Notes under the pieces: model-generated
What the model was told of the DNA's origin: nothing
What the model saw: only the letters and a program-made list of their open reading frames with translations
Database searches by the model: none
Translations under genes and position numbers: made by a program
Source: Ignavibacteriales bacterium
GTDB taxonomy: Bacteria; Bacteroidota; Ignavibacteria; Ignavibacteriales; Ignavibacteriaceae
Reading direction: 5' to 3'
Assembly (NCBI GenBank): GCA_012517155.1
Contig: JAAYVN010000004.1
Coordinates: 1-54,839 of the forward strand
Length of the DNA: 54,839 nucleotides
Shown: one piece after another, positions 1-54,839 of the stretch
Layout: the number at the start of each line of letters is the position of its first letter
How positions within the stretch are numbered: position 1 is the stretch's first letter

Positions 1-163
1 AGGATTTACAAGATTAACCACGCCAAAAAAAACTTTATTAGCGGCGGGACTTGATAACCCGCAGCAATATTTCAAGTTTGAAGGGTACTTGACTTCGCCA
101 AAATTTATTTGTATGTTTGCGGGTGGAAAACTGAAACGGACTCACACAAAGAAGTTTTTAATT

Positions 164-224
164 GAGAAACCATCGGTATTTTTGGGATTGAGTCCCCCAA
201 AGTTTTCCTACCGGTGGTTTTCTC
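164..224. repeat. Nested inverted repeat (long hairpin)
   Basis: The outer arms 164-178 and 209-224 pair over 15 base pairs with one G-T wobble and one bulged T (position 218). Inside them, 181-186 (TTTGGG) pairs with 196-201 (CCCAAA). The whole could form a cruciform or an RNA hairpin. It is not followed by a T-run, so a simple intrinsic terminator is unlikely. It sits about 80 bp left of the tRNA-Ser fragment, which fits a recombinase-binding or replication structure of the integrated element, or a structured RNA. Function unknown. Confidence 0.6.
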
Positions 225-253
225 GTTTATGGTTCTTTGAAATTTCTGAAATT

Positions 254-274
254 AGGTATCAAAAAAGGTATCAA
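254..274. repeat. Direct repeat AGGTATCAA x2 near att scar
   Basis: Two copies of AGGTATCAA occur at 254-262 and 266-274 with a 12-bp period, about 35 bp before the start of tRNA homology. Tandem short direct repeats beside a tRNA attachment site are typical of integrase arm-type or excisionase sites. The sequence repeat is seen directly; the recombinase role is inferred from location only. Confidence 0.4.
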
Positions 275-305
275 GCGGACGTAAGTTGTTTATTATTAAG
301 GGCTT

Positions 306-368
306 GCGGCAGTCTCGAAAACTGTTTTAGTCGTTAGGCTAACGGGGGTTCGAATCCCCCCCTCTCCG
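306..368 (+). pseudogene. 3' fragment of tRNA-Ser(CGA), putative att scar
   Basis: The fragment folds as the 3' two thirds of a serine tRNA. The anticodon stem 309-313/321-325 encloses the loop CTCGAAA with anticodon CGA at 316-318. A six-pair class II variable arm is at 327-332/337-342. The T stem 344-348/356-360 encloses TTCGAAT. The acceptor 3' strand is CCTCTCC (361-367) with discriminator G368, and no CCA is encoded (CAA follows). The matching 5' acceptor strand GGAGAGG and a D arm are absent from the preceding 300 bp, so the gene is not functional. Elements that insert into tRNA 3' ends leave exactly this: an intact tRNA on the far side and a 3' copy here, which places the element to the left. 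A tmRNA 3' end was considered, but the complete serine anticodon arm argues against it. Confidence 0.75.
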
Positions 369-421
369 CAAAAAAGGAAAAGCACATCATAAATCATCCC
401 ATTAATATTTAAGGACTAATT

Positions 422-1051
422 ATGAAATACGAAAAATATGAATCGAAACTTTATAAGGATTTGCTTAAAGAGGGAAAAGACTATATTGAATCGATAATGG
501 AAAAAGCAAAGTTGCTGGGTATAAGCAAGAAAAAATATGAGGAAATTGTAAAAGAGGCTAATTTGCGAGCCGAGGAGTATTATAACAGCGTAGTGAAGAA
601 ATATGCTTACCTGGATGTCCGTGCTTTTGACCCAATTACAAAAGAGACATATGAGGATGCTTTGTATAATATTTTCGACAATATTTATCTTCCATATCTG
701 AGAACACTTGCCGAATTGATGCTGTTGAAGATAAGAGGAGATTTGTATCAAAAAGAGGTTAATGCGTTTCAAAGGAAATTCAACGGGGAGCTTCGTGACA
801 GGATAAGCGAAATTACTGAGATTTTTGATTATTGCGGATTTATTAAATTGTTAGCGAAGGAAGGAGAAAACGAAAAAGAGAGTCTTATCAAAGCGTGCAA
901 GGATTTTAATTATATTTTAGAGGATGGTAAGGATTTCGAAGGGCAAAATGCTAAGATGAAAGAAATCTTCGAGAATGTTTTTGAGGATTATCTGAAGTAT
1001 CAAAAGAAACAAAACGCATTACTTGCTAAGAAGAAAGTGGTTAAGAAATGA
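422..1051 (+). CDS. Uncharacterised helical, lysine/glutamate-rich protein
   Basis: This 209-residue protein has no signal peptide or membrane segment and is probably cytoplasmic. It is rich in Lys, Glu and Tyr and looks mostly alpha-helical, with a basic C-terminal tail of alternating Lys and Val. I recognise no domain or catalytic motif. The ATG at 422 has an AAGGA ribosome-binding site at 411-415. The stop overlaps the next gene by four bases (ATGA), so the two are translationally coupled. It is the first gene right of the tRNA-Ser scar and could be core or accessory. It is well supported as a gene but has no assigned function. Confidence 0.75.
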   Translation: MKYEKYESKLYKDLLKEGKDYIESIMEKAKLLGISKKKYEEIVKEANLRAEEYYNSVVKKYAYLDVRAFDPITKETYEDALYNIFDNIYLPYLRTLAELMLLKIRGDLYQKEVNAFQRKFNGELRDRISEITEIFDYCGFIKLLAKEGENEKESLIKACKDFNYILEDGKDFEGQNAKMKEIFENVFEDYLKYQKKQNALLAKKKVVKK

Positions 1052-1731
1052 AAATTGCGGAGATTAAACTCGTTAATAATTATAAGGGTGTTAATCTTAG
1101 TTATAATGATCCTAAATGGGCGGGATGCGAGGAAATTTTACTGAATGAAGTGAGGGTTGAGAGTAAAGGGAGTTTACCTTTGACAAGAGTTAAACTGTCT
1201 GCATGCAGTGAAGGGATTAACGGAATATTCAAAGTTGAAGACAGTTCGATTCTTGCGAGGTACAAGAGAGATCAAGAACCGGTCTGGCGGGATAGTTGTG
1301 TTGAGATATATCTTAAGCCAGGAAATGTGAAAGGGTATATGAATTTTGAATTTAATTGCATCGGGACATTGCTTTGCAGTTATATAACTAATCACGAAAG
1401 AACCGAGGATGGTTTTAAGGAATGGCGTTTTGTGGCTGATGAAGATTGCGAGGCGGTAGGCAGAAAGACTTCATTATCAGAATCCTATGCCGAGGAGGTG
1501 GAGTTTGGGAAAGAGTGGTATCTTGAGTTTTTCATCCCCCTAAGTATGTTGAAAAAGTATTTTGGCGAAATTGAGATTGCGGAAGGGGAGGAGTGGTATT
1601 GTAATTTGTACAAGTGTGGTGATGATTTGCAAAATCCTCACTGGATTTCATGGTCACCGGTTAGGGAACTGAATTTTCATAATCCCGATGATTTTGGAAA
1701 AATAAAGTTTATTCAGAGTTTTATTTCTTAA
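1048..1731 (+). CDS. CBM9-like carbohydrate-binding domain protein
   Basis: The 227-residue product looks like a stand-alone family 9-like carbohydrate-binding beta-sandwich. It has the typical run of a VWRDSCVEIYL strand (about 90-100), a YMNFEFNCIGTLL strand, and the closing WISWSP...NFHNPDDFGKIKF block. No signal peptide is visible, so it is predicted cytoplasmic, unlike CBM9 modules of secreted xylanases. It overlaps the upstream unknown gene by four bases (ATGA). At the 3' end it overlaps the convergent serine hydrolase gene by 11 bp. Proteins of this type in Bacteroidetes are often annotated simply as carbohydrate-binding family 9-like; the ligand is unknown. Confidence 0.75.
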   Translation: MKIAEIKLVNNYKGVNLSYNDPKWAGCEEILLNEVRVESKGSLPLTRVKLSACSEGINGIFKVEDSSILARYKRDQEPVWRDSCVEIYLKPGNVKGYMNFEFNCIGTLLCSYITNHERTEDGFKEWRFVADEDCEAVGRKTSLSESYAEEVEFGKEWYLEFFIPLSMLKKYFGEIEIAEGEEWYCNLYKCGDDLQNPHWISWSPVRELNFHNPDDFGKIKFIQSFIS

Positions 1732-2794
1732 GTGACTGAAGCAGGATTGAAGTTATTTCGTCGGATAATGCTTCAGTGCTTTTTTCTTCGCCTTCATTTC
1801 TGTTGGTAAGCAGAATTATCACAAGTTGAAGTTCAGGAATACGATAAATTATATTTCTGAATCCGCGCGTGCTTCCGGTATGATATATGGTTTCGAAACC
1901 TTTATATTTTTTCAAATGCCATCCAAAGCCATAATTAATAACAGAACCATCTTTCAGTTGTTTTCTGGTTGCTGCAAGAGTAATTAAATCCGGGGTAAGG
2001 ACTTTCGAGGAAGTGAGAGAATTGACCCATTTAATAAGGTCGCTTATTGATGAGTAAATTCCACCATCGCCGAGGACTGCACTAGTCACACTCTGGTCAG
2101 TTTTTATCCAACCGGTTTCGGATTTAGAATATCCATAAGCTCTTTCAGGGACAATATTGAGTCCATCAACAAAGGCTAGGGTATTGTTCATACCAAGGGG
2201 GTAAAAAATATATTTTTCCAGATAATCCGGGAATGAGAGGCCGGATAGTTTTTCCACTATGAGGGAGAGAAGTGCATAAGCAGTATTAGAGTATCGCCAT
2301 TGAGTTCCAGGGATGAAGTATAAGGAATCAACCGGTGTGATCAGTTTAAGAACATCGGTATCTTTAACCTGGATAGTTACTGTATCGTGAATAAGGTCTT
2401 CATAATCAATTATTCCGGATGTATGGTTAAGGAGGTTACTAATCGTTATATTTTCAGAATAGTCGGGGAGTTCAGGAAAAAGGGAAGATAATTTTGTGTC
2501 GAGAGAGAGTTTATTCCGGCTAATCAGTTGCAAGATTGCGGTTGCGGTGAATTGTTTAGTAACTGATGCAAGACGAAAATCAGTAGTAACGGATACTTTT
2601 TTAAGGTTTTCGATGTCAGCATAACCGAAGCCTTTTTTCAGGATCTCTTTTCCCTGAAAAGAAATATATACTCCTGCACCGGGGGAGGTTGGTAAATCGT
2701 ATTTGGAGAGGAGTGAGTTAATCTGTTCAATCATATTGTTCTGGGGGCAGAGTGAAAAGGGAATCAATAACAAGAGAGAAAAGAATAATTTCAT
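1721..2794 (-). CDS. Secreted serine hydrolase, class C beta-lactamase family
   Basis: This 357-residue protein has an N-terminal signal peptide (hydrophobic residues about 3-16) and the three motifs of the class C beta-lactamase/DD-peptidase/esterase fold: S77-V-T-K80 with the acylated serine, Y168-S-N170 as the general-base motif, and H305-T-G307 in place of KTG. HTG is more typical of esterase- or D-aminopeptidase-like members than of true AmpC enzymes, so antibiotic hydrolysis should not be assumed. It is the second gene of a minus-strand pair with the GH13 enzyme (24-bp gap) and has an AGGAA ribosome-binding site. Its 3' end overlaps the convergent CBM9-like gene by 11 bp. The natural substrate is unknown. 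Confidence 0.85.
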   Translation of the reverse strand: MKLFFSLLLLIPFSLCPQNNMIEQINSLLSKYDLPTSPGAGVYISFQGKEILKKGFGYADIENLKKVSVTTDFRLASVTKQFTATAILQLISRNKLSLDTKLSSLFPELPDYSENITISNLLNHTSGIIDYEDLIHDTVTIQVKDTDVLKLITPVDSLYFIPGTQWRYSNTAYALLSLIVEKLSGLSFPDYLEKYIFYPLGMNNTLAFVDGLNIVPERAYGYSKSETGWIKTDQSVTSAVLGDGGIYSSISDLIKWVNSLTSSKVLTPDLITLAATRKQLKDGSVINYGFGWHLKKYKGFETIYHTGSTRGFRNIIYRIPELQLVIILLTNRNEGEEKSTEALSDEITSILLQSLKK

Positions 2795-2818
2795 AACCGT
2801 TCCTGAATTTAAGTATTA

Positions 2819-4306
2819 TCATTGGAAAGTAAAAATATGACCCTGATAAGCGCCAAGTTCAATAAAGAGGCCACTATCAGTTATTTCGTACTTAGTTCGT
2901 ATATATCCTTTATCGTGGAGGACGTCATAAATCTCGACATCGTTCGAGTCGAAGTTCTGAGGAAGTGAGAATTTAATTCTACACTGAGAGGTTTCGGAAC
3001 TGTAGTTAACGACGATTACACGAATCTCGTTTTTATAGATCCAATGCCAAGCAAGAATATTATAAGATGAGTAATTATCAGGATGGACCTGAATCGGTTC
3101 AAGTTGCCTGCATTCGCCATTTTTGAAAGTACCATCATTGAAAATGGTGAGAAGTTTGTCGTAGTATTTCTGAACGACTTTAATTTCTTTTTCTTTAGGA
3201 GCGCGAGCAAGCTGAACCGGGAGTTTGATACGTTTACCCACTAATTGACCATCATAAAAAAGTTTCATACCGCTAATTGAGGATATAATCAAAGCTGCGG
3301 CGAATGATTTTTCTATACCAAGAGATGTAACAGCTCTTTCCTCATCGTGGTTTTCGATAAAGCGGAGTGATTTCATTTGGTACTGATCATCGGCGCGGAG
3401 GTGTTCTGAAACTTCAAAGGGTTTACCATCTTTGAGTCGGTCGAGGAGTTTTTTATCATAGGTGTAGTCAAAACCGAGTTGCTGGAGTTCCCACTCAAGA
3501 TTCCAGTAAGCTTCGGCAATAAACAGGAAGTCCTTTTTATGAGACTTAATTTTGTCAATAGCTATTTTCCAAAATTCCTCAGCTGGTTTGGGGAATTTAG
3601 ATTCATCGATAATCCCCCGCCAAGTATTATTGAATACGTTGTTAAGGACCAGCATTGCCATATCGCATCGGACACCGTCGCAAAAGTTTGAGATTTTGAG
3701 AAGAATGTTGGTCATAAACTCTATTGTAGCCGGATTAAAATAGTTCAGCTGGATTGTATCTGTCCAAGCAGGAAAAAAAGGATCCCTTCCATGAGTAAAG
3801 AAGAATTTTTTATTAAAGTAAGATTGAAAGAAAGTGGTTGGATCCTGATCGACAAGTTCTCTGGAAGAATGGAGGAAAATTTCCGAATTAGATTTTGTGA
3901 TTTCAGACATTGCTGAGAAATGGTTTGGAACGAAGTCGAGAATCAATCCCAAGCCCATTTCATTAAGAGATTTTTTCAACTTTAAAAAGTCATCAGCGGA
4001 GCCTATTTGCTGATTGAACTCATAATTATTTATTGCGTAGGGGGAGCCAATGACATCGGGTTTTTCCCAATCTTTAAGTGACCGACTGTATGACTCGACG
4101 AGGAAGGACTGGAAGCAACATTTTTCAACGAGTGAGGGGGTGGTTTCCCAGACGCCCATCAACCAAATATAATCAAATCCTTTTTCACGCAGATTTTGCC
4201 AAAATGAAATGGGAACATCGGAAATTTTTGCCTTTTCAGAGTCTTTATCGAATTCCCGCAACCAGACCCGAGTATTAATTTCGTATAATGAGGGATTTTT
4301 AACCAT
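2819..4306 (-). CDS. GH13 alpha-amylase-family glycosidase
   Basis: The 495-residue product has the GH13 (beta/alpha)8 barrel signatures: region I DFVPNH (124-129), region II GVRCDMA with nucleophile D215, acid/base E265 in AEAYW, and ENHDE with D321 as the transition-state stabiliser. There is no signal peptide, so it should act in the cytoplasm on imported alpha-glucans, maltodextrins or glucosides; the precise subfamily is not evident. A strong GAGGTG ribosome-binding site precedes the ATG at 4306. It heads a minus-strand pair with the serine hydrolase and is divergent from an MFS sugar-type transporter, which suggests a small carbohydrate uptake and hydrolysis locus. Confidence 0.9.
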   Translation of the reverse strand: MVKNPSLYEINTRVWLREFDKDSEKAKISDVPISFWQNLREKGFDYIWLMGVWETTPSLVEKCCFQSFLVESYSRSLKDWEKPDVIGSPYAINNYEFNQQIGSADDFLKLKKSLNEMGLGLILDFVPNHFSAMSEITKSNSEIFLHSSRELVDQDPTTFFQSYFNKKFFFTHGRDPFFPAWTDTIQLNYFNPATIEFMTNILLKISNFCDGVRCDMAMLVLNNVFNNTWRGIIDESKFPKPAEEFWKIAIDKIKSHKKDFLFIAEAYWNLEWELQQLGFDYTYDKKLLDRLKDGKPFEVSEHLRADDQYQMKSLRFIENHDEERAVTSLGIEKSFAAALIISSISGMKLFYDGQLVGKRIKLPVQLARAPKEKEIKVVQKYYDKLLTIFNDGTFKNGECRQLEPIQVHPDNYSSYNILAWHWIYKNEIRVIVVNYSSETSQCRIKFSLPQNFDSNDVEIYDVLHDKGYIRTKYEITDSGLFIELGAYQGHIFTFQ

Positions 4307-4433
4307 GATAACACCTCAAAAATTTAATAACTAATAACGTAAATATAATGCAAATTTTAGTATTTCAATTATTTAATTAAAAATCTGACATATTTTGATA
4401 ATATTTGAATCAAAATCAGATTGTTATAAGGAT

Positions 4434-4488
4434 GGCTTTACCACGGCTTTTGTACGGCTTTACCACGGCTTTACTACGGCTTTATATC
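4434..4488. repeat. Five-copy 11-bp tandem repeat (GGCTTTACCAC)
   Basis: Units at 4434, 4445, 4456, 4467 and 4478 read GGCTTTACCAC, GGCTTTTGTAC, GGCTTTACCAC, GGCTTTACTAC and GGCTTTATATC. The first six bases are invariant and the last five vary. The period is 11 bp, close to one helical turn, so a protein could contact all copies on one DNA face. The array lies between two divergent genes, about 130 bp from the GH13 start and 135 bp from the MFS start. Confidence 0.8.
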
Positions 4489-4583
4489 AATGGAGAGGGA
4501 ATATTTCAGTGAAAAAAAGGGAATTTGGGAGCAGGAATTTTAACACTCAATTGAAGGGGTAATGAAATGTTAAGAAAAAAGGT

Positions 4584-4591
4584 TACTTTTG
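4584..4591 (+). promoter_or_regulatory. Possible -7 box TACTTTTG for MFS gene
   Basis: TACTTTTG matches the Bacteroidetes -7 consensus TAnnTTTG exactly and lies 31 bp before the MFS start codon. No good TTG -33 element is found at the expected spacing, so support is partial. Confidence 0.35.
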
Positions 4592-4621
4592 GGAAGATTT
4601 TTTAATTATTTTTGAAAAAAG

Positions 4622-5872
4622 ATGCTACAGATACAAAAAAGGCTAAGTAATTCGTTTTTTGGGCTGCTTTCGTTACCGGCAACGGCAATGGGATTTGCTC
4701 TTTCGGTACAGATATCGGCATTAAGCTGGATACTGACAACAAAATATAATCTTGATTTGCATGAAATCGGAATAGTCTGGGCGGCAGGACCTATTGCGGG
4801 GATTGTTGGTCAGGTGGTAATCGGTTTATTAAGTGATAATACGTGGTTTTGGGGGGGAAGAAGGAGGCCATTTATACTTATCGGGGGAACAATAGCTGCT
4901 CTGATGCTGCTGGCATTGCCAAATATTGACAAAATTAATGATTTTTTTGGGGTTAACAGTTTGATTCTGGTGGCGATTGTGGTTGCTCTGATGCTGGATC
5001 TGGCGATAAATATCAGTTTTAATCCGACAAGATCCTTAATTTCAGACGTTACGCCGGAGGGGAGTGAAAGGACCAAGGGGTATACATGGATGCAAACGGT
5101 TTCGGGATTTTTTGGAGTGCTGGCATATATAATTGGTGCGGTATGGGGGAATTATTACCTGATTTATTTTGGAATTATTCTGGTGTTGGTTTTTTCGGTA
5201 TTACCAACCTTTCTGATAGTTGAGCCAAGAGATCTAAAGGCGAGTTCAGGGATTAAGGAGACAGAGGGAGAGGGGAAGACGGACTTAAGCGGATTGATGA
5301 AGATATACATTGCGCATGGTTTTTCGTGGATAGCGATTCAGACTATGTTTGTTTACATTATTGCATTTATTCAACAGAAAATAAATCCGGGGAGTGATAA
5401 TGAAACAGGAAGGATAATATCTATATCATTTGCAGTATTGAACACAGTCGGATTTATACTTCCAGCATTTGTGCTTCAGCCGCTTGCGGAAAGATTTGGC
5501 AGAATAAAGGTGCACACAATAAGTATAAGTTTCATGGCGCTAGCATATTTCGGAATGGTGATAGCCGGACACAGCGAATATGTTTTATATATTCTTATGG
5601 GAATAGCTGGAATAGGTTGGAGTTCAGTAGTGAGTCTGCCGTTTGCGATAATGAGCGAGAAGGTTGAGAAGGGGAAGATGGGATTATATATGGGGATATT
5701 TAATTTATCGGTGGTAATTCCGCAGCTGATAGTGAGTCTGGTGATAGGGTATTTTATAAGTCAAGCTCCGGACAAGAATATAATATTTATAATAAGCGGG
5801 GCTGGAATGGCTATTTCGGTGGTACTCTGGATGCTAATAAGAGAAGACAGAAAAATTAAAGGGGCGAATTAA
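4622..5872 (+). CDS. MFS transporter, sugar (SLC45/GPH-like) type
   Basis: This 416-residue integral membrane protein has about 12 hydrophobic segments and the loop 2-3 motif DNTWFWGGRRRPFI (about 72-85), typical of the sucrose/maltose-like SLC45 and GPH branch of the major facilitator superfamily. It probably imports a sugar or glucoside by cation symport across the inner membrane; the substrate cannot be read from sequence. It is divergent from the GH13 enzyme, supporting a carbohydrate role. The ribosome-binding site is weak (AAAAG just before ATG 4622). It contains a seven-G run (4851-4857). No clear terminator follows before the T9SS gene. Confidence 0.85.
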   Translation: MLQIQKRLSNSFFGLLSLPATAMGFALSVQISALSWILTTKYNLDLHEIGIVWAAGPIAGIVGQVVIGLLSDNTWFWGGRRRPFILIGGTIAALMLLALPNIDKINDFFGVNSLILVAIVVALMLDLAINISFNPTRSLISDVTPEGSERTKGYTWMQTVSGFFGVLAYIIGAVWGNYYLIYFGIILVLVFSVLPTFLIVEPRDLKASSGIKETEGEGKTDLSGLMKIYIAHGFSWIAIQTMFVYIIAFIQQKINPGSDNETGRIISISFAVLNTVGFILPAFVLQPLAERFGRIKVHTISISFMALAYFGMVIAGHSEYVLYILMGIAGIGWSSVVSLPFAIMSEKVEKGKMGLYMGIFNLSVVIPQLIVSLVIGYFISQAPDKNIIFIISGAGMAISVVLWMLIREDRKIKGAN

Positions 5873-5948
5873 GTATATAGAATTTTTATAAAAAAATAAT
5901 TAAATTGCAAAACAAGAAAAATAATAACAAAATATCAGAGGCAGTGAA

Positions 5949-8846
5949 GTGAAGATAAGAGTGACTATACTTCTATTTATGCTGGCGTTTGCCGGAAGTT
6001 TGTTCAGCCAGGCGATTAGTTATGAGGGACCGGCTGAGGGACGAGTGGATACGGGAGCTATAAATAATACATCATTATTTGAAAAATTCAATCCAATCAA
6101 TCCACCTAAGGAGAGAGTGATTAAGCATAAGGAAGATGTTGACCTCAAACCGATTTTTATCGAGACAGGTAATACAGTTATCCCAGAATCACCGTACTAT
6201 AATGATATAAGTGCGGTTAGAACTGAGGGAAAAGGAGATACAACGCAATCTGTGCTAGTGAAAAGTTTTCAGGGGATTCCAATGCAGAACGGGATACCGC
6301 CAGACCCATATATTGCTGTCGGACCTAACCATGTAATAGGAATTGTAAACAGCAGATTTGCTATATGGGACAAGAAAGGAAATCAGCTGGCAAGCATAGA
6401 TGCAGAGGGTTGGTATAACAGTGTACTCTTTAACAATGGAGCCTTCGATCCTAAGATTGCCTATGATCATTTTGCGGAGAGATGGATAATGGTTTATTTA
6501 CATCAAAATGATGCTAACACAACGTCGTACTTATTATTGAGTGTTTCAGATGACAGTGATCCAATGGGGACATGGTACAGCTGGGCATTACCAGGAAACA
6601 AGAATGGAATGACAACAACAACGAACTGGACAGATTATCAGGGAGTTGGATTTGATCATCAGGCAATATATATAACGGGCAATCAGTTCAATTTTGGTGG
6701 AGGATATGCATATTCAAAGTTAAGGATAATACCCAAAGCTCAATTGTATGCAAACACTGCAGGAAGAGTAATGTGGTTTGATTTGTGGAACATAAGGTAT
6801 CCGGGAGGAATCGGTGGTAATCCATTTGGAATCAGACCAACGATTGCATATGATGAGACAACGCCATATCCGTTGGTACTTAGTCCACAAGGGGGGGGTA
6901 ATTTTATTGCAATATATAAAGTTGCAAATCCAACTACTGCCCCTGTATTAACGGGTTCATATGTTATGGTGCAGAATTTCACTGTACCCCCGAACGCAAA
7001 TCAATTAGGAGGTAGTACAACCCTGATTGACGGAGGTACAACATGCCAGTTCAGATATGAGCCTATGTATATAGGTGGTTATTTATATACTGTACACGGC
7101 ATAAACAACCCAAGTGCAAGTGGTTACAGCGCTATGAGGTATTATAAGATTGATGTTCTGGGAAACAGCGTCAGTGAGACAGCAACGTTCGGAGGTAGCG
7201 GATTCTGGTACATGTATCCAACGGTTGCAGTTGACAAATCAGGTAATTTAGCTTTTTCGTTCAGCAGATCCGGAACGACCGAATATGCGGGAGCATATTA
7301 TTTAACGAAACCGGTAGGCTCGACAGCATCGACCTTTGAGAGTAAGCTTTTAGCACCCGGAAAAGGGAACTATGTTTTAACGTACGGTGGCACAAGGAAC
7401 CGCTGGGGAGATTATAATGGTATTTGGCTAGATCCAGAAACGAAGAGAGATTTCTGGATTCTGGCAGAATATGCATCAGCAACAAATCAATGGGGCACAT
7501 GGGTAGGACAGGTAAGGGTTGAATTAGAAGCGACGCCCTATTTGTACTCAGAAACGCAGGTTTCAAATTTCCAACCGACTGAAGAGAACACTGCCGGTGA
7601 CACTTTGGAGATTAAAATCAAGAATATGGGAGCGATGGACTTAGTAATAAACAATCTAAGTTTTACGACGAATAATTTCCGAATTATTGACAATGTTACC
7701 TATCCGCTGACGCTGATTCCTTACGAACAAACTTCTTTCAAAGTAGTATTTGAACCAAAGTCAGCCGGATACTTCAGCGATTCACTGGTTGTTACTTCGA
7801 ATGCGACATTAGTGGACAGGATTGAAGTTAACGGAAGAGGATTTCATATACTTCCAGTTTTACCGAACGGGATATATGCCTCAACAGGTTCAGGGAAGAC
7901 ATATAAATTTGATCCAACGAATATGAGCGCAGGGTTACTTGGAAATGCAAATTTTTTAGAAATAAAGAGCATTGCAATAAATCCGAAGACAAACATTATT
8001 TACGGGGTTGTAAGTGCAGATAACAATAACCGTTTAGTGAGAGTAAATGCAGACAGTGGTGATGCGTACGAATATATGCAGATAAAAACATTACAGCTAT
8101 CAACATTAGCTTTTGACTCGGCAGGGACATTGTATGGATCGACCAAGAATGGTATTTTATACAGAATTAATCTTGAGAACAAAACAGTTGATTCGCTATT
8201 CAAAATCAAATGTGATGTAAACTCACTGGCATTTGATCCGATCACAAATGAATTATTCGGAGTTATTTACAGGGCTATTGGATCACCGAGAGACAGAGTA
8301 TTTAAAGTAAACATGTCTACCGGAGACACAACGCTTCTGGGAGTGACCGGATTTAATGTTTTAATAAATGACATATCATTTGATGGGTCAGGCAATCTAT
8401 TTGGAATCAAGGGGGGAAGTTCAGTACCTTCAGATTTCTTCTCGATCAATAAAGAGACAGGAGCGGGGACGCTAATAGGGAGCCTTGGTGTAAACTATGT
8501 GACATCAATTGAATATGCACCAGGATTAACAGATGTTGCTGACGGAGAAGTTGGGAAGCCAGCTGAATTCAGTCTTGAACAGAACTATCCAAATCCGTTC
8601 AACCCCAGTACGGTTATAAAATACAGTTTACCGGAAGCATCTGCAGTTAAGTTGGTAGTTTATAACTTATTGGGTGAAGTTGTGAAAGTTTTAGTTGACG
8701 GATTTAAGAATTCGGGCAGGCATGAAGTTACATTCAACACTTCGGATGGAGGAATGACAAGCGGAATTTATTTCTATGAACTACGTGCCAAAGGGAACAG
8801 CGGAAAAGAACAAAGAGAAATCAAGAAAATGGTTTTAATGAAGTAG
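5949..8846 (+). CDS. Secreted protein with T9SS type A sorting domain
   Basis: The 965-residue protein starts at a GTG with AGAGG at 5937-5941 and has a signal peptide (about 1-20). Residues about 100-530 form a large beta-rich region. About 540-635 resemble a choice-of-anchor D / ASPM-SPD-2-Hydin (immunoglobulin-like) module. About 640-865 look like a propeller of repeated IAINPKTNIIYG-type strands. The C-terminal ~90 residues are a T9SS type A sorting domain opening with NYPNPFNPST, which directs export through the outer membrane and surface attachment or release. No catalytic motif was recognised, so its role may be adhesive or binding. An eight-G run lies at 6891-6898. A strong terminator follows. 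Confidence 0.85.
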   Translation: MKIRVTILLFMLAFAGSLFSQAISYEGPAEGRVDTGAINNTSLFEKFNPINPPKERVIKHKEDVDLKPIFIETGNTVIPESPYYNDISAVRTEGKGDTTQSVLVKSFQGIPMQNGIPPDPYIAVGPNHVIGIVNSRFAIWDKKGNQLASIDAEGWYNSVLFNNGAFDPKIAYDHFAERWIMVYLHQNDANTTSYLLLSVSDDSDPMGTWYSWALPGNKNGMTTTTNWTDYQGVGFDHQAIYITGNQFNFGGGYAYSKLRIIPKAQLYANTAGRVMWFDLWNIRYPGGIGGNPFGIRPTIAYDETTPYPLVLSPQGGGNFIAIYKVANPTTAPVLTGSYVMVQNFTVPPNANQLGGSTTLIDGGTTCQFRYEPMYIGGYLYTVHGINNPSASGYSAMRYYKIDVLGNSVSETATFGGSGFWYMYPTVAVDKSGNLAFSFSRSGTTEYAGAYYLTKPVGSTASTFESKLLAPGKGNYVLTYGGTRNRWGDYNGIWLDPETKRDFWILAEYASATNQWGTWVGQVRVELEATPYLYSETQVSNFQPTEENTAGDTLEIKIKNMGAMDLVINNLSFTTNNFRIIDNVTYPLTLIPYEQTSFKVVFEPKSAGYFSDSLVVTSNATLVDRIEVNGRGFHILPVLPNGIYASTGSGKTYKFDPTNMSAGLLGNANFLEIKSIAINPKTNIIYGVVSADNNNRLVRVNADSGDAYEYMQIKTLQLSTLAFDSAGTLYGSTKNGILYRINLENKTVDSLFKIKCDVNSLAFDPITNELFGVIYRAIGSPRDRVFKVNMSTGDTTLLGVTGFNVLINDISFDGSGNLFGIKGGSSVPSDFFSINKETGAGTLIGSLGVNYVTSIEYAPGLTDVADGEVGKPAEFSLEQNYPNPFNPSTVIKYSLPEASAVKLVVYNLLGEVVKVLVDGFKNSGRHEVTFNTSDGGMTSGIYFYELRAKGNSGKEQREIKKMVLMK

Positions 8847-8868
8847 TTTGTTTCATAAAACTATTCAC

Positions 8869-8904
8869 AAAGGCAGTGGAGTGAAAATTTCACTGCCTTT
8901 TTTT
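8869..8904 (+). terminator. Intrinsic terminator after T9SS protein gene
   Basis: A perfect 10-bp stem (AAAGGCAGTG at 8869-8878, CACTGCCTTT at 8891-8900) with a 12-nt loop is followed by further T residues. It separates the secreted-protein gene from the era operon. Confidence 0.88.
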
Positions 8905-8984
8905 ATTCCATAAATAACCTTTAATAACTCACGTAATTTGATTAATTTTACAAGTTATTTGAAAAAATTTTAACGAGAAAAGAA

Positions 8985-9896
8985 ATGAAGCATAAAGCAG
9001 GATATGTCTCTATAATCGGGAAACCGAATGCGGGTAAGTCCACCTTATTAAATGCGCTATTAAAGCAAAAAATATCCATAGTAAGTGACAAACCTCAGAC
9101 GACCAGAAAGACAGTGCTTGGGATATTATCGGAGGAAGACTACCAGATAATATTTCTGGATACTCCGGGGATATTAAATCCCAAATATTTACTGCAAGAA
9201 AAGATGGAGGAATTCATCAAGAGGTCGATTGATGATGCGGATATTTTACTTTTTATATATGATGTTTCCACAGAAAAAGAAATAAAGAATTTATTTGGTG
9301 AGAAGAATCTACTGAGACTTCTAAACCAGACATCCACTCCAAAAGTACTTTTGCTTAACAAGGTAGATTTATCCAGCGAGGAAAAGGTAAAGAAGTTAAT
9401 CGAGGAAGCGGAAGAACACAAATTATTTACGAAGATAATTCCGGTTTCTGCACTTTTAAATTTTAATACGGACAGTGTAAGAGAAACGATACTGAGTTAT
9501 ATACCAGAGCATCCAAAGTATTATCCAGAGGACATTACTTCAAGCGAAAATGAAAGATTTTTTGTGGGGGAGATAGTTAGAGAGAAGATATTTGAACTAT
9601 ACAGGGATGAAATACCCTACTCGTGTGAAACAGCGGTAGAAGAATTCAAGGAAAGGGAAAGCGGGAAATATTATATAAGTGTAATGATTTTTGTTGAAAA
9701 GGATTCGCAGAAGAAAATAATAATTGGAAAAGGGGGAGCACAGATAAAGAAACTGGGAGAGTTATCGAGGAAGGATGTAGAAATATTTCTTGATAAAGAA
9801 GTATATCTTGAGCTAAGAGTAAAGGTAAGAGAAAACTGGCGGAGTAATGAGGCAATGATGAAACAATTCGGATACGCTCAGCCAAAGGATAATTAA
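8985..9896 (+). CDS. era: GTPase Era
   Basis: Era is an essential GTPase that binds the 3' end of 16S rRNA during 30S subunit assembly. The 303-residue protein, of standard length, has the G1 P-loop GKPNAGKST (12-20), the G2 region around the QTTR of residues 38-41, G3 DTPG (59-62) and G4 NKVD (125-128). The C-terminal KH RNA-binding domain has IIGKGGAQIK at about 246-255. It is the first gene of an 11-gene co-directional block running to 19281. It is preceded by a terminator and about 80 bp that may hold its promoter, although no exact TAnnTTTG box was found there. Confidence 0.97.
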   Translation: MKHKAGYVSIIGKPNAGKSTLLNALLKQKISIVSDKPQTTRKTVLGILSEEDYQIIFLDTPGILNPKYLLQEKMEEFIKRSIDDADILLFIYDVSTEKEIKNLFGEKNLLRLLNQTSTPKVLLLNKVDLSSEEKVKKLIEEAEEHKLFTKIIPVSALLNFNTDSVRETILSYIPEHPKYYPEDITSSENERFFVGEIVREKIFELYRDEIPYSCETAVEEFKERESGKYYISVMIFVEKDSQKKIIIGKGGAQIKKLGELSRKDVEIFLDKEVYLELRVKVRENWRSNEAMMKQFGYAQPKDN

Positions 9897-9915
9897 AGCG
9901 AGGGGAAAAACGGGA

Positions 9916-10845
9916 TTGAAGATCAGCAGGACAAGAATAGCAGAGAGCGCTTTATTCTTTAACACAGTGATATGGGGGGGCACATTTGTATTAATAAAGA
10001 GTGCATTAACCGATTCATCGCCAATGCTTTTTGTCACTGTAAGATTTGCGATAGCAACCGCAGTATTGCTACCGTTAATGTATAAAAGTCTTTTGAATGT
10101 GAGCAAGAGACAGATAATTCAGGGAATAACGTTAGGGTTTTTATTGTATTTGGGTTTCATATTGCAGACAGTAGGATTAACCACGACGACAGCTACAAAG
10201 TCGGCATTTATTACCGGGACTTTTGTTCTTTTTACGCCGATTCTTGAAATGATAATGGAGAGAAGAAAACCGACAACTGCGAATGTAATCAGTATATTTT
10301 TAGTAGTGACGGGCTTAACTTTTCTTTCAAGCGGCGGGGAGACGGTATATGATGTATTCAATGAAATTGGGAGCGATTTTTCGACAGGAGATTTCCTTAC
10401 GCTTATATGTGCATTTACATTTGCGCTTTATATAGTTTATTTAGACAAGATCAGCAGTGAGAACGATCACCGATTTTTGACATTGACACAGGTGGGGACA
10501 ACTTTTGTGCTGGCAGGAATTTCAACCTTAGTGTTTCCAGCCGCAGGAGGAGAGGAAATCAGATTAAACCTGACGAATAACCTTGTTTTTGTATTATTGT
10601 ATACTTCACTACTGGCAACTGTGCTGAATTTATTTTTAACGACTAAATATCAGCCCGTAGTAACGCCAACAAAAGCAGGGCTGATTTTTTCGATGGAACC
10701 GATATTTGCCGCAGTATTTGCATTTATGATTTTAAATGAAAGACCAACAATGTTTGTATTAACCGGGGCGTTGTTAATATTTTCAGGAGTGATAATTTCG
10801 GAGATATGCAAGTCTGCTGATAAAAAAGAGATAAGAAGAGAGTGA
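9916..10845 (+). CDS. DMT-family (EamA) transporter
   Basis: This 309-residue inner-membrane protein has about 10 hydrophobic segments arranged as two EamA repeats. The first opens with LFFNTVIWGGTFVLIKSAL and the second ends near the conserved SMEPIFAAVFAFMILNE (about 262-278). Members export metabolites or amino acids; the substrate is unknown. The start is a TTG at 9916 with AGGGG at 9901-9905; no ATG fits the first membrane segment. It follows era by 19 bp and precedes acyP by 4 bp, so it is likely co-transcribed. A seven-G run lies at 9974-9980. Confidence 0.85.
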   Translation: MKISRTRIAESALFFNTVIWGGTFVLIKSALTDSSPMLFVTVRFAIATAVLLPLMYKSLLNVSKRQIIQGITLGFLLYLGFILQTVGLTTTTATKSAFITGTFVLFTPILEMIMERRKPTTANVISIFLVVTGLTFLSSGGETVYDVFNEIGSDFSTGDFLTLICAFTFALYIVYLDKISSENDHRFLTLTQVGTTFVLAGISTLVFPAAGGEEIRLNLTNNLVFVLLYTSLLATVLNLFLTTKYQPVVTPTKAGLIFSMEPIFAAVFAFMILNERPTMFVLTGALLIFSGVIISEICKSADKKEIRRE

Positions 10846-10849
10846 AGAA

Positions 10850-11119
10850 TTGGAACGCGCAGAAATAATTGTAAACGGGCTGGTACAAGGAGTTGGATTC
10901 AGATACTTTGTATACAGGAATGCAGTAAGATTAAATTTGAAAGGATACGTAAAAAATCTTTACACAGGGGAAGTAGTAACTGAGGCAGAGGGGGAGAAAT
11001 GGGCAATTGAGGAATTGTTCAAGGAAATCAAGAAGGGTCCGCAATATTCCAGAGTAAAGAATTCAAGTATTGTTTGGACGAGTTACAATAATGAATTTTC
11101 AATATTTGAGATAAGGTAA
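10850..11119 (+). CDS. acyP: Acylphosphatase
   Basis: This small cytoplasmic enzyme hydrolyses the carboxyl-phosphate bond of acyl phosphates. The 89 residues match the family length. The GVGFR motif carries the phosphate-binding R18, and N36 in GYVKNL is the usual catalytic asparagine. The start is a TTG at 10850, four bases after the upstream stop. The stop shares one base with the ATG of ispF (TAATG), showing tight coupling. Confidence 0.93.
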   Translation: MERAEIIVNGLVQGVGFRYFVYRNAVRLNLKGYVKNLYTGEVVTEAEGEKWAIEELFKEIKKGPQYSRVKNSSIVWTSYNNEFSIFEIR

Positions 11120-11604
11120 TGAATAAATACAGAATTGGTCAAGGGTTTGATGTACATGAATTTCAGGAGGGGAGGAAACTGTTTCTGGGCGGAGTAGAGA
11201 TTCCATATAAGACAGGATTACTAGGGCATAGTGATGCAGACGTATTATTGCATGCAATATGTGACGCTCTGTTAGGTGCGCTTGCTTTAGGGGATATTGG
11301 AGTTCATTTTCCAAATACCGATGAGAGATTCAAGGGAATAGACAGTAAAGAGTTATTACGCCAGGTAATGAATCTGATAAAGTCAAAAGGATACAGGGTT
11401 GTCAATACAGACAGCACTCTAATACTTCAGAAGCCGAAAATTGCGGAATATGTTCCCGAGATGCAGAGGATAATTTCGGAGATTATTGAAGTTGAGACAG
11501 ACAGAGTTTCCATAAAAGCTACTACCTCGGAAAAGATGGGTTTCACAGGAAGAGAAGAGGGAGCGGTGGCACAGTCAATAGCATTGTTGAAATATACCAA
11601 GTAA
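11119..11604 (+). CDS. ispF: 2-C-methyl-D-erythritol 2,4-cyclodiphosphate synthase
   Basis: IspF catalyses the fifth step of the MEP isoprenoid pathway, converting CDP-ME 2-phosphate to MEcPP and CMP. The 161-residue protein has the divalent-metal ligands D11, H13 and H45 in GFDVHEF and GHSDADVLLHAICD. It also carries the FPNTD substrate loop and the C-terminal KATTSEKMGFTGREEG signature. No other MEP gene is nearby. Its start overlaps acyP by one base and dedA follows by 2 bp. Confidence 0.97.
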   Translation: MNKYRIGQGFDVHEFQEGRKLFLGGVEIPYKTGLLGHSDADVLLHAICDALLGALALGDIGVHFPNTDERFKGIDSKELLRQVMNLIKSKGYRVVNTDSTLILQKPKIAEYVPEMQRIISEIIEVETDRVSIKATTSEKMGFTGREEGAVAQSIALLKYTK

Positions 11605-11606
11605 TA

Positions 11607-12218
11607 ATGTTCGAAGAAATTCTAAATTCAATGACAACATTCAGCCCATTGATAATATACAGTGTGCTGCTGGTAATGCCATTTGTAGAAAACGTTTTTC
11701 CACCTGCACCAAGTGATTTTATAGTGGCTCTTGGGGGAACTCTGATAGTGTCGGGAACAATTAACTTTATTCCGGCACTGATTATTACGAGTATCGGGAG
11801 TGAAGCCGGTTTTCTGTTTTTGTATTATCTCGGGACACAAACTGATAAGAAATTAGTAAGGAAGGGGAAGGTAAAATTCATATCGGTGGCAGCGTTAAAT
11901 ACAGCTGAAGAATGGTTCCAAAAGTATGGAATGATGATGGTCTTATTCAACAGGTTTATTCCGGGGATAAGATCAGTAATTTCGTTTTTTACTGGACTAA
12001 GTGAGATAGAATTTAAGAAGACGCTGATACTTTCAACCGTCAGTGCTATTCTATGGAATATAATATTACTCGGGCTGGGATACATTTTTGCCAGGAATCT
12101 AAACAAAATAGATTACATATTAAGCACATACTCAGCAGTAGTGCTTTCAATAGTTGTCATTTTGATTGTACTAGCAATTCTAAAATATATATTAAACAAA
12201 AAAAAGGGGAAAAAGTGA
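11607..12218 (+). CDS. DedA-family inner membrane protein
   Basis: This 203-residue polytopic protein belongs to the DedA/VTT family of undecaprenyl-phosphate and lipid flippases linked to membrane homeostasis. It has the family hallmarks: an acidic-proline motif ENVFPPAPSDF near residues 28-38 and FNRFIPGIRSVISFFTG (about 113-129), with the conserved Arg-Pro-Gly. It is co-transcribed with ispF and lnt, and its stop overlaps the lnt GTG start by four bases (GTGA). Confidence 0.9.
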   Translation: MFEEILNSMTTFSPLIIYSVLLVMPFVENVFPPAPSDFIVALGGTLIVSGTINFIPALIITSIGSEAGFLFLYYLGTQTDKKLVRKGKVKFISVAALNTAEEWFQKYGMMMVLFNRFIPGIRSVISFFTGLSEIEFKKTLILSTVSAILWNIILLGLGYIFARNLNKIDYILSTYSAVVLSIVVILIVLAILKYILNKKKGKK

Positions 12219-13861
12219 AATTCCTGTTTAACAAAAGTTTCCGTACAGCAGAGGAAAAAGTAAAGCTTAAGAAAGAGAGACTTCTGCTGATTATGGGGGG
12301 GATAATAACAGGAATGGCGTTTCCTCCAATACCATTTAATTTTTTAGTTTTTTTGGGATTAGTGCCCTACTTAATGGTAATAACAAAAAGAGAGAGGTTG
12401 ATAGATATCAACAGGGGGACTTATTTATTCGGTTTCGTTTTTTCATTCACGACTATCTACTGGGTGGGTGCATTCACTGAAGCGAGAGATCCATTCCTTA
12501 TGATAGCCGGGGGTTTTCTTTTCTTTGCAAATCCGATATTATTTTTAATTCCGTCCACCTTATATTATTTTACAAAGAAACACATAAATGAAAAAGCGGC
12601 AATCTGGTTATTCCCATTTTTCTGGGTAGTTTATGAATATGTAACAATGAGTACTGATTTAAGATTCCCGTGGATATTATTAGGGAATTCGCTACCTGAC
12701 TATAATCTATATATACAGATTGCAGATATAACCGGAGTGCTAGGGATAAGTTTAGTAGTAGTATATATAAACATTTTCCTATTTAAAATATTTGAGAGAT
12801 ACCGAAGCGAGAAAAAAATCTCACCGTTTTACTCTTTGCTACTTGGATTATTTGTTTTAATTCCAATAATATACAGTATTGCAAAAATAAACAACCTTAC
12901 TTTTGAAGAGAAAAAAGTTAAAGTGGGGATAGTTCAACCGAACCTGGATCCATATGAAAAGTGGTCAGGGGGGAGTCTCGAGGAGATTACAGGTAATTAC
13001 TTAAAAATGTCAAGAGAAGCAGTAAAGGAAGGGGCAAGAATAATTTTCTTTCCAGAGACTGCGCTTCCAGTTTATTTATTAAACGGTGCATACGGGCACA
13101 TTGTAGACTCATTATACAATTTTGTGAGTAACAACAATGTTTATTTGCTCACAGGAATGCCTGATTTCAGATTTCACGGGAAAAAGGAAGATGCACCACC
13201 CAATGCAAAATACAGCGATATCGGAGAATTTTACTACACAACACATAATGCAATATATTTATTTCCACCAACCAGAGGACAAATACAAAAATATGGGAAA
13301 ATTAAGTTAGTACCTTTTGGAGAAAAAACTCCTTTTGCCGATCAAATACCTTTTTTAGGGTCGTTAATAAAGTGGGGAGTGGGTTTATCAGGGTGGAATG
13401 TAGGATACGATACGTCATTATTTAAGCTCACGATTGATAATGATACAATCAAGATATTCGGGGCTGTATGTTATGAGTCAGCGTTTCCGGACTATGTAGC
13501 AGACTATTCGAGCAAGGGGGTAAATATGATTGCGATACTGACAAATGACAGCTGGTATGGAAAAACAAGCGGACCTTATCAACACATGAAGATGGGGATA
13601 CTAAGGGCAATAGAGAACAGAAAAACAGTTATCCGCGCAGCAAATGGAGGGATTAGCTGCATTATAAGTCCTTATGGAGAAGTTGAAAAAGAGAGTGAAT
13701 TGTTTGAAAAGGCTATATTAACAGGTGAAGTAAGATTGAATGATTACGAAACATTTTACACCCAAAATCCAAGATTAATTCCGGGGATAGCACTTACTAT
13801 AGCGGTATGGATTAGCGGTTTAGTAATAATAAAGAGAATCAAGAAAAAAGTTAAGATATAA
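12215..13861 (+). CDS. lnt: Apolipoprotein N-acyltransferase
   Basis: Lnt N-acylates the diacylated cysteine of lipoproteins in the inner membrane. The protein has several N-terminal membrane spans followed by a nitrilase-fold domain with E281 (FPETALP), K362 (GKIKLVPFGE) and C419 (CYESAFP), matching the E-K-C triad. I place the start at GTG 12215, giving 548 residues: it has AGGGGA at 12205-12210 and a four-base GTGA overlap with dedA. A longer frame from ATG 12053 would lie wholly over dedA and adds unlike, cysteine-rich residues. A seven-G run sits at about 12295-12301. Confidence 0.93.
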   Translation: MKFLFNKSFRTAEEKVKLKKERLLLIMGGIITGMAFPPIPFNFLVFLGLVPYLMVITKRERLIDINRGTYLFGFVFSFTTIYWVGAFTEARDPFLMIAGGFLFFANPILFLIPSTLYYFTKKHINEKAAIWLFPFFWVVYEYVTMSTDLRFPWILLGNSLPDYNLYIQIADITGVLGISLVVVYINIFLFKIFERYRSEKKISPFYSLLLGLFVLIPIIYSIAKINNLTFEEKKVKVGIVQPNLDPYEKWSGGSLEEITGNYLKMSREAVKEGARIIFFPETALPVYLLNGAYGHIVDSLYNFVSNNNVYLLTGMPDFRFHGKKEDAPPNAKYSDIGEFYYTTHNAIYLFPPTRGQIQKYGKIKLVPFGEKTPFADQIPFLGSLIKWGVGLSGWNVGYDTSLFKLTIDNDTIKIFGAVCYESAFPDYVADYSSKGVNMIAILTNDSWYGKTSGPYQHMKMGILRAIENRKTVIRAANGGISCIISPYGEVEKESELFEKAILTGEVRLNDYETFYTQNPRLIPGIALTIAVWISGLVIIKRIKKKVKI

Positions 13862-13874
13862 AGGACTGATCAGG

Positions 13875-14903
13875 ATGAAAATTATTGATTTAAGGAGTGA
13901 TACAGTAACGAGACCCTCAGAGGAAATGCGAAGGGCGATGTATAATGCAGAAGTTGGAGACGATGTATTCAAAGAAGATCCGACAATAAATGAATTACAG
14001 GAATATGCAGCTAATTTACTAGGTAAGGAGGGGGCTTTATATGTTCCAAGCGGGACGATGGGAAACCAGATATGTTTAAGAGTACTGACAGAACCGGGGG
14101 ATGAAGTAATATGTGAAAAAGATGCACACATATTCAATTATGAATCAGCGTCACCGGCAGCATTAAGCGGGATTCAATTATTCCCAGTTGAAGGGAAAAA
14201 CGGGGTAATGCCAGAGGACAAGGTTGAGGAGGCAATAAGGCCTAAGTCAGCTTATTACATGCCAAGGACGAAAGTTATAGAGATAGAGAACACACATAAC
14301 AGAGCAAGTGGCGCTATACAACCAATGGAGAGTATAAAAAAGATAGGTGAGATTGCCAGAAAATATGAGTTATTTTATCATTTAGACGGAGCGAGGATAT
14401 GGAACGCATCAGTTGCAACGGGAATAAATGTAAAAGAGTACGCTGCGGAATTTGATACAATATCCTGCTGCCTATCGAAGGGATTAGGAGCACCAGTGGG
14501 AAGTTTGATAGCGGGGGAGAAGAATTTTATTGAAAAGGCGTTCAGGATAAGAAAATCCTGGGGCGGGGGAATGAGACAGGCGGGAGTTCTGGCAGCAGCG
14601 GGATTATATGCACTTAAAAATAATTTTAAGAAACTAAGTGAGGATCATGAAAAGGCGAAAATGATCTTAAACTGGATAAACAGCAATCCATCATTAGAAG
14701 TAGAAAAAGCTGCAGTTCAAACAAATATTATTATATTTAAACCTTTAATATTGACAGTTGAGCAAGCTATTCAAAAAGGAAAAGAAAGCGGACTTTTAAT
14801 GTCAACGGGAAAGAAAGACAGTTTAAGGATTGTAACACATCTGGATGTTACCTTTGAAGATATACAGGAAGCCATTTCAAGAATGGAAAAAATATTCAAT
14901 TAG
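13875..14903 (+). CDS. ltaE: Low-specificity L-threonine aldolase
   Basis: This PLP enzyme cleaves L-threonine or L-allo-threonine to glycine and acetaldehyde. The 342-residue fold-type I protein has the N-terminal IDLRSDTVTRP, H85 (DAHIFNYE, stacking on the cofactor), the HLDGARIWNA aspartate block (about 169-178) and the Schiff-base lysine K202 in SCCLSKGLGAPVGS. It sits inside the era-yihY block, 13 bp after lnt and 3 bp before a thioesterase gene. A glycine supply role beside purL (glycine feeds purine synthesis) is possible but only inferred. Confidence 0.93.
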   Translation: MKIIDLRSDTVTRPSEEMRRAMYNAEVGDDVFKEDPTINELQEYAANLLGKEGALYVPSGTMGNQICLRVLTEPGDEVICEKDAHIFNYESASPAALSGIQLFPVEGKNGVMPEDKVEEAIRPKSAYYMPRTKVIEIENTHNRASGAIQPMESIKKIGEIARKYELFYHLDGARIWNASVATGINVKEYAAEFDTISCCLSKGLGAPVGSLIAGEKNFIEKAFRIRKSWGGGMRQAGVLAAAGLYALKNNFKKLSEDHEKAKMILNWINSNPSLEVEKAAVQTNIIIFKPLILTVEQAIQKGKESGLLMSTGKKDSLRIVTHLDVTFEDIQEAISRMEKIFN

Positions 14904-14906
14904 AAG

Positions 14907-15362
14907 ATGGAAAAAGGATACAAACACAAAATAGAATTAAAAGTTCGTTTCAATGAAGTTGATATGCTGGGGGTGTGCAACAATGCAGTGTACATAACAT
15001 ACTTTGAGGAAGCAAGACTTGAATATACAAAAGAGATGGGATTGATTCCCGAGAAGGGGATATTCGAGGATGGCAATTTATATTTTATGGTGCATAATGA
15101 AGTGAATTACAGAGCGCATGCACATTATGGTGATGAATTAGAGATCTATTCCAAAATCTCATATATAAAAAATTCCTCATTTGGGTTTGACCATTTAGTA
15201 GTCAATAAACAGAGTAAAGAAAAAATTGCGGACGGGAAGGGAGTAATTGTTTATGTAGATCCTGTAACGAGAAAGTCGACGAGATTACCTGAAAGTTTTT
15301 GTGAAGCAGTAAAGCATTTTGAGCCGAGTGTACAAATACTAAGAAATGAAAGAGAGGGTTAG
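14907..15362 (+). CDS. Acyl-CoA thioesterase, YbgC/FadM-like hotdog
   Basis: The 151-residue protein is a single 4HBT hotdog domain of the YbgC/FadM type: RFNEVDMLGVCNNAVYITYFEEARLEY at the N-terminus carries the catalytic-loop aspartate (D19), with the usual His of DxxGxxHH replaced by Cys-Asn-Asn. It probably hydrolyses acyl-CoA or acyl-ACP thioesters in the cytoplasm. The stop is immediately followed by the start of the exonuclease gene. The altered loop residues make the substrate uncertain. Confidence 0.85.
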   Translation: MEKGYKHKIELKVRFNEVDMLGVCNNAVYITYFEEARLEYTKEMGLIPEKGIFEDGNLYFMVHNEVNYRAHAHYGDELEIYSKISYIKNSSFGFDHLVVNKQSKEKIADGKGVIVYVDPVTRKSTRLPESFCEAVKHFEPSVQILRNEREG

Positions 15363-16055
15363 ATGAGACAAATAGTATTTGATATAGAAACAAGCGGTGT
15401 GGATATAGAGACATTATCAGAGAGTCAACAAGAGTATTTACTCAGGGAGGCGAATAAAGAAAAGGACGAAGGGTTAAGAAAAGAAAAGGCAGAAGAAGCG
15501 GAGAGATGGTTGAGTCTGTATCCTTTCACGGCCAAAGTTGTGGCAATCGGGATGTATGATGTAGCAAAAGAGAAGCCATATGTGTATTATGAAAGTGAAG
15601 AAAAGAAAGAATGGACATCCGAGGGGAAAAATGCAACATATAAGGGGATGAGTGAAGAAGAGATGATAGAGTCATTCTGGAGAGTAATTGCGGCAACAGA
15701 TCAGGTAATTACATTCAACGGACGGAGTTTTGACATACCGTTTTTAATGCTGAGGAGTGCAGTATTAAAGATAAAGCCGACAAAAAATCTATTAGGATAC
15801 CGATATGACACCAAGGTACATATAGATTTGCTAGAACAATTGTCCTTTTATGGAGGATTCAGGAGGTTCAATCTTGATTTTTATTGTCATGCATTCGGGA
15901 TAAAGTCGCCTAAATCAAAGGAAGTATCGGGGATGGAAGTGAGGAATTTATATAATGCCGGAAGGATAGAGGATATTGCAGTATATTGCGGAGAAGATAT
16001 AATTGCGACTTATAAACTATACAAGATATGGAAAGAATATCTGAGTGATTTTTAA
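15363..16055 (+). CDS. DEDDy 3'-5' exonuclease, PolB-exo2 type
   Basis: The 230-residue protein resembles the stand-alone 3'-5' exonuclease family related to the proofreading domain of family B DNA polymerases. It shows ExoI D7-I-E9, ExoII around D124 (TFNGRSFDIPFL) and ExoIII Y208-x3-D212 (AVYCGEDIIATYKLY), the DEDDy arrangement for two-metal catalysis. It is probably cytoplasmic and acts on DNA ends; no partner polymerase is adjacent. It begins on the base after the thioesterase stop and precedes purL by 18 bp. Confidence 0.87.
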   Translation: MRQIVFDIETSGVDIETLSESQQEYLLREANKEKDEGLRKEKAEEAERWLSLYPFTAKVVAIGMYDVAKEKPYVYYESEEKKEWTSEGKNATYKGMSEEEMIESFWRVIAATDQVITFNGRSFDIPFLMLRSAVLKIKPTKNLLGYRYDTKVHIDLLEQLSFYGGFRRFNLDFYCHAFGIKSPKSKEVSGMEVRNLYNAGRIEDIAVYCGEDIIATYKLYKIWKEYLSDF

Positions 16056-16073
16056 TAATTAGACAGAGTTTTT

Positions 16074-18305
16074 ATGAAAGAGCCAAAAGTAACATTAAAT
16101 TTAGCGAAAGAGCATGGATTAACCGAGGAAGAGTATAAACGGATTTACGAAATATTAGGCAGGGAGCCGAATTTTACCGAGTTAGGGATATTCAGTGTAA
16201 TGTGGAGTGAGCATTGCAGTTATAAAAATTCGATTGCACTGATTAAAACCTTACCACGAAGCGGAGGGAGGTTACTGGTTGGTGCGGGGGAAGAGAATGC
16301 CGGGCTAGTAGATATAGGGAACGGGTTAGCGGTTGCTTTCAAGATTGAAAGTCATAATCATCCAAGTGCAATTGAACCGTATCAGGGAGCAGCCACAGGA
16401 GTAGGGGGAATAATGAGGGATATATTTACAATGGGAGCGAGACCAATTGCCGCATTAAATTCGCTAAGATTCGGATTACCGGATGATGCAAGAACGAGAT
16501 TCCTACTTGACGGAGTGGTCAGGGGAATTGGTGACTATGGAAACAGTTTTGGAGTACCAACGGTAGCGGGGGAAGTCTATTTTGACGAATGTTATCAAGG
16601 GAACCCACTAGTTAACGCTATGGGGATAGGGATAGTCAAGACGGATCAGGTAGTCTCTGCTGTAGCGAAAGGGAAAGGGAATAAGGTAATGATAGTGGGG
16701 TCCTCAACCGGCAGGGACGGGATACACGGAGCAACCTTTGCATCAGAGGAAATATCGGAAAAGTCTGAAGCAAAGAGACCATCAGTGCAAGTGGGAGATC
16801 CTTTTACGGAAAAATTATTGCTCGAAGCTACTTTAGAAATTGCAAAAAACGGCTGGGCTGTGGGAGTTCAGGACATGGGAGCGGCGGGTATATCATGCTC
16901 GACATCGGAGATGAGCGCTAAGGGGGAATCAGGAATGGTAATAGACCTTAATAAAGTACCTTTGAGAGAAACCGGCATGTCTGCATATGAAATAATGCTT
17001 TCGGAGAGCCAGGAGAGGATGTTAGTAGTTTCCAAGCCGGGATATGAAGATAAGGTCAAGGAAGTGTTTGACAAGTGGGATCTCAACTGTGAAATAGTTG
17101 GGGAGGTAACAGATGAGAAAGTACTGAAAATATCGTATCAGGGGGAACTTAAGGCAGAAATACCACCCTTTGAATTAGTGCTTGGGGGCGGAGCGCCGGT
17201 ATATCACCGTGAATGGAAGAAACCGGAATACATAGATGAGCTAAGGAAATTTGTACCGAATTCCCTACCATTTCCGATTGACATCAAGGAAACGATTGAG
17301 AGAGTGTTTGCCTCACCTAATATAATCTCCAAGCGATGGGTATATGAGCAGTATGATTCAATGGTAAGGACAAACACAATAGTGGGACCGGGGTGCGATG
17401 CTGCAGTAATATTAATTAAGGGACTGAACAAGGCGTTAGCGGCAAAAACAGACTGCAACGGAAGATATGTATATCTGAATCCAAAAGAAGGGGCAAAAAT
17501 TGCAGTGGCTGAATCGGCGCGGAATATAATCTGCTCAGGGGGGATACCGCTGGCAATAACGAACTGTTTGAATTTCGGAAATCCATACAAACCAGATGTT
17601 TACTGGCAATTCAAGGAAGCCATTGAAGGAATGGGAGAAGCATGCAGAGCGCTGAATACACCGGTAACAGGCGGGAATGTAAGTTTTTATAATGAATCGC
17701 CGAATGCAGCTGTTTATCCGACACCTGTGATAGGAATGGTTGGATTAATTGAAGATCTTGAATCGGTAACTACCTCGTATTTCAAGGACGAGGGGGATGT
17801 GATATATTTACTTGGAGAGGATTTCGAAGAGATCGGGGGGAGTGAATACCTAAAGGTTATATACAATTCAGTAGCAGGAGATTCACCGAGACTGGACTTA
17901 GCCACAGAAAAGAAATTACAGGACGTACTTGCAAATCTTATAGGTATAAGGTTCATAAAATCGGCGCATGATGTTTCGGAGGGGGGTATAATTTGTGCTT
18001 TAGCCGAATGCTGTGTAATAAACAGAGAAAAAGTTATGGGAGCAGAAGTAAATATATCAATAAGGACGAGAGAGGACTTCACATTTTTTTCAGAATCGCA
18101 GTCAAGAGTAATTATTACAACTTCAGAGGAAAACCAGCTGCTACTTGAAGAATCAATTAAATCATATGGAATACCATTCAGCTATTTAGGCAAAGTAACT
18201 AAAGAGAATTTGAAAGTAAATAACAGAATTGAAATGGAAACGGAAAAACTTTCCGATATTTACCATAACACTTTGGGAAAGATTATGGAAAAAAAAGGAG
18301 AGTAA
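16074..18305 (+). CDS. purL: Phosphoribosylformylglycinamidine synthase subunit PurL
   Basis: PurL catalyses the ATP-dependent conversion of FGAR to FGAM in purine synthesis using ammonia delivered by PurQ. At 743 residues it is the small bacterial type, which needs separate PurS and PurQ; neither is in this window. Visible motifs include [12 protein letters not shown] with H47, the ATP/metal-binding [21 protein letters not shown], and the second-half DVSEGG block. The stop is 4 bp from the yihY start. Confidence 0.97.
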
Positions 18306-18309
18306 CCTT

Positions 18310-19281
18310 ATGAATGAATTAAAAAAGTTCTTAAGGGATACAAAAGAAGTAGTTAAATTATTATTGCACAGAAACAAGAAGCTAATGTATGCATGGGAGT
18401 TCATAAAACATTATTTCGGGGGTATATATGTAAGGATGGATACGGATCATATTTTTCTGTTTGCATCAGGACTGGCATTCAGTTTGATTCTGTGTTTTAT
18501 TCCATTTATACTAATTTTATTCTGGCTGCTAGGAATTTTTCTTGATTCGGCAACAGTAGCCGTGCAAGTAAATAATCTGATTGATACGTTAATTCCATAC
18601 AAACAATATGCGGACTACGCAAAGTCGGTTATTTTTAAGAGAATAAACGAAGTAGTTGAATTCAAGAATATTGCGGGGATTCTGGGTATAGGAGGATTAT
18701 TTTTTGCGGCGAGCAGTTTTTTCAGCAGTTTAAGGACAGTACTTAATAAGATATTCGGAGCTGAGAAAGAAATAAATTTCTTTTTAGGGTTATTAAGAGA
18801 CACACTGATAATTGTACTATCGATATTTCTATTTCCGGTAATGACATTTCTATTCCCATTGATTGATTACTTCCGGTCGATACCTTCACAATACGATTTT
18901 CTATCGATATTTAATCTCGGGATATTTCAGCAGGCTTTTACAATCGGGCTCTCAATATTAGTTTTATTCATAATGTTTTTCTTAATATATAAATTTGTAC
19001 CGACGAAGAAAATAAGAAAGCGATCTGCAGCTATGGGAGCGATTTGGGCAGCATTATTGTGGGAAGCAGCGAAGCAACTTTTTGGTTATTACATCAGGAA
19101 TTTCCCTACATTAGGAATGATATACGGAGCTTATATACTGGTAGTTGTAGTTGCATTCTGGCTTTATTATTCCTCGATTGTATTCATAATCGGGGCTGAG
19201 ATCGGGAAATTATTTAATATCAGGCTTGAGGCGAGCATAGAAAAAAAAGAGCAAATTAAACTTAAAAAAAGGGGGAGTTAA
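18310..19281 (+). CDS. YihY/BrkB-family membrane protein
   Basis: This polytopic inner-membrane protein has about six hydrophobic segments and belongs to the YihY/virulence factor BrkB family, recognised by the ASGLAFSLILCFIPF start of the domain, the AASSFFSSLRTVLNKIFG block and the late PTLGMIYGAYILVVVVAFWLYYSS segment. The biochemical function of the family is unsettled; it is not an RNase. I use ATG 18310 (323 residues), which has AAGGAG at 18296-18301 inside the purL end; an upstream ATG at 18229 overlaps purL. The last codons form the left arm of the terminator hairpin. Confidence 0.87.
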   Translation: MNELKKFLRDTKEVVKLLLHRNKKLMYAWEFIKHYFGGIYVRMDTDHIFLFASGLAFSLILCFIPFILILFWLLGIFLDSATVAVQVNNLIDTLIPYKQYADYAKSVIFKRINEVVEFKNIAGILGIGGLFFAASSFFSSLRTVLNKIFGAEKEINFFLGLLRDTLIIVLSIFLFPVMTFLFPLIDYFRSIPSQYDFLSIFNLGIFQQAFTIGLSILVLFIMFFLIYKFVPTKKIRKRSAAMGAIWAALLWEAAKQLFGYYIRNFPTLGMIYGAYILVVVVAFWLYYSSIVFIIGAEIGKLFNIRLEASIEKKEQIKLKKRGS

Positions 19282-19289
19282 GACTCCCC
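19264..19289 (-). terminator. Terminator between convergent yihY and OMP genes
   Basis: A perfect 7-bp stem GGGGAGT (19272-19278)/ACTCCCC (19283-19289) encloses TAAG, which contains the first two bases of the yihY stop. On the minus strand the stem is followed by seven T residues, making it a strong terminator for the outer-membrane protein gene. On the plus strand the tail is only ATATTTT, so termination of the long block there should be weaker. Confidence 0.8.
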
Positions 19290-19294
19290 ATATT

Positions 19295-20434
19295 TTATAA
19301 GAGATTATATTGAATTCCCACGGTTGTGCGCAAAGAACGGGGAGCAGAACCTTGTTTTGCGAATCCAGAGCTAAAAATAAAATAAACATTATTCTCCAGA
19401 TAATACAAAAACGAAGCATTCAGGTAGTGGTCGAGAATGAACTTGTCGTTTTCAACCACTTTATTAGAAACGAGCTGGTAATTAGCTACAAAATTAATCC
19501 TATTGCTCAGTTCATAAATGAAATCCAGTTTAGTTGAAACGTCAAAGGTCTTGAAAAAACCAGAATCAATTGGAGTGGAAGAAATAAGGGAAGTATTGAT
19601 CTGCATATTCCAATTGATGGGATAAGAATATTCTGCAGTAACAGAAAGATTGGGATTTCCAGCGGGTGATTTGTCACGAGTTGACAGAGGGAAAAGGATA
19701 CCAGCGACAACATCCCAGCCGTAATACCGGTCATTCACGCGTTCATTAATATTAAAAAGGACCTGACGCATACGCAGGATACCGATAGAACCAATTCCAT
19801 CGGAGGAAACCTCGTCAGATTTTTTAATTTCCCTTTCAATATCATCAAACCAAAAAGTTTCATAAGAGGTATTCCCATAAGTATCCTTATACTCCTGTTC
19901 GCGTTCGATGATGTTTGCAACCGAGACCATAACTTCTTTAGATAGATACTCAGAGATTATTTTTTCCCGAATAAGGTGATCTTCAATTCTCACAGCTTTA
20001 GCAAGGGATGTTGCATTAATATATCTGCCGTAACCAAATCCCACAGTAAGACGAGATTCAACCTGCTTATAAAAATTTGCATGTGATAAAGTTAAGCGAC
20101 CAGAAGCAAAGAGATCCCTATCATTCCACACATATTTGCGAAAACTTGAACTGAGGTTAATATTATGGCTATAGTCAGAGAAATTCTTTCCAGCGACCGC
20201 ATCGAGGTTAATAAACCAAGCGGTAGGTAGGGAAGAGAAAAAAGTCTTCATGGTAAGGGAACCATTAGCATTATTTGAAGTGACCTGATCGCCCTGCTGC
20301 GCCCAATTCCAGGTACCATCCGCAATCAGATTCTGAGCGCGGCTTACTGCGACCTGATAATCCTCCACCCTAACATTCTGAGCTATTAAAAGGGATGAAA
20401 GGAAAAAAATAATAAATATTAAAAAACGATACAT
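19295..20434 (-). CDS. Predicted outer-membrane beta-barrel protein
   Basis: The 379-residue protein has a signal peptide (hydrophobic 4-18 ending in AQN) followed by alternating-pattern strands rich in Tyr, Asn and Ser, as in outer-membrane barrels. A predicted helical or soluble insert lies around 150-215 (EDHLIREKIISEYLSKEV). The last residue is leucine rather than the usual phenylalanine. I recognise no named family. It lies directly after dut on the same strand with a 20-bp gap, so they may be co-transcribed, although no functional link is evident. Confidence 0.75.
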   Translation of the reverse strand: MYRFLIFIIFFLSSLLIAQNVRVEDYQVAVSRAQNLIADGTWNWAQQGDQVTSNNANGSLTMKTFFSSLPTAWFINLDAVAGKNFSDYSHNINLSSSFRKYVWNDRDLFASGRLTLSHANFYKQVESRLTVGFGYGRYINATSLAKAVRIEDHLIREKIISEYLSKEVMVSVANIIEREQEYKDTYGNTSYETFWFDDIEREIKKSDEVSSDGIGSIGILRMRQVLFNINERVNDRYYGWDVVAGILFPLSTRDKSPAGNPNLSVTAEYSYPINWNMQINTSLISSTPIDSGFFKTFDVSTKLDFIYELSNRINFVANYQLVSNKVVENDKFILDHYLNASFLYYLENNVYFIFSSGFAKQGSAPRSLRTTVGIQYNLL

Positions 20435-20454
20435 AATCTCCTCACTAGAAAAAT

Positions 20455-20913
20455 TTAGTTAATACCTGAACTTCCAAAACCTCCCGAACTTCTATCGGTA
20501 TCATTAAAAGAATCAGAAGGAAGTATTTGAGCATTATAAACCCTAGAAACAACTAGTTGTGCTATCCTATCTCCCCGATTAATTACGAATTCGGCATTTC
20601 CCAGATTAATAAGGATGATTTTCAGTTCACCCCGATAATCAGAGTCAATAGTACCTGGAGTATTCAGGACAGTTACGCCATGTTTTATTGCAAGACCACT
20701 ACGCGGGCGGACCTGGATTTCATATCCTACGGGGATCTCAAATATTAGATTTGTTGGAATAAGGGCAAATTTACCGATTCCGAGAACAACAGGGTCGATT
20801 ACTGCCGCCCTAATGTCGAGACCTGAACTTCCAGAAGTGGCATATTCAGGCAAAGGGATATCCATAAATTCATCATTTATTCTAACGATTTTTAAAGGTA
20901 TGATTTCATTCAT
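20455..20913 (-). CDS. dut: dUTP diphosphatase
   Basis: dUTPase hydrolyses dUTP to dUMP and PPi, keeping uracil out of DNA and feeding dTMP synthesis. From ATG 20913 the protein is 152 residues, the normal trimeric type, with all five motifs: SGLDIRA (30-36), RPRSGLA (69-75), TPGTIDSDYRGEL with catalytic D90, RGDRIAQLV (113-121) and the C-terminal RSSGGFGSSG (141-150). A longer frame opens at 21021, but the extra 36 residues are unlike the family and an exact -7 box lies inside that stretch, so the short start is preferred. Confidence 0.95.
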   Translation of the reverse strand: MNEIIPLKIVRINDEFMDIPLPEYATSGSSGLDIRAAVIDPVVLGIGKFALIPTNLIFEIPVGYEIQVRPRSGLAIKHGVTVLNTPGTIDSDYRGELKIILINLGNAEFVINRGDRIAQLVVSRVYNAQILPSDSFNDTDRSSGGFGSSGIN

Positions 20914-20942
20914 AAACGAGTTAAAATATATAATTGAATAGG

Positions 20943-20950
20943 CAAAGATA
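20943..20950 (-). promoter_or_regulatory. -7 promoter box TATCTTTG for dut
   Basis: On the minus strand the box TATCTTTG matches TAnnTTTG exactly, about 30 bp upstream of the dut ATG. The -33 region is poor (CTGT at the expected distance). It supports transcription starting within the longer reading frame and hence the 20913 start. Confidence 0.5.
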
Positions 20951-21123
20951 AAGATTTTTGTTGAAAATTGACAGGGAAGTTGAGCAGAAGATGCAAGTAC
21001 TTTTGCTAAAGAGTTCTTCAAATAAAGTTTGGCTTCAAAATCAAGCGAAATACGACGTAAAAATTGATATTTGAGTTTTTTTTTGAAAATGAATTTGTCT
21101 TGAACCGGAATCGGGCAGAAAAA

Positions 21124-21151
21124 GACCGAAAGGGAAGCAGAAGGGAAGGGT
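21124..21151. repeat. 28-bp dispersed repeat, copy 1
   Basis: A purine-rich 28-bp sequence beginning GACCGAAAGGGAAGC and ending GAAGGGAAGGGT is identical, base for base, to 50245-50272. Identity stops abruptly at both ends. Both copies lie in the longest gene-free gaps of the window, on the same strand. Confidence 0.85.
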
Positions 21152-21344
21152 CAGTCAAAAAAGAGGGTTTTTTGCAAAGCAAAAGTACAAAAAAAGTGAA
21201 GAAAAAATGCTTCTGATGGCAAAAGATGATCGCAAAAGCAGAATAAAAAATAAGGGCAAACAGATTAATCAAAAAATCGTGAAATCTTAAGAAGTCATAT
21301 CCGGGAAGGTTCAATTTCAAAGAGCGAAGAAAATGGAAATGGCT

Positions 21345-21376
21345 TTTGGTTAATCATTAAATATTTTATAATTTTG
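21345..21376 (+). promoter_or_regulatory. Bacteroidetes-type promoter for Yip1-like gene
   Basis: TTTG at 21345-21348 and TAATTTTG at 21369-21376 are separated by exactly 20 bp, matching the TTTG-N19/20-TAnnTTTG consensus in full. Transcription should start about 7 bp downstream, some 25 bp before the ATG at 21409. Confidence 0.7.
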
Positions 21377-21408
21377 TACTTGATATTAAAAAAAAGAAAG
21401 ACCATCGT

Positions 21409-22242
21409 ATGGAAACAAAAAGCGAGTTTGATAGCAATAATGAGATAAATGAGCAAACGGGTGAACAATTGCAGGAATTATCTCATAGTGATAAAATCGT
21501 TGGAATATTTACAGAACCTTTAGCAACATTCAAATCGATTTCTTTATTCCCACTAAGAACAATTGACTGGCTATTACCAGTTTTATTGCTGTATATTTTG
21601 GTCAGTTTATCAGCAATTGTTTCGATGACTAATCCATTACTCAAAGCTGAGTCAAAAAAAATGAGATATGAAGCGAGTGAAAAACAGATTGAGAGCATGG
21701 TAAAGAGCGGTGCATTAACCGAAGAGCAGGCAAATGAGCAAATGAAGGTAATAGATAAGAACATGGATCAGATATTTTCTCCAACAGCACAAATTTTCTC
21801 AACAGTTTCGATTCTTGTATTCGGTTTTATATTCTTCTTCATAATCAGTAGTGTTTACTATGTTTTTTCCAAGTTTGTATTAAGAGGGGAAGGATCGTAC
21901 AAATCTGTGTTAGTAGCATCAGGAATGGTTAGTTACATATCGATGGTACAAGTTTTCTTAATTACAGTACTTTCGATGATTACAGACACATGGTACAAGG
22001 ATTTATCAATAGGGACATTTATGGGGACAGGGAAAGAGGATTTAGGGGGGTTATTACTGAGTAAAATAGATCCTATAAGTATCTGGGTTTTTGCAGTGAT
22101 GGGAATAGGATTAGCGAAATTGTTTAAATCTGAAAACACACGTAAATATATAATTTTAGTATTTGCGATATGGTTAGGATGGAGTATAATTTCTTTTCTT
22201 TTGGCAAAGAATGTTCCATTTTTATCCTTTTTAGCATTTTAG
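21409..22242 (+). CDS. Yip1-family membrane protein
   Basis: The 277-residue protein begins with a polar, acidic N-terminus (1-55) and has about five hydrophobic segments (about 58-75, 133-155, 172-195, 220-240, 248-270). A charged segment lies between the first two, rich in Glu, Lys and Gln (80-125). The layout and the EPLATFKSI start fit the bacterial YIP1 family, whose function is unknown. It has its own good promoter. An inverted repeat CCGGTA/TACCGG (22253-22277) follows, but without a T-run. Confidence 0.7.
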   Translation: METKSEFDSNNEINEQTGEQLQELSHSDKIVGIFTEPLATFKSISLFPLRTIDWLLPVLLLYILVSLSAIVSMTNPLLKAESKKMRYEASEKQIESMVKSGALTEEQANEQMKVIDKNMDQIFSPTAQIFSTVSILVFGFIFFFIISSVYYVFSKFVLRGEGSYKSVLVASGMVSYISMVQVFLITVLSMITDTWYKDLSIGTFMGTGKEDLGGLLLSKIDPISIWVFAVMGIGLAKLFKSENTRKYIILVFAIWLGWSIISFLLAKNVPFLSFLAF

Positions 22243-22300
22243 AATAATACAACCGGTAAACAATGAAGAACTACCGGATAAAAAAATAAACGGAGGTATA

Positions 22301-23512
22301 ATGTCACAACAAGTAATAGTGCCGGCAGTAAGAACGAACAACATTACATATGCGGTCAGAGATATAATGTTAATAGCTGCGGAAGCTGCCAAATCAGGGA
22401 AAGAGATGCTTTATTTAAATATAGGGGATCCGAATATATATGATTTCGAACCACCAAAGCATTTAGTAGAGGCGGCATACAAAGCGATGTTGGAAAATAA
22501 GAACGGATACTCACCATCATCGGGTATTAAGCAAGCGATTGATGCCATAGAAAGAGAAGCAAACCGAAAAGGTATAGATAATATTCTGGATGTATTTGTA
22601 ACAACCGGTGCAAGTGAAGCGATTGATATCTGTTTGACGGCTTTAGTTAATGAAGGTGAGAATATACTTATTCCAACACCCGGGTATCCACTATACACTG
22701 CTATTCAGAGCAAGCTAATGATGTATGAGAATCCATATTATCTAGATGAGAATAACGGATGGCAACCCAATATTGAGGATATCAAGAGTAAAATCAACGA
22801 TAAGACAAAAGCGATTGTACTGATTAATCCGAACAATCCGACAGGTTCTTTATACAGCAAAGAAATACTTTTACAGATAATTGATCTTGCCCTTGAGCAT
22901 AATCTGGTAATTTTTGCGGATGAAATTTACGATAAATTGTTATACGATGGAAAGAAGATGTTATCAATTGCATCATTGAATAAAGATGTATCATGCATAA
23001 CATTCGGAGGATTATCCAAGAATTACATGGTTCCCGGATTCAGAATTGGCTGGGGTGTAGTTAGTGGAAGGCGTGAGATTTTAAAGGAGTATCTGGAGGC
23101 AATAAACAGGATATTACGTTCACGACTAAGTGCGAACCATCCAGAGCAATATGGAATAATGCCGAGTCTGGAGGGGGATCAAGCTCACTTAGCGGAAGCA
23201 TTGGAAAAGCTCACAAGGAGAAGAAATCTTACTGTAGAAATGCTTAATGCTATTGAAGGTATCTCGTGTGTAAAACCAGAGGGGGCATTTTATGCATTCC
23301 CACAGCTTCATATGAAACACTCTGATAATCATTTTGTAGCAGAGTTAATCAGAGAAACCGGGGTAGTAGTTGTACCGGGGAGCGGCTTTGGACAAGTACC
23401 CGGGACACAGCACTTCAGAATAGTATTTCTGCCCAATGAGGAAATATTAGAAAAGTCGTACAAAAAGATTGGTGAATTTTTCAAAAAATATCTCGATAAA
23501 CACGGAAATTAA
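22301..23512 (+). CDS. Class I/II aminotransferase, alanine aminotransferase-like
   Basis: This 403-residue fold-type I PLP enzyme has NIGDPNIYDFEPP (40-52), NPNNPTG (176-182), the cofactor-binding DEIY (207-210), the Schiff-base lysine K240 in GGLSKNYMVPGFRIGW and R248. The N-terminal NITYAVRDIMLIA and NIGDP...FEPP features resemble archaeal/bacterial alanine aminotransferases that pair pyruvate and glutamate, but aspartate specificity cannot be excluded. A GGAGG ribosome-binding site precedes the ATG. A strong terminator follows. Confidence 0.88.
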   Translation: MSQQVIVPAVRTNNITYAVRDIMLIAAEAAKSGKEMLYLNIGDPNIYDFEPPKHLVEAAYKAMLENKNGYSPSSGIKQAIDAIEREANRKGIDNILDVFVTTGASEAIDICLTALVNEGENILIPTPGYPLYTAIQSKLMMYENPYYLDENNGWQPNIEDIKSKINDKTKAIVLINPNNPTGSLYSKEILLQIIDLALEHNLVIFADEIYDKLLYDGKKMLSIASLNKDVSCITFGGLSKNYMVPGFRIGWGVVSGRREILKEYLEAINRILRSRLSANHPEQYGIMPSLEGDQAHLAEALEKLTRRRNLTVEMLNAIEGISCVKPEGAFYAFPQLHMKHSDNHFVAELIRETGVVVVPGSGFGQVPGTQHFRIVFLPNEEILEKSYKKIGEFFKKYLDKHGN

Positions 23513-23521
23513 TTTGATGAA

Positions 23522-23562
23522 GTCACCGGATTATCATTAAATAATCCGGTGACATTTTTTTT
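23522..23562 (+). terminator. Intrinsic terminator after aminotransferase
   Basis: A perfect 13-bp stem (23522-23534 with 23541-23553) with a six-base loop is followed by A and eight T residues. It separates the aminotransferase from the NfeD gene. Confidence 0.93.
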
Positions 23563-23595
23563 GTTCCTTAACTATCAATCCAAAGGAGGGATACT

Positions 23596-24048
23596 ATGTT
23601 CTGGGAACTGAGTCCACCGGTTGTTTGGTTCATATTCGGATTAATTGTATTATTGTTAGAAATAATCTTACCCGGATTCATATTAGCGTTTTTTGGAGTA
23701 GGGGCCTGGATAGTAGCAATAGTGCTATTATTTGTTGACATTTCGTTCAGTTTGCAATTAATCATCTTTCTAATCTCCTCCATTCTTTTAATTATCGTAT
23801 TAAGAGATAAATTCAAAACCATATTTATCGGTAAAAAGAAAATTAATGAGAAGGGGAGTGAGAACATGGATGATTTTGACGGTTTGACCGTAGTGGTGAA
23901 AGAGGAAATTAATCCACCATACTCAGGGAAAGTAGAATTATTTGGTACGGACTGGGTGGCGAAATCAGAAGAAAAGATAGAGAAGGGGCAGGTTGCAGAA
24001 ATCATAAAGAAAGAAAGCACTATCTTATTTGTAAAGATGAAATCATAA
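23596..24048 (+). CDS. NfeD-family membrane protein (short form)
   Basis: This 150-residue protein has two to three N-terminal membrane spans (about 8-30, 32-48, 52-70) with the GLIVLLLEIILPGF motif of NfeD proteins, then a small OB-fold-like C-terminal domain (about 92-150, GLTVVVKEEINPPYSGKVELFGTDW). It is the short NfeD1b form lacking the serine-protease domain. It is followed 17 bp later by a stomatin-like gene; NfeD and SPFH proteins form membrane-microdomain partners, so they likely act together. AAAGGAGG is a good ribosome-binding site. Confidence 0.9.
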   Translation: MFWELSPPVVWFIFGLIVLLLEIILPGFILAFFGVGAWIVAIVLLFVDISFSLQLIIFLISSILLIIVLRDKFKTIFIGKKKINEKGSENMDDFDGLTVVVKEEINPPYSGKVELFGTDWVAKSEEKIEKGQVAEIIKKESTILFVKMKS

Positions 24049-24065
24049 AATTATAAGGAGGTTCC

Positions 24066-24983
24066 ATGGAAACAGATATAATAATTCTTGTAGGTTTAAT
24101 AATCTTTGCAATAATAATTCTTGCAAAGACTATGATAGTAGTGCCACAACAATCAGCATTTGTTGTGGAAAGGTTAGGTAAATTTCATTCCACACTAAAA
24201 GCGGGGCTACATATTCTAATGCCTTTTATAGACAAGATAAGGTATAGACACACATTAAAAGAAATTGCATTGGATGTTTTGCCGCAGGTATGCATAACGA
24301 AGGATAATATAGCGGTTGAAGTTGACGGTATTCTTTATCTGCTAGTGGTAGATCCTATGAAAGCATCATACGGAATAAATAACTATCAATATGCAGCATC
24401 ACAATTAGCTCAGACGACAATGAGAAGCGTAGTGGGAAAACTTGAGTTAGACAAGACATTTGAAGAACGAGAAGGAATTAATGCGTCGATAGTTGATGCG
24501 GTAGACAGAGCTTCGGATCCATGGGGAGTAAAAGTAACAAGGTATGAAGTGAAGAACATTACACCTCCACAGAGTATCCGAGATGCCATGGAGAAACAGA
24601 TGAGGGCTGAGAGAGAAAAGAGAGCACTAATTGCAGAATCAGAAGGGGACAAACAAGCTAAGATAAACAGGGCAGAGGGAGACAAGCAGGAGTTGATAGC
24701 AAGGTCAGAAGGTGAAAAGCAAAGAAAAATCAATGAAGCGGAAGGGCATGCACAAGAAATAGAACGAGTTGCTTTTGCAACTGCAAAAGGTATCAGAGAG
24801 ATAGCAACTGCAATTAATGAAGAAGGGGGAATGAATGCGGTAACCCTAAGAGTAGCAGAGCAATATCTAAATGAATTTGGAAAGCTGGCAAAAACGACAA
24901 ATACAATGATAATCCCAAACAATATGGCAGATGTAGCGGGAATTATAGCCACTGCGATGTCGATTATTAAAGAAAAGAAGTAA
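24066..24983 (+). CDS. SPFH/band-7 stomatin-like protein (QmcA type)
   Basis: The 305-residue protein has one N-terminal membrane anchor (5-23), a band-7/SPFH domain (QQSAFVVERLGKFHSTLKAGLHILMPF onward, about 30-190) and a helical coiled-coil region with repeated EGDKQ/EGEKQ heptad-like units (about 195-235). Proteins of this type oligomerise in the inner membrane, organise microdomains and influence membrane proteolysis. It is in a two-gene unit with NfeD, with AAGGAGG in front of the ATG at 24066. Confidence 0.93.
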   Translation: METDIIILVGLIIFAIIILAKTMIVVPQQSAFVVERLGKFHSTLKAGLHILMPFIDKIRYRHTLKEIALDVLPQVCITKDNIAVEVDGILYLLVVDPMKASYGINNYQYAASQLAQTTMRSVVGKLELDKTFEEREGINASIVDAVDRASDPWGVKVTRYEVKNITPPQSIRDAMEKQMRAEREKRALIAESEGDKQAKINRAEGDKQELIARSEGEKQRKINEAEGHAQEIERVAFATAKGIREIATAINEEGGMNAVTLRVAEQYLNEFGKLAKTTNTMIIPNNMADVAGIIATAMSIIKEKK

Positions 24984-25029
24984 ATGGTAATATCAATTAA
25001 AGAGAGATTTTAAGGTAACAGGAGTATAT

Positions 25030-26703
25030 TTGATTTACAAGGTATTATTCCTTTTTATAGCAGCGACCAGTATTCTTTTCGCTCAGAATGAAAATATTAA
25101 TGCTGAGCATCCGATATATGACTTCTTACAGAAGATGAAGATAAGAGGAATTATTTCTGAATATGACAATTCAGTAATACCCTTAGCTAAATCCAGGCTT
25201 AAAGAGTATATAGAAACAATTGAAACGCGTAAAGAACTTTTATGCGAAAAAGAAAATGAAGAACTTGAATTATTCAGCAGTTATTTAACAAACTTAAGAT
25301 TTGGTGATGATAAAAATCAATTTAATATTTTAAAGATTGAAGAACTCTTATTAAGAGATGAAAATATCTCACTATACAGTTATTTTGACGGGGAATTTGA
25401 TTTGAGAATAAATCCGGTATTTTCACTCAGGAGTATAGTGGTAGATAAACCAGGAGAAATCACAAAAAACAGTCTGCTAATAGGTTATGGAGGGGAACTC
25501 ATTTTAAATTATTCCGATTGGCTTGGAATATATTTAAATGCAACAAACGGTGCAAATATCGGAGACAGGGAGACTGCCCGATTGGACAGAAGAGTGAAAC
25601 AGAGTTTTGCTTTTAATTATACGAATCTGGATTACTTTGACAACACTGAGGGTTATATCCAGATTAAGAACAAAATTGCCAAACTTCAAGTCGGGAGAGA
25701 GAGAGTATTGTGGGGGTCAGGAAATATAAACCGTGCATTTTTAGACCAAACACCTCAACTATTTGATTTTATCAAGTTTGATATAAAATATAATATTTTC
25801 TCATTAAATTTTATTCATGGGTGGTTAGTAGAAAAATCAGATACGTTTATACAAAAACCAAGTTTACATGAAATAAGAACAAAAGCCGATAAGTACTTTG
25901 CAATAAGCAGATTTGGAATAAGACCATGGGAAAATTTAAATTTAGGTATCTCGCAATCAGTAGTTTACACTCAAAGGCCTTTCGAATTAGCATATTTAAA
26001 TCCATTTTTACTTTGGGAGTCAGCCCAGAGAAGCATGAATGATCTGGATAATTCTTTTCTTGGATTTGATATAAAATATAATCCAGTAAAGGGGTTGGAA
26101 ATGTATGGCACATTGTTGTTTGATGATATAAATTTTGATTATTTTTTCAATGAAAAGTGGAACAGCAACGGAAACGGGAATCTATGGCAAGCAGGACTAG
26201 CGCTATCAAATCCACTTTTAGTGAGAAATATGATGCTGACGATTGAGTATATGCAAGTAAGACCTTTTACTTTTTCACATCCCGGATTTCAGACCGGATT
26301 AGCGTATACTAATAACGGCGCTATGTTATGCAGTGATATAGAACCAAACTCCACACTTTTTTCGCTACAGTTAGAATATCAAGTAACTTCCAGGTTCAAA
26401 GCTATTCTTGCATATGAAAACTATATGCATGGCAAGAATATATATGATTCAGGAGGAAATTTAATTAACAATATCGGAGGGGATGTATTCGAAAGCTACA
26501 GTGTATTTACAGATCAGAGAATAAAAATTTTAAGTGGTGATCTTGAAGTGGAAAACAGATATTCAATTATTCTCAGATATTATTTATCTGCGAAATTACA
26601 TGCGGAAATAATGAGCCGATATTTTGTGCATTCAAACAACTCTTTCCAGAATAAGCAGATGCAAATATTCTCAACAATATATTACAATACAAATTTCCAT
26701 TAA
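25030..26703 (+). CDS. Outer-membrane barrel protein, Wzi/capsule-assembly-like
   Basis: The 557-residue protein has a signal peptide (about 1-19), an N-terminal segment HPIYDFLQKMKIRGII that resembles the start of S-layer or Wzi-like proteins, and a long beta-barrel region (about 115-557) with GRERVLWGSGNINRAFLDQ and RPFELAYLNPFLLWE signatures seen in capsule assembly Wzi-family proteins. It may anchor surface polysaccharide to the outer membrane; this is a family inference. The start is a TTG at 25030 with AGGAG at 25020-25024. It lies alone between the stomatin pair and the C25 peptidase. Confidence 0.75.
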   Translation: MIYKVLFLFIAATSILFAQNENINAEHPIYDFLQKMKIRGIISEYDNSVIPLAKSRLKEYIETIETRKELLCEKENEELELFSSYLTNLRFGDDKNQFNILKIEELLLRDENISLYSYFDGEFDLRINPVFSLRSIVVDKPGEITKNSLLIGYGGELILNYSDWLGIYLNATNGANIGDRETARLDRRVKQSFAFNYTNLDYFDNTEGYIQIKNKIAKLQVGRERVLWGSGNINRAFLDQTPQLFDFIKFDIKYNIFSLNFIHGWLVEKSDTFIQKPSLHEIRTKADKYFAISRFGIRPWENLNLGISQSVVYTQRPFELAYLNPFLLWESAQRSMNDLDNSFLGFDIKYNPVKGLEMYGTLLFDDINFDYFFNEKWNSNGNGNLWQAGLALSNPLLVRNMMLTIEYMQVRPFTFSHPGFQTGLAYTNNGAMLCSDIEPNSTLFSLQLEYQVTSRFKAILAYENYMHGKNIYDSGGNLINNIGGDVFESYSVFTDQRIKILSGDLEVENRYSIILRYYLSAKLHAEIMSRYFVHSNNSFQNKQMQIFSTIYYNTNFH

Positions 26704-26737
26704 CAATGTATTTCGTATAATGGGATAGTTTTTTCAC

Positions 26738-26768
26738 TTGCCATATTACAGGAAGAAAATTAACTTTA
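26738..26768 (+). promoter_or_regulatory. Promoter for C25 peptidase gene
   Basis: TTG at 26738-26740 and TAACTTTA at 26761-26768 are separated by 20 bp, one mismatch from the Bacteroidetes TTG-N20-TAnnTTTG pattern. The predicted leader is about 50 nt. Confidence 0.5.
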
Positions 26769-26824
26769 CTATTTAATTCCTTAAATATTGGTTCAATAGT
26801 ATTAACATAGATTAAAAGGGCAAA

Positions 26825-29800
26825 ATGCAGTTTAAGAAAGCAATTATTTTAGTATTCATAGTAACGTTAATTAATTTACCAGTAAGAAGTCAAAGTCATA
26901 AAATATCAGAAATAAATAGCGATTTTGCAAAAATCACCTTCGATTTTACCGGGAAATACATAATTGCCGATACGACGGTAGAAGGGGTCAAGTTTCAGGT
27001 AATCAAAGGGGACGGAATTTCATTCAGAAAGACGGGAGAACCATGGATACCAAGTTATGCAGTATCATTTGGAATTGAGCCTGAAAGCAAACCTAGTATG
27101 GAAATAGTCTCAATTGAGAAAGAGACATTCAAGAATAAATTCATTTTGCCCTACCCTGATAACGACACATATTATGAAAAGCTGAACATCGCTTCAATGG
27201 ATCCCAGAGTATATGCAGTTAATAAATTATTTCCCGAGAACATAATCGAACTTCCCGCGCCTTATACAATGCGTTATGCCAGAGTGCAACCTTTGGTAAT
27301 AAGTCCATTTCAATTCAACCCTGTAACCAGAGAACTGGTGGTAATAAAGAAAGTTACTGTAAAAATCAAGTATAGCGGAAATATACAAGGAGGATCTAAT
27401 TATATAAGGATAAATGATATTCAATCAGCAGAATTTTTAAGAACTTCTGTTGTGAATTATGAGCAAGCAAAAGAATGGATTGGAAAGAATTATACATCAG
27501 CACCAGAGGGACCAAGTACCCATTGGTATGATCCAAGCAAAAAATGGTTCAAGGTTTATTTAAACAAAAAAGGATTATATCGTTTAACGTATAACGAATT
27601 AATACAATCAGGAGCCAATTTACCTCCCCAACTTAGCAGTGCAAATATTCAAATCCTTCAAAACGGAACAGCAATACCTTTGGAAATTGCAGATCAGGGG
27701 GATGGAACATTTGATCAGGGGGACTATATTCATTTCATTGGAAATACTCCCCCCGCCTCACCATACACTTTCCAAAACCTATATAACAAAACAAGTGTTT
27801 ACTGGTTTACATATGAGTACGATTCAACACAAAGTTTAAGATACCGATACGTAAACGGACATCCACCCGCACAATGGACATATACATTCCAAAGCAATCA
27901 GGTAACAGAAAGATATGAAGTAGATTCTGTTTATGAAAAACTTGGATATGCAAATAATGAAAAACGAGATTATTGGTTTTGGGGGACTACATCAGCAAAG
28001 AATTATCAACCTGAAAGAAGGTTCATACGTAATTTCAAACAACTTAAAGAACTTAATCTGCAGTATCCAGTAAAATTAAGAGTCAACCTACACGGAATAA
28101 CTTCAACTTATTGCCACACTCCGGGGGGGACTTATGCTCATAATGTTGATATTTACATAAATAATGTGAGAGTGGGGAATGCAAAATGGGATGGGCAGGA
28201 GGCATATACATTTGAAGGTAATTTCTGGGTTGGTCAAGACAGTGTTCCGATGTATCCTGATGAAAATGCAATAGCGATAATAGCAGATTCCATGATATGT
28301 ACGCTGGATAAAAGCGATGTAGTAAGGATTAACTGGTTTGAATTTTCCTATTACAGTTACAGCAGAGCTTTCGGGGATTATTACTATCTGACAGATAATC
28401 ATATAACTTATCCAACTAAAATACAACAAATCACTTTTTGGGAAGAAGACACGATGAGGGTTTTCGTTCCAACAGCGAATAAAATAATTGACTCTGTACA
28501 GATAGCAAATGATATTTACAAAAGCGCAATTTTCATTGATACCACAAGCAAGTTCGAAGAGTATTATTGTGTGGGTCCGGATACATTTATGACAGTTGAT
28601 TCAATAAGAGCTTTTACACCATCATATATAAGGCAAAACACTAACAAGGCGGATTATATAATAATTTATCATCCCAAGTTCAGAGCAGTTGCCGAGAGAT
28701 TGCAAACTTTAAGAGAGAATAATTTTCCCGATAAATCCATTAACAACCCCAAGATAATGCTTGTCGACGTGAATGAGATTTATGATGTATTCAGTGCGGG
28801 TTATCTGGATCCCGGTTCACTGCGAGAGTTCGTTAAATACGCTTTTGAATCATTTCTATCACCCGCACCAACATACATTACATTAATAGGTGATATGAGT
28901 TATGATTACAGAAAGATATTCAATAACAGCAGGGAGAGTTATGTGCCAGCTCCAATGGTACATTCGATTGAATATGGGCAGGCTGTAAGTGATAATGCAA
29001 TAGTTGCTGTGGCTGGCGATGATGTAGTTCCAGATTTAGTGATAGGGCGAATTTCAATTGAAACAGAAGAAGAGGGGCATATATACCTTGATAAAATAGA
29101 AAATTACCCTGCTGATCAATCAAAAAAATGGAAGGAATCATTTTTACTTCTATCCTCGGGGCTGGATGATGAGGATGAAAATCGATTTAAGTTCAATGAT
29201 GCCTCATATTATTTGCAGGAAGCATTTGTGACAAAGAACGGATTCCGATCAAGAATGATTGTGCGTTATCCCAATTTACCTTTGTATGAAAAGTATAAAG
29301 GAACGACCAAGGACATCCGAGATGCAATAAATCAAGGTGCAGCATTCATAAGTTATTATGGACATGGCGGAGGAGCACAATGGGATGCTGCATTCTTACG
29401 TGATGATATTTATCTATTGCAAAATGCTCCCAGATATCCTTTTATCGGAAGTGTGACATGTTATACTGCACACTTTGATAATCAGGATGTATTCGGAGAG
29501 CAATTCATCAAAGTACCGAATAAGGGAGCAATAAGTTTCTTTGGCAGCAGCGGATTAACGCATTGGGAAGTTGGTCAATACATTAACAGACTATTATTTG
29601 ACGAATTAACAAACAAGAAGACCTATATTACGGGAAAAGCCATTTTGTCTGCAAAAGCCAGGGTCTCATTTCCATACCTGTATTACGGTAATATGATATC
29701 GCTTTTAACATTACTGGGAGAACCATTAGTTAAATTACCTCTTCCAGAAGAATATGATTTCAGCATCAGAAACAGTTCTATTTCAATGAAACCGGAGAAT

Positions 29801-32593
29801 CCTTTAATAGGTGATACGCTTACAATCTCAGTTAAGCTTGAAAATCTTGGACTAGTAAAAGGGCAGGACTCTATTTTTGTTGAGCTATTTTTCTCCTCAA
29901 ATGATACATCGGGTTTAGCAGGCAGACTGAAGATACCGGTTTTTGCCAACGATGATTCAGTTAAATTCATATTTATTCCCAAATATGGCGGTTTGTACAA
30001 ATTTGATGCAAAGATAAACTTAACCGATCCACTTTTTGAAGAAGATTATACCGATAACAGCGGGACCAGTTCTTATGCAATATACAGTATAGATGAACCA
30101 AGTATTATTAATCCTATAGACGGGTATACATCTGATTCCTCATTTGTTACGTTCCAAATTGCTAATATCGGATATTATATAAATAAACCATTAGAATATG
30201 TAATAGAAATAGATACGTCCATGTCCTTTGCAAATCCTATTGTTGCCAACACAATCACAAGTGAAGAGGGACTTATTGAATACAGGAGTCCTAATTTACC
30301 GGCGAACTCATACTATTGGCGAAGCAGGATTCATGACGGAATAAATATTGGAAGATGGAGCAGAGTAAGGACATTCAGGAATCAAACAGCAGTGAAGAAA
30401 GGTTTTACAATCTCTGGGGAACAATTAAAAATGCTTGCAGTAGAGAACCTCCTTTATTCTCCGGAAAGTAAGTCCCTATATCTTAATACAGAATTATTAC
30501 CTCCATATCCATCACAGAGCAAATGGCTGGAGGACATAAGATTAGATTCAATACCTCATGAAGTGGATTATTCATGTTTAACGACAGATGGAAAATATTT
30601 TTATATAGCCAATTTAGCCTATTATTCATACTATCACGATACAACCGGTAAGACAAGGATTTATAAATTTGGAACGGGTTTTAACGGGACTATTAAAGGA
30701 AGATATTATGGAACAATAGAAGATTACTATCATCAGATAACCAATACGATGTTCTATCATAGTGATGGTTTCATATACACAGCAACAAAAGATCCACATA
30801 AAATATTAAGAGTAAATCCCGAATTGTCTGTAAATCATATTGATACAATATTAGTGCCGGCAGGATTGATGAACGGGTATAATAGTAGAGTGGAACCGGG
30901 ATCTTTCTATCTTACTTCAGACAGTCAGTATGTTTATAACTTAGCTTTTTATGACACACTAAATCAAAACCGATATACACTAAGGGTGTTTGATCCTGCC
31001 AATAACTGGGTTTTAGTAAACGAGTATTACTATCCTTATACAGAAAGTTATACTGGGTTTGTCGGATTTATGGTAATGAAAGGGTATTTATATCCCTATG
31101 AAAACTTCAGTTCAGGGTATATGAGAAGGATAAAAATCCTGGATGGAAGTTATGATGAGGACTGGACTGCATGGGATCCGCGAAATTATAATGTTGATGT
31201 AAGATTTTATGCCTGGACTTATGATTGGAAAAATAATTATGTTTATGCAACAAATTTCGGACAAGTTGATTCACTAAGAAAGCAGCTATCAAAATTTGTG
31301 GGGACTTATGTTGATGCAAAAGGATCGGCAACAACACAACCCATTGGAATATCGGATAAATGGGAAACAATGAGTTTCACGATTCTTGATGGGGGAAGCG
31401 AGGCGAATTTTACGGTAAGAATAGAAGGATTAAACAGAGAATCGAGAGAGTGGGACAGTCTTGCAACAACAACACAATCCGGATATCCACTATCAGGATT
31501 AGATGCTACGAAATATCAATATTTGAGGGGAAGAATTACAGTTGTAGATTCGTCGTTAAACTCAGTAAATCCAATTAAGATAAAAGATTTTAGTGTGGAT
31601 TATGAAGAACCGGCAGAATTACAATTGTTGAAAAAAAATATGACATTTACGCCGGACTCTATACTTCAAGGTTTTCCAACGACACTAAATCTAAGTGTTC
31701 AAAACATCGGAAAAGTAAAAGCTGATTCAGTTAAGGTGACATTCAGGTTAGATAATTCGGATTCTAAGTACTATGAATCAATCATATCTATTGAACCTCT
31801 GTCTTTAAAAAACATATCTTTTACAGTGCCAACAGATACTCTTTCACCCCAAGACATACATCCGTTTGAAGCCCTGATTGAGTTTAATAAGACTGAATAC
31901 TATTCATTTAATAATATTACTACAAATTCATTTTATGTAATCCGAGACAGTGTAAAACCGGTATTCAGAGTAACTTTTGATGATAAAGAGATTGTCAATG
32001 GGGATTTGATCTCCAAGTCACCAAATATAAAAATTTCTCTGGCTGATGACAGTCCATTACCATTGGACACTTCTTTGTTTACAATTGTTATGGACAATGT
32101 ACCGCTTAGTTTCACTAATAATAATATGAACTTTGCATACACTCCATATCCTAATTCGGAAGCAATAATTACATTCAAACCGACACTCAAAGAAGGAAAG
32201 CATATGCTGGATATTCTTGCAAAGGATGCTTCAGGAAATTTCTTCGATACAACATTCAATAGAAGTGTCTTTTATGTATTTGAAAATAATGATATACAGA
32301 GAGTTTATAATTTCCCGAATCCATATAAAGATGACACTCATTTTATTTTTGAGTTAAGGGGAGCAATGGTGCCTGAAGAATTAAAGTTCAGAATTTACAC
32401 AATCAACGGAAGGTTAATAAAAGAAATTAAATTATCTCAAGCTGATTATGAGATTGGTTTTAACAGAATTTACTGGGATGGTAAAGATGAGGATGGGGAT
32501 GAGATAGCAAATGGTGTTTATTTCTACAAAATGATAGCTAAATACGCGGATAAAACGAGAACAGAAATTCTGAAGCTTGTAAAGATGAAGTAA
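26825..32593 (+). CDS. Giant gingipain/PorU-family C25 peptidase, T9SS cargo
   Basis: This 1922-residue protein has a signal peptide (1-22), an N-terminal beta-rich prodomain, and a caspase-like C25 peptidase domain (about 600-985). The catalytic dyad is H847 in YYGHGG and C879 in SVTCYTAHFD; the 32-residue spacing is close to the 33 of gingipain RgpB and PorU. Two CARDB-like domains follow (starting near 990 and 1610), with a propeller-like middle section, and a C-terminal sorting domain (from about residue 1830) opening YNFPNPYKDD. It could be the T9SS sortase PorU or a secreted gingipain-like protease; about 1900 residues is much longer than the ~1150 of P. gingivalis PorU. It has its own promoter and terminator. 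Confidence 0.85.
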   Translation: MQFKKAIILVFIVTLINLPVRSQSHKISEINSDFAKITFDFTGKYIIADTTVEGVKFQVIKGDGISFRKTGEPWIPSYAVSFGIEPESKPSMEIVSIEKETFKNKFILPYPDNDTYYEKLNIASMDPRVYAVNKLFPENIIELPAPYTMRYARVQPLVISPFQFNPVTRELVVIKKVTVKIKYSGNIQGGSNYIRINDIQSAEFLRTSVVNYEQAKEWIGKNYTSAPEGPSTHWYDPSKKWFKVYLNKKGLYRLTYNELIQSGANLPPQLSSANIQILQNGTAIPLEIADQGDGTFDQGDYIHFIGNTPPASPYTFQNLYNKTSVYWFTYEYDSTQSLRYRYVNGHPPAQWTYTFQSNQVTERYEVDSVYEKLGYANNEKRDYWFWGTTSAKNYQPERRFIRNFKQLKELNLQYPVKLRVNLHGITSTYCHTPGGTYAHNVDIYINNVRVGNAKWDGQEAYTFEGNFWVGQDSVPMYPDENAIAIIADSMICTLDKSDVVRINWFEFSYYSYSRAFGDYYYLTDNHITYPTKIQQITFWEEDTMRVFVPTANKIIDSVQIANDIYKSAIFIDTTSKFEEYYCVGPDTFMTVDSIRAFTPSYIRQNTNKADYIIIYHPKFRAVAERLQTLRENNFPDKSINNPKIMLVDVNEIYDVFSAGYLDPGSLREFVKYAFESFLSPAPTYITLIGDMSYDYRKIFNNSRESYVPAPMVHSIEYGQAVSDNAIVAVAGDDVVPDLVIGRISIETEEEGHIYLDKIENYPADQSKKWKESFLLLSSGLDDEDENRFKFNDASYYLQEAFVTKNGFRSRMIVRYPNLPLYEKYKGTTKDIRDAINQGAAFISYYGHGGGAQWDAAFLRDDIYLLQNAPRYPFIGSVTCYTAHFDNQDVFGEQFIKVPNKGAISFFGSSGLTHWEVGQYINRLLFDELTNKKTYITGKAILSAKARVSFPYLYYGNMISLLTLLGEPLVKLPLPEEYDFSIRNSSISMKPENPLIGDTLTISVKLENLGLVKGQDSIFVELFFSSNDTSGLAGRLKIPVFANDDSVKFIFIPKYGGLYKFDAKINLTDPLFEEDYTDNSGTSSYAIYSIDEPSIINPIDGYTSDSSFVTFQIANIGYYINKPLEYVIEIDTSMSFANPIVANTITSEEGLIEYRSPNLPANSYYWRSRIHDGINIGRWSRVRTFRNQTAVKKGFTISGEQLKMLAVENLLYSPESKSLYLNTELLPPYPSQSKWLEDIRLDSIPHEVDYSCLTTDGKYFYIANLAYYSYYHDTTGKTRIYKFGTGFNGTIKGRYYGTIEDYYHQITNTMFYHSDGFIYTATKDPHKILRVNPELSVNHIDTILVPAGLMNGYNSRVEPGSFYLTSDSQYVYNLAFYDTLNQNRYTLRVFDPANNWVLVNEYYYPYTESYTGFVGFMVMKGYLYPYENFSSGYMRRIKILDGSYDEDWTAWDPRNYNVDVRFYAWTYDWKNNYVYATNFGQVDSLRKQLSKFVGTYVDAKGSATTQPIGISDKWETMSFTILDGGSEANFTVRIEGLNRESREWDSLATTTQSGYPLSGLDATKYQYLRGRITVVDSSLNSVNPIKIKDFSVDYEEPAELQLLKKNMTFTPDSILQGFPTTLNLSVQNIGKVKADSVKVTFRLDNSDSKYYESIISIEPLSLKNISFTVPTDTLSPQDIHPFEALIEFNKTEYYSFNNITTNSFYVIRDSVKPVFRVTFDDKEIVNGDLISKSPNIKISLADDSPLPLDTSLFTIVMDNVPLSFTNNNMNFAYTPYPNSEAIITFKPTLKEGKHMLDILAKDASGNFFDTTFNRSVFYVFENNDIQRVYNFPNPYKDDTHFIFELRGAMVPEELKFRIYTINGRLIKEIKLSQADYEIGFNRIYWDGKDEDGDEIANGVYFYKMIAKYADKTRTEILKLVKMK

Positions 32594-32596
32594 AAT

Positions 32597-32625
32597 AAAA
32601 AGCCTGGAAACAGGCTTTTTTATTA
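32597..32625 (+). terminator. Terminator after C25 peptidase
   Basis: A perfect 10-bp stem AAAAAGCCTG/CAGGCTTTTT closed by a GAAA tetraloop (32607-32610) follows the stop by 3 bp. The T-rich arm serves as the release tract. Confidence 0.9.
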
Positions 32626-32644
32626 AATAAATAGGGTTCAAAAA

Positions 32645-32676
32645 TTTTCTTATGAAGGGAACAATTCTTAACTTTG
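32645..32676 (+). promoter_or_regulatory. Promoter for glmS operon
   Basis: TAACTTTG at 32669-32676 matches TAnnTTTG exactly, with TTTT at 32645-32648 in place of TTTG at 20-bp spacing. The expected start is about 15 bp before the ATG. The short leader contains a GGAGG site (32688-32692) and no room for a glmS ribozyme. Confidence 0.6.
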
Positions 32677-32697
32677 TAGTCTAAATCGGAGGTTTTA

Positions 32698-34530
32698 ATG
32701 TGTGGAATTGTCGGTTATACCGGTAAAAGAGATTGTATCCCAATTCTTATTGAGGGATTAAAGAGACTTGAATACCGAGGATATGATTCTGCAGGAATTG
32801 GTTATTTTGACAAAGACAAATTAGCTTATATCAAGCGCAAGGGGAGGGTGACTGAACTAGAGAGTTTAGTTGAAGGAGGCAAAATTGTGTCTAAAACAGG
32901 AATAGGGCATACCAGATGGGCGACTCATGGAATTCCAAATGAAATAAATGCGCATCCCCATTTTAGTAAAAACCGTGATATCCTGTTAATTCATAACGGT
33001 ATTATCGAGAATTACCAAGCATTAAAGAAAATATTAATAAATGAAGGATATAAATTTGAATCTGAGACTGATTCAGAGGTAATTGTACATTTAATTGACC
33101 GGTTCATTAAAAAAGGATATAGTTTCTCTGATTCAGTAAGACACACTCTAATAGAGATCGAGGGGACATACGGATTAGCGATAATATATGAAAAAGAGCC
33201 AGATAAAATTATAGCGGCAAAGAAAGGATCACCCTTAGTAATCGGCATAGGGGGGGATGAAAATATTATTGCGTCGGATATAAATGCTTTAATTGCGCAT
33301 ACAAAGCAGGTTATTTACCTCGAAGATTATGAGATAGCTGAAATCACCAAAGAAGGAATATTAGTCAGAAATATTCATGATATTCCTGTTGAGAAGGAAG
33401 TTATAGAGTTATCAATGACAGTAGAAGAAATAAGCAAGGGGGGATACTCAACTTTCATGTTGAAAGAAATTTTTGAACAACCAGATGCATTAACCAATGC
33501 AATGAGAGGGAGGATAATTGTTGATGAAGGAAGAGTAAAACTGGGCGGCTTAGAAGGAATAATGGACAGACTATATCACTCAGAAAGAATTATTATTTCC
33601 GGTTGCGGAACCTCCTGGCATGCGGGTCTAGTTGGGGAGTATATGTTTGAGCAGTATTTAAGAATACCCACTGAGGTTGAATATGCCTCAGAGTTCAGAT
33701 ACAGAAATCCGGTTTTAAGTGAAAAAGACGCGGTTATTTTTATATCCCAGAGTGGAGAAACTGCCGACACATTAGCAGCATTAAAAGAAGCAAAAACAAA
33801 AGGGGCCTTGTGTTTAGGAATCTGTAATGCTGTAGGAAGTTCAATAGCCAGAGAAAGTCATGGAGGAGTATACACGCATGCAGGGCCAGAAATTGGTGTA
33901 GCATCAACTAAAGCATTCACATCGCAACTTGTTGTACTTGCATTAATTACGATCTTATTAGCACGAAGAAAAGAATTGAGTCTCACAGACGGGAGGAATC
34001 TATTAACAGAGTTTCAGTCAATTCCGGATAAAGTACGAAAGATATTAGAACTCAATAATCAGATTGAAAAAATTGCAGAAGACTTTAAGAATTCAACAAA
34101 TTTTCTTTATCTGGGGAGGGGCTATAATTTCCCAGTAGCATTGGAGGGAGCTTTGAAACTCAAAGAAATATCATATATTCATGCAGAAGGATATCCTGCT
34201 GCAGAAATGAAACATGGTCCAATAGCATTAATTGATGAGAATATGCCGGTAGTTGTAATTGCTCCGAAAGACTCAACATATGAGAAAATCATAAGCAATA
34301 TTCAAGAAGTGAAAGCGAGAAATGGAAAAATCATTGCAATTGCGATTGAGGGAGACGATGAAATTGAAAAAATTGTTGATTACGTAATAAGAGTACCAGA
34401 CACAATTAGGATATTCATGCCAATTTTAACGGTACTGCCTTTACAATTACTTGCATATCATATTGCAGTAAATAAGGGTTTAAATGTTGATCAACCGAGA
34501 AATTTAGCTAAAAGTGTAACTGTAGAATAA
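32698..34530 (+). CDS. glmS: Glutamine--fructose-6-phosphate aminotransferase (isomerizing)
   Basis: GlmS makes glucosamine-6-phosphate from fructose-6-phosphate and glutamine, the first step to UDP-GlcNAc for peptidoglycan and lipid A. The 610-residue protein has the N-terminal Ntn glutaminase with nucleophile C2 (MCGIVGYTG), the HTRWATHG block, and two SIS sugar-isomerase domains (about 285-425 and 460-600, the first with SCGTSWHAG), ending in the usual LAKSVTVE. It is followed 15 bp later by the cDPGS-like gene. Confidence 0.97.
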   Translation: MCGIVGYTGKRDCIPILIEGLKRLEYRGYDSAGIGYFDKDKLAYIKRKGRVTELESLVEGGKIVSKTGIGHTRWATHGIPNEINAHPHFSKNRDILLIHNGIIENYQALKKILINEGYKFESETDSEVIVHLIDRFIKKGYSFSDSVRHTLIEIEGTYGLAIIYEKEPDKIIAAKKGSPLVIGIGGDENIIASDINALIAHTKQVIYLEDYEIAEITKEGILVRNIHDIPVEKEVIELSMTVEEISKGGYSTFMLKEIFEQPDALTNAMRGRIIVDEGRVKLGGLEGIMDRLYHSERIIISGCGTSWHAGLVGEYMFEQYLRIPTEVEYASEFRYRNPVLSEKDAVIFISQSGETADTLAALKEAKTKGALCLGICNAVGSSIARESHGGVYTHAGPEIGVASTKAFTSQLVVLALITILLARRKELSLTDGRNLLTEFQSIPDKVRKILELNNQIEKIAEDFKNSTNFLYLGRGYNFPVALEGALKLKEISYIHAEGYPAAEMKHGPIALIDENMPVVVIAPKDSTYEKIISNIQEVKARNGKIIAIAIEGDDEIEKIVDYVIRVPDTIRIFMPILTVLPLQLLAYHIAVNKGLNVDQPRNLAKSVTVE

Positions 34531-34545
34531 AAAAAAGGAAAAATC

Positions 34546-35865
34546 ATGAAAAGACAAAATGTTCTAATAATGGGTGCAGCAGGAAGAGACTTTCATAACT
34601 TTAACGTGTACTTCAGAGATAATGAAGATTACAATGTTGTAGCTTTTACAGCAACTCAAATTCCAAATATAGACGGAAGGTTATATCCTAAAGAGTTAGC
34701 CGGAAAACTATATCCTAAGGGGATTAAAATATATGATGAATCGGAACTTCCAATACTAATAAAAAAACTTAAAGTAGATAATGTAGTATTTTCTTATTCT
34801 GACGTGCCATATGAATATGTTATGACAAAAGCATCAATAGTAAACACTGCCGGCGCTTCATTCACATTACTTGGGGCAGAGCAGACGATGATAAAAAGTA
34901 CAAAACCATTAATAGCAATTGTTGCTGTAAGAACAGGTTCCGGTAAATCACAGACTTCACGAAAGATTGTGGAATTATTAAGGGCTGCTGGGAAAAAAGT
35001 TGTTGCAATAAGACATCCAATGCCATACGGAGATTTAGTAAAACAAAAAGTTCAACGATTTGCAACTTTAGCTGACTTAAAAAAGCACAAATGCACAATT
35101 GAAGAAATCGAAGAATACGAACCACACATAGCTATAGGAAGTGTTATTTATTCCGGTGTTGATTATGAGGCTATTTTGCGTGAGGCAGAAAAAGAAGCTG
35201 ATGTAATAATATGGGACGGAGGGAATAATGATTTCCCATTTTATAAAGCTGATCTCACATTTACAGTTGTTGATCCACACAGACCCGGTCACGAGCTCAC
35301 ATATTATCCGGGAAACACGTCGCTAAGATTAGCTGACGTTGCAGTAATAAACAAGATTGAATCAGCAGAACCAAAGAATATAAAATTCGTAAGGGAAAGC
35401 ATAAGGAAAGTCAATCCAAAAGCAATAATAATTGAGGGAGCTTCTCCAATTAAAGTCGAAAAACCAGAATTAATTGAAGGGAAGAGAGTTCTTGTTGTTG
35501 AGGATGGTCCTACCCTAACACATGGAGAGATGGAATACGGTGCAGGGATGATAGCAGCATGGAATTATGGAGCAAAAGAGATAGTTGATCCAAGGCCTTA
35601 TACTGTAAAATCAATAACAGCAACCTATAAAAAGTATCCAAAGATTGGGATTTTATTACCAGCAATGGGTTACGGAACAAGTCAGATGAAAGATCTTGAA
35701 GAAACTATTAACCGAACAAAGTGTGACAGTGTTGTTATCGGAACACCAATAGATTTGGGAAGATTACTAAAGATCAACAAACCTTCCACCAGAGTAGAGT
35801 ACGATCTCCAAGAAATCGGGGATATGACAATTGAAAAAGTTCTAAAGTCCAAAGGGATTTTATGA
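34546..35865 (+). CDS. Cyclic 2,3-diphosphoglycerate synthetase-like P-loop protein
   Basis: This 439-residue cytoplasmic protein starts with a Rossmann-like GAAGRDFHNF (10-19) and has a P-loop AVRTGSGKSQTSRK (127-140) and the VVDPHRPGHELTYYPG block characteristic of proteins annotated as cyclic 2,3-diphosphoglycerate synthetase. That enzyme makes cDPG in hyperthermophilic methanogens; in bacteria the role is unproven. The stop overlaps the carbamate kinase start by four bases (ATGA), so it is coupled to carbamate kinase and OTC. This context suggests a role in carbamoyl-phosphate or phosphoryl metabolism rather than thermoprotection, which is inference. Confidence 0.85.
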   Translation: MKRQNVLIMGAAGRDFHNFNVYFRDNEDYNVVAFTATQIPNIDGRLYPKELAGKLYPKGIKIYDESELPILIKKLKVDNVVFSYSDVPYEYVMTKASIVNTAGASFTLLGAEQTMIKSTKPLIAIVAVRTGSGKSQTSRKIVELLRAAGKKVVAIRHPMPYGDLVKQKVQRFATLADLKKHKCTIEEIEEYEPHIAIGSVIYSGVDYEAILREAEKEADVIIWDGGNNDFPFYKADLTFTVVDPHRPGHELTYYPGNTSLRLADVAVINKIESAEPKNIKFVRESIRKVNPKAIIIEGASPIKVEKPELIEGKRVLVVEDGPTLTHGEMEYGAGMIAAWNYGAKEIVDPRPYTVKSITATYKKYPKIGILLPAMGYGTSQMKDLEETINRTKCDSVVIGTPIDLGRLLKINKPSTRVEYDLQEIGDMTIEKVLKSKGIL

Positions 35866-36800
35866 AAAAACTTGCAGTGATTGCTCTTGGCGGTAATGCT
35901 TTACTCCGCGGCAATCAAGTGGGAACGATAAAAGAGCAGGAAGTGAATGCTTATCAGACCTGCAGTTCTATTGTTGATTTTACTAAAAGAGGATATAATA
36001 TTGTAATTACTCATGGTAACGGTCCACAAGTTGGAAATATTCTGCTCAGGAATGAAGCGGGATATGATACTTACAAGATACCCAAAATGCCATTAGATAT
36101 ATGTGTAGCCGATTCACAAGGTGGTATCGGCTACATGTTAGAACGGCAGTTAAAAAACATCTTGAGGGAGAAAAAAATAAATAAGGGAGTAATTTCATTA
36201 ATTACCCAAGTATTAGTAGAAGAAAGCGATCCCGCTTTCAGGAATCCGACTAAACCAGTGGGGAAGTTTTTTATAAAAGAAGAAGCTGAGCTTTTGTCAA
36301 GAGTAAACAATTGGGTATTCATGGAAGATCCAAGAAAAAGGGGTTACAGAAGAGTAGTGGCTTCACCACGACCAAAAGACATTATTAATAAGGAAGTGAT
36401 AAAAGATTTAGCAAAGAAGGGAAATATTGTAATTGCTGTAGGTGGTGGAGGTGTTCCAATCATAGAACATGAAGGTTTGCTTTACGGTACCGATGCAGTT
36501 ATTGATAAAGATCTGGCATCTTCTCTTCTCGCAACAGAGATGGAGGCTGATGAGTTTATTATCCTGACGGATGTACCAAAAGTATGTATAAATTTTCATC
36601 TTCCAAATGAAAAACCAATTGATAAAATGAGTGTAAGAACAGCAAAGAAGTATATTAAGGAGGGGCATTTTGCAGCTGGAAGTATGGGTCCTAAAATAGA
36701 TGCAGTGTTGAAATTTATCCAAAACGGAGGGGGTTCCGGAACGATAACAGAAGCTACGGAACTAAACAAACCAAATTCGGGAACAAAAATTGTTCCTTAA
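35862..36800 (+). CDS. arcC: Carbamate kinase
   Basis: Carbamate kinase transfers phosphate from carbamoyl phosphate to ADP, giving ATP plus carbamate (then NH3 and CO2). The 312-residue protein has the amino-acid-kinase fold with LGGNALLRG (8-16), THGNGPQVGNILLRNE (50-65), VGGGGVP (about 193-199) and AAGSMGPKIDA (about 271-281). It overlaps the cDPGS-like gene by four bases and is 24 bp before OTC. No arginine deiminase gene is visible, so this may not be the classical arginine deiminase pathway. Confidence 0.96.
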   Translation: MKKLAVIALGGNALLRGNQVGTIKEQEVNAYQTCSSIVDFTKRGYNIVITHGNGPQVGNILLRNEAGYDTYKIPKMPLDICVADSQGGIGYMLERQLKNILREKKINKGVISLITQVLVEESDPAFRNPTKPVGKFFIKEEAELLSRVNNWVFMEDPRKRGYRRVVASPRPKDIINKEVIKDLAKKGNIVIAVGGGGVPIIEHEGLLYGTDAVIDKDLASSLLATEMEADEFIILTDVPKVCINFHLPNEKPIDKMSVRTAKKYIKEGHFAAGSMGPKIDAVLKFIQNGGGSGTITEATELNKPNSGTKIVP

Positions 36801-36824
36801 AAGAAATTTTGAAAGGAGAAACAA

Positions 36825-37757
36825 ATGGCAGTCAATATGAAAGCGAAAAGTTTAATTGAGATACACCATCTTTCACACGAAGAAATATGGCAAATATTTG
36901 ATTTAAGCAGAACATTAAAAGAAAAGAGATTAACAGGAGAATCCCACAAATTACTTGAAGGTAAAAAGTTAGGGATGATATTTTCCAAACCTTCAACTAG
37001 AACCAGAGTATCATTTGAAGTGGGAATCTTCGAACTCGGGGGGACGGGGTTATATTTCAATCAAAATGACCTTCAACTCAAGAAGAGTGAAAATATTCAT
37101 GATACTGCAAAAGTACTTTCGAGATATTTAGACGGAATTATGATCAGGACATTTGATCATCAGGACGTAGTTGATCTGGCAAAGTACGGAAGCATTCCAG
37201 TTATTAATGGCTTAACAGATCTCCATCATCCATGTCAGGTGCTGACGGATTTATTTACAATACTCGAGAAGAAACGAGTTCTTAAAGGACTAAAACTTGC
37301 GTACTTAGGGGATGGTAATAATATGGCTCATAGTTTACTGCACGGTTGCTCAAAGGTGGGTATGGACATTTCAATTGCCTCGCCTTCCGGATATACGCCA
37401 GTAGATTTCGTGGTAAAAGAATCATTAGAGAATGCAAAGTATTTTGGAAGCAAAATTGAGATAATTGAAGATCCTGTTGAAGCAGTAAAAGATGCTGATA
37501 TTGTTTATACGGATGTCTGGGCAAGTATGGGACAAGAAGCTGAGGCTCTTGAAAGGAAGAAAAAATTCATGAAATTCCAAATAAATCCTGAGCTGGTCAG
37601 AAATGCAAAAGACGATTATCTTTTTATGCACTGCTTACCAGCACACAGAGGAGATGAAGTTGTGGATGAAGTAATTGACTCTTCTAACTCAATTGTTTTT
37701 GATGAAGCAGAGAACAGACTTCACGTTCAGAAAGCCATAATGGCACTGACAATGTAG
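36825..37757 (+). CDS. argF: Ornithine carbamoyltransferase
   Basis: OTC interconverts ornithine plus carbamoyl phosphate and citrulline. The 310-residue protein has the carbamoyl-phosphate motif S57-TRTR, HPCQ (135-138), the ornithine SMG loop in DVWASMGQE (230-238) and HCLPAHRG (269-276), so ornithine rather than aspartate or putrescine is the acceptor. Downstream of carbamate kinase it could work catabolically (arcB role) or in arginine synthesis; the gene name argF is used without deciding. AAAGGAG precedes the ATG. Confidence 0.95.
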   Translation: MAVNMKAKSLIEIHHLSHEEIWQIFDLSRTLKEKRLTGESHKLLEGKKLGMIFSKPSTRTRVSFEVGIFELGGTGLYFNQNDLQLKKSENIHDTAKVLSRYLDGIMIRTFDHQDVVDLAKYGSIPVINGLTDLHHPCQVLTDLFTILEKKRVLKGLKLAYLGDGNNMAHSLLHGCSKVGMDISIASPSGYTPVDFVVKESLENAKYFGSKIEIIEDPVEAVKDADIVYTDVWASMGQEAEALERKKKFMKFQINPELVRNAKDDYLFMHCLPAHRGDEVVDEVIDSSNSIVFDEAENRLHVQKAIMALTM

Positions 37758-37837
37758 TGAGTATTGTGCTATTGCAAACACAGCAGGCATAAGAATAATT
37801 AAGATTAAGAGCATTAGTAATATCTATAAGGATTTAT

Positions 37838-39625
37838 ATGACAACAAATAAAAAACTGCTACTGTGGGTTAAGGAAATGGCTACAATGTGTCAGCCAGAT
37901 GAGATACATTGGTGTGACGGTTCAGAAGAAGAGTATCAAGCACTATCAAAATTGGTTATTGATGGTGGTGCCGCAATCAGACTTAATGAAGAACTAAGAC
38001 CAAACTCTTTGTACTTTGTTTCCGATCCAAACGATGTTGCCAGAGTTGAAGGAAGAACATTCATTTGTTCACAAAAAGAAATTGATGCGGGTCCAACAAA
38101 TAACTGGATGGATCCAGAACAAATGAAAGGAATACTAAGAAACTTATACAACGGTTCGATGAAGGGTCGTACAATGTATGTAATACCATTTTCAATGGGT
38201 CCGTTAGGTTCAAGAATTTCTCAAATAGGAATTGAGTTAACTGACTCACCATACGTAGTACTGAACATGAAGATAATGACCAGAATGGGGGAGGAAGTAT
38301 TAAATGTCTTAGGAGAGAATGGTGAATTTGTGAGATGTTTACACAGTGTGGGATATCCATTAACTGAAGGAAGAACAGATGTAAAATGGCCATGCAATGA
38401 TACAAAGTATATAGTGCATTTTCCTGAGGAGAAAATTATCTGGTCATACGGCAGTGGGTATGGTGGAAATGCATTATTGGGCAAAAAATGTTTTGCCTTA
38501 AGAATCGCATCTGTAATGGCAAAAGAAGAGGGATGGCTTGCTGAGCATATGTTAATTTTAGGTGTGACGCCACCGAATGGAGAGAAGAAATATATTGCTG
38601 CCGCTTTCCCAAGCGCATGCGGGAAAACAAATCTAGCGATGCTTACTCCAACGCTACCCGGATGGAAAGTGGAAACGGTAGGGGACGATATAGCATGGAT
38701 GAAATTCGGAGATGACGGACGACTATATGCAATAAATCCAGAATATGGATTCTTTGGTGTTGCTCCCGGAACAGCAATGGATACGAATAAAAATGCTATG
38801 CTATCAATGAAAAAGAATTCAATATTCACAAATGTTGCACTGACGGATGATGGTGACGTATGGTGGGAAGGAATGACAAAAGAAAAACCAGTTCATCTAA
38901 AGAGTTGGTTAGAAAAAGACTGGACACCAGAAAGTAAAGAGAATTCAGCTCATCCAAATTCAAGATTCACTGCACCTGCCGGGCAATGTCCGGTAATTGA
39001 TAAAGACTGGGAGAATCCAAAAGGAGTCCCAATTTCAGCTTTTCTGTTTGGCGGAAGAAGAGCTCATTTTGTTCCTCTGGTAAGAGAAGCCTTTGACTGG
39101 GAACATGGAGTTTTTATGGGTGCAACTGTATCGTCTGAAACAACAGCTGCGGCAGTTGGAGCCGTGGGACAGCTGAGATTTGATCCTTTTGCGATGTTAC
39201 CTTTTTGTGGCTATAACATGGGAGATTACTTTAGCCATTGGTTTAAGATAGGTAATAATGCTGACAGAACCAAGCTTCCCAAAATATTTCATGTTAATTG
39301 GTTCAGAAAGGATGAGAATGGCAAATTCATTTGGCCCGGATTTGGAGAAAACATCCGAGTAATTGAGTGGATAATTAACCGGGTTGAAGGGAAGAATAAT
39401 TTCAGAGAAACTTGTATAGGCAGGATCCCCAGTGAAGATTCACTTGATTTTAACGGATTAAATATCCAAAAAGATAGTTATGAAAAGCTCTTTCACCTGG
39501 ATAAGCAAGAAGGAATTCAAGAAATTTCAAGTATCAGAGAATTCTTTCAGATTTTTGGTGAGAGACTACCTCAACGATTAGGAGAGGAACTAGACAAGAT
39601 GGAAAAAAGAATACTTTCAATGTAA
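37838..39625 (+). CDS. pckG: Phosphoenolpyruvate carboxykinase (GTP)
   Basis: This enzyme interconverts oxaloacetate plus GTP with PEP, CO2 and GDP. At 595 residues it is the GTP-dependent type, with the kinase-1 loop FPSACGKTN (257-265) including the family-specific reactive cysteine C261, the R-loop region near [11 protein letters not shown] (68-78) and the GTP-site block LFGGRR. It follows OTC by 80 bp without a recognised terminator, so it may be read through from the glmS operon or have its own promoter. A bidirectional terminator follows. Confidence 0.97.
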
Positions 39626-39634
39626 AAAAACAAT

Positions 39635-39665
39635 TTAATAAGGAGTCTAAATGACTCCTTATTAA
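39635..39665. terminator. Bidirectional terminator, pckG / SGNH gene
   Basis: A perfect 13-bp stem (39635-39647 with 39653-39665) encloses a five-base loop between two convergent genes. On the minus strand it is followed by AAATTG and a run of seven T residues; on the plus strand the tail is only AT-rich. Confidence 0.82.
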
Positions 39666-39675
39666 TATTAAACCC

Positions 39676-41562
39676 TTATTGCATAGATCTAAGCTGATTA
39701 TAAAATTCAACAGCAACCTGATTACGGGGTTCTAATTCAATACATTTTTGTATTGCAAAAAGAGCTTTGTTGATCTGATTATCCAAATAATAAGCACCTG
39801 ACAAATTATACCAGACTTGGGGATCGTTCTGTGAAAAGTCCAAGCTTTTCAGGAGGTTGGCGATTGCTGTTACGTAATCCTTTTGCTCCAGTGCGATTGC
39901 TCCAATCCATTTGTAAGAAAATGCATCGGGGCTTTCATTATTCAAATTTACAAGATGATTCAAGGCTTCAGTGTAGCTTTTTATCGAAATTAAGAGAGTT
40001 ATCAGTTCCTTCCGGATATTGATGTTTAATGGGCGATCAAAGAGGAGAATTTCAAGTTCTTTTTTTGCTTTGTCCGGATAACCCAAAGCGAAGTATCTTT
40101 GTGACAATCTGTAGTGAGCCTGTTCCCAAGTAGTCCATCTATCAACAACTTCAATAGATAAAGAATCAATAATATTGACAGGGTTGAAATCCTTTATTAA
40201 TTTATTTGGCTTTCCTTTGGGGACAAAGGGATAAGCACCAGTAAGAATTCTGATACGTAAAGAGGCAATTGTTGAATCAAGTTCAGAAAAAGGGAATTTT
40301 TGATTTAACAGACCATCAAGGATACTATCAGGGGCAGGATTTCTTTGAGTTTTTGGGGCAAGACCTGATTTAATTATTTCATTAAAAAAGCTTTCAGCAA
40401 TCAGACTATATCCTTCGACATTAGGATGGAGATGATCGACTATAAAATCATTTCCCACAACTCCCTTAACCGAAGCGTTATCGAATATTGTATCGAGTTC
40501 AACGCAAGGTATATTGAATTTTCTGGAGAGAGATTTGATAATATCATTGAACTCAGAGGGGGCCCGAAATCTTAGTGCGTCCAAATCCTTTGCTTTACGA
40601 AGTAGCTTTCTTGCACTGTTAGAGTTTCCAATCACCAATTCTTTTTTGCCTAATTCATAATAAGATAATGCGTTTTCATCAGAATCTTTAATTGATTCGA
40701 ACGGAGGAAGATCCGCCAGATTCGAAACTAGGGAGCCAATTATAACAGGGCAATTTCTATCGGTTAATTTTGATAGAATTTGACTAATGTTATTCTCGAA
40801 CTGGTGGATACCTTCCTGAAATAATTCTGATCTGTATGGTATCAGATTATTGCCCACCATCCGTTCCATAAGCGTTTCATTCTGTGACAAATTCTGTTCA
40901 GAGTGATTGCTTGAAAAAGCAATTGATAATGAATTGAGTGAATTCATTATCAACTGAAATGTCTTGAATTTCTTAAGAGTAATGTAAGAATCAATTAATA
41001 TCGAGGAATTACCAAGGTTTTGAGAAGATGCAACACCAAGTGCCCCATAATACTCATTATGTCCAGTGTAAATAATTACTAAATCGGGTTTTTGTTGAAG
41101 AATTGCAGGGGTAAAATCCTTTAAGGTATAAGAATTAATTGCGGAAATTCCCAAATTAATTACTTCTATTTCAGACTCAGGATAGTAAAGCTGCAATTTA
41201 CGTTTAAGAATGCGAGGAAATGAGGCATTGGGTACATAAGGCCATCCTGCAACGCTACTTTCACCCAGGACAAAAACTCTGTATGCATTAGCAGATTTCT
41301 TCTCACGGAATGGATCTGCTATTGTAGTTGGAGGCGCGGAGACATTCGTAAAATATTTATGAGTAATATTCGGATTAAGAAATAAATAATCAGGATATGC
41401 AGAGTAAGCTTTTGTAAATACAGAATAATCAGCTCCATATCCAAATATTTGAAGGAAGAACTCCAGAAGCAAAAAGAAAATAATGGGAATGAGAATTAAA
41501 ATGGCATAATACCAGAGAGGGTATTTCCCGGATGTTGATGGATTATCTTTATTTTTTGTCAA
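39676..41562 (-). CDS. Membrane-anchored SGNH hydrolase with C-terminal TPRs
   Basis: The 628-residue protein has one N-terminal membrane span (about 18-40), an SGNH/GDSL esterase domain with GESSVAG (S102 nucleophile in block I), LGISAINS (block II), YTGHNEYYG (block III) and a DHLHP catalytic dyad near residue 380, then TPR-like helices over about 470-628. The hydrolase domain faces the periplasm and probably acts on acetyl groups of glycans or lipids; TPRs suggest a protein partner. The start is a TTG at 41562 because no in-frame ATG lies ahead of the membrane span; its ribosome-binding site is weak. Confidence 0.82.
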   Translation of the reverse strand: MTKNKDNPSTSGKYPLWYYAILILIPIIFFLLLEFFLQIFGYGADYSVFTKAYSAYPDYLFLNPNITHKYFTNVSAPPTTIADPFREKKSANAYRVFVLGESSVAGWPYVPNASFPRILKRKLQLYYPESEIEVINLGISAINSYTLKDFTPAILQQKPDLVIIYTGHNEYYGALGVASSQNLGNSSILIDSYITLKKFKTFQLIMNSLNSLSIAFSSNHSEQNLSQNETLMERMVGNNLIPYRSELFQEGIHQFENNISQILSKLTDRNCPVIIGSLVSNLADLPPFESIKDSDENALSYYELGKKELVIGNSNSARKLLRKAKDLDALRFRAPSEFNDIIKSLSRKFNIPCVELDTIFDNASVKGVVGNDFIVDHLHPNVEGYSLIAESFFNEIIKSGLAPKTQRNPAPDSILDGLLNQKFPFSELDSTIASLRIRILTGAYPFVPKGKPNKLIKDFNPVNIIDSLSIEVVDRWTTWEQAHYRLSQRYFALGYPDKAKKELEILLFDRPLNINIRKELITLLISIKSYTEALNHLVNLNNESPDAFSYKWIGAIALEQKDYVTAIANLLKSLDFSQNDPQVWYNLSGAYYLDNQINKALFAIQKCIELEPRNQVAVEFYNQLRSMQ

Positions 41563-41607
41563 TTTTATTCTTTGTTTTGGTAACTGAAATATATTTAAAA
41601 TATTAAT

Positions 41608-41925
41608 TTATTTATAAAAAAGAGCAAGCCAAACAGTTTCTCTTGACAGGGAAGTATAAGTAATCCGATGTTTTAGGTGTGCAGGAATAATAAGATAATT
41701 TCCGGGTTTTAAATCAATTACATTATTATCAATGAATTCGATACCTGCGGATCCGGAAATAAGGATTACAAGTTCATTTTCTGATTGATCGTACCAAAAT
41801 CCCTCAGGGGAGGAATGTCCAGAACTTACTATTCTTTTAAAGCGGAAATTATCTCCTGAGATTATTTCGTCTATTAGCTCTTCGGGAAGATCTTTTGGGA
41901 TATTCTCAAATAAATTTTTCATCAA
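41608..41925 (-). CDS. Small cupin-domain protein
   Basis: The 105-residue cytoplasmic protein is a single cupin barrel. It has the ELVILISGSAGIEF core strand pair (about 50-63) and a second motif PGNYLIIPAHLKHRI (about 74-88) with possible metal ligands H82 and H85; the first motif lacks the usual paired histidines. Small cupins of this type often serve as sensors or regulatory subunits. It is divergent from the LytS kinase gene, and two LytTR-like half-sites lie in the shared intergenic region. GGAG precedes the ATG on the minus strand. Confidence 0.82.
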   Translation of the reverse strand: MMKNLFENIPKDLPEELIDEIISGDNFRFKRIVSSGHSSPEGFWYDQSENELVILISGSAGIEFIDNNVIDLKPGNYLIIPAHLKHRITYTSLSRETVWLALFYK

Positions 41926-41949
41926 AATGTAACTCCATAGATATTAATA

Positions 41950-41978
41950 ACCGTTGATCATTAAAAATAACCGTTCGG
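41950..41978 (+). promoter_or_regulatory. Putative LytTR binding site (two direct half-sites)
   Basis: ACCGTTGAT (41950-41958) and ACCGTTCGG (41970-41978) both match the published LytTR half-site pattern [TA][AC][CA]GTTN[AG][TG] and lie in direct orientation, embedded in a 10-bp perfect repeat AATAACCGTT. The start-to-start distance is 20 bp (11-bp gap; the family norm is 12-13). The pair lies 75 bp before the LytS start and 25 bp before the divergent cupin start, and a LytTR-type response regulator is encoded just downstream. Confidence 0.6.
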
Positions 41979-42052
41979 TAAAAAAAATACTAATATTATT
42001 ATTATAACATGTAAATTTAATTATAAAATTCAGACGGAAAATTAAAAAACAA

Positions 42053-43144
42053 ATGGTGAATAAAAAAAATTTCAATCGTGAACAAATATACTGGATTTGT
42101 CAATTCCTGGGTTGGGGTGGATTTATCCTGATCAATGTTCTGTTTACGGTTTTCATAAAAGGGGAAAAAAGTCAAAATTTCATAATATTACCTGTATATT
42201 TCATCTTGGGGATAGTACTTACCCACATTTACCGAAATTACATAAAAAAACATAGATGGCATTCATTAAGCATAAAAAAGTTAGTTACAAATGTAGTTAT
42301 TTCAAATTTACTCATTTCTCTAATCATAGTAGCTATCTTTTATGGAATTATTATAATTTTCTCATTATCCGAGCATGAGTTTAACTGGATATACATAGTA
42401 ATATCGATTTTTAATGTATTCATCATAATTATTGGCTGGTCATTAGTATATTTTTCAATACATTTTTTCGAAAACTACAGAAATGCTGAAATTGAAAGGC
42501 TAGTATGGGAAGCAGCTGTTAAGGATTTCGAGTTAAAGACACTCAAGTCACAACTTAATCCTCACTTTATGTTTAATGCTCTAAATAGTATAAGATCACT
42601 TATTGAAGAGAATCCAGAGAGAGCAAAGACAACTATTACTCAGTTATCAAATATTTTCAGATATTCGCTAAGGATAGATAAAGTAGAAACGGTTCCACTT
42701 GAAGAAGAACTTAAAACTGTAATTGATTATCTCGATTTGGAGAAGGTAAGATTTGAGGAGAGGCTCAATTATGAAATTGATATAGATCCAATGACAAGAG
42801 GGATAGAAATTCCACCAATGATGATACAGACGCTTGTTGAAAACAGTATCAAACATGGGATTTCGAAAATTCCAGATGGAGGCAAAATTAGAATTAATTC
42901 AAGGAGAAATAAGGAGTGCCTAGTTTTAGAAATTGAAAACAGTGGGGAAATAGATTTGGAGGCATTGAACAATGCGACAGGATATGGAATCAGTAATACC
43001 AAACAGCGTCTTAATATATTATTCGGAGGACGCTCAAACTTTAGAATTCTAAATACAACCAGCAAAAACAAAGTTGAGAACTTTGTAAAAGTTGAAATAA
43101 AAATACCATTAGGAGGTAATTGCAATGAAAGCACTTATAGTTGA
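42053..43144 (+). CDS. LytS/YehU-type sensor histidine kinase
   Basis: The 363-residue protein has four N-terminal membrane spans (about 17-36, 43-60, 82-103, 112-137) with no large extracytoplasmic sensor, then a His_kinase domain with phospho-acceptor H171 in LNPHFMFNALNS and the ATP-site N264 in LVENSIKHG. It probably phosphorylates the LytTR regulator encoded next, with which it overlaps by 20 bp. A possible -7 box (TAAATTTA, 42012-42019) precedes it. The compact membrane domain suggests sensing of membrane state or a small hydrophobic signal. Confidence 0.9.
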   Translation: MVNKKNFNREQIYWICQFLGWGGFILINVLFTVFIKGEKSQNFIILPVYFILGIVLTHIYRNYIKKHRWHSLSIKKLVTNVVISNLLISLIIVAIFYGIIIIFSLSEHEFNWIYIVISIFNVFIIIIGWSLVYFSIHFFENYRNAEIERLVWEAAVKDFELKTLKSQLNPHFMFNALNSIRSLIEENPERAKTTITQLSNIFRYSLRIDKVETVPLEEELKTVIDYLDLEKVRFEERLNYEIDIDPMTRGIEIPPMMIQTLVENSIKHGISKIPDGGKIRINSRRNKECLVLEIENSGEIDLEALNNATGYGISNTKQRLNILFGGRSNFRILNTTSKNKVENFVKVEIKIPLGGNCNESTYS

Positions 43145-43844
43145 TGACGAGAGATTAGCCAGAACCGAACTCAGAAGACTGTTAAACCCTTTTAAGGAAA
43201 TAGCTATAGTAGGAGAAGCTATTAACTCTGACGATGCTATAAAGAAGATTGCTGAATTAAAACCTGATTTGCTATTTCTTGACATACAAATGCCAGGGAA
43301 ATCGGGTTTTGAACTACTTGAGAATCTAGACACAGTACCAAAAGTGATATTCACAACCGCGTACGATGAATATGCGTTAAAGGCATTTGAATATAATGCT
43401 CTGGATTATTTATTAAAACCAATTGAACCGAAGCGGTTAGAAGAAGCAATAAAAAGAATTATAAAGAGTGTTTCAGAGGAGTTGGAAAGTGAAGGGCATA
43501 GTGAATCCCTTAAACCTGAAGATCAGTTTTTTGTTAAAGATGGTGACAGATGCTGGTTTGTAAAATTAATGGATGTCAGGTTGTTTGAATCAGAGGGCAA
43601 TTATGTGCGACTATATTTTAACGAATATAAGCCTTTGATCTTAAGGACACTGAATTATCTTGACGAGAGACTAGATCAGAAAACATTTTTCAGAGCAAGT
43701 CGAAAACACATAGTAAATCTAAAATGGATTGAAGCGATTGAGCCGTGGTTAAACGGTGGATTACTTGTAAAATTAAAAGGGGGGCAAAAAGTTGAAGTCT
43801 CAAGACGTCAATCAGTAAAATTCAAAGAGATGTTAAGTTTATAA
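43125..43844 (+). CDS. LytTR-family response regulator
   Basis: The 239-residue protein has a receiver domain (1-115) with the acidic pocket D7-D8, phosphorylation site D53 in LLFLDIQMPG, T83 region IFTTAYDEYA and K104 (DYLLKPIE), then a LytTR DNA-binding domain (about 133-237) recognised by FESEGNYVRLYF and FFRASRKHIVNL. It overlaps the kinase gene by 20 bp and has AGGAGG in that overlap. Candidate targets are the half-sites at 41950-41978, implying autoregulation and control of the cupin gene; this is inference. Confidence 0.93.
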   Translation: MKALIVDDERLARTELRRLLNPFKEIAIVGEAINSDDAIKKIAELKPDLLFLDIQMPGKSGFELLENLDTVPKVIFTTAYDEYALKAFEYNALDYLLKPIEPKRLEEAIKRIIKSVSEELESEGHSESLKPEDQFFVKDGDRCWFVKLMDVRLFESEGNYVRLYFNEYKPLILRTLNYLDERLDQKTFFRASRKHIVNLKWIEAIEPWLNGGLLVKLKGGQKVEVSRRQSVKFKEMLSL

Positions 43845-43850
43845 TCCGGA

Positions 43851-45110
43851 TCAGGTCTTTTGTTTTTTCTTTTTAGCTGCAGGGAAAAGAATATTATTAA
43901 GAATCAGACGATATCCAGGAGAATTTTTATAGATATTTAGTTCAGTTGGAGGGTCACCAACCAAGTGTTGGTAATCCTCCGGATCATGCCCCCCATAAAA
44001 TGTGAAAGTACCCCTGCCATAGTTTCCGTGGATATACTTGACTTGATCCAATCCTTCTCTTTCACCAAGAATTACAACTGACTTTTTAATTAGATTTTTT
44101 CTAAAAGAGGTAGTCTGACCCATAAATCCTTTAATAACATTTACATGATTCTGAGTTAGCATAGTTGGAACCGGGTCATATTTTGCAGAGAATTCAAACA
44201 GGGAAAAATAATCATTTTCCTGAGACCCAACTTCCATTGGTTGAATATCGATATCACTATATTCGTAAATCATGGGATTCATTTCGAGTGCAAAATCCTC
44301 AAAGGCAAGCGAAAAGGAAAAATCCAATTTAGTTTGAGCTCCGGGCTCGGGTGGATCTCCATCGAACATCCTATCGCAAATATCGGTATTGTGAGCAGCC
44401 AGTGAAATATCGTAGGAATCTGTTGCAGAGCACATAGCAAATAAAAAACCACCATTACCGATGTATTCTTTTATTGTAAGAGATACAGAACGCATAAGTT
44501 CAGAGACTTTTCTGAAACCGAGTCTTCGGGCATCATTTTCGTATCTAATCTGCTGTTCAATGTACCATTGGGCATTCGCATAGCTTGCATAGAATTTACC
44601 ATACTGACCCGTAAAGTCTTCATGATGGAGATGAAGCCAGTCATATTTGGACAAGTCACCATTAATTATCTGCTCATTCCAGATTTTTTCATAAGGAATT
44701 CCAGCATACTCGAGAGCAATTGTTACAGCGTCATCCCAAGGTTGGAAACCAGGGGGTACATAGACAGCCACTTTTGGAGCTTTTTCCAAACGAATCACTT
44801 CCATATTTTCAGATTCACTTTGTACCAGAGAGTAAATATCGGCTACTTCAACGGGGGTGAGTTCCGAGTAATATACACCGGCTATTCTACACTCAAGAGC
44901 TATATCATCTGAAAAATCAATCATAAAAGAGCCCCCACGAAAATTTAGCAACCAGTCTGCTTTATAACCCTTCTCAAGAGCATGATAAGTAATACCATAA
45001 GCCTTAAGATGATCAGTTTGAGCAATGTCCATATTTATGAACAATTTATTCTGAGCAAAAGATGCATTCAATAAGAGCAGAGAAAAAATGAGAGAATAAA
45101 AGTGTTTCAT
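43851..45110 (-). CDS. Secreted protein of the Bacteroidetes 'asparagine synthetase B' annotated family
   Basis: The 419-residue protein starts at ATG 45110, which gives a clean signal peptide (about 1-20, ending in SFAQ). A longer start at 45143 would overlap clpX and put 11 polar residues before the signal, so it is rejected. It contains the conserved LHHEDFTGQYGKFYASY segment (about 160-176). I recall homologues in Bacteroidetes carrying the name asparagine synthetase B, but no AsnB glutaminase (N-terminal Cys2) or ATP-pyrophosphatase motif is present and the protein is exported, so that name should not be trusted. Function unknown; it follows clpX by 10 bp. Confidence 0.72.
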   Translation of the reverse strand: MKHFYSLIFSLLLLNASFAQNKLFINMDIAQTDHLKAYGITYHALEKGYKADWLLNFRGGSFMIDFSDDIALECRIAGVYYSELTPVEVADIYSLVQSESENMEVIRLEKAPKVAVYVPPGFQPWDDAVTIALEYAGIPYEKIWNEQIINGDLSKYDWLHLHHEDFTGQYGKFYASYANAQWYIEQQIRYENDARRLGFRKVSELMRSVSLTIKEYIGNGGFLFAMCSATDSYDISLAAHNTDICDRMFDGDPPEPGAQTKLDFSFSLAFEDFALEMNPMIYEYSDIDIQPMEVGSQENDYFSLFEFSAKYDPVPTMLTQNHVNVIKGFMGQTTSFRKNLIKKSVVILGEREGLDQVKYIHGNYGRGTFTFYGGHDPEDYQHLVGDPPTELNIYKNSPGYRLILNNILFPAAKKKKQKT

Positions 45111-45120
45111 ATCAAACTCT

Positions 45121-46374
45121 TTATGCTGATTTTCTATCTTCAATATAAATTGGGATATCTTTTTTAAGGACAGTATCCTTTGTAATAATGCACTTAGTTA
45201 CATCTTTTTTGGAAGGAAGATCAAACATGATGTCAACCATAAAATCTTCAAGGATTGACCTTAAAGCCCGAGCACCTGTCTTCCGATCAAGTGCAATTTT
45301 AATAATTTCATCTAAAGCAAAAGGATCGAATTCGAGTTCAATTCCTTCCATTGCGAAAAGTTTTTTGTACTGTTTAATAATTGCATTTTTCGGTTTGGTA
45401 AGGATATTCTTCAATGCCTCTTCATCTAATGAATTCAGGGGTGCGATGACAGGGATCCGGCCAATCAATTCAGGAATAAGTCCAAAGCGAAGGATATCTT
45501 CAGGGCGGACTTGGTTGATCAATTCATCATCGGTCAATTCCCTGGTATCTGTCAGACTAGTGCCAAATCCGATTTTGCTTCTGTTAATACGATTTGAAAC
45601 TATTTTTTCAATACCTTCAAAGGCACCACCCACAATAAAAAGAATATTCTTAGTGTTAACATTAATAAGACTTTGTTCCGGGTGTTTTCTGCCGCCTTTA
45701 GGAGGGACACCAGCAATTGTACCTTCAAGAATTTTCAAGAGTGCTTGTTGCACACCTTCACCAGACACATCGCGGGTAATTGAGGTGCTCTCACTTTTCC
45801 TAGCAATTTTATCAATTTCGTCAATGTAGACAATACCCTTTTGTGCCCGTTCAAGATTGTAATCTGCAGCCTGTAAGAGGTGAACCAGGACGGTTTCCAC
45901 ATCATCGCCCACATAACCAGCTTCTGTTATTGTTGTAGCATCGGCTATGGCAAAAGGTACGTCTAAAATTTTTGACAGAGTAGAAGCAAGAAGAGTTTTT
46001 CCCACTCCAGTTTTACCAATTAAGAGGATATTGCTTTTTTCAATTTCCACCTCATCGCCGGACAAAATGGGCATATTAGAATGGACTCGTTTATAATGAT
46101 TATAGACAGCTACAGCAAGTATTTTCTTAGCGCGATCCTGACCGATAACATATTCGTCAAGAACAGCTTTTATTTTTGCAGGGATAACAACCTTGGGGAT
46201 TTTAGATTTGAAATTATTTGCCTGACCCAAAGTATTACGCAGAATATCCATACTGCTCTGAATGCAAATATCACAAATATATGCATTGGGACCAGCGATA
46301 AGAGATATAACCTCTTCATTTCCACGTCCACAGAAGGAACATTTAATAGTTTGCTGACCAGTTCGTTTACCCAT
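45121..46374 (-). CDS. clpX: ATP-dependent Clp protease ATP-binding subunit ClpX
   Basis: ClpX is the AAA+ unfoldase that feeds substrates to ClpP. The 417-residue protein has the N-terminal zinc-binding domain with C12, C15, C34 and C37, Walker A GKTGVGKT (120-127), Walker B IVYIDEID (181-188), pore loop GYVGDDVE (about 153-160) and the C-terminal sensor-2 [10 protein letters not shown]. No clpP gene is adjacent, unlike the common clpP-clpX order. It follows the TPR gene by 4 bp and precedes the secreted unknown. Confidence 0.97.
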
Positions 46375-46378
46375 AAAA

Positions 46379-48214
46379 TTAGCTCGTTTTTCTTTTAAGT
46401 TGCAGTATTTTTTCCCGACACTTTTCCGAATAAATTGAATCGGGATAGTTCATTAAGAGTTTTTCCAGACTACTCGTAGCTTTAGAATAGTCTTTTAATC
46501 CGTACTCGAAAATTTCGGACATGAAAAAGAGGATCTTATCCGAGTAGATATTTTCCGGATTATTTTCGAGTGTAAGTTGTAAAGTTTGTACAGCTTTATT
46601 GTAGTCATCATTAGCAGTAAGGAGTTCAGCTATTCTAAAATTCACGTAATCACGAAGGAGGAAGGAGGGAGTGGAGTTACTAATTTCCAAAAGACCATTC
46701 AGCGCGTTATCGAAATCCTCCATAAAAATTCGAAATTCGATATCAGCAAGTCGGAGAAGGTTAATGGAATCATTAAGTGATGAGTTAAAGACCACCAACA
46801 ACTCCAACGCATCATTTGCTATATTATCATTTATTTTCTTTGACAGTGAATCGAGTATAGTACGCGCAGAAATAATATCGGATTTATAGAAGTAACAGAG
46901 TGCGCGATAATATTTGATCTGATAAAAATTTGGATTTGAGTTATTGGTTATCAAAAATGTATTATCAAAAAGTGTTTCCGCGTCATTAATGTCACCTTTC
47001 TTTATTGCCAAAATACCATGATTCAATACAGCATCAAGATAAAAACGCGACATGGGATAGTTTTTGGTTATCATAGAATAGTTTTTCTCTGCTTCCGGAT
47101 ACATTTTAAGGCGTTTATCATAAATCAGAGCAATCCTTAGGATAGCCTCAATAGCACTTTCACTATTGGGGTAAAGATTTATTATTTCCATGTAGGATTC
47201 TATCAGGCGAAGGTAGCCTGGCTGATCGAGAGATTGAATTCTATAGACGGGTTTCCATAAATCATTATTAGCTAAAAAATTTGATTCAAGCGAGGCCTCG
47301 AGAGTTTTTGCGTAACTCAATTTTATCGAAGAGACCATCGGGCTAGAGGTATAGTTTGCAAGCAGATAGTCGTAAACTTTTAATGCAGTATTAATATCAC
47401 CGGAGTTTTGTACTCTTTGAGCAAAATTAAGAAGTTCATTTCCTTGTTGTTTTTGAACCTCATCAAGCAATTTATAGGTATTAAACGCATCGTCATATTG
47501 CTTTGCTTCAGTATAGAGAATTCCGAGTAAATGAGCAAAATTCATGTTCTGTTCCGGATTGTTTTTTTCGAAGACAGAAATAAAAGAATTAAGAGCATCC
47601 GGTTTTGAGAGGTAAGGATAAATTCTGGATTCAACGTTAAAAATTTGTGCCGGATCACGAATTACTACAAAAGCAAGTTCCTCAGCAGCGTTTTTATACT
47701 GCATTGTTATACTATAAAGATTAGCTAATTCGAAAGCATAAAAGACTTGATTAGTTGTGGAAATCTTGGCTTTTTGAAACATTTTTATTGCTATATCGAA
47801 TGCTCTGACATTAAGGGCATAACCTGCAAGAGTTCTAAGAAATGCATCGTTATTGAATTTGGAAGCTGCATTTTCCCAAACTTGTTCTGCCTCGCGTTCT
47901 GATCCGGACAGGAAGTAAGTAACTCCGAGCAGGCCATATAATGACACATCTGCTGGAGTTTTTTCTATCCGGGATTTAAGTAATTTAACGGAACCGTCAT
48001 AATTTTTCAGAAGGACATAAATATTATTGAGGGATGAAAAAAACTGAAGGTTGTCCGGTTGCTTAGCATAAACATCCTCATAAATTTCACATGCCTTTTT
48101 TAAATCTCCTGCCTGTTCATAGCTGCGCGCCAGAAGGAATTTATTGTTCAAGTCTCCAGGTTGAGAGAAAATGCTTGGGAACCAAAGAATCAAAAGCAAA
48201 AACAATTTTAACAT
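46379..48214 (-). CDS. Exported TPR-repeat protein
   Basis: The 611-residue protein has a signal peptide (about 1-18) and repeated TPR-like helix pairs through most of its length. Recognisable units include [22 protein letters not shown] (near 55) and a final set (about 530-605) with [21 protein letters not shown] and [17 protein letters not shown] resembling the tol-pal/BamD-like class. It should be a periplasmic or outer-membrane scaffold. It is 4 bp upstream of clpX, so the two are probably co-transcribed, though no functional link is obvious. Confidence 0.82.
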
Positions 48215-48389
48215 AGGTTTAAAGATAGTGAAAAAAATGGTGTTTTTCAGTAGAAAAGGGGAGTACCAGTAATATCAATGGATTGCTTTCAGGAGAAAAA
48301 ACGAAAGAAACTGATTAAATGAGTATCAGCGCAAAATGCAAGAATTTTTTTTTTATTATCTTTAAAGTATAAAATATGATAAATCTAAA

Positions 48390-49112
48390 TTGAAGAAAGA
48401 AGTCAAGTTTTCTCAGTCGAGAAATTTCGGGATATTATTATCTTTTCTTTTTCATATCCTGACACTGAGTAGTTCTCTACTGTTTCAGATTTTTGAGAAG
48501 TCAGAAGGATTTCCACAGATTGTGAGTTTAAGTATAGATAGAAATGCAAATCAGTATGAGCAATTAGTTGAGGATAAAACAAAAACCTCAGAAGAAGAAA
48601 AGGATATTAAGGATAAGGAATCCGGGAATTCAGAAGAGGATACAAAGGAGAAATTGTCTCTGCAGAGTCAGATATCAGGTGCAGATACTCTAGGACTACA
48701 ACAAATATACTCTGAGGGAACACTTAATGTGAGGATCAAATATCCAATGGGGTGGACGTATATTGACCAAAATAATAAAGGGAGGCTGGACGGAGTAACT
48801 TTTCTGGGAATAGGATCGGGAGATAAGGAGCCTGCGTATGTACACTTAGAAGTCAGGGAGAAATATCTGTTTAATCCGGCAAAATTCAAGTTAAGGGAAG
48901 AAATAAAGAATGCTGAATTGTTTTATAATGAGCCTGAAGAAATGGAAGGTGAAGTAACCCAGATAGTATATATAAAGACAAAAGAGGAGTATGATTATTC
49001 GATTAAACTGACCATTAAGGGATTTGATAATTTCTTGCAGTATAAACCGGTCTTTTTTGGAATGATAAAATCCTTCAAGTTTGGTTCAAGTTGGTTTTGG
49101 GAAAAGATATAA
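48390..49112 (+). CDS. Membrane-anchored protein of unknown function
   Basis: The 240-residue protein has one N-terminal membrane span (about 13-34) followed by a charged, low-complexity linker rich in Glu, Lys and Asp (57-90). A compact C-terminal domain (about 105-240) has YPMGWTYIDQNNKGRLDGVTFLG and a closing FFGMIKSFKF, loosely like PsbP/Mog1-type folds. The layout resembles TonB-like or periplasmic-anchor proteins, but no TonB motif is seen. The start is a TTG at 48390 without a clear ribosome-binding site, so the true start could differ. Its stop is 4 bp from the convergent CDF gene stop. Confidence 0.65.
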   Translation: MKKEVKFSQSRNFGILLSFLFHILTLSSSLLFQIFEKSEGFPQIVSLSIDRNANQYEQLVEDKTKTSEEEKDIKDKESGNSEEDTKEKLSLQSQISGADTLGLQQIYSEGTLNVRIKYPMGWTYIDQNNKGRLDGVTFLGIGSGDKEPAYVHLEVREKYLFNPAKFKLREEIKNAELFYNEPEEMEGEVTQIVYIKTKEEYDYSIKLTIKGFDNFLQYKPVFFGMIKSFKFGSSWFWEKI

Positions 49113-49116
49113 ACAT

Positions 49117-50001
49117 TCAAGGATTTTCGTCTATGTCGGGTTCCAGGTGAATATTAGTCTGAGAACGTTTGATTTTTCTTGATATTTCAACTTCAATCTC
49201 ATCGCAAATATTATGGGCAGCCATAATATCAAGCGTTTTTTCCACATGAATATTCACATCAATGAATTTATAAGGTCCTGATTCTCTAATTTTCAAGTTA
49301 TGATAATACTTAACTTCGGAATGATTATCCAGGATCTCTTTAACAGTATCAGAAACACCAGGAGGGGCTTTATCAATGAGTGCATCGAAGGATCTTTTAC
49401 CGAGTCTGAAACTTATGATTAAAACGATAATAGAGACTGCAAAAGCAGCAATGGAGTCTGCATAGAAGAAATTGAAGGAAGAAGCAATCAAGCCAATCAA
49501 GACTACCAGAGAACTTAAAATATCTGTTGAAAAATGAAGCGCATCGGCTTCCAAAGCCTGACTATTGTATTTAATTGCGGCCTTTTTAAGTGCTCTTGAA
49601 CGGGAGATGTCTATGATAATTGAAGAAATTACGACTATGTAACTCCAAATTGTTATGTCAATTTCAACCTCGTGAGTGATAATCCTTCTTACCGCTTCAT
49701 AAATAATCCATACACAAGTAATAAAAAGCAGGATAGTTTCAACCAAGGCAGAATAATTTTCTATTTTACCATGTCCATAATTATGATTTTCATCGGGAGG
49801 GAGGTCAGAAAAGCGGACAGAGAAGTAAGTGATTATAGCTGCGATAAGGTCCAAGCCTGAATGGAGTGCTTCTGAGAGGATGCCAAGACTCCCCGTCATC
49901 ACGCCTACCACAAGTTTAAATCCAGTCAGAAAAATTGCTGCAGCTATTGAGGAGAGTGCGACATTTCTCTTTTCCTGAGGTTTATATTCCGACTTATCCA
50001 T
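49117..50001 (-). CDS. Cation diffusion facilitator (zinc-type) transporter
   Basis: This inner-membrane metal/proton antiporter has six membrane spans and a C-terminal cytoplasmic domain (about 205-294). From ATG 50001 (294 residues) the metal sites are H47xxxD51 in TM2 (ALHSGLDLIA) and H156xxxD160 in TM5 (ADALHFSTDIL). The HD-HD set is typical of zinc-selective members. The loop HNYGHGKIENYSAL is a family signature. A TTG at 50010 would add three residues; ATG is preferred. No ribosome-binding site is clear. Confidence 0.88.
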   Translation of the reverse strand: MDKSEYKPQEKRNVALSSIAAAIFLTGFKLVVGVMTGSLGILSEALHSGLDLIAAIITYFSVRFSDLPPDENHNYGHGKIENYSALVETILLFITCVWIIYEAVRRIITHEVEIDITIWSYIVVISSIIIDISRSRALKKAAIKYNSQALEADALHFSTDILSSLVVLIGLIASSFNFFYADSIAAFAVSIIVLIISFRLGKRSFDALIDKAPPGVSDTVKEILDNHSEVKYYHNLKIRESGPYKFIDVNIHVEKTLDIMAAHNICDEIEVEISRKIKRSQTNIHLEPDIDENP

Positions 50002-50244
50002 ATGAAACAAACAATTTTGATATTTAATAAATAAAAATAGTAAAATGTTAAGAAAAACCGGCTACTTTGAAAAATAAATATTCAGGTGTTAAAGAATTAA
50101 ACAGGGGACTGAATAAGAGAGATTAGATGTTGAGAATAGGTTAATTATTGAGTTTTTATTCTCAAAATTAGGAATGAAAGAATAATTTAAGTTCTAAGTT
50201 TTGGAAAAGAGAAGTCAGAACTAATTATTGAAGATTGAAAATAT

Positions 50245-50272
50245 GACCGAAAGGGAAGCAGAAGGGAAGGGT
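50245..50272. repeat. 28-bp dispersed repeat, copy 2
   Basis: This copy is identical over 28 bp to 21124-21151, in the same orientation, with no flanking similarity. It lies about 175 bp before the ferredoxin start. Confidence 0.85.
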
Positions 50273-50364
50273 AAAAACGGCAAATATGAAAGAGAAGTTG
50301 AACTAAAACCGTGATTATTGAAATATCAAGGATAATAGGAACGAAGCCAATGGGAAAAGAAAGG

Positions 50365-50381
50365 TTGGCACATATATTGTT
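50365..50381 (+). promoter_or_regulatory. Sigma-54-like -24/-12 sequence before oxidoreductase operon
   Basis: TTGGCACATATATTGTT matches the YTGGCACG-N4-TTGCW arrangement in spacing and in the -24 GG, but has A instead of G at the end of the first block and GT instead of the nearly invariant GC at -12. Position fits: transcription would start around 50391, before the ATG at 50419. No sigma-54 activator is encoded in the window. Confidence 0.25.
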
Positions 50382-50418
50382 CAATAGGGGGAGTTAAATC
50401 CTAAAAAAAGAGAAAAAT

Positions 50419-50643
50419 ATGATAAAAGGCACAGTAAAAATAGCAAGTGAAATTTGCAAGGGATGCGAGTTATGTATTGTTGCATGCCCTCAAGACAGTC
50501 TTCAATTATCAAGGGAGATTAATTTAAGGGGATACAGGTATGCTGAGTTAAAGGATGACAATTGCACGGGATGTATAAATTGTGCATTAGTTTGTCCAGA
50601 TTCTGCGATCACGGTTTACAGGATGCCGAAAAAGAGCAAGTAG
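50419..50643 (+). CDS. 2-oxoacid:ferredoxin oxidoreductase delta subunit (2[4Fe-4S] ferredoxin)
   Basis: The 74-residue protein carries two [4Fe-4S] motifs: C13, C16, C19, C23 (CKGCELCIVACP) and C49, C52, C55, C59 (CTGCINCALVCP). It passes electrons from the TPP-bearing subunits to a soluble ferredoxin. Small delta subunits of this length precede VOR/KOR alpha genes in many anaerobes. It leads a five-gene operon, with the alpha gene 24 bp later. Confidence 0.92.
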   Translation: MIKGTVKIASEICKGCELCIVACPQDSLQLSREINLRGYRYAELKDDNCTGCINCALVCPDSAITVYRMPKKSK

Positions 50644-50667
50644 TTTTAGAAAAATCAAACTTGAAGA

Positions 50668-51744
50668 ATGGATAATAAAATGACAAAAGAAATAAGATTA
50701 ATGAAAGGGAACGAAGCACTTGCAGAGGCTTCAATAAGAGCCGGATTGCAGGCATACTTTGGATACCCAATAACACCGCAATCAGAAGTATTAGAGTATT
50801 TTGCAGAACAAGCACCTAAAAGAGGTTTTACGGTATTACAAGCCGAAAGTGAAGTAGCTTCCATTAATATGGTGTTTGGAGCTGCGGGAGCCGGTGCAAG
50901 AGTAATGACTTCTTCATCAAGCCCAGGTATTAGTTTGATGCAGGAAGGATTGTCTTATATAGCAGCCGGGGAACTTCCATGTTTAATAGTAAATGTGAAC
51001 CGAGGAGGTCCAGGATTAGGAACAATCCAACCTGGTCAGGGAGATTATTTCCAATCAACAAAGGGGGGGGGACACGGAGACTATCATTTGATAGTTTTAG
51101 CACCGTCATCGGTACAGGAAATGGCTGATTTTGTATTCGAAGGTTTCAAATTAGCAGAAAAGTACAGGAACCCGGTTATGATTTTGACAGACGGTGCATT
51201 AGGACAAATGATGGAGAAGGTTGAGCTACCTCCTGAGGGGTCGCTGCCATATGTTCGTCCTGAATGGGCAACAACAGGTAAGGCTGCAACAAGGGAAAGG
51301 AATATAGTTACAACTCTGTTTATTGAACCTGAAGTAATGGAGCAGGTCAATATCAAGTTACAGAAGAAATATACGGAAATCTGCGAGAAGGAAGTAAGAT
51401 ACGAGACAATCAATTGCGAGGATGCTGAGATAGTTTTGTGCGCTTATGGATTGAGTGCAAGAATTTCACAAAAAGCAATGGATTTGGCCCGAGAGGGTGG
51501 AATAAAGGCAGGCATATTCAGACCAATTACTCTTTATCCATATCCATATGAAATATTAAATAAATTAGCCGAGACGGCTGATCACTTTCTTGATGTGGAG
51601 ATGAACGCCGGACAAATGATTGAGGATGTCAGATTAGGGGTAAATGGAAAGAAGCCAGTTCATTTCACGGGCAGGATGGGAGGAATGATTCCTGATCCTG
51701 AGGTTATTTATCAGGAGATAGTCAAAATAGTCGGAAAGAAATAA
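50668..51744 (+). CDS. vorB: 2-oxoacid:ferredoxin oxidoreductase alpha subunit (VorB/KorA type)
   Basis: This 358-residue subunit supplies the pyrimidine-binding and transketolase-C-like parts of the oxidoreductase that converts a 2-oxoacid plus CoA to acyl-CoA, CO2 and reduced ferredoxin. The MKGNEALAEA and FGYPITPQSE start (about 12-33) and QAESEVASINMVFGAAGAGARVMTSSSSPG (about 58-87) are typical of the 2-oxoisovalerate (VorB) group; 2-oxoglutarate (KorA) use is an alternative that sequence alone does not settle. A nine-G run (51063-51071) encodes Gly residues in STKGGGHGDY. Confidence 0.9.
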   Translation: MDNKMTKEIRLMKGNEALAEASIRAGLQAYFGYPITPQSEVLEYFAEQAPKRGFTVLQAESEVASINMVFGAAGAGARVMTSSSSPGISLMQEGLSYIAAGELPCLIVNVNRGGPGLGTIQPGQGDYFQSTKGGGHGDYHLIVLAPSSVQEMADFVFEGFKLAEKYRNPVMILTDGALGQMMEKVELPPEGSLPYVRPEWATTGKAATRERNIVTTLFIEPEVMEQVNIKLQKKYTEICEKEVRYETINCEDAEIVLCAYGLSARISQKAMDLAREGGIKAGIFRPITLYPYPYEILNKLAETADHFLDVEMNAGQMIEDVRLGVNGKKPVHFTGRMGGMIPDPEVIYQEIVKIVGKK

Positions 51745-51759
51745 GACTAAGGAGAAAAT

Positions 51760-52527
51760 ATGGAAGAGAATGTTTTAGAAGGTTTAGAATGTGTATATGT
51801 AAAACCTGATACCTTAACTGATAAGTATCAGCATTATTGTCCGGGATGCGGACATGGTGTTGTGCATAAGGTATTAATGGAAGTAATTGAGGAACTGGGA
51901 ATACAGGACAAGACAATTGGTGTAGCGCCGGTAGGGTGTTCTGTATTTGCTTATAATTATATGAATGTTGATATGCAAGAAGCTGCACATGGAAGAGCAA
52001 GTGCTGTTGCTACAGGTGTGAAGCGAGTATTGCCCGATAAATATGTGTATTCGTATCAAGGTGATGGTGATTTAGCGGCTATAGGTACGGGAGAAACTAT
52101 ACATACAGTTAACAGAGGTGAGAATATTCTGATGATTTTCATAAATAACGGAATTTATGGAATGACCGGAGGGCAAATGGCCCCGACATCGTTACCGGGT
52201 CAGGTAACTTCGACTACGCCTTATGGAAGGGATCCAAAAAAAATAGGATATCCTTTGAAGATAACTGATCTGTTAGCAAATTTGCCCGGAGCATACTATG
52301 TTACAAGGCAAGCTGTTCATACACCTAATGCTGTAAGGAAGCTAAAAAAGGCGATTAAAAACTCGTTTGAATACCAGCTGCTGGACAGAGGAACATGCTT
52401 TATAGAAGTTGTTTCGAACTGTCCTTCAGGATGGAAAATGACACCGGTGGACACAATAAAGTATCTGGAAGAAGAAATGTTGCCACAATATCCACTTGGT
52501 GATCTGAAAGTACCACAGAATAATTAG
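51760..52527 (+). CDS. 2-oxoacid:ferredoxin oxidoreductase beta subunit (TPP-binding)
   Basis: The 255-residue subunit binds thiamine pyrophosphate through GDGDLAAIGTGETIHT...NNGIYGMTGGQ (about 106-143). Early cysteines C27 and C30 in HYCPGCGHG, with a later Cys, likely hold a [4Fe-4S] cluster. It is 15 bp after the alpha gene, with AAGGAG before the ATG. With the other subunits it forms the catalytic core of a VOR/KOR-type enzyme in the cytoplasm. Confidence 0.94.
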   Translation: MEENVLEGLECVYVKPDTLTDKYQHYCPGCGHGVVHKVLMEVIEELGIQDKTIGVAPVGCSVFAYNYMNVDMQEAAHGRASAVATGVKRVLPDKYVYSYQGDGDLAAIGTGETIHTVNRGENILMIFINNGIYGMTGGQMAPTSLPGQVTSTTPYGRDPKKIGYPLKITDLLANLPGAYYVTRQAVHTPNAVRKLKKAIKNSFEYQLLDRGTCFIEVVSNCPSGWKMTPVDTIKYLEEEMLPQYPLGDLKVPQNN

Positions 52528-52538
52528 AAGAGGAAAAA

Positions 52539-53090
52539 ATGCAAAAATCAGAAGAAATAATTATTGCAGGATTCGGAGGTCAGGGAGTTTTATCATTAGG
52601 ACAGATGCTTGCCTACTCTGCAATGATAGAGAATAAAGAAGTAAGCTGGATGCCCTCATATGGTCCTGAAATGAGGGGGGGCACGGCTAACTGTATAGTG
52701 ATAATTTCTGATACAAGAATCAGCTCTCCAATAATAACGAAATTTGACAGTGCGATTTTATTAAATCAACCATCAATGGATAAGTTTGAGAAGGCTGTGA
52801 AACCGAACGGGCTGATAATATATGAGGAATCAACAGTTGTAAGCAAACCCAGAAGAGACGATGTCAAGTATATAAAAATTGCAGCATTAGAAGAAGCAAC
52901 TAAATTAAACAAAAAGCAAGTAGCCAATATGGTGCTGTTAGGTGCTTTTCTAGAATTAAAACCGCTAGTTGGTATAGAGACAATATTGAAAGCATTGAAG
53001 ACCGTACTTCCGGAGAGACATCATCATACCATTCCGGTAAATCAGAATGCACTAACAAGAGGGAAAGAGATTGTACAGGAACTACAATAA
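52539..53090 (+). CDS. 2-oxoacid:ferredoxin oxidoreductase gamma subunit
   Basis: The 183-residue subunit has the gamma-domain start IIIAGFGGQGVLSLGQMLAYSAM (about 7-29) and the SYGPEMRGGTANC block (about 40-52), which help form the CoA/acyl-CoA site. It follows the beta gene by 11 bp. A seven-G run is present at about 52675-52681 within the MRGG codons. Confidence 0.94.
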   Translation: MQKSEEIIIAGFGGQGVLSLGQMLAYSAMIENKEVSWMPSYGPEMRGGTANCIVIISDTRISSPIITKFDSAILLNQPSMDKFEKAVKPNGLIIYEESTVVSKPRRDDVKYIKIAALEEATKLNKKQVANMVLLGAFLELKPLVGIETILKALKTVLPERHHHTIPVNQNALTRGKEIVQELQ

Positions 53091-53126
53091 GTTAATAAGG
53101 TTTATTAAATTAAATGAGGAATACCC

Positions 53127-53387
53127 ATGGCTGAATTAGATTTTAACTGCAACCATGCTTGCCGAAATTCTTGTTCATCACTTAATGAAGCATTAAGGCA
53201 AGAGACAGCTTCAGTGAGATTTTATGAACGAGTGTTTGAGGAATGCAATTCACCTGAAATAAGAGGTTTTCTTGCCGCGATTATTGAGGAAAGACGGCAG
53301 AATATTCTTAAAATTATTCAGAAGTTGAATGAAATTCATGCCAGAAGTCAATCAATGGACGGTATTGTGAATAGTTTTTCAGGTTAG
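53127..53387 (+). CDS. Small ferritin-like helical protein with Cys-rich start
   Basis: This 86-residue protein has a Cys/His-rich N-terminus (C8-N-H-A-C12-R-N-S-C16) followed by two helices resembling half of a ferritin/rubrerythrin four-helix bundle (EALRQETASVRFYERVFEECNSPEIRGFLAAIIEERRQNI, about 20-60). It has only half of the usual di-iron ligands, so it would need to dimerise to bind a metal pair, if it does. GAGGA precedes the ATG and it lies 36 bp after the gamma subunit, before the terminator, so it is likely in the same operon. Function unknown; an oxygen-protection role for the enzyme is speculative. Confidence 0.75.
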   Translation: MAELDFNCNHACRNSCSSLNEALRQETASVRFYERVFEECNSPEIRGFLAAIIEERRQNILKIIQKLNEIHARSQSMDGIVNSFSG

Positions 53388-53408
53388 ATAAAAGAAATTT
53401 ATTTTTCT

Positions 53409-53449
53409 AGGGAGCGTGTTATTGAAAGCAATGATCGCTCCCTTTTTTT
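53409..53449 (+). terminator. Terminator after oxidoreductase operon
   Basis: Stem AGGGAGCG (53409-53416)/CGCTCCCT (53436-53443) with an inner ATTG/CAAT helix and loop is followed by six T residues. It closes the five-gene operon. Confidence 0.92.
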
Positions 53450-53496
53450 GTTTTAAATAAGTGAATTGAGAAATGAGGGGGTGCGGGTTGAGAGGT

Positions 53497-54174
53497 TTAT
53501 TTCCGGTTGTTGATTATAAGAACGAATTCACCCTTTAGATTTCTTGAATCAGCAACGGCTGAAACTTCTGATATAGATCCATGCAGGAAGAGTTCTTTAG
53601 GGGTTGAAATTTCGTATGCCAGGGAGACCGGAGTATTTGAACCGAAGGATGATTTGACATCAATAAGAAGACTTCTTAAACGATATGGGGTATCCATGAG
53701 TACAATAACGTTTTTAATTGAACGGAGAGAATGGAGTTCTTTTCTGCGAATATCTTTTTTTGGGCTCAACCACCCTGCATAATAGAAAGAATTCAAATTA
53801 AAGCCCGAGGTTATGAGTGACGGGAGGAGAGAATTTGCCCCCGCGACAGGAGTGACTTTAACTTTGTTACGGATACAAAGGTTTACAAGATCAAGTCCGG
53901 GATCTGAGAAGACCGGAGTTCCGCAATCAGAGATCAGGGCTAAGTTTTTTCCTTCGAGTAAAAGGAGGAGCAGTTGCATGGACTCTTCTTCTTTGGAATG
54001 TTCATTAAGTAAGGTGAGTTTTTTTTGGATTTGAAGATGAGCGAGAAGCCTGTTTGCTTCACGAAATTCCTCGCATACAATAAGATCAACTTCTTTGAGG
54101 ACTGAAACAGCGCGAAGGGTTATTTCATCATAATTTCCAATTGGTGTTGAAACGAGATAGAGGATACCCGGCAT
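53497..54174 (-). CDS. rsmI: 16S rRNA (cytidine(1402)-2'-O)-methyltransferase, short form
   Basis: RsmI 2'-O-methylates C1402 in the ribosomal decoding centre. The 225-residue protein has the tetrapyrrole-methylase-like fold: LYLVSTPIGNYDEITLRA (5-22), LNEHSKEEE, the SAM-site ALISDCGTPVFSDPG (about 78-92) and VAGANSLLPSLITSG (about 109-123). It stops near 225, whereas E. coli RsmI is about 285 and carries an extra C-terminal helical domain; the short form is common in Bacteroidetes. It follows the small unknown gene by 4 bp. Confidence 0.9.
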   Translation of the reverse strand: MPGILYLVSTPIGNYDEITLRAVSVLKEVDLIVCEEFREANRLLAHLQIQKKLTLLNEHSKEEESMQLLLLLLEGKNLALISDCGTPVFSDPGLDLVNLCIRNKVKVTPVAGANSLLPSLITSGFNLNSFYYAGWLSPKKDIRRKELHSLRSIKNVIVLMDTPYRLRSLLIDVKSSFGSNTPVSLAYEISTPKELFLHGSISEVSAVADSRNLKGEFVLIINNRK

Positions 54175-54178
54175 CGTT

Positions 54179-54430
54179 TTATTTTTTCAAGTGTGGGGGA
54201 ATGTAACCACGATAAGTGTCAAAGCGTGCGTTATAAAGGACTATATTAAAACCGGTATCGCGAAGTGTGCCTCCACTAGGGTAGAAGTAGTAGGTTGAGA
54301 GTTCACCATTTTCATCGGGAGTCGGGACACCTTTCAGAGAATAGAATTTAACTTCATAGAAACCAAGTTTATAGGGGGTATTTTCTATCTGGAGTCGTAA
54401 GGAATCGTCCGAATAAATAAATTTTTTCAT
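54179..54430 (-). CDS. Small uncharacterised protein upstream of rsmI
   Basis: This 83-residue protein is beta-rich and aromatic, with STYYFYPSGGTLRDTGFNIVLYNARFDTYRGYIPPHLKK at the C-terminal half. No signal peptide, membrane span or motif is recognised. The ATG at 54430 lacks an obvious ribosome-binding site. It lies between gdhA and rsmI on the same strand, 4 bp before rsmI and just after a hairpin. It is retained because of its operon position and consistent protein-like composition. Confidence 0.6.
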   Translation of the reverse strand: MKKFIYSDDSLRLQIENTPYKLGFYEVKFYSLKGVPTPDENGELSTYYFYPSGGTLRDTGFNIVLYNARFDTYRGYIPPHLKK

Positions 54431-54444
54431 AATAGTTAAGGAGA

Positions 54445-54473
54445 CAACCCTCTCCGGAAATGGGAGAGGGTTG
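54445..54473 (-). terminator. Hairpin between gdhA and the small rsmI-upstream gene
   Basis: A perfect 11-bp GC-rich stem CAACCCTCTCC (54445-54455)/GGAGAGGGTTG (54463-54473) lies 10 bp after the gdhA stop. On the minus strand it is followed by TCTCCTTAAC rather than a T-run, so it may be a leaky terminator or an mRNA-stabilising hairpin. Confidence 0.6.
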
Positions 54474-54483
54474 CAGGGAAAAA

Positions 54484-54839
54484 TTAAACTATACCTTGGT
54501 CGAGCATCGCATCAGCAACTTTGAGGAATCCGGCGATATTAGCACCATAAACGTAATTACCCGGATTTCCGAAGCGTTCAGCTGTGTTGACGCAGTTATC
54601 ATGAATTCTAATCATTATCTCATGCAAGCGTTTATCAACTTCTTCAGCCTGCCATGGGAGTCTCATGCTATTTTGAGTCATTTCGAGACCAGAGGTTGCA
54701 ACGCCACCAGCATTTGAAGCTTTACCAGGAGCATAAAGTATTTTAGCTGCTTCAAATACTTTAACGCCCGGGATGGTGGTTGGCATATTTGCTCCTTCGC
54801 AAACGCAAATACATCCGTTTTTAACCAAATCTTTAGCAT
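54484..54839 (-). CDS. gdhA: Glutamate dehydrogenase, C-terminal part (cut by window edge)
   Basis: Only the last 118 or so residues are in the window; the frame is open to the right edge, beginning at residues AKDLVKNGC. The sequence matches the C-terminus of hexameric NADP-type glutamate dehydrogenase: CEGANMPTT, FAPGKASNAGGVATSGLEM-type block (here YAPGKASNAGGVATSGLEM), and NYVYGANIAGFLKVADAMLDQGIV at the end. The enzyme interconverts glutamate with 2-oxoglutarate and ammonium. The first in-frame TTG (54828) is not the start; the real start lies outside. Confidence 0.95.
   Translation of the reverse strand, partial: AKDLVKNGCICVCEGANMPTTIPGVKVFEAAKILYAPGKASNAGGVATSGLEMTQNSMRLPWQAEEVDKRLHEIMIRIHDNCVNTAERFGNPGNYVYGANIAGFLKVADAMLDQGIV

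Follow-up and report, generated by a model that had tools for sequence, protein, structure and literature searches.

A conserved LytTR-type repeat pair upstream of a lytS-lytR operon in Ignavibacteria: a predicted operator for positive autoregulation, with probable efflux and phosphatase targets

Operators of LytTR regulators consist of two repeats of 9 to 11 nt with 11 to 13 nt between them, and autoregulation through such operators is established (PMC4847170, PMC6193735). In the LytTR Regulatory Systems (LRS) of Streptococcus mutans (HdrRM and BrsRM; PMC6193735), as in the locus described here, a LytTR protein goes together with direct repeats about 9 bp long that leave 11 to 13 bp between them, and, as we predict for this locus, the site lies upstream of the promoter of the system's own operon, positive autoregulation being combined with the control of output operons (PMC6193735). 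BtsS/BtsR and YpdA/YpdB of Escherichia coli (PMC5552118, PMC4847170) share with it a LytS-type kinase, a LytTR regulator and two-site promoter DNA.

The stretch of DNA analysed in this study (the window; 54,839 nucleotides, from an Ignavibacteriales bacterium) carries a kinase-regulator pair of this type next to a small cupin gene. The features concerned are as follows.

41608..41922, minus strand: small cupin gene, divergent, probably a bystander (Cupin_2, PF07883; Pfam)
41950..41960, plus strand: predicted LytTR half-site 1, ACCGTTGATCA; first CC at 41951; fits the family half-site CC(A/G)YTTATCA
41970..41980, plus strand: predicted LytTR half-site 2, ACCGTTCGGTA; CC at 41971, exactly 20 bp past the first CC
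42012..42019, plus strand: predicted -7 promoter element of the Bacteroidota type, TAAATTTA; consensus TAnnTTTG; 61 bp from the first CC
42053..43144, plus strand: lytS, sensor histidine kinase of 363 aa (His_kinase PF06580, weak HATPase_c; Pfam)
43125..43844, plus strand: lytR, response regulator with a LytTR DNA-binding domain, 239 aa (Response_reg and LytTR; Pfam)

The start of lytR overlaps the end of lytS. Pfam searches agree with the gene calls of an earlier note on this DNA, namely a PF06580 kinase, an overlapping receiver-LytTR regulator and a small Cupin_2 protein. Both domains of the regulator score well above their cut-offs (Response_reg, 86.3 bits against 30.2; LytTR, 80.5 against 22.6), and the adjoining PF06580 kinase, together with the retention of the pair in relatives, makes this a LytS/LytTR two-component system. 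The best NCBIfam model for the regulator is BtsR, whose equivalog cut-off of 246 bits it does not reach (185.6), and the locus is not an LRS, as the partner is a histidine kinase, not a membrane inhibitor. Among the matches listed in a PDB search there were only receiver-domain relatives, which were of no help on DNA contacts. Some relative of the kinase occurs in 59 of the 59 genomes searched (family and order), the nearest ones being in Ignavibacteria MAGs. Orthologues of lytS across the family are about 48-58% identical to it, and those of lytR are 72-80% identical in Ignavibacteria and about 57-66% in Bacteroidota relatives. A close lytS orthologue was not found in the sister family f2, which has other LytS-like kinases, and the genome of the window encodes a second LytTR regulator, 39% identical to the first (contig C148). 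The genes upstream of lytS vary; identified by eye from their sequences, they are an RseP-like protease gene in 23 loci, a glycosyltransferase gene pointing away from lytS in four close relatives, and other genes in the remaining loci. Positions 43851-45143, beyond the end of lytR and on the other strand, encode a secreted-looking protein of 430 aa with no Pfam or NCBIfam match.

The sequence AATAACCGTT occurs twice on the plus strand before lytS, at 41947-41956 and 41967-41976, with a step of exactly 20 bp. The half-site cores are ACCGTTGAT (41950-41958) and ACCGTTCGG (41970-41978) on the same strand, and the identity between the two copies runs leftward to AATAACCGTT. The pair sits in an intergenic gap of 130 bp bounded by the ATG codons of the cupin gene (41922, minus strand; the listed start, a TTG at 41925, lies one codon further upstream) and of lytS (42053), with 74 bp left between the second half-site and lytS; the sequence itself thus bears out the earlier description of two direct half-sites 20 bp apart in this gap. 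With conserved half-sites of 9 bp, 11 nt between them and a 20-bp step, the pair has the form of a LytTR operator (two direct repeats of 9-11 nt, 11-13 nt between). Taken singly, ACCGTTNRK shows no enrichment in the window, with 6 matches against an expected 3.4, but as a pair it does: the only two matches 10-40 bp apart are those before lytS; pairs at 19-23 bp were absent from 60 first-order Markov windows. In the 3.29-Mb genome AACCGTT-N11..18-ACCGTT occurs once, although a reversed control pattern matches three times. We therefore abandoned the literal pair as a genome-wide search term, which is unique, yet no better than its control and, because the control also matches, proves little by itself. 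The comparative test is the decisive one.

A two-block Gibbs search of 85 non-redundant upstream regions of lytS and its orthologues (the window among them) left the spacing free between 19 and 23; of its four runs, three settled on CC(A/G)YTTATCA and CCNNTNATAA at an offset of 20. The family dyad recovered de novo upstream of lytS orthologues is CC(A/G)YTTATCA-N10-CCNNTNATAA, with a fixed 20-bp step, and in the relatives it is almost always intergenic. An early fixed-offset motif scan did not discriminate between offsets, since the lytS upstream regions of relatives contain a second strong motif, rich in AT, that interfered with it. It was replaced by an unbiased count of CC offsets, in which offset 20 followed 43 of 67 first-half matches and any other offset at most 9. 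When a matrix was built from the sites of 36 relatives, leaving the window out, position 41951 ranked first in the window with 10.7 bits, against 3.9 for the next position. In 80 family genomes a strict pattern matched 55 times as against 7 times for its reversed control. The genomes compared are related, so that independent observations are fewer than the number of genomes.

The site stands at a fixed distance from a predicted promoter. The Bacteroidota promoter element TANNTTTG (e.g., PMC9723704, PMC7366714) has TAnnTT as its core. Counted from the first CC, this core is found at offset 61 in 31 of the 36 lytS promoters and, for tolC (see below), at offset 60 in 25 of 31 promoters. Of 67 promoters, 56 thus have it at the offset usual for their gene, and no other offset is represented more than 5 times. 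The window itself has TAAATTTA at offset 61. The combination of matrix and -7 box gives the window site 17.7 bits, as compared to 8.4 for the next, and the same arrangement precedes some lytS relatives in Bacteroidota (L149, L151, L164, L165 and L168). The fixed distance couples operator and promoter, which argues for activation from just upstream of the promoter; positive autoregulation would be expected to show an operator at a fixed place before the system's own promoter, as is seen in the window and for 31 of the 36 orthologues. The conserved pair, its spacing and its promoter-relative position before orthologous lytS genes strongly support the proposal, already made from the window alone, of a LytTR half-site pair in an autoregulatory circuit.

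Further elements were seen in these upstream regions. In many Ignavibacteria (for example, the lytS relatives L108, L111, L125 and L138) a strongly conserved AAGATTATATTTGATG-like element abuts the start codon of the kinase gene. Its distance from the first CC is about 106-117 bp, which places it some 50 bp downstream of the -7 box; it is absent from the window and is possibly a translation-start or second promoter element. Terminator-like, GC-rich hairpins were noticed by eye between operator and kinase start in some relatives (L059, L134, L061 and L036).

Compared with the family operator, the site in the window has diverged, and it is weak if judged solely with the genome-wide model. In a sequence-model search of the whole genome with the family model it comes only 12th (E 7.2), the tolC site being first (E 0.016); its -7 box, TAAATTTA, is a weak match of 3.0 bits, and 2 of 120 random strands reached its combined score. 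Its identification therefore rests on orthology, on position and on the tolC site of the same genome, with which it has ACCGTTNATCATT and AACCGTT in common. A pattern with two mismatches allowed gave 21 matches in this genome and 11 in the control, and was of use only because the tolC site stood out.

That further site, CCGTTAATCATTTATTTTAACCGTTTGAGAA, is the best one elsewhere in the genome. It lies on contig C90, 88 bp before a gene of the TolC family that heads an operon, the further genes of which encode a MacA/HlyD adaptor, an ATPase of the MacB type and two permeases (MacB_PCD/FtsX); the tolC promoter has TAATTTTA at offset 60. The tolC orthologue is present in 56 of 59 genomes. With the genome of the window left out and CC-N18-CC as the rule, a pair at exactly 20 bp precedes tolC in 30 of 32 family genomes, and offset 20 accounts for 30 of 53 second-half matches upstream of tolC; among 17 genomes examined from two sister families, none has the site. 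As to the exceptions, the matrix still gives 22 bits in one (G020), and the other (G012) is also without a close lytS orthologue.

Strict-pattern matches other than those before lytS precede genes whose products are secreted or belong to the outer membrane, TolC-type proteins among them. When the site and the -7 box were modelled together, with only the lytS and tolC sites of other genomes as training data, two more genes were picked out in the genome of the window: one for an M16 peptidase (25.6 bits) and one for a membrane protein of 689 aa (22.6 bits), in which a SpoIIE phosphatase domain is accompanied by a weak match to GAF. The latter gene (L388, contig C155) is followed by one for an RsbW-like HATPase, which suggests a partner-switching module. 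The promoters of the SpoIIE-phosphatase gene, which was held out of model training, score from 4.4 to 26.2 in 24 of 24 family genomes, against no more than -0.3 in 6 of 6 genomes from sister families. The M16 peptidase gene was dropped as a core target, its site being found only in this genome and a few others (G027, G028, G008 and possibly G030). The probable outputs are thus the tolC-macAB-type operon, the SpoIIE-type phosphatase gene and, in some genomes, the M16 peptidase gene. Sites of the family type also occur about 80-165 bp before secreted or envelope genes (L211, L212, L213, L342, L343, L345, L348, L349, L350 and L354), which by eye include genes for TonB-receptor-like, TolC, M16- and S46-like peptidase and PspC-like proteins.

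The repeat pair is very probably a DNA switch bound by the neighbouring LytTR regulator, and we hold with good confidence that it is the operator of the LytS-LytTR operon, serving positive autoregulation, with efflux and phosphatase genes as further targets and the cupin gene as a bystander. A site acting in both directions, at which LytTR would activate lytS and modulate, most simply repress, the cupin gene as an output or ligand-sensing partner, as the earlier note had it, appears unlikely. The intergenic gap is common to both genes, and the minus strand carries the -7-like sequences TATTTTTT (41989-41982) and TATTTTTA (41969-41962) beside and inside the operator, so that a bound dimer could block them. 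The suggested overlap with the cupin promoter may thus be real, promoter-like TATTTTTA lying within the spacer, and interference or a side effect on the cupin gene is possible; nothing indicates selection for it. However, the direct repeat has the orientation and the spacing that suit the lytS promoter, a comparison of the gene neighbourhoods of the kinase-regulator pair revealed no relative with the cupin gene beside lytS or with cupin, lytS and lytR together, and 27 cupin homologues in relatives have no comparable upstream site on either strand (best, 3.6 bits against 15.6 for the window). We therefore gave up the cupin as a conserved partner of lytS, whether as output or as ligand sensor, and consider the gene probably a lineage-specific neighbour. 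In a comparison of the cupin with the Nif11/cupin model TIGR03890, its match covers the C-terminal part at 86 bits, below the cut-off, with no Nif11 part.

A chance repeat in AT-rich intergenic DNA would agree with the unremarkable number of single half-sites in the window and with the matches of the reversed control in the genome, but we regard it as highly improbable, since the motif was recovered independently from relatives and both the spacing and the -7 offset are exact. Negative autoregulation, with the same operator used for repression, is quite improbable: repressors too can occupy fixed positions, but the pair lies upstream of the -7 region and not over it, with a constant 40-41 bp between its second CC and the -7 box, a geometry comparable to that of the activating sites of LRS operons (PMC6193735). 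It is about equally doubtful that a different LytTR protein, such as the paralogue on contig C148, reads these sites and that the regulator of the window has other targets. LytTR proteins recognise similar half-sites, and two genomes (G024 and G026) keep the tolC site with no close lytS orthologue in the assembly, so that another LytTR protein may read the tolC site there. Nonetheless, the most constant location of the site in the family is before the lytS-lytR operon itself, and the f2 family, lacking a close lytS orthologue, has neither tolC nor phosphatase sites.

For positive autoregulation by LytTR of the window, the mechanism that we propose draws on what was observed of the sites, namely how they are spaced, where they stand with respect to the -7 box, how far they are conserved and in which lineages they occur, and is as follows: LytS would phosphorylate the LytTR regulator; the phosphorylated regulator, as a dimer, would bind both half-sites, which are two turns of the helix from each other, on the same face of the DNA; bound just upstream of the promoter with the -7 box at 42012-42019, it would activate its own operon; and the same protein would bind like sites, at a like distance from the promoter, before the tolC-macA-macB-type operon, the SpoIIE-type phosphatase gene and the M16 peptidase gene of its own genome, and would activate envelope and efflux genes as well. 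We infer the binder, its activating effect and the kind of signal from sequence. As the sites are common to efflux, phosphatase and peptidase promoters, LytTR probably runs an envelope or export stress response. Whether the regulon (the system itself, a TolC-MacAB-type exporter and SpoIIE partner switching, with operators 60-61 bp upstream of TAnnTTTG) extends family-wide in Ignavibacteria, and probably in Bacteroidota, is in our judgement an even call. If it does, it would be an envelope-stress circuit joining a two-component system to partner switching, of which we found no description in the literature searched.

LytS/LytTR pairs are frequent in Bacteroidota and Ignavibacteriota. We found no paper that defines their binding sites or targets in these groups, and searches for LytTR with MacB, Ignavibacteria or TANNTTTG returned nothing relevant; the operator type and autoregulation are already known, and the regulon appears undescribed in the literature searched. 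The family motif with its 20-bp step and fixed -7 distance provides a rule applicable to other genomes of the group. It yields a testable regulon (the system itself, the TolC-MacAB-type exporter, the SpoIIE phosphatase and the M16 peptidase) and moves attention from the adjoining cupin gene to targets elsewhere in the genome.

Within Bacteroidota, the LytTR and kinase genes FJOH_RS09515/09520 of Flavobacterium johnsoniae, with consecutive locus tags, are a possible parallel and a lead only (PMC10197871). When F. johnsoniae evolved with an antibiotic producer, FJOH_RS09515 or 09520 was mutated in 5 of 5 lines, and tolC mutations arose as well in 4 of 5 (PMC10197871). The LRS differ from the system described here in having a membrane inhibitor protein in place of the histidine kinase, in their -35/-10 promoters, and in their outputs, which are bacteriocin and competence genes (PMC6193735). 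The targets of E. coli BtsR and YpdB are pyruvate or MF superfamily transporters (PMC5552118, PMC4847170), whereas those predicted here are lytS itself, TolC-MacAB, the SpoIIE phosphatase and the peptidase.
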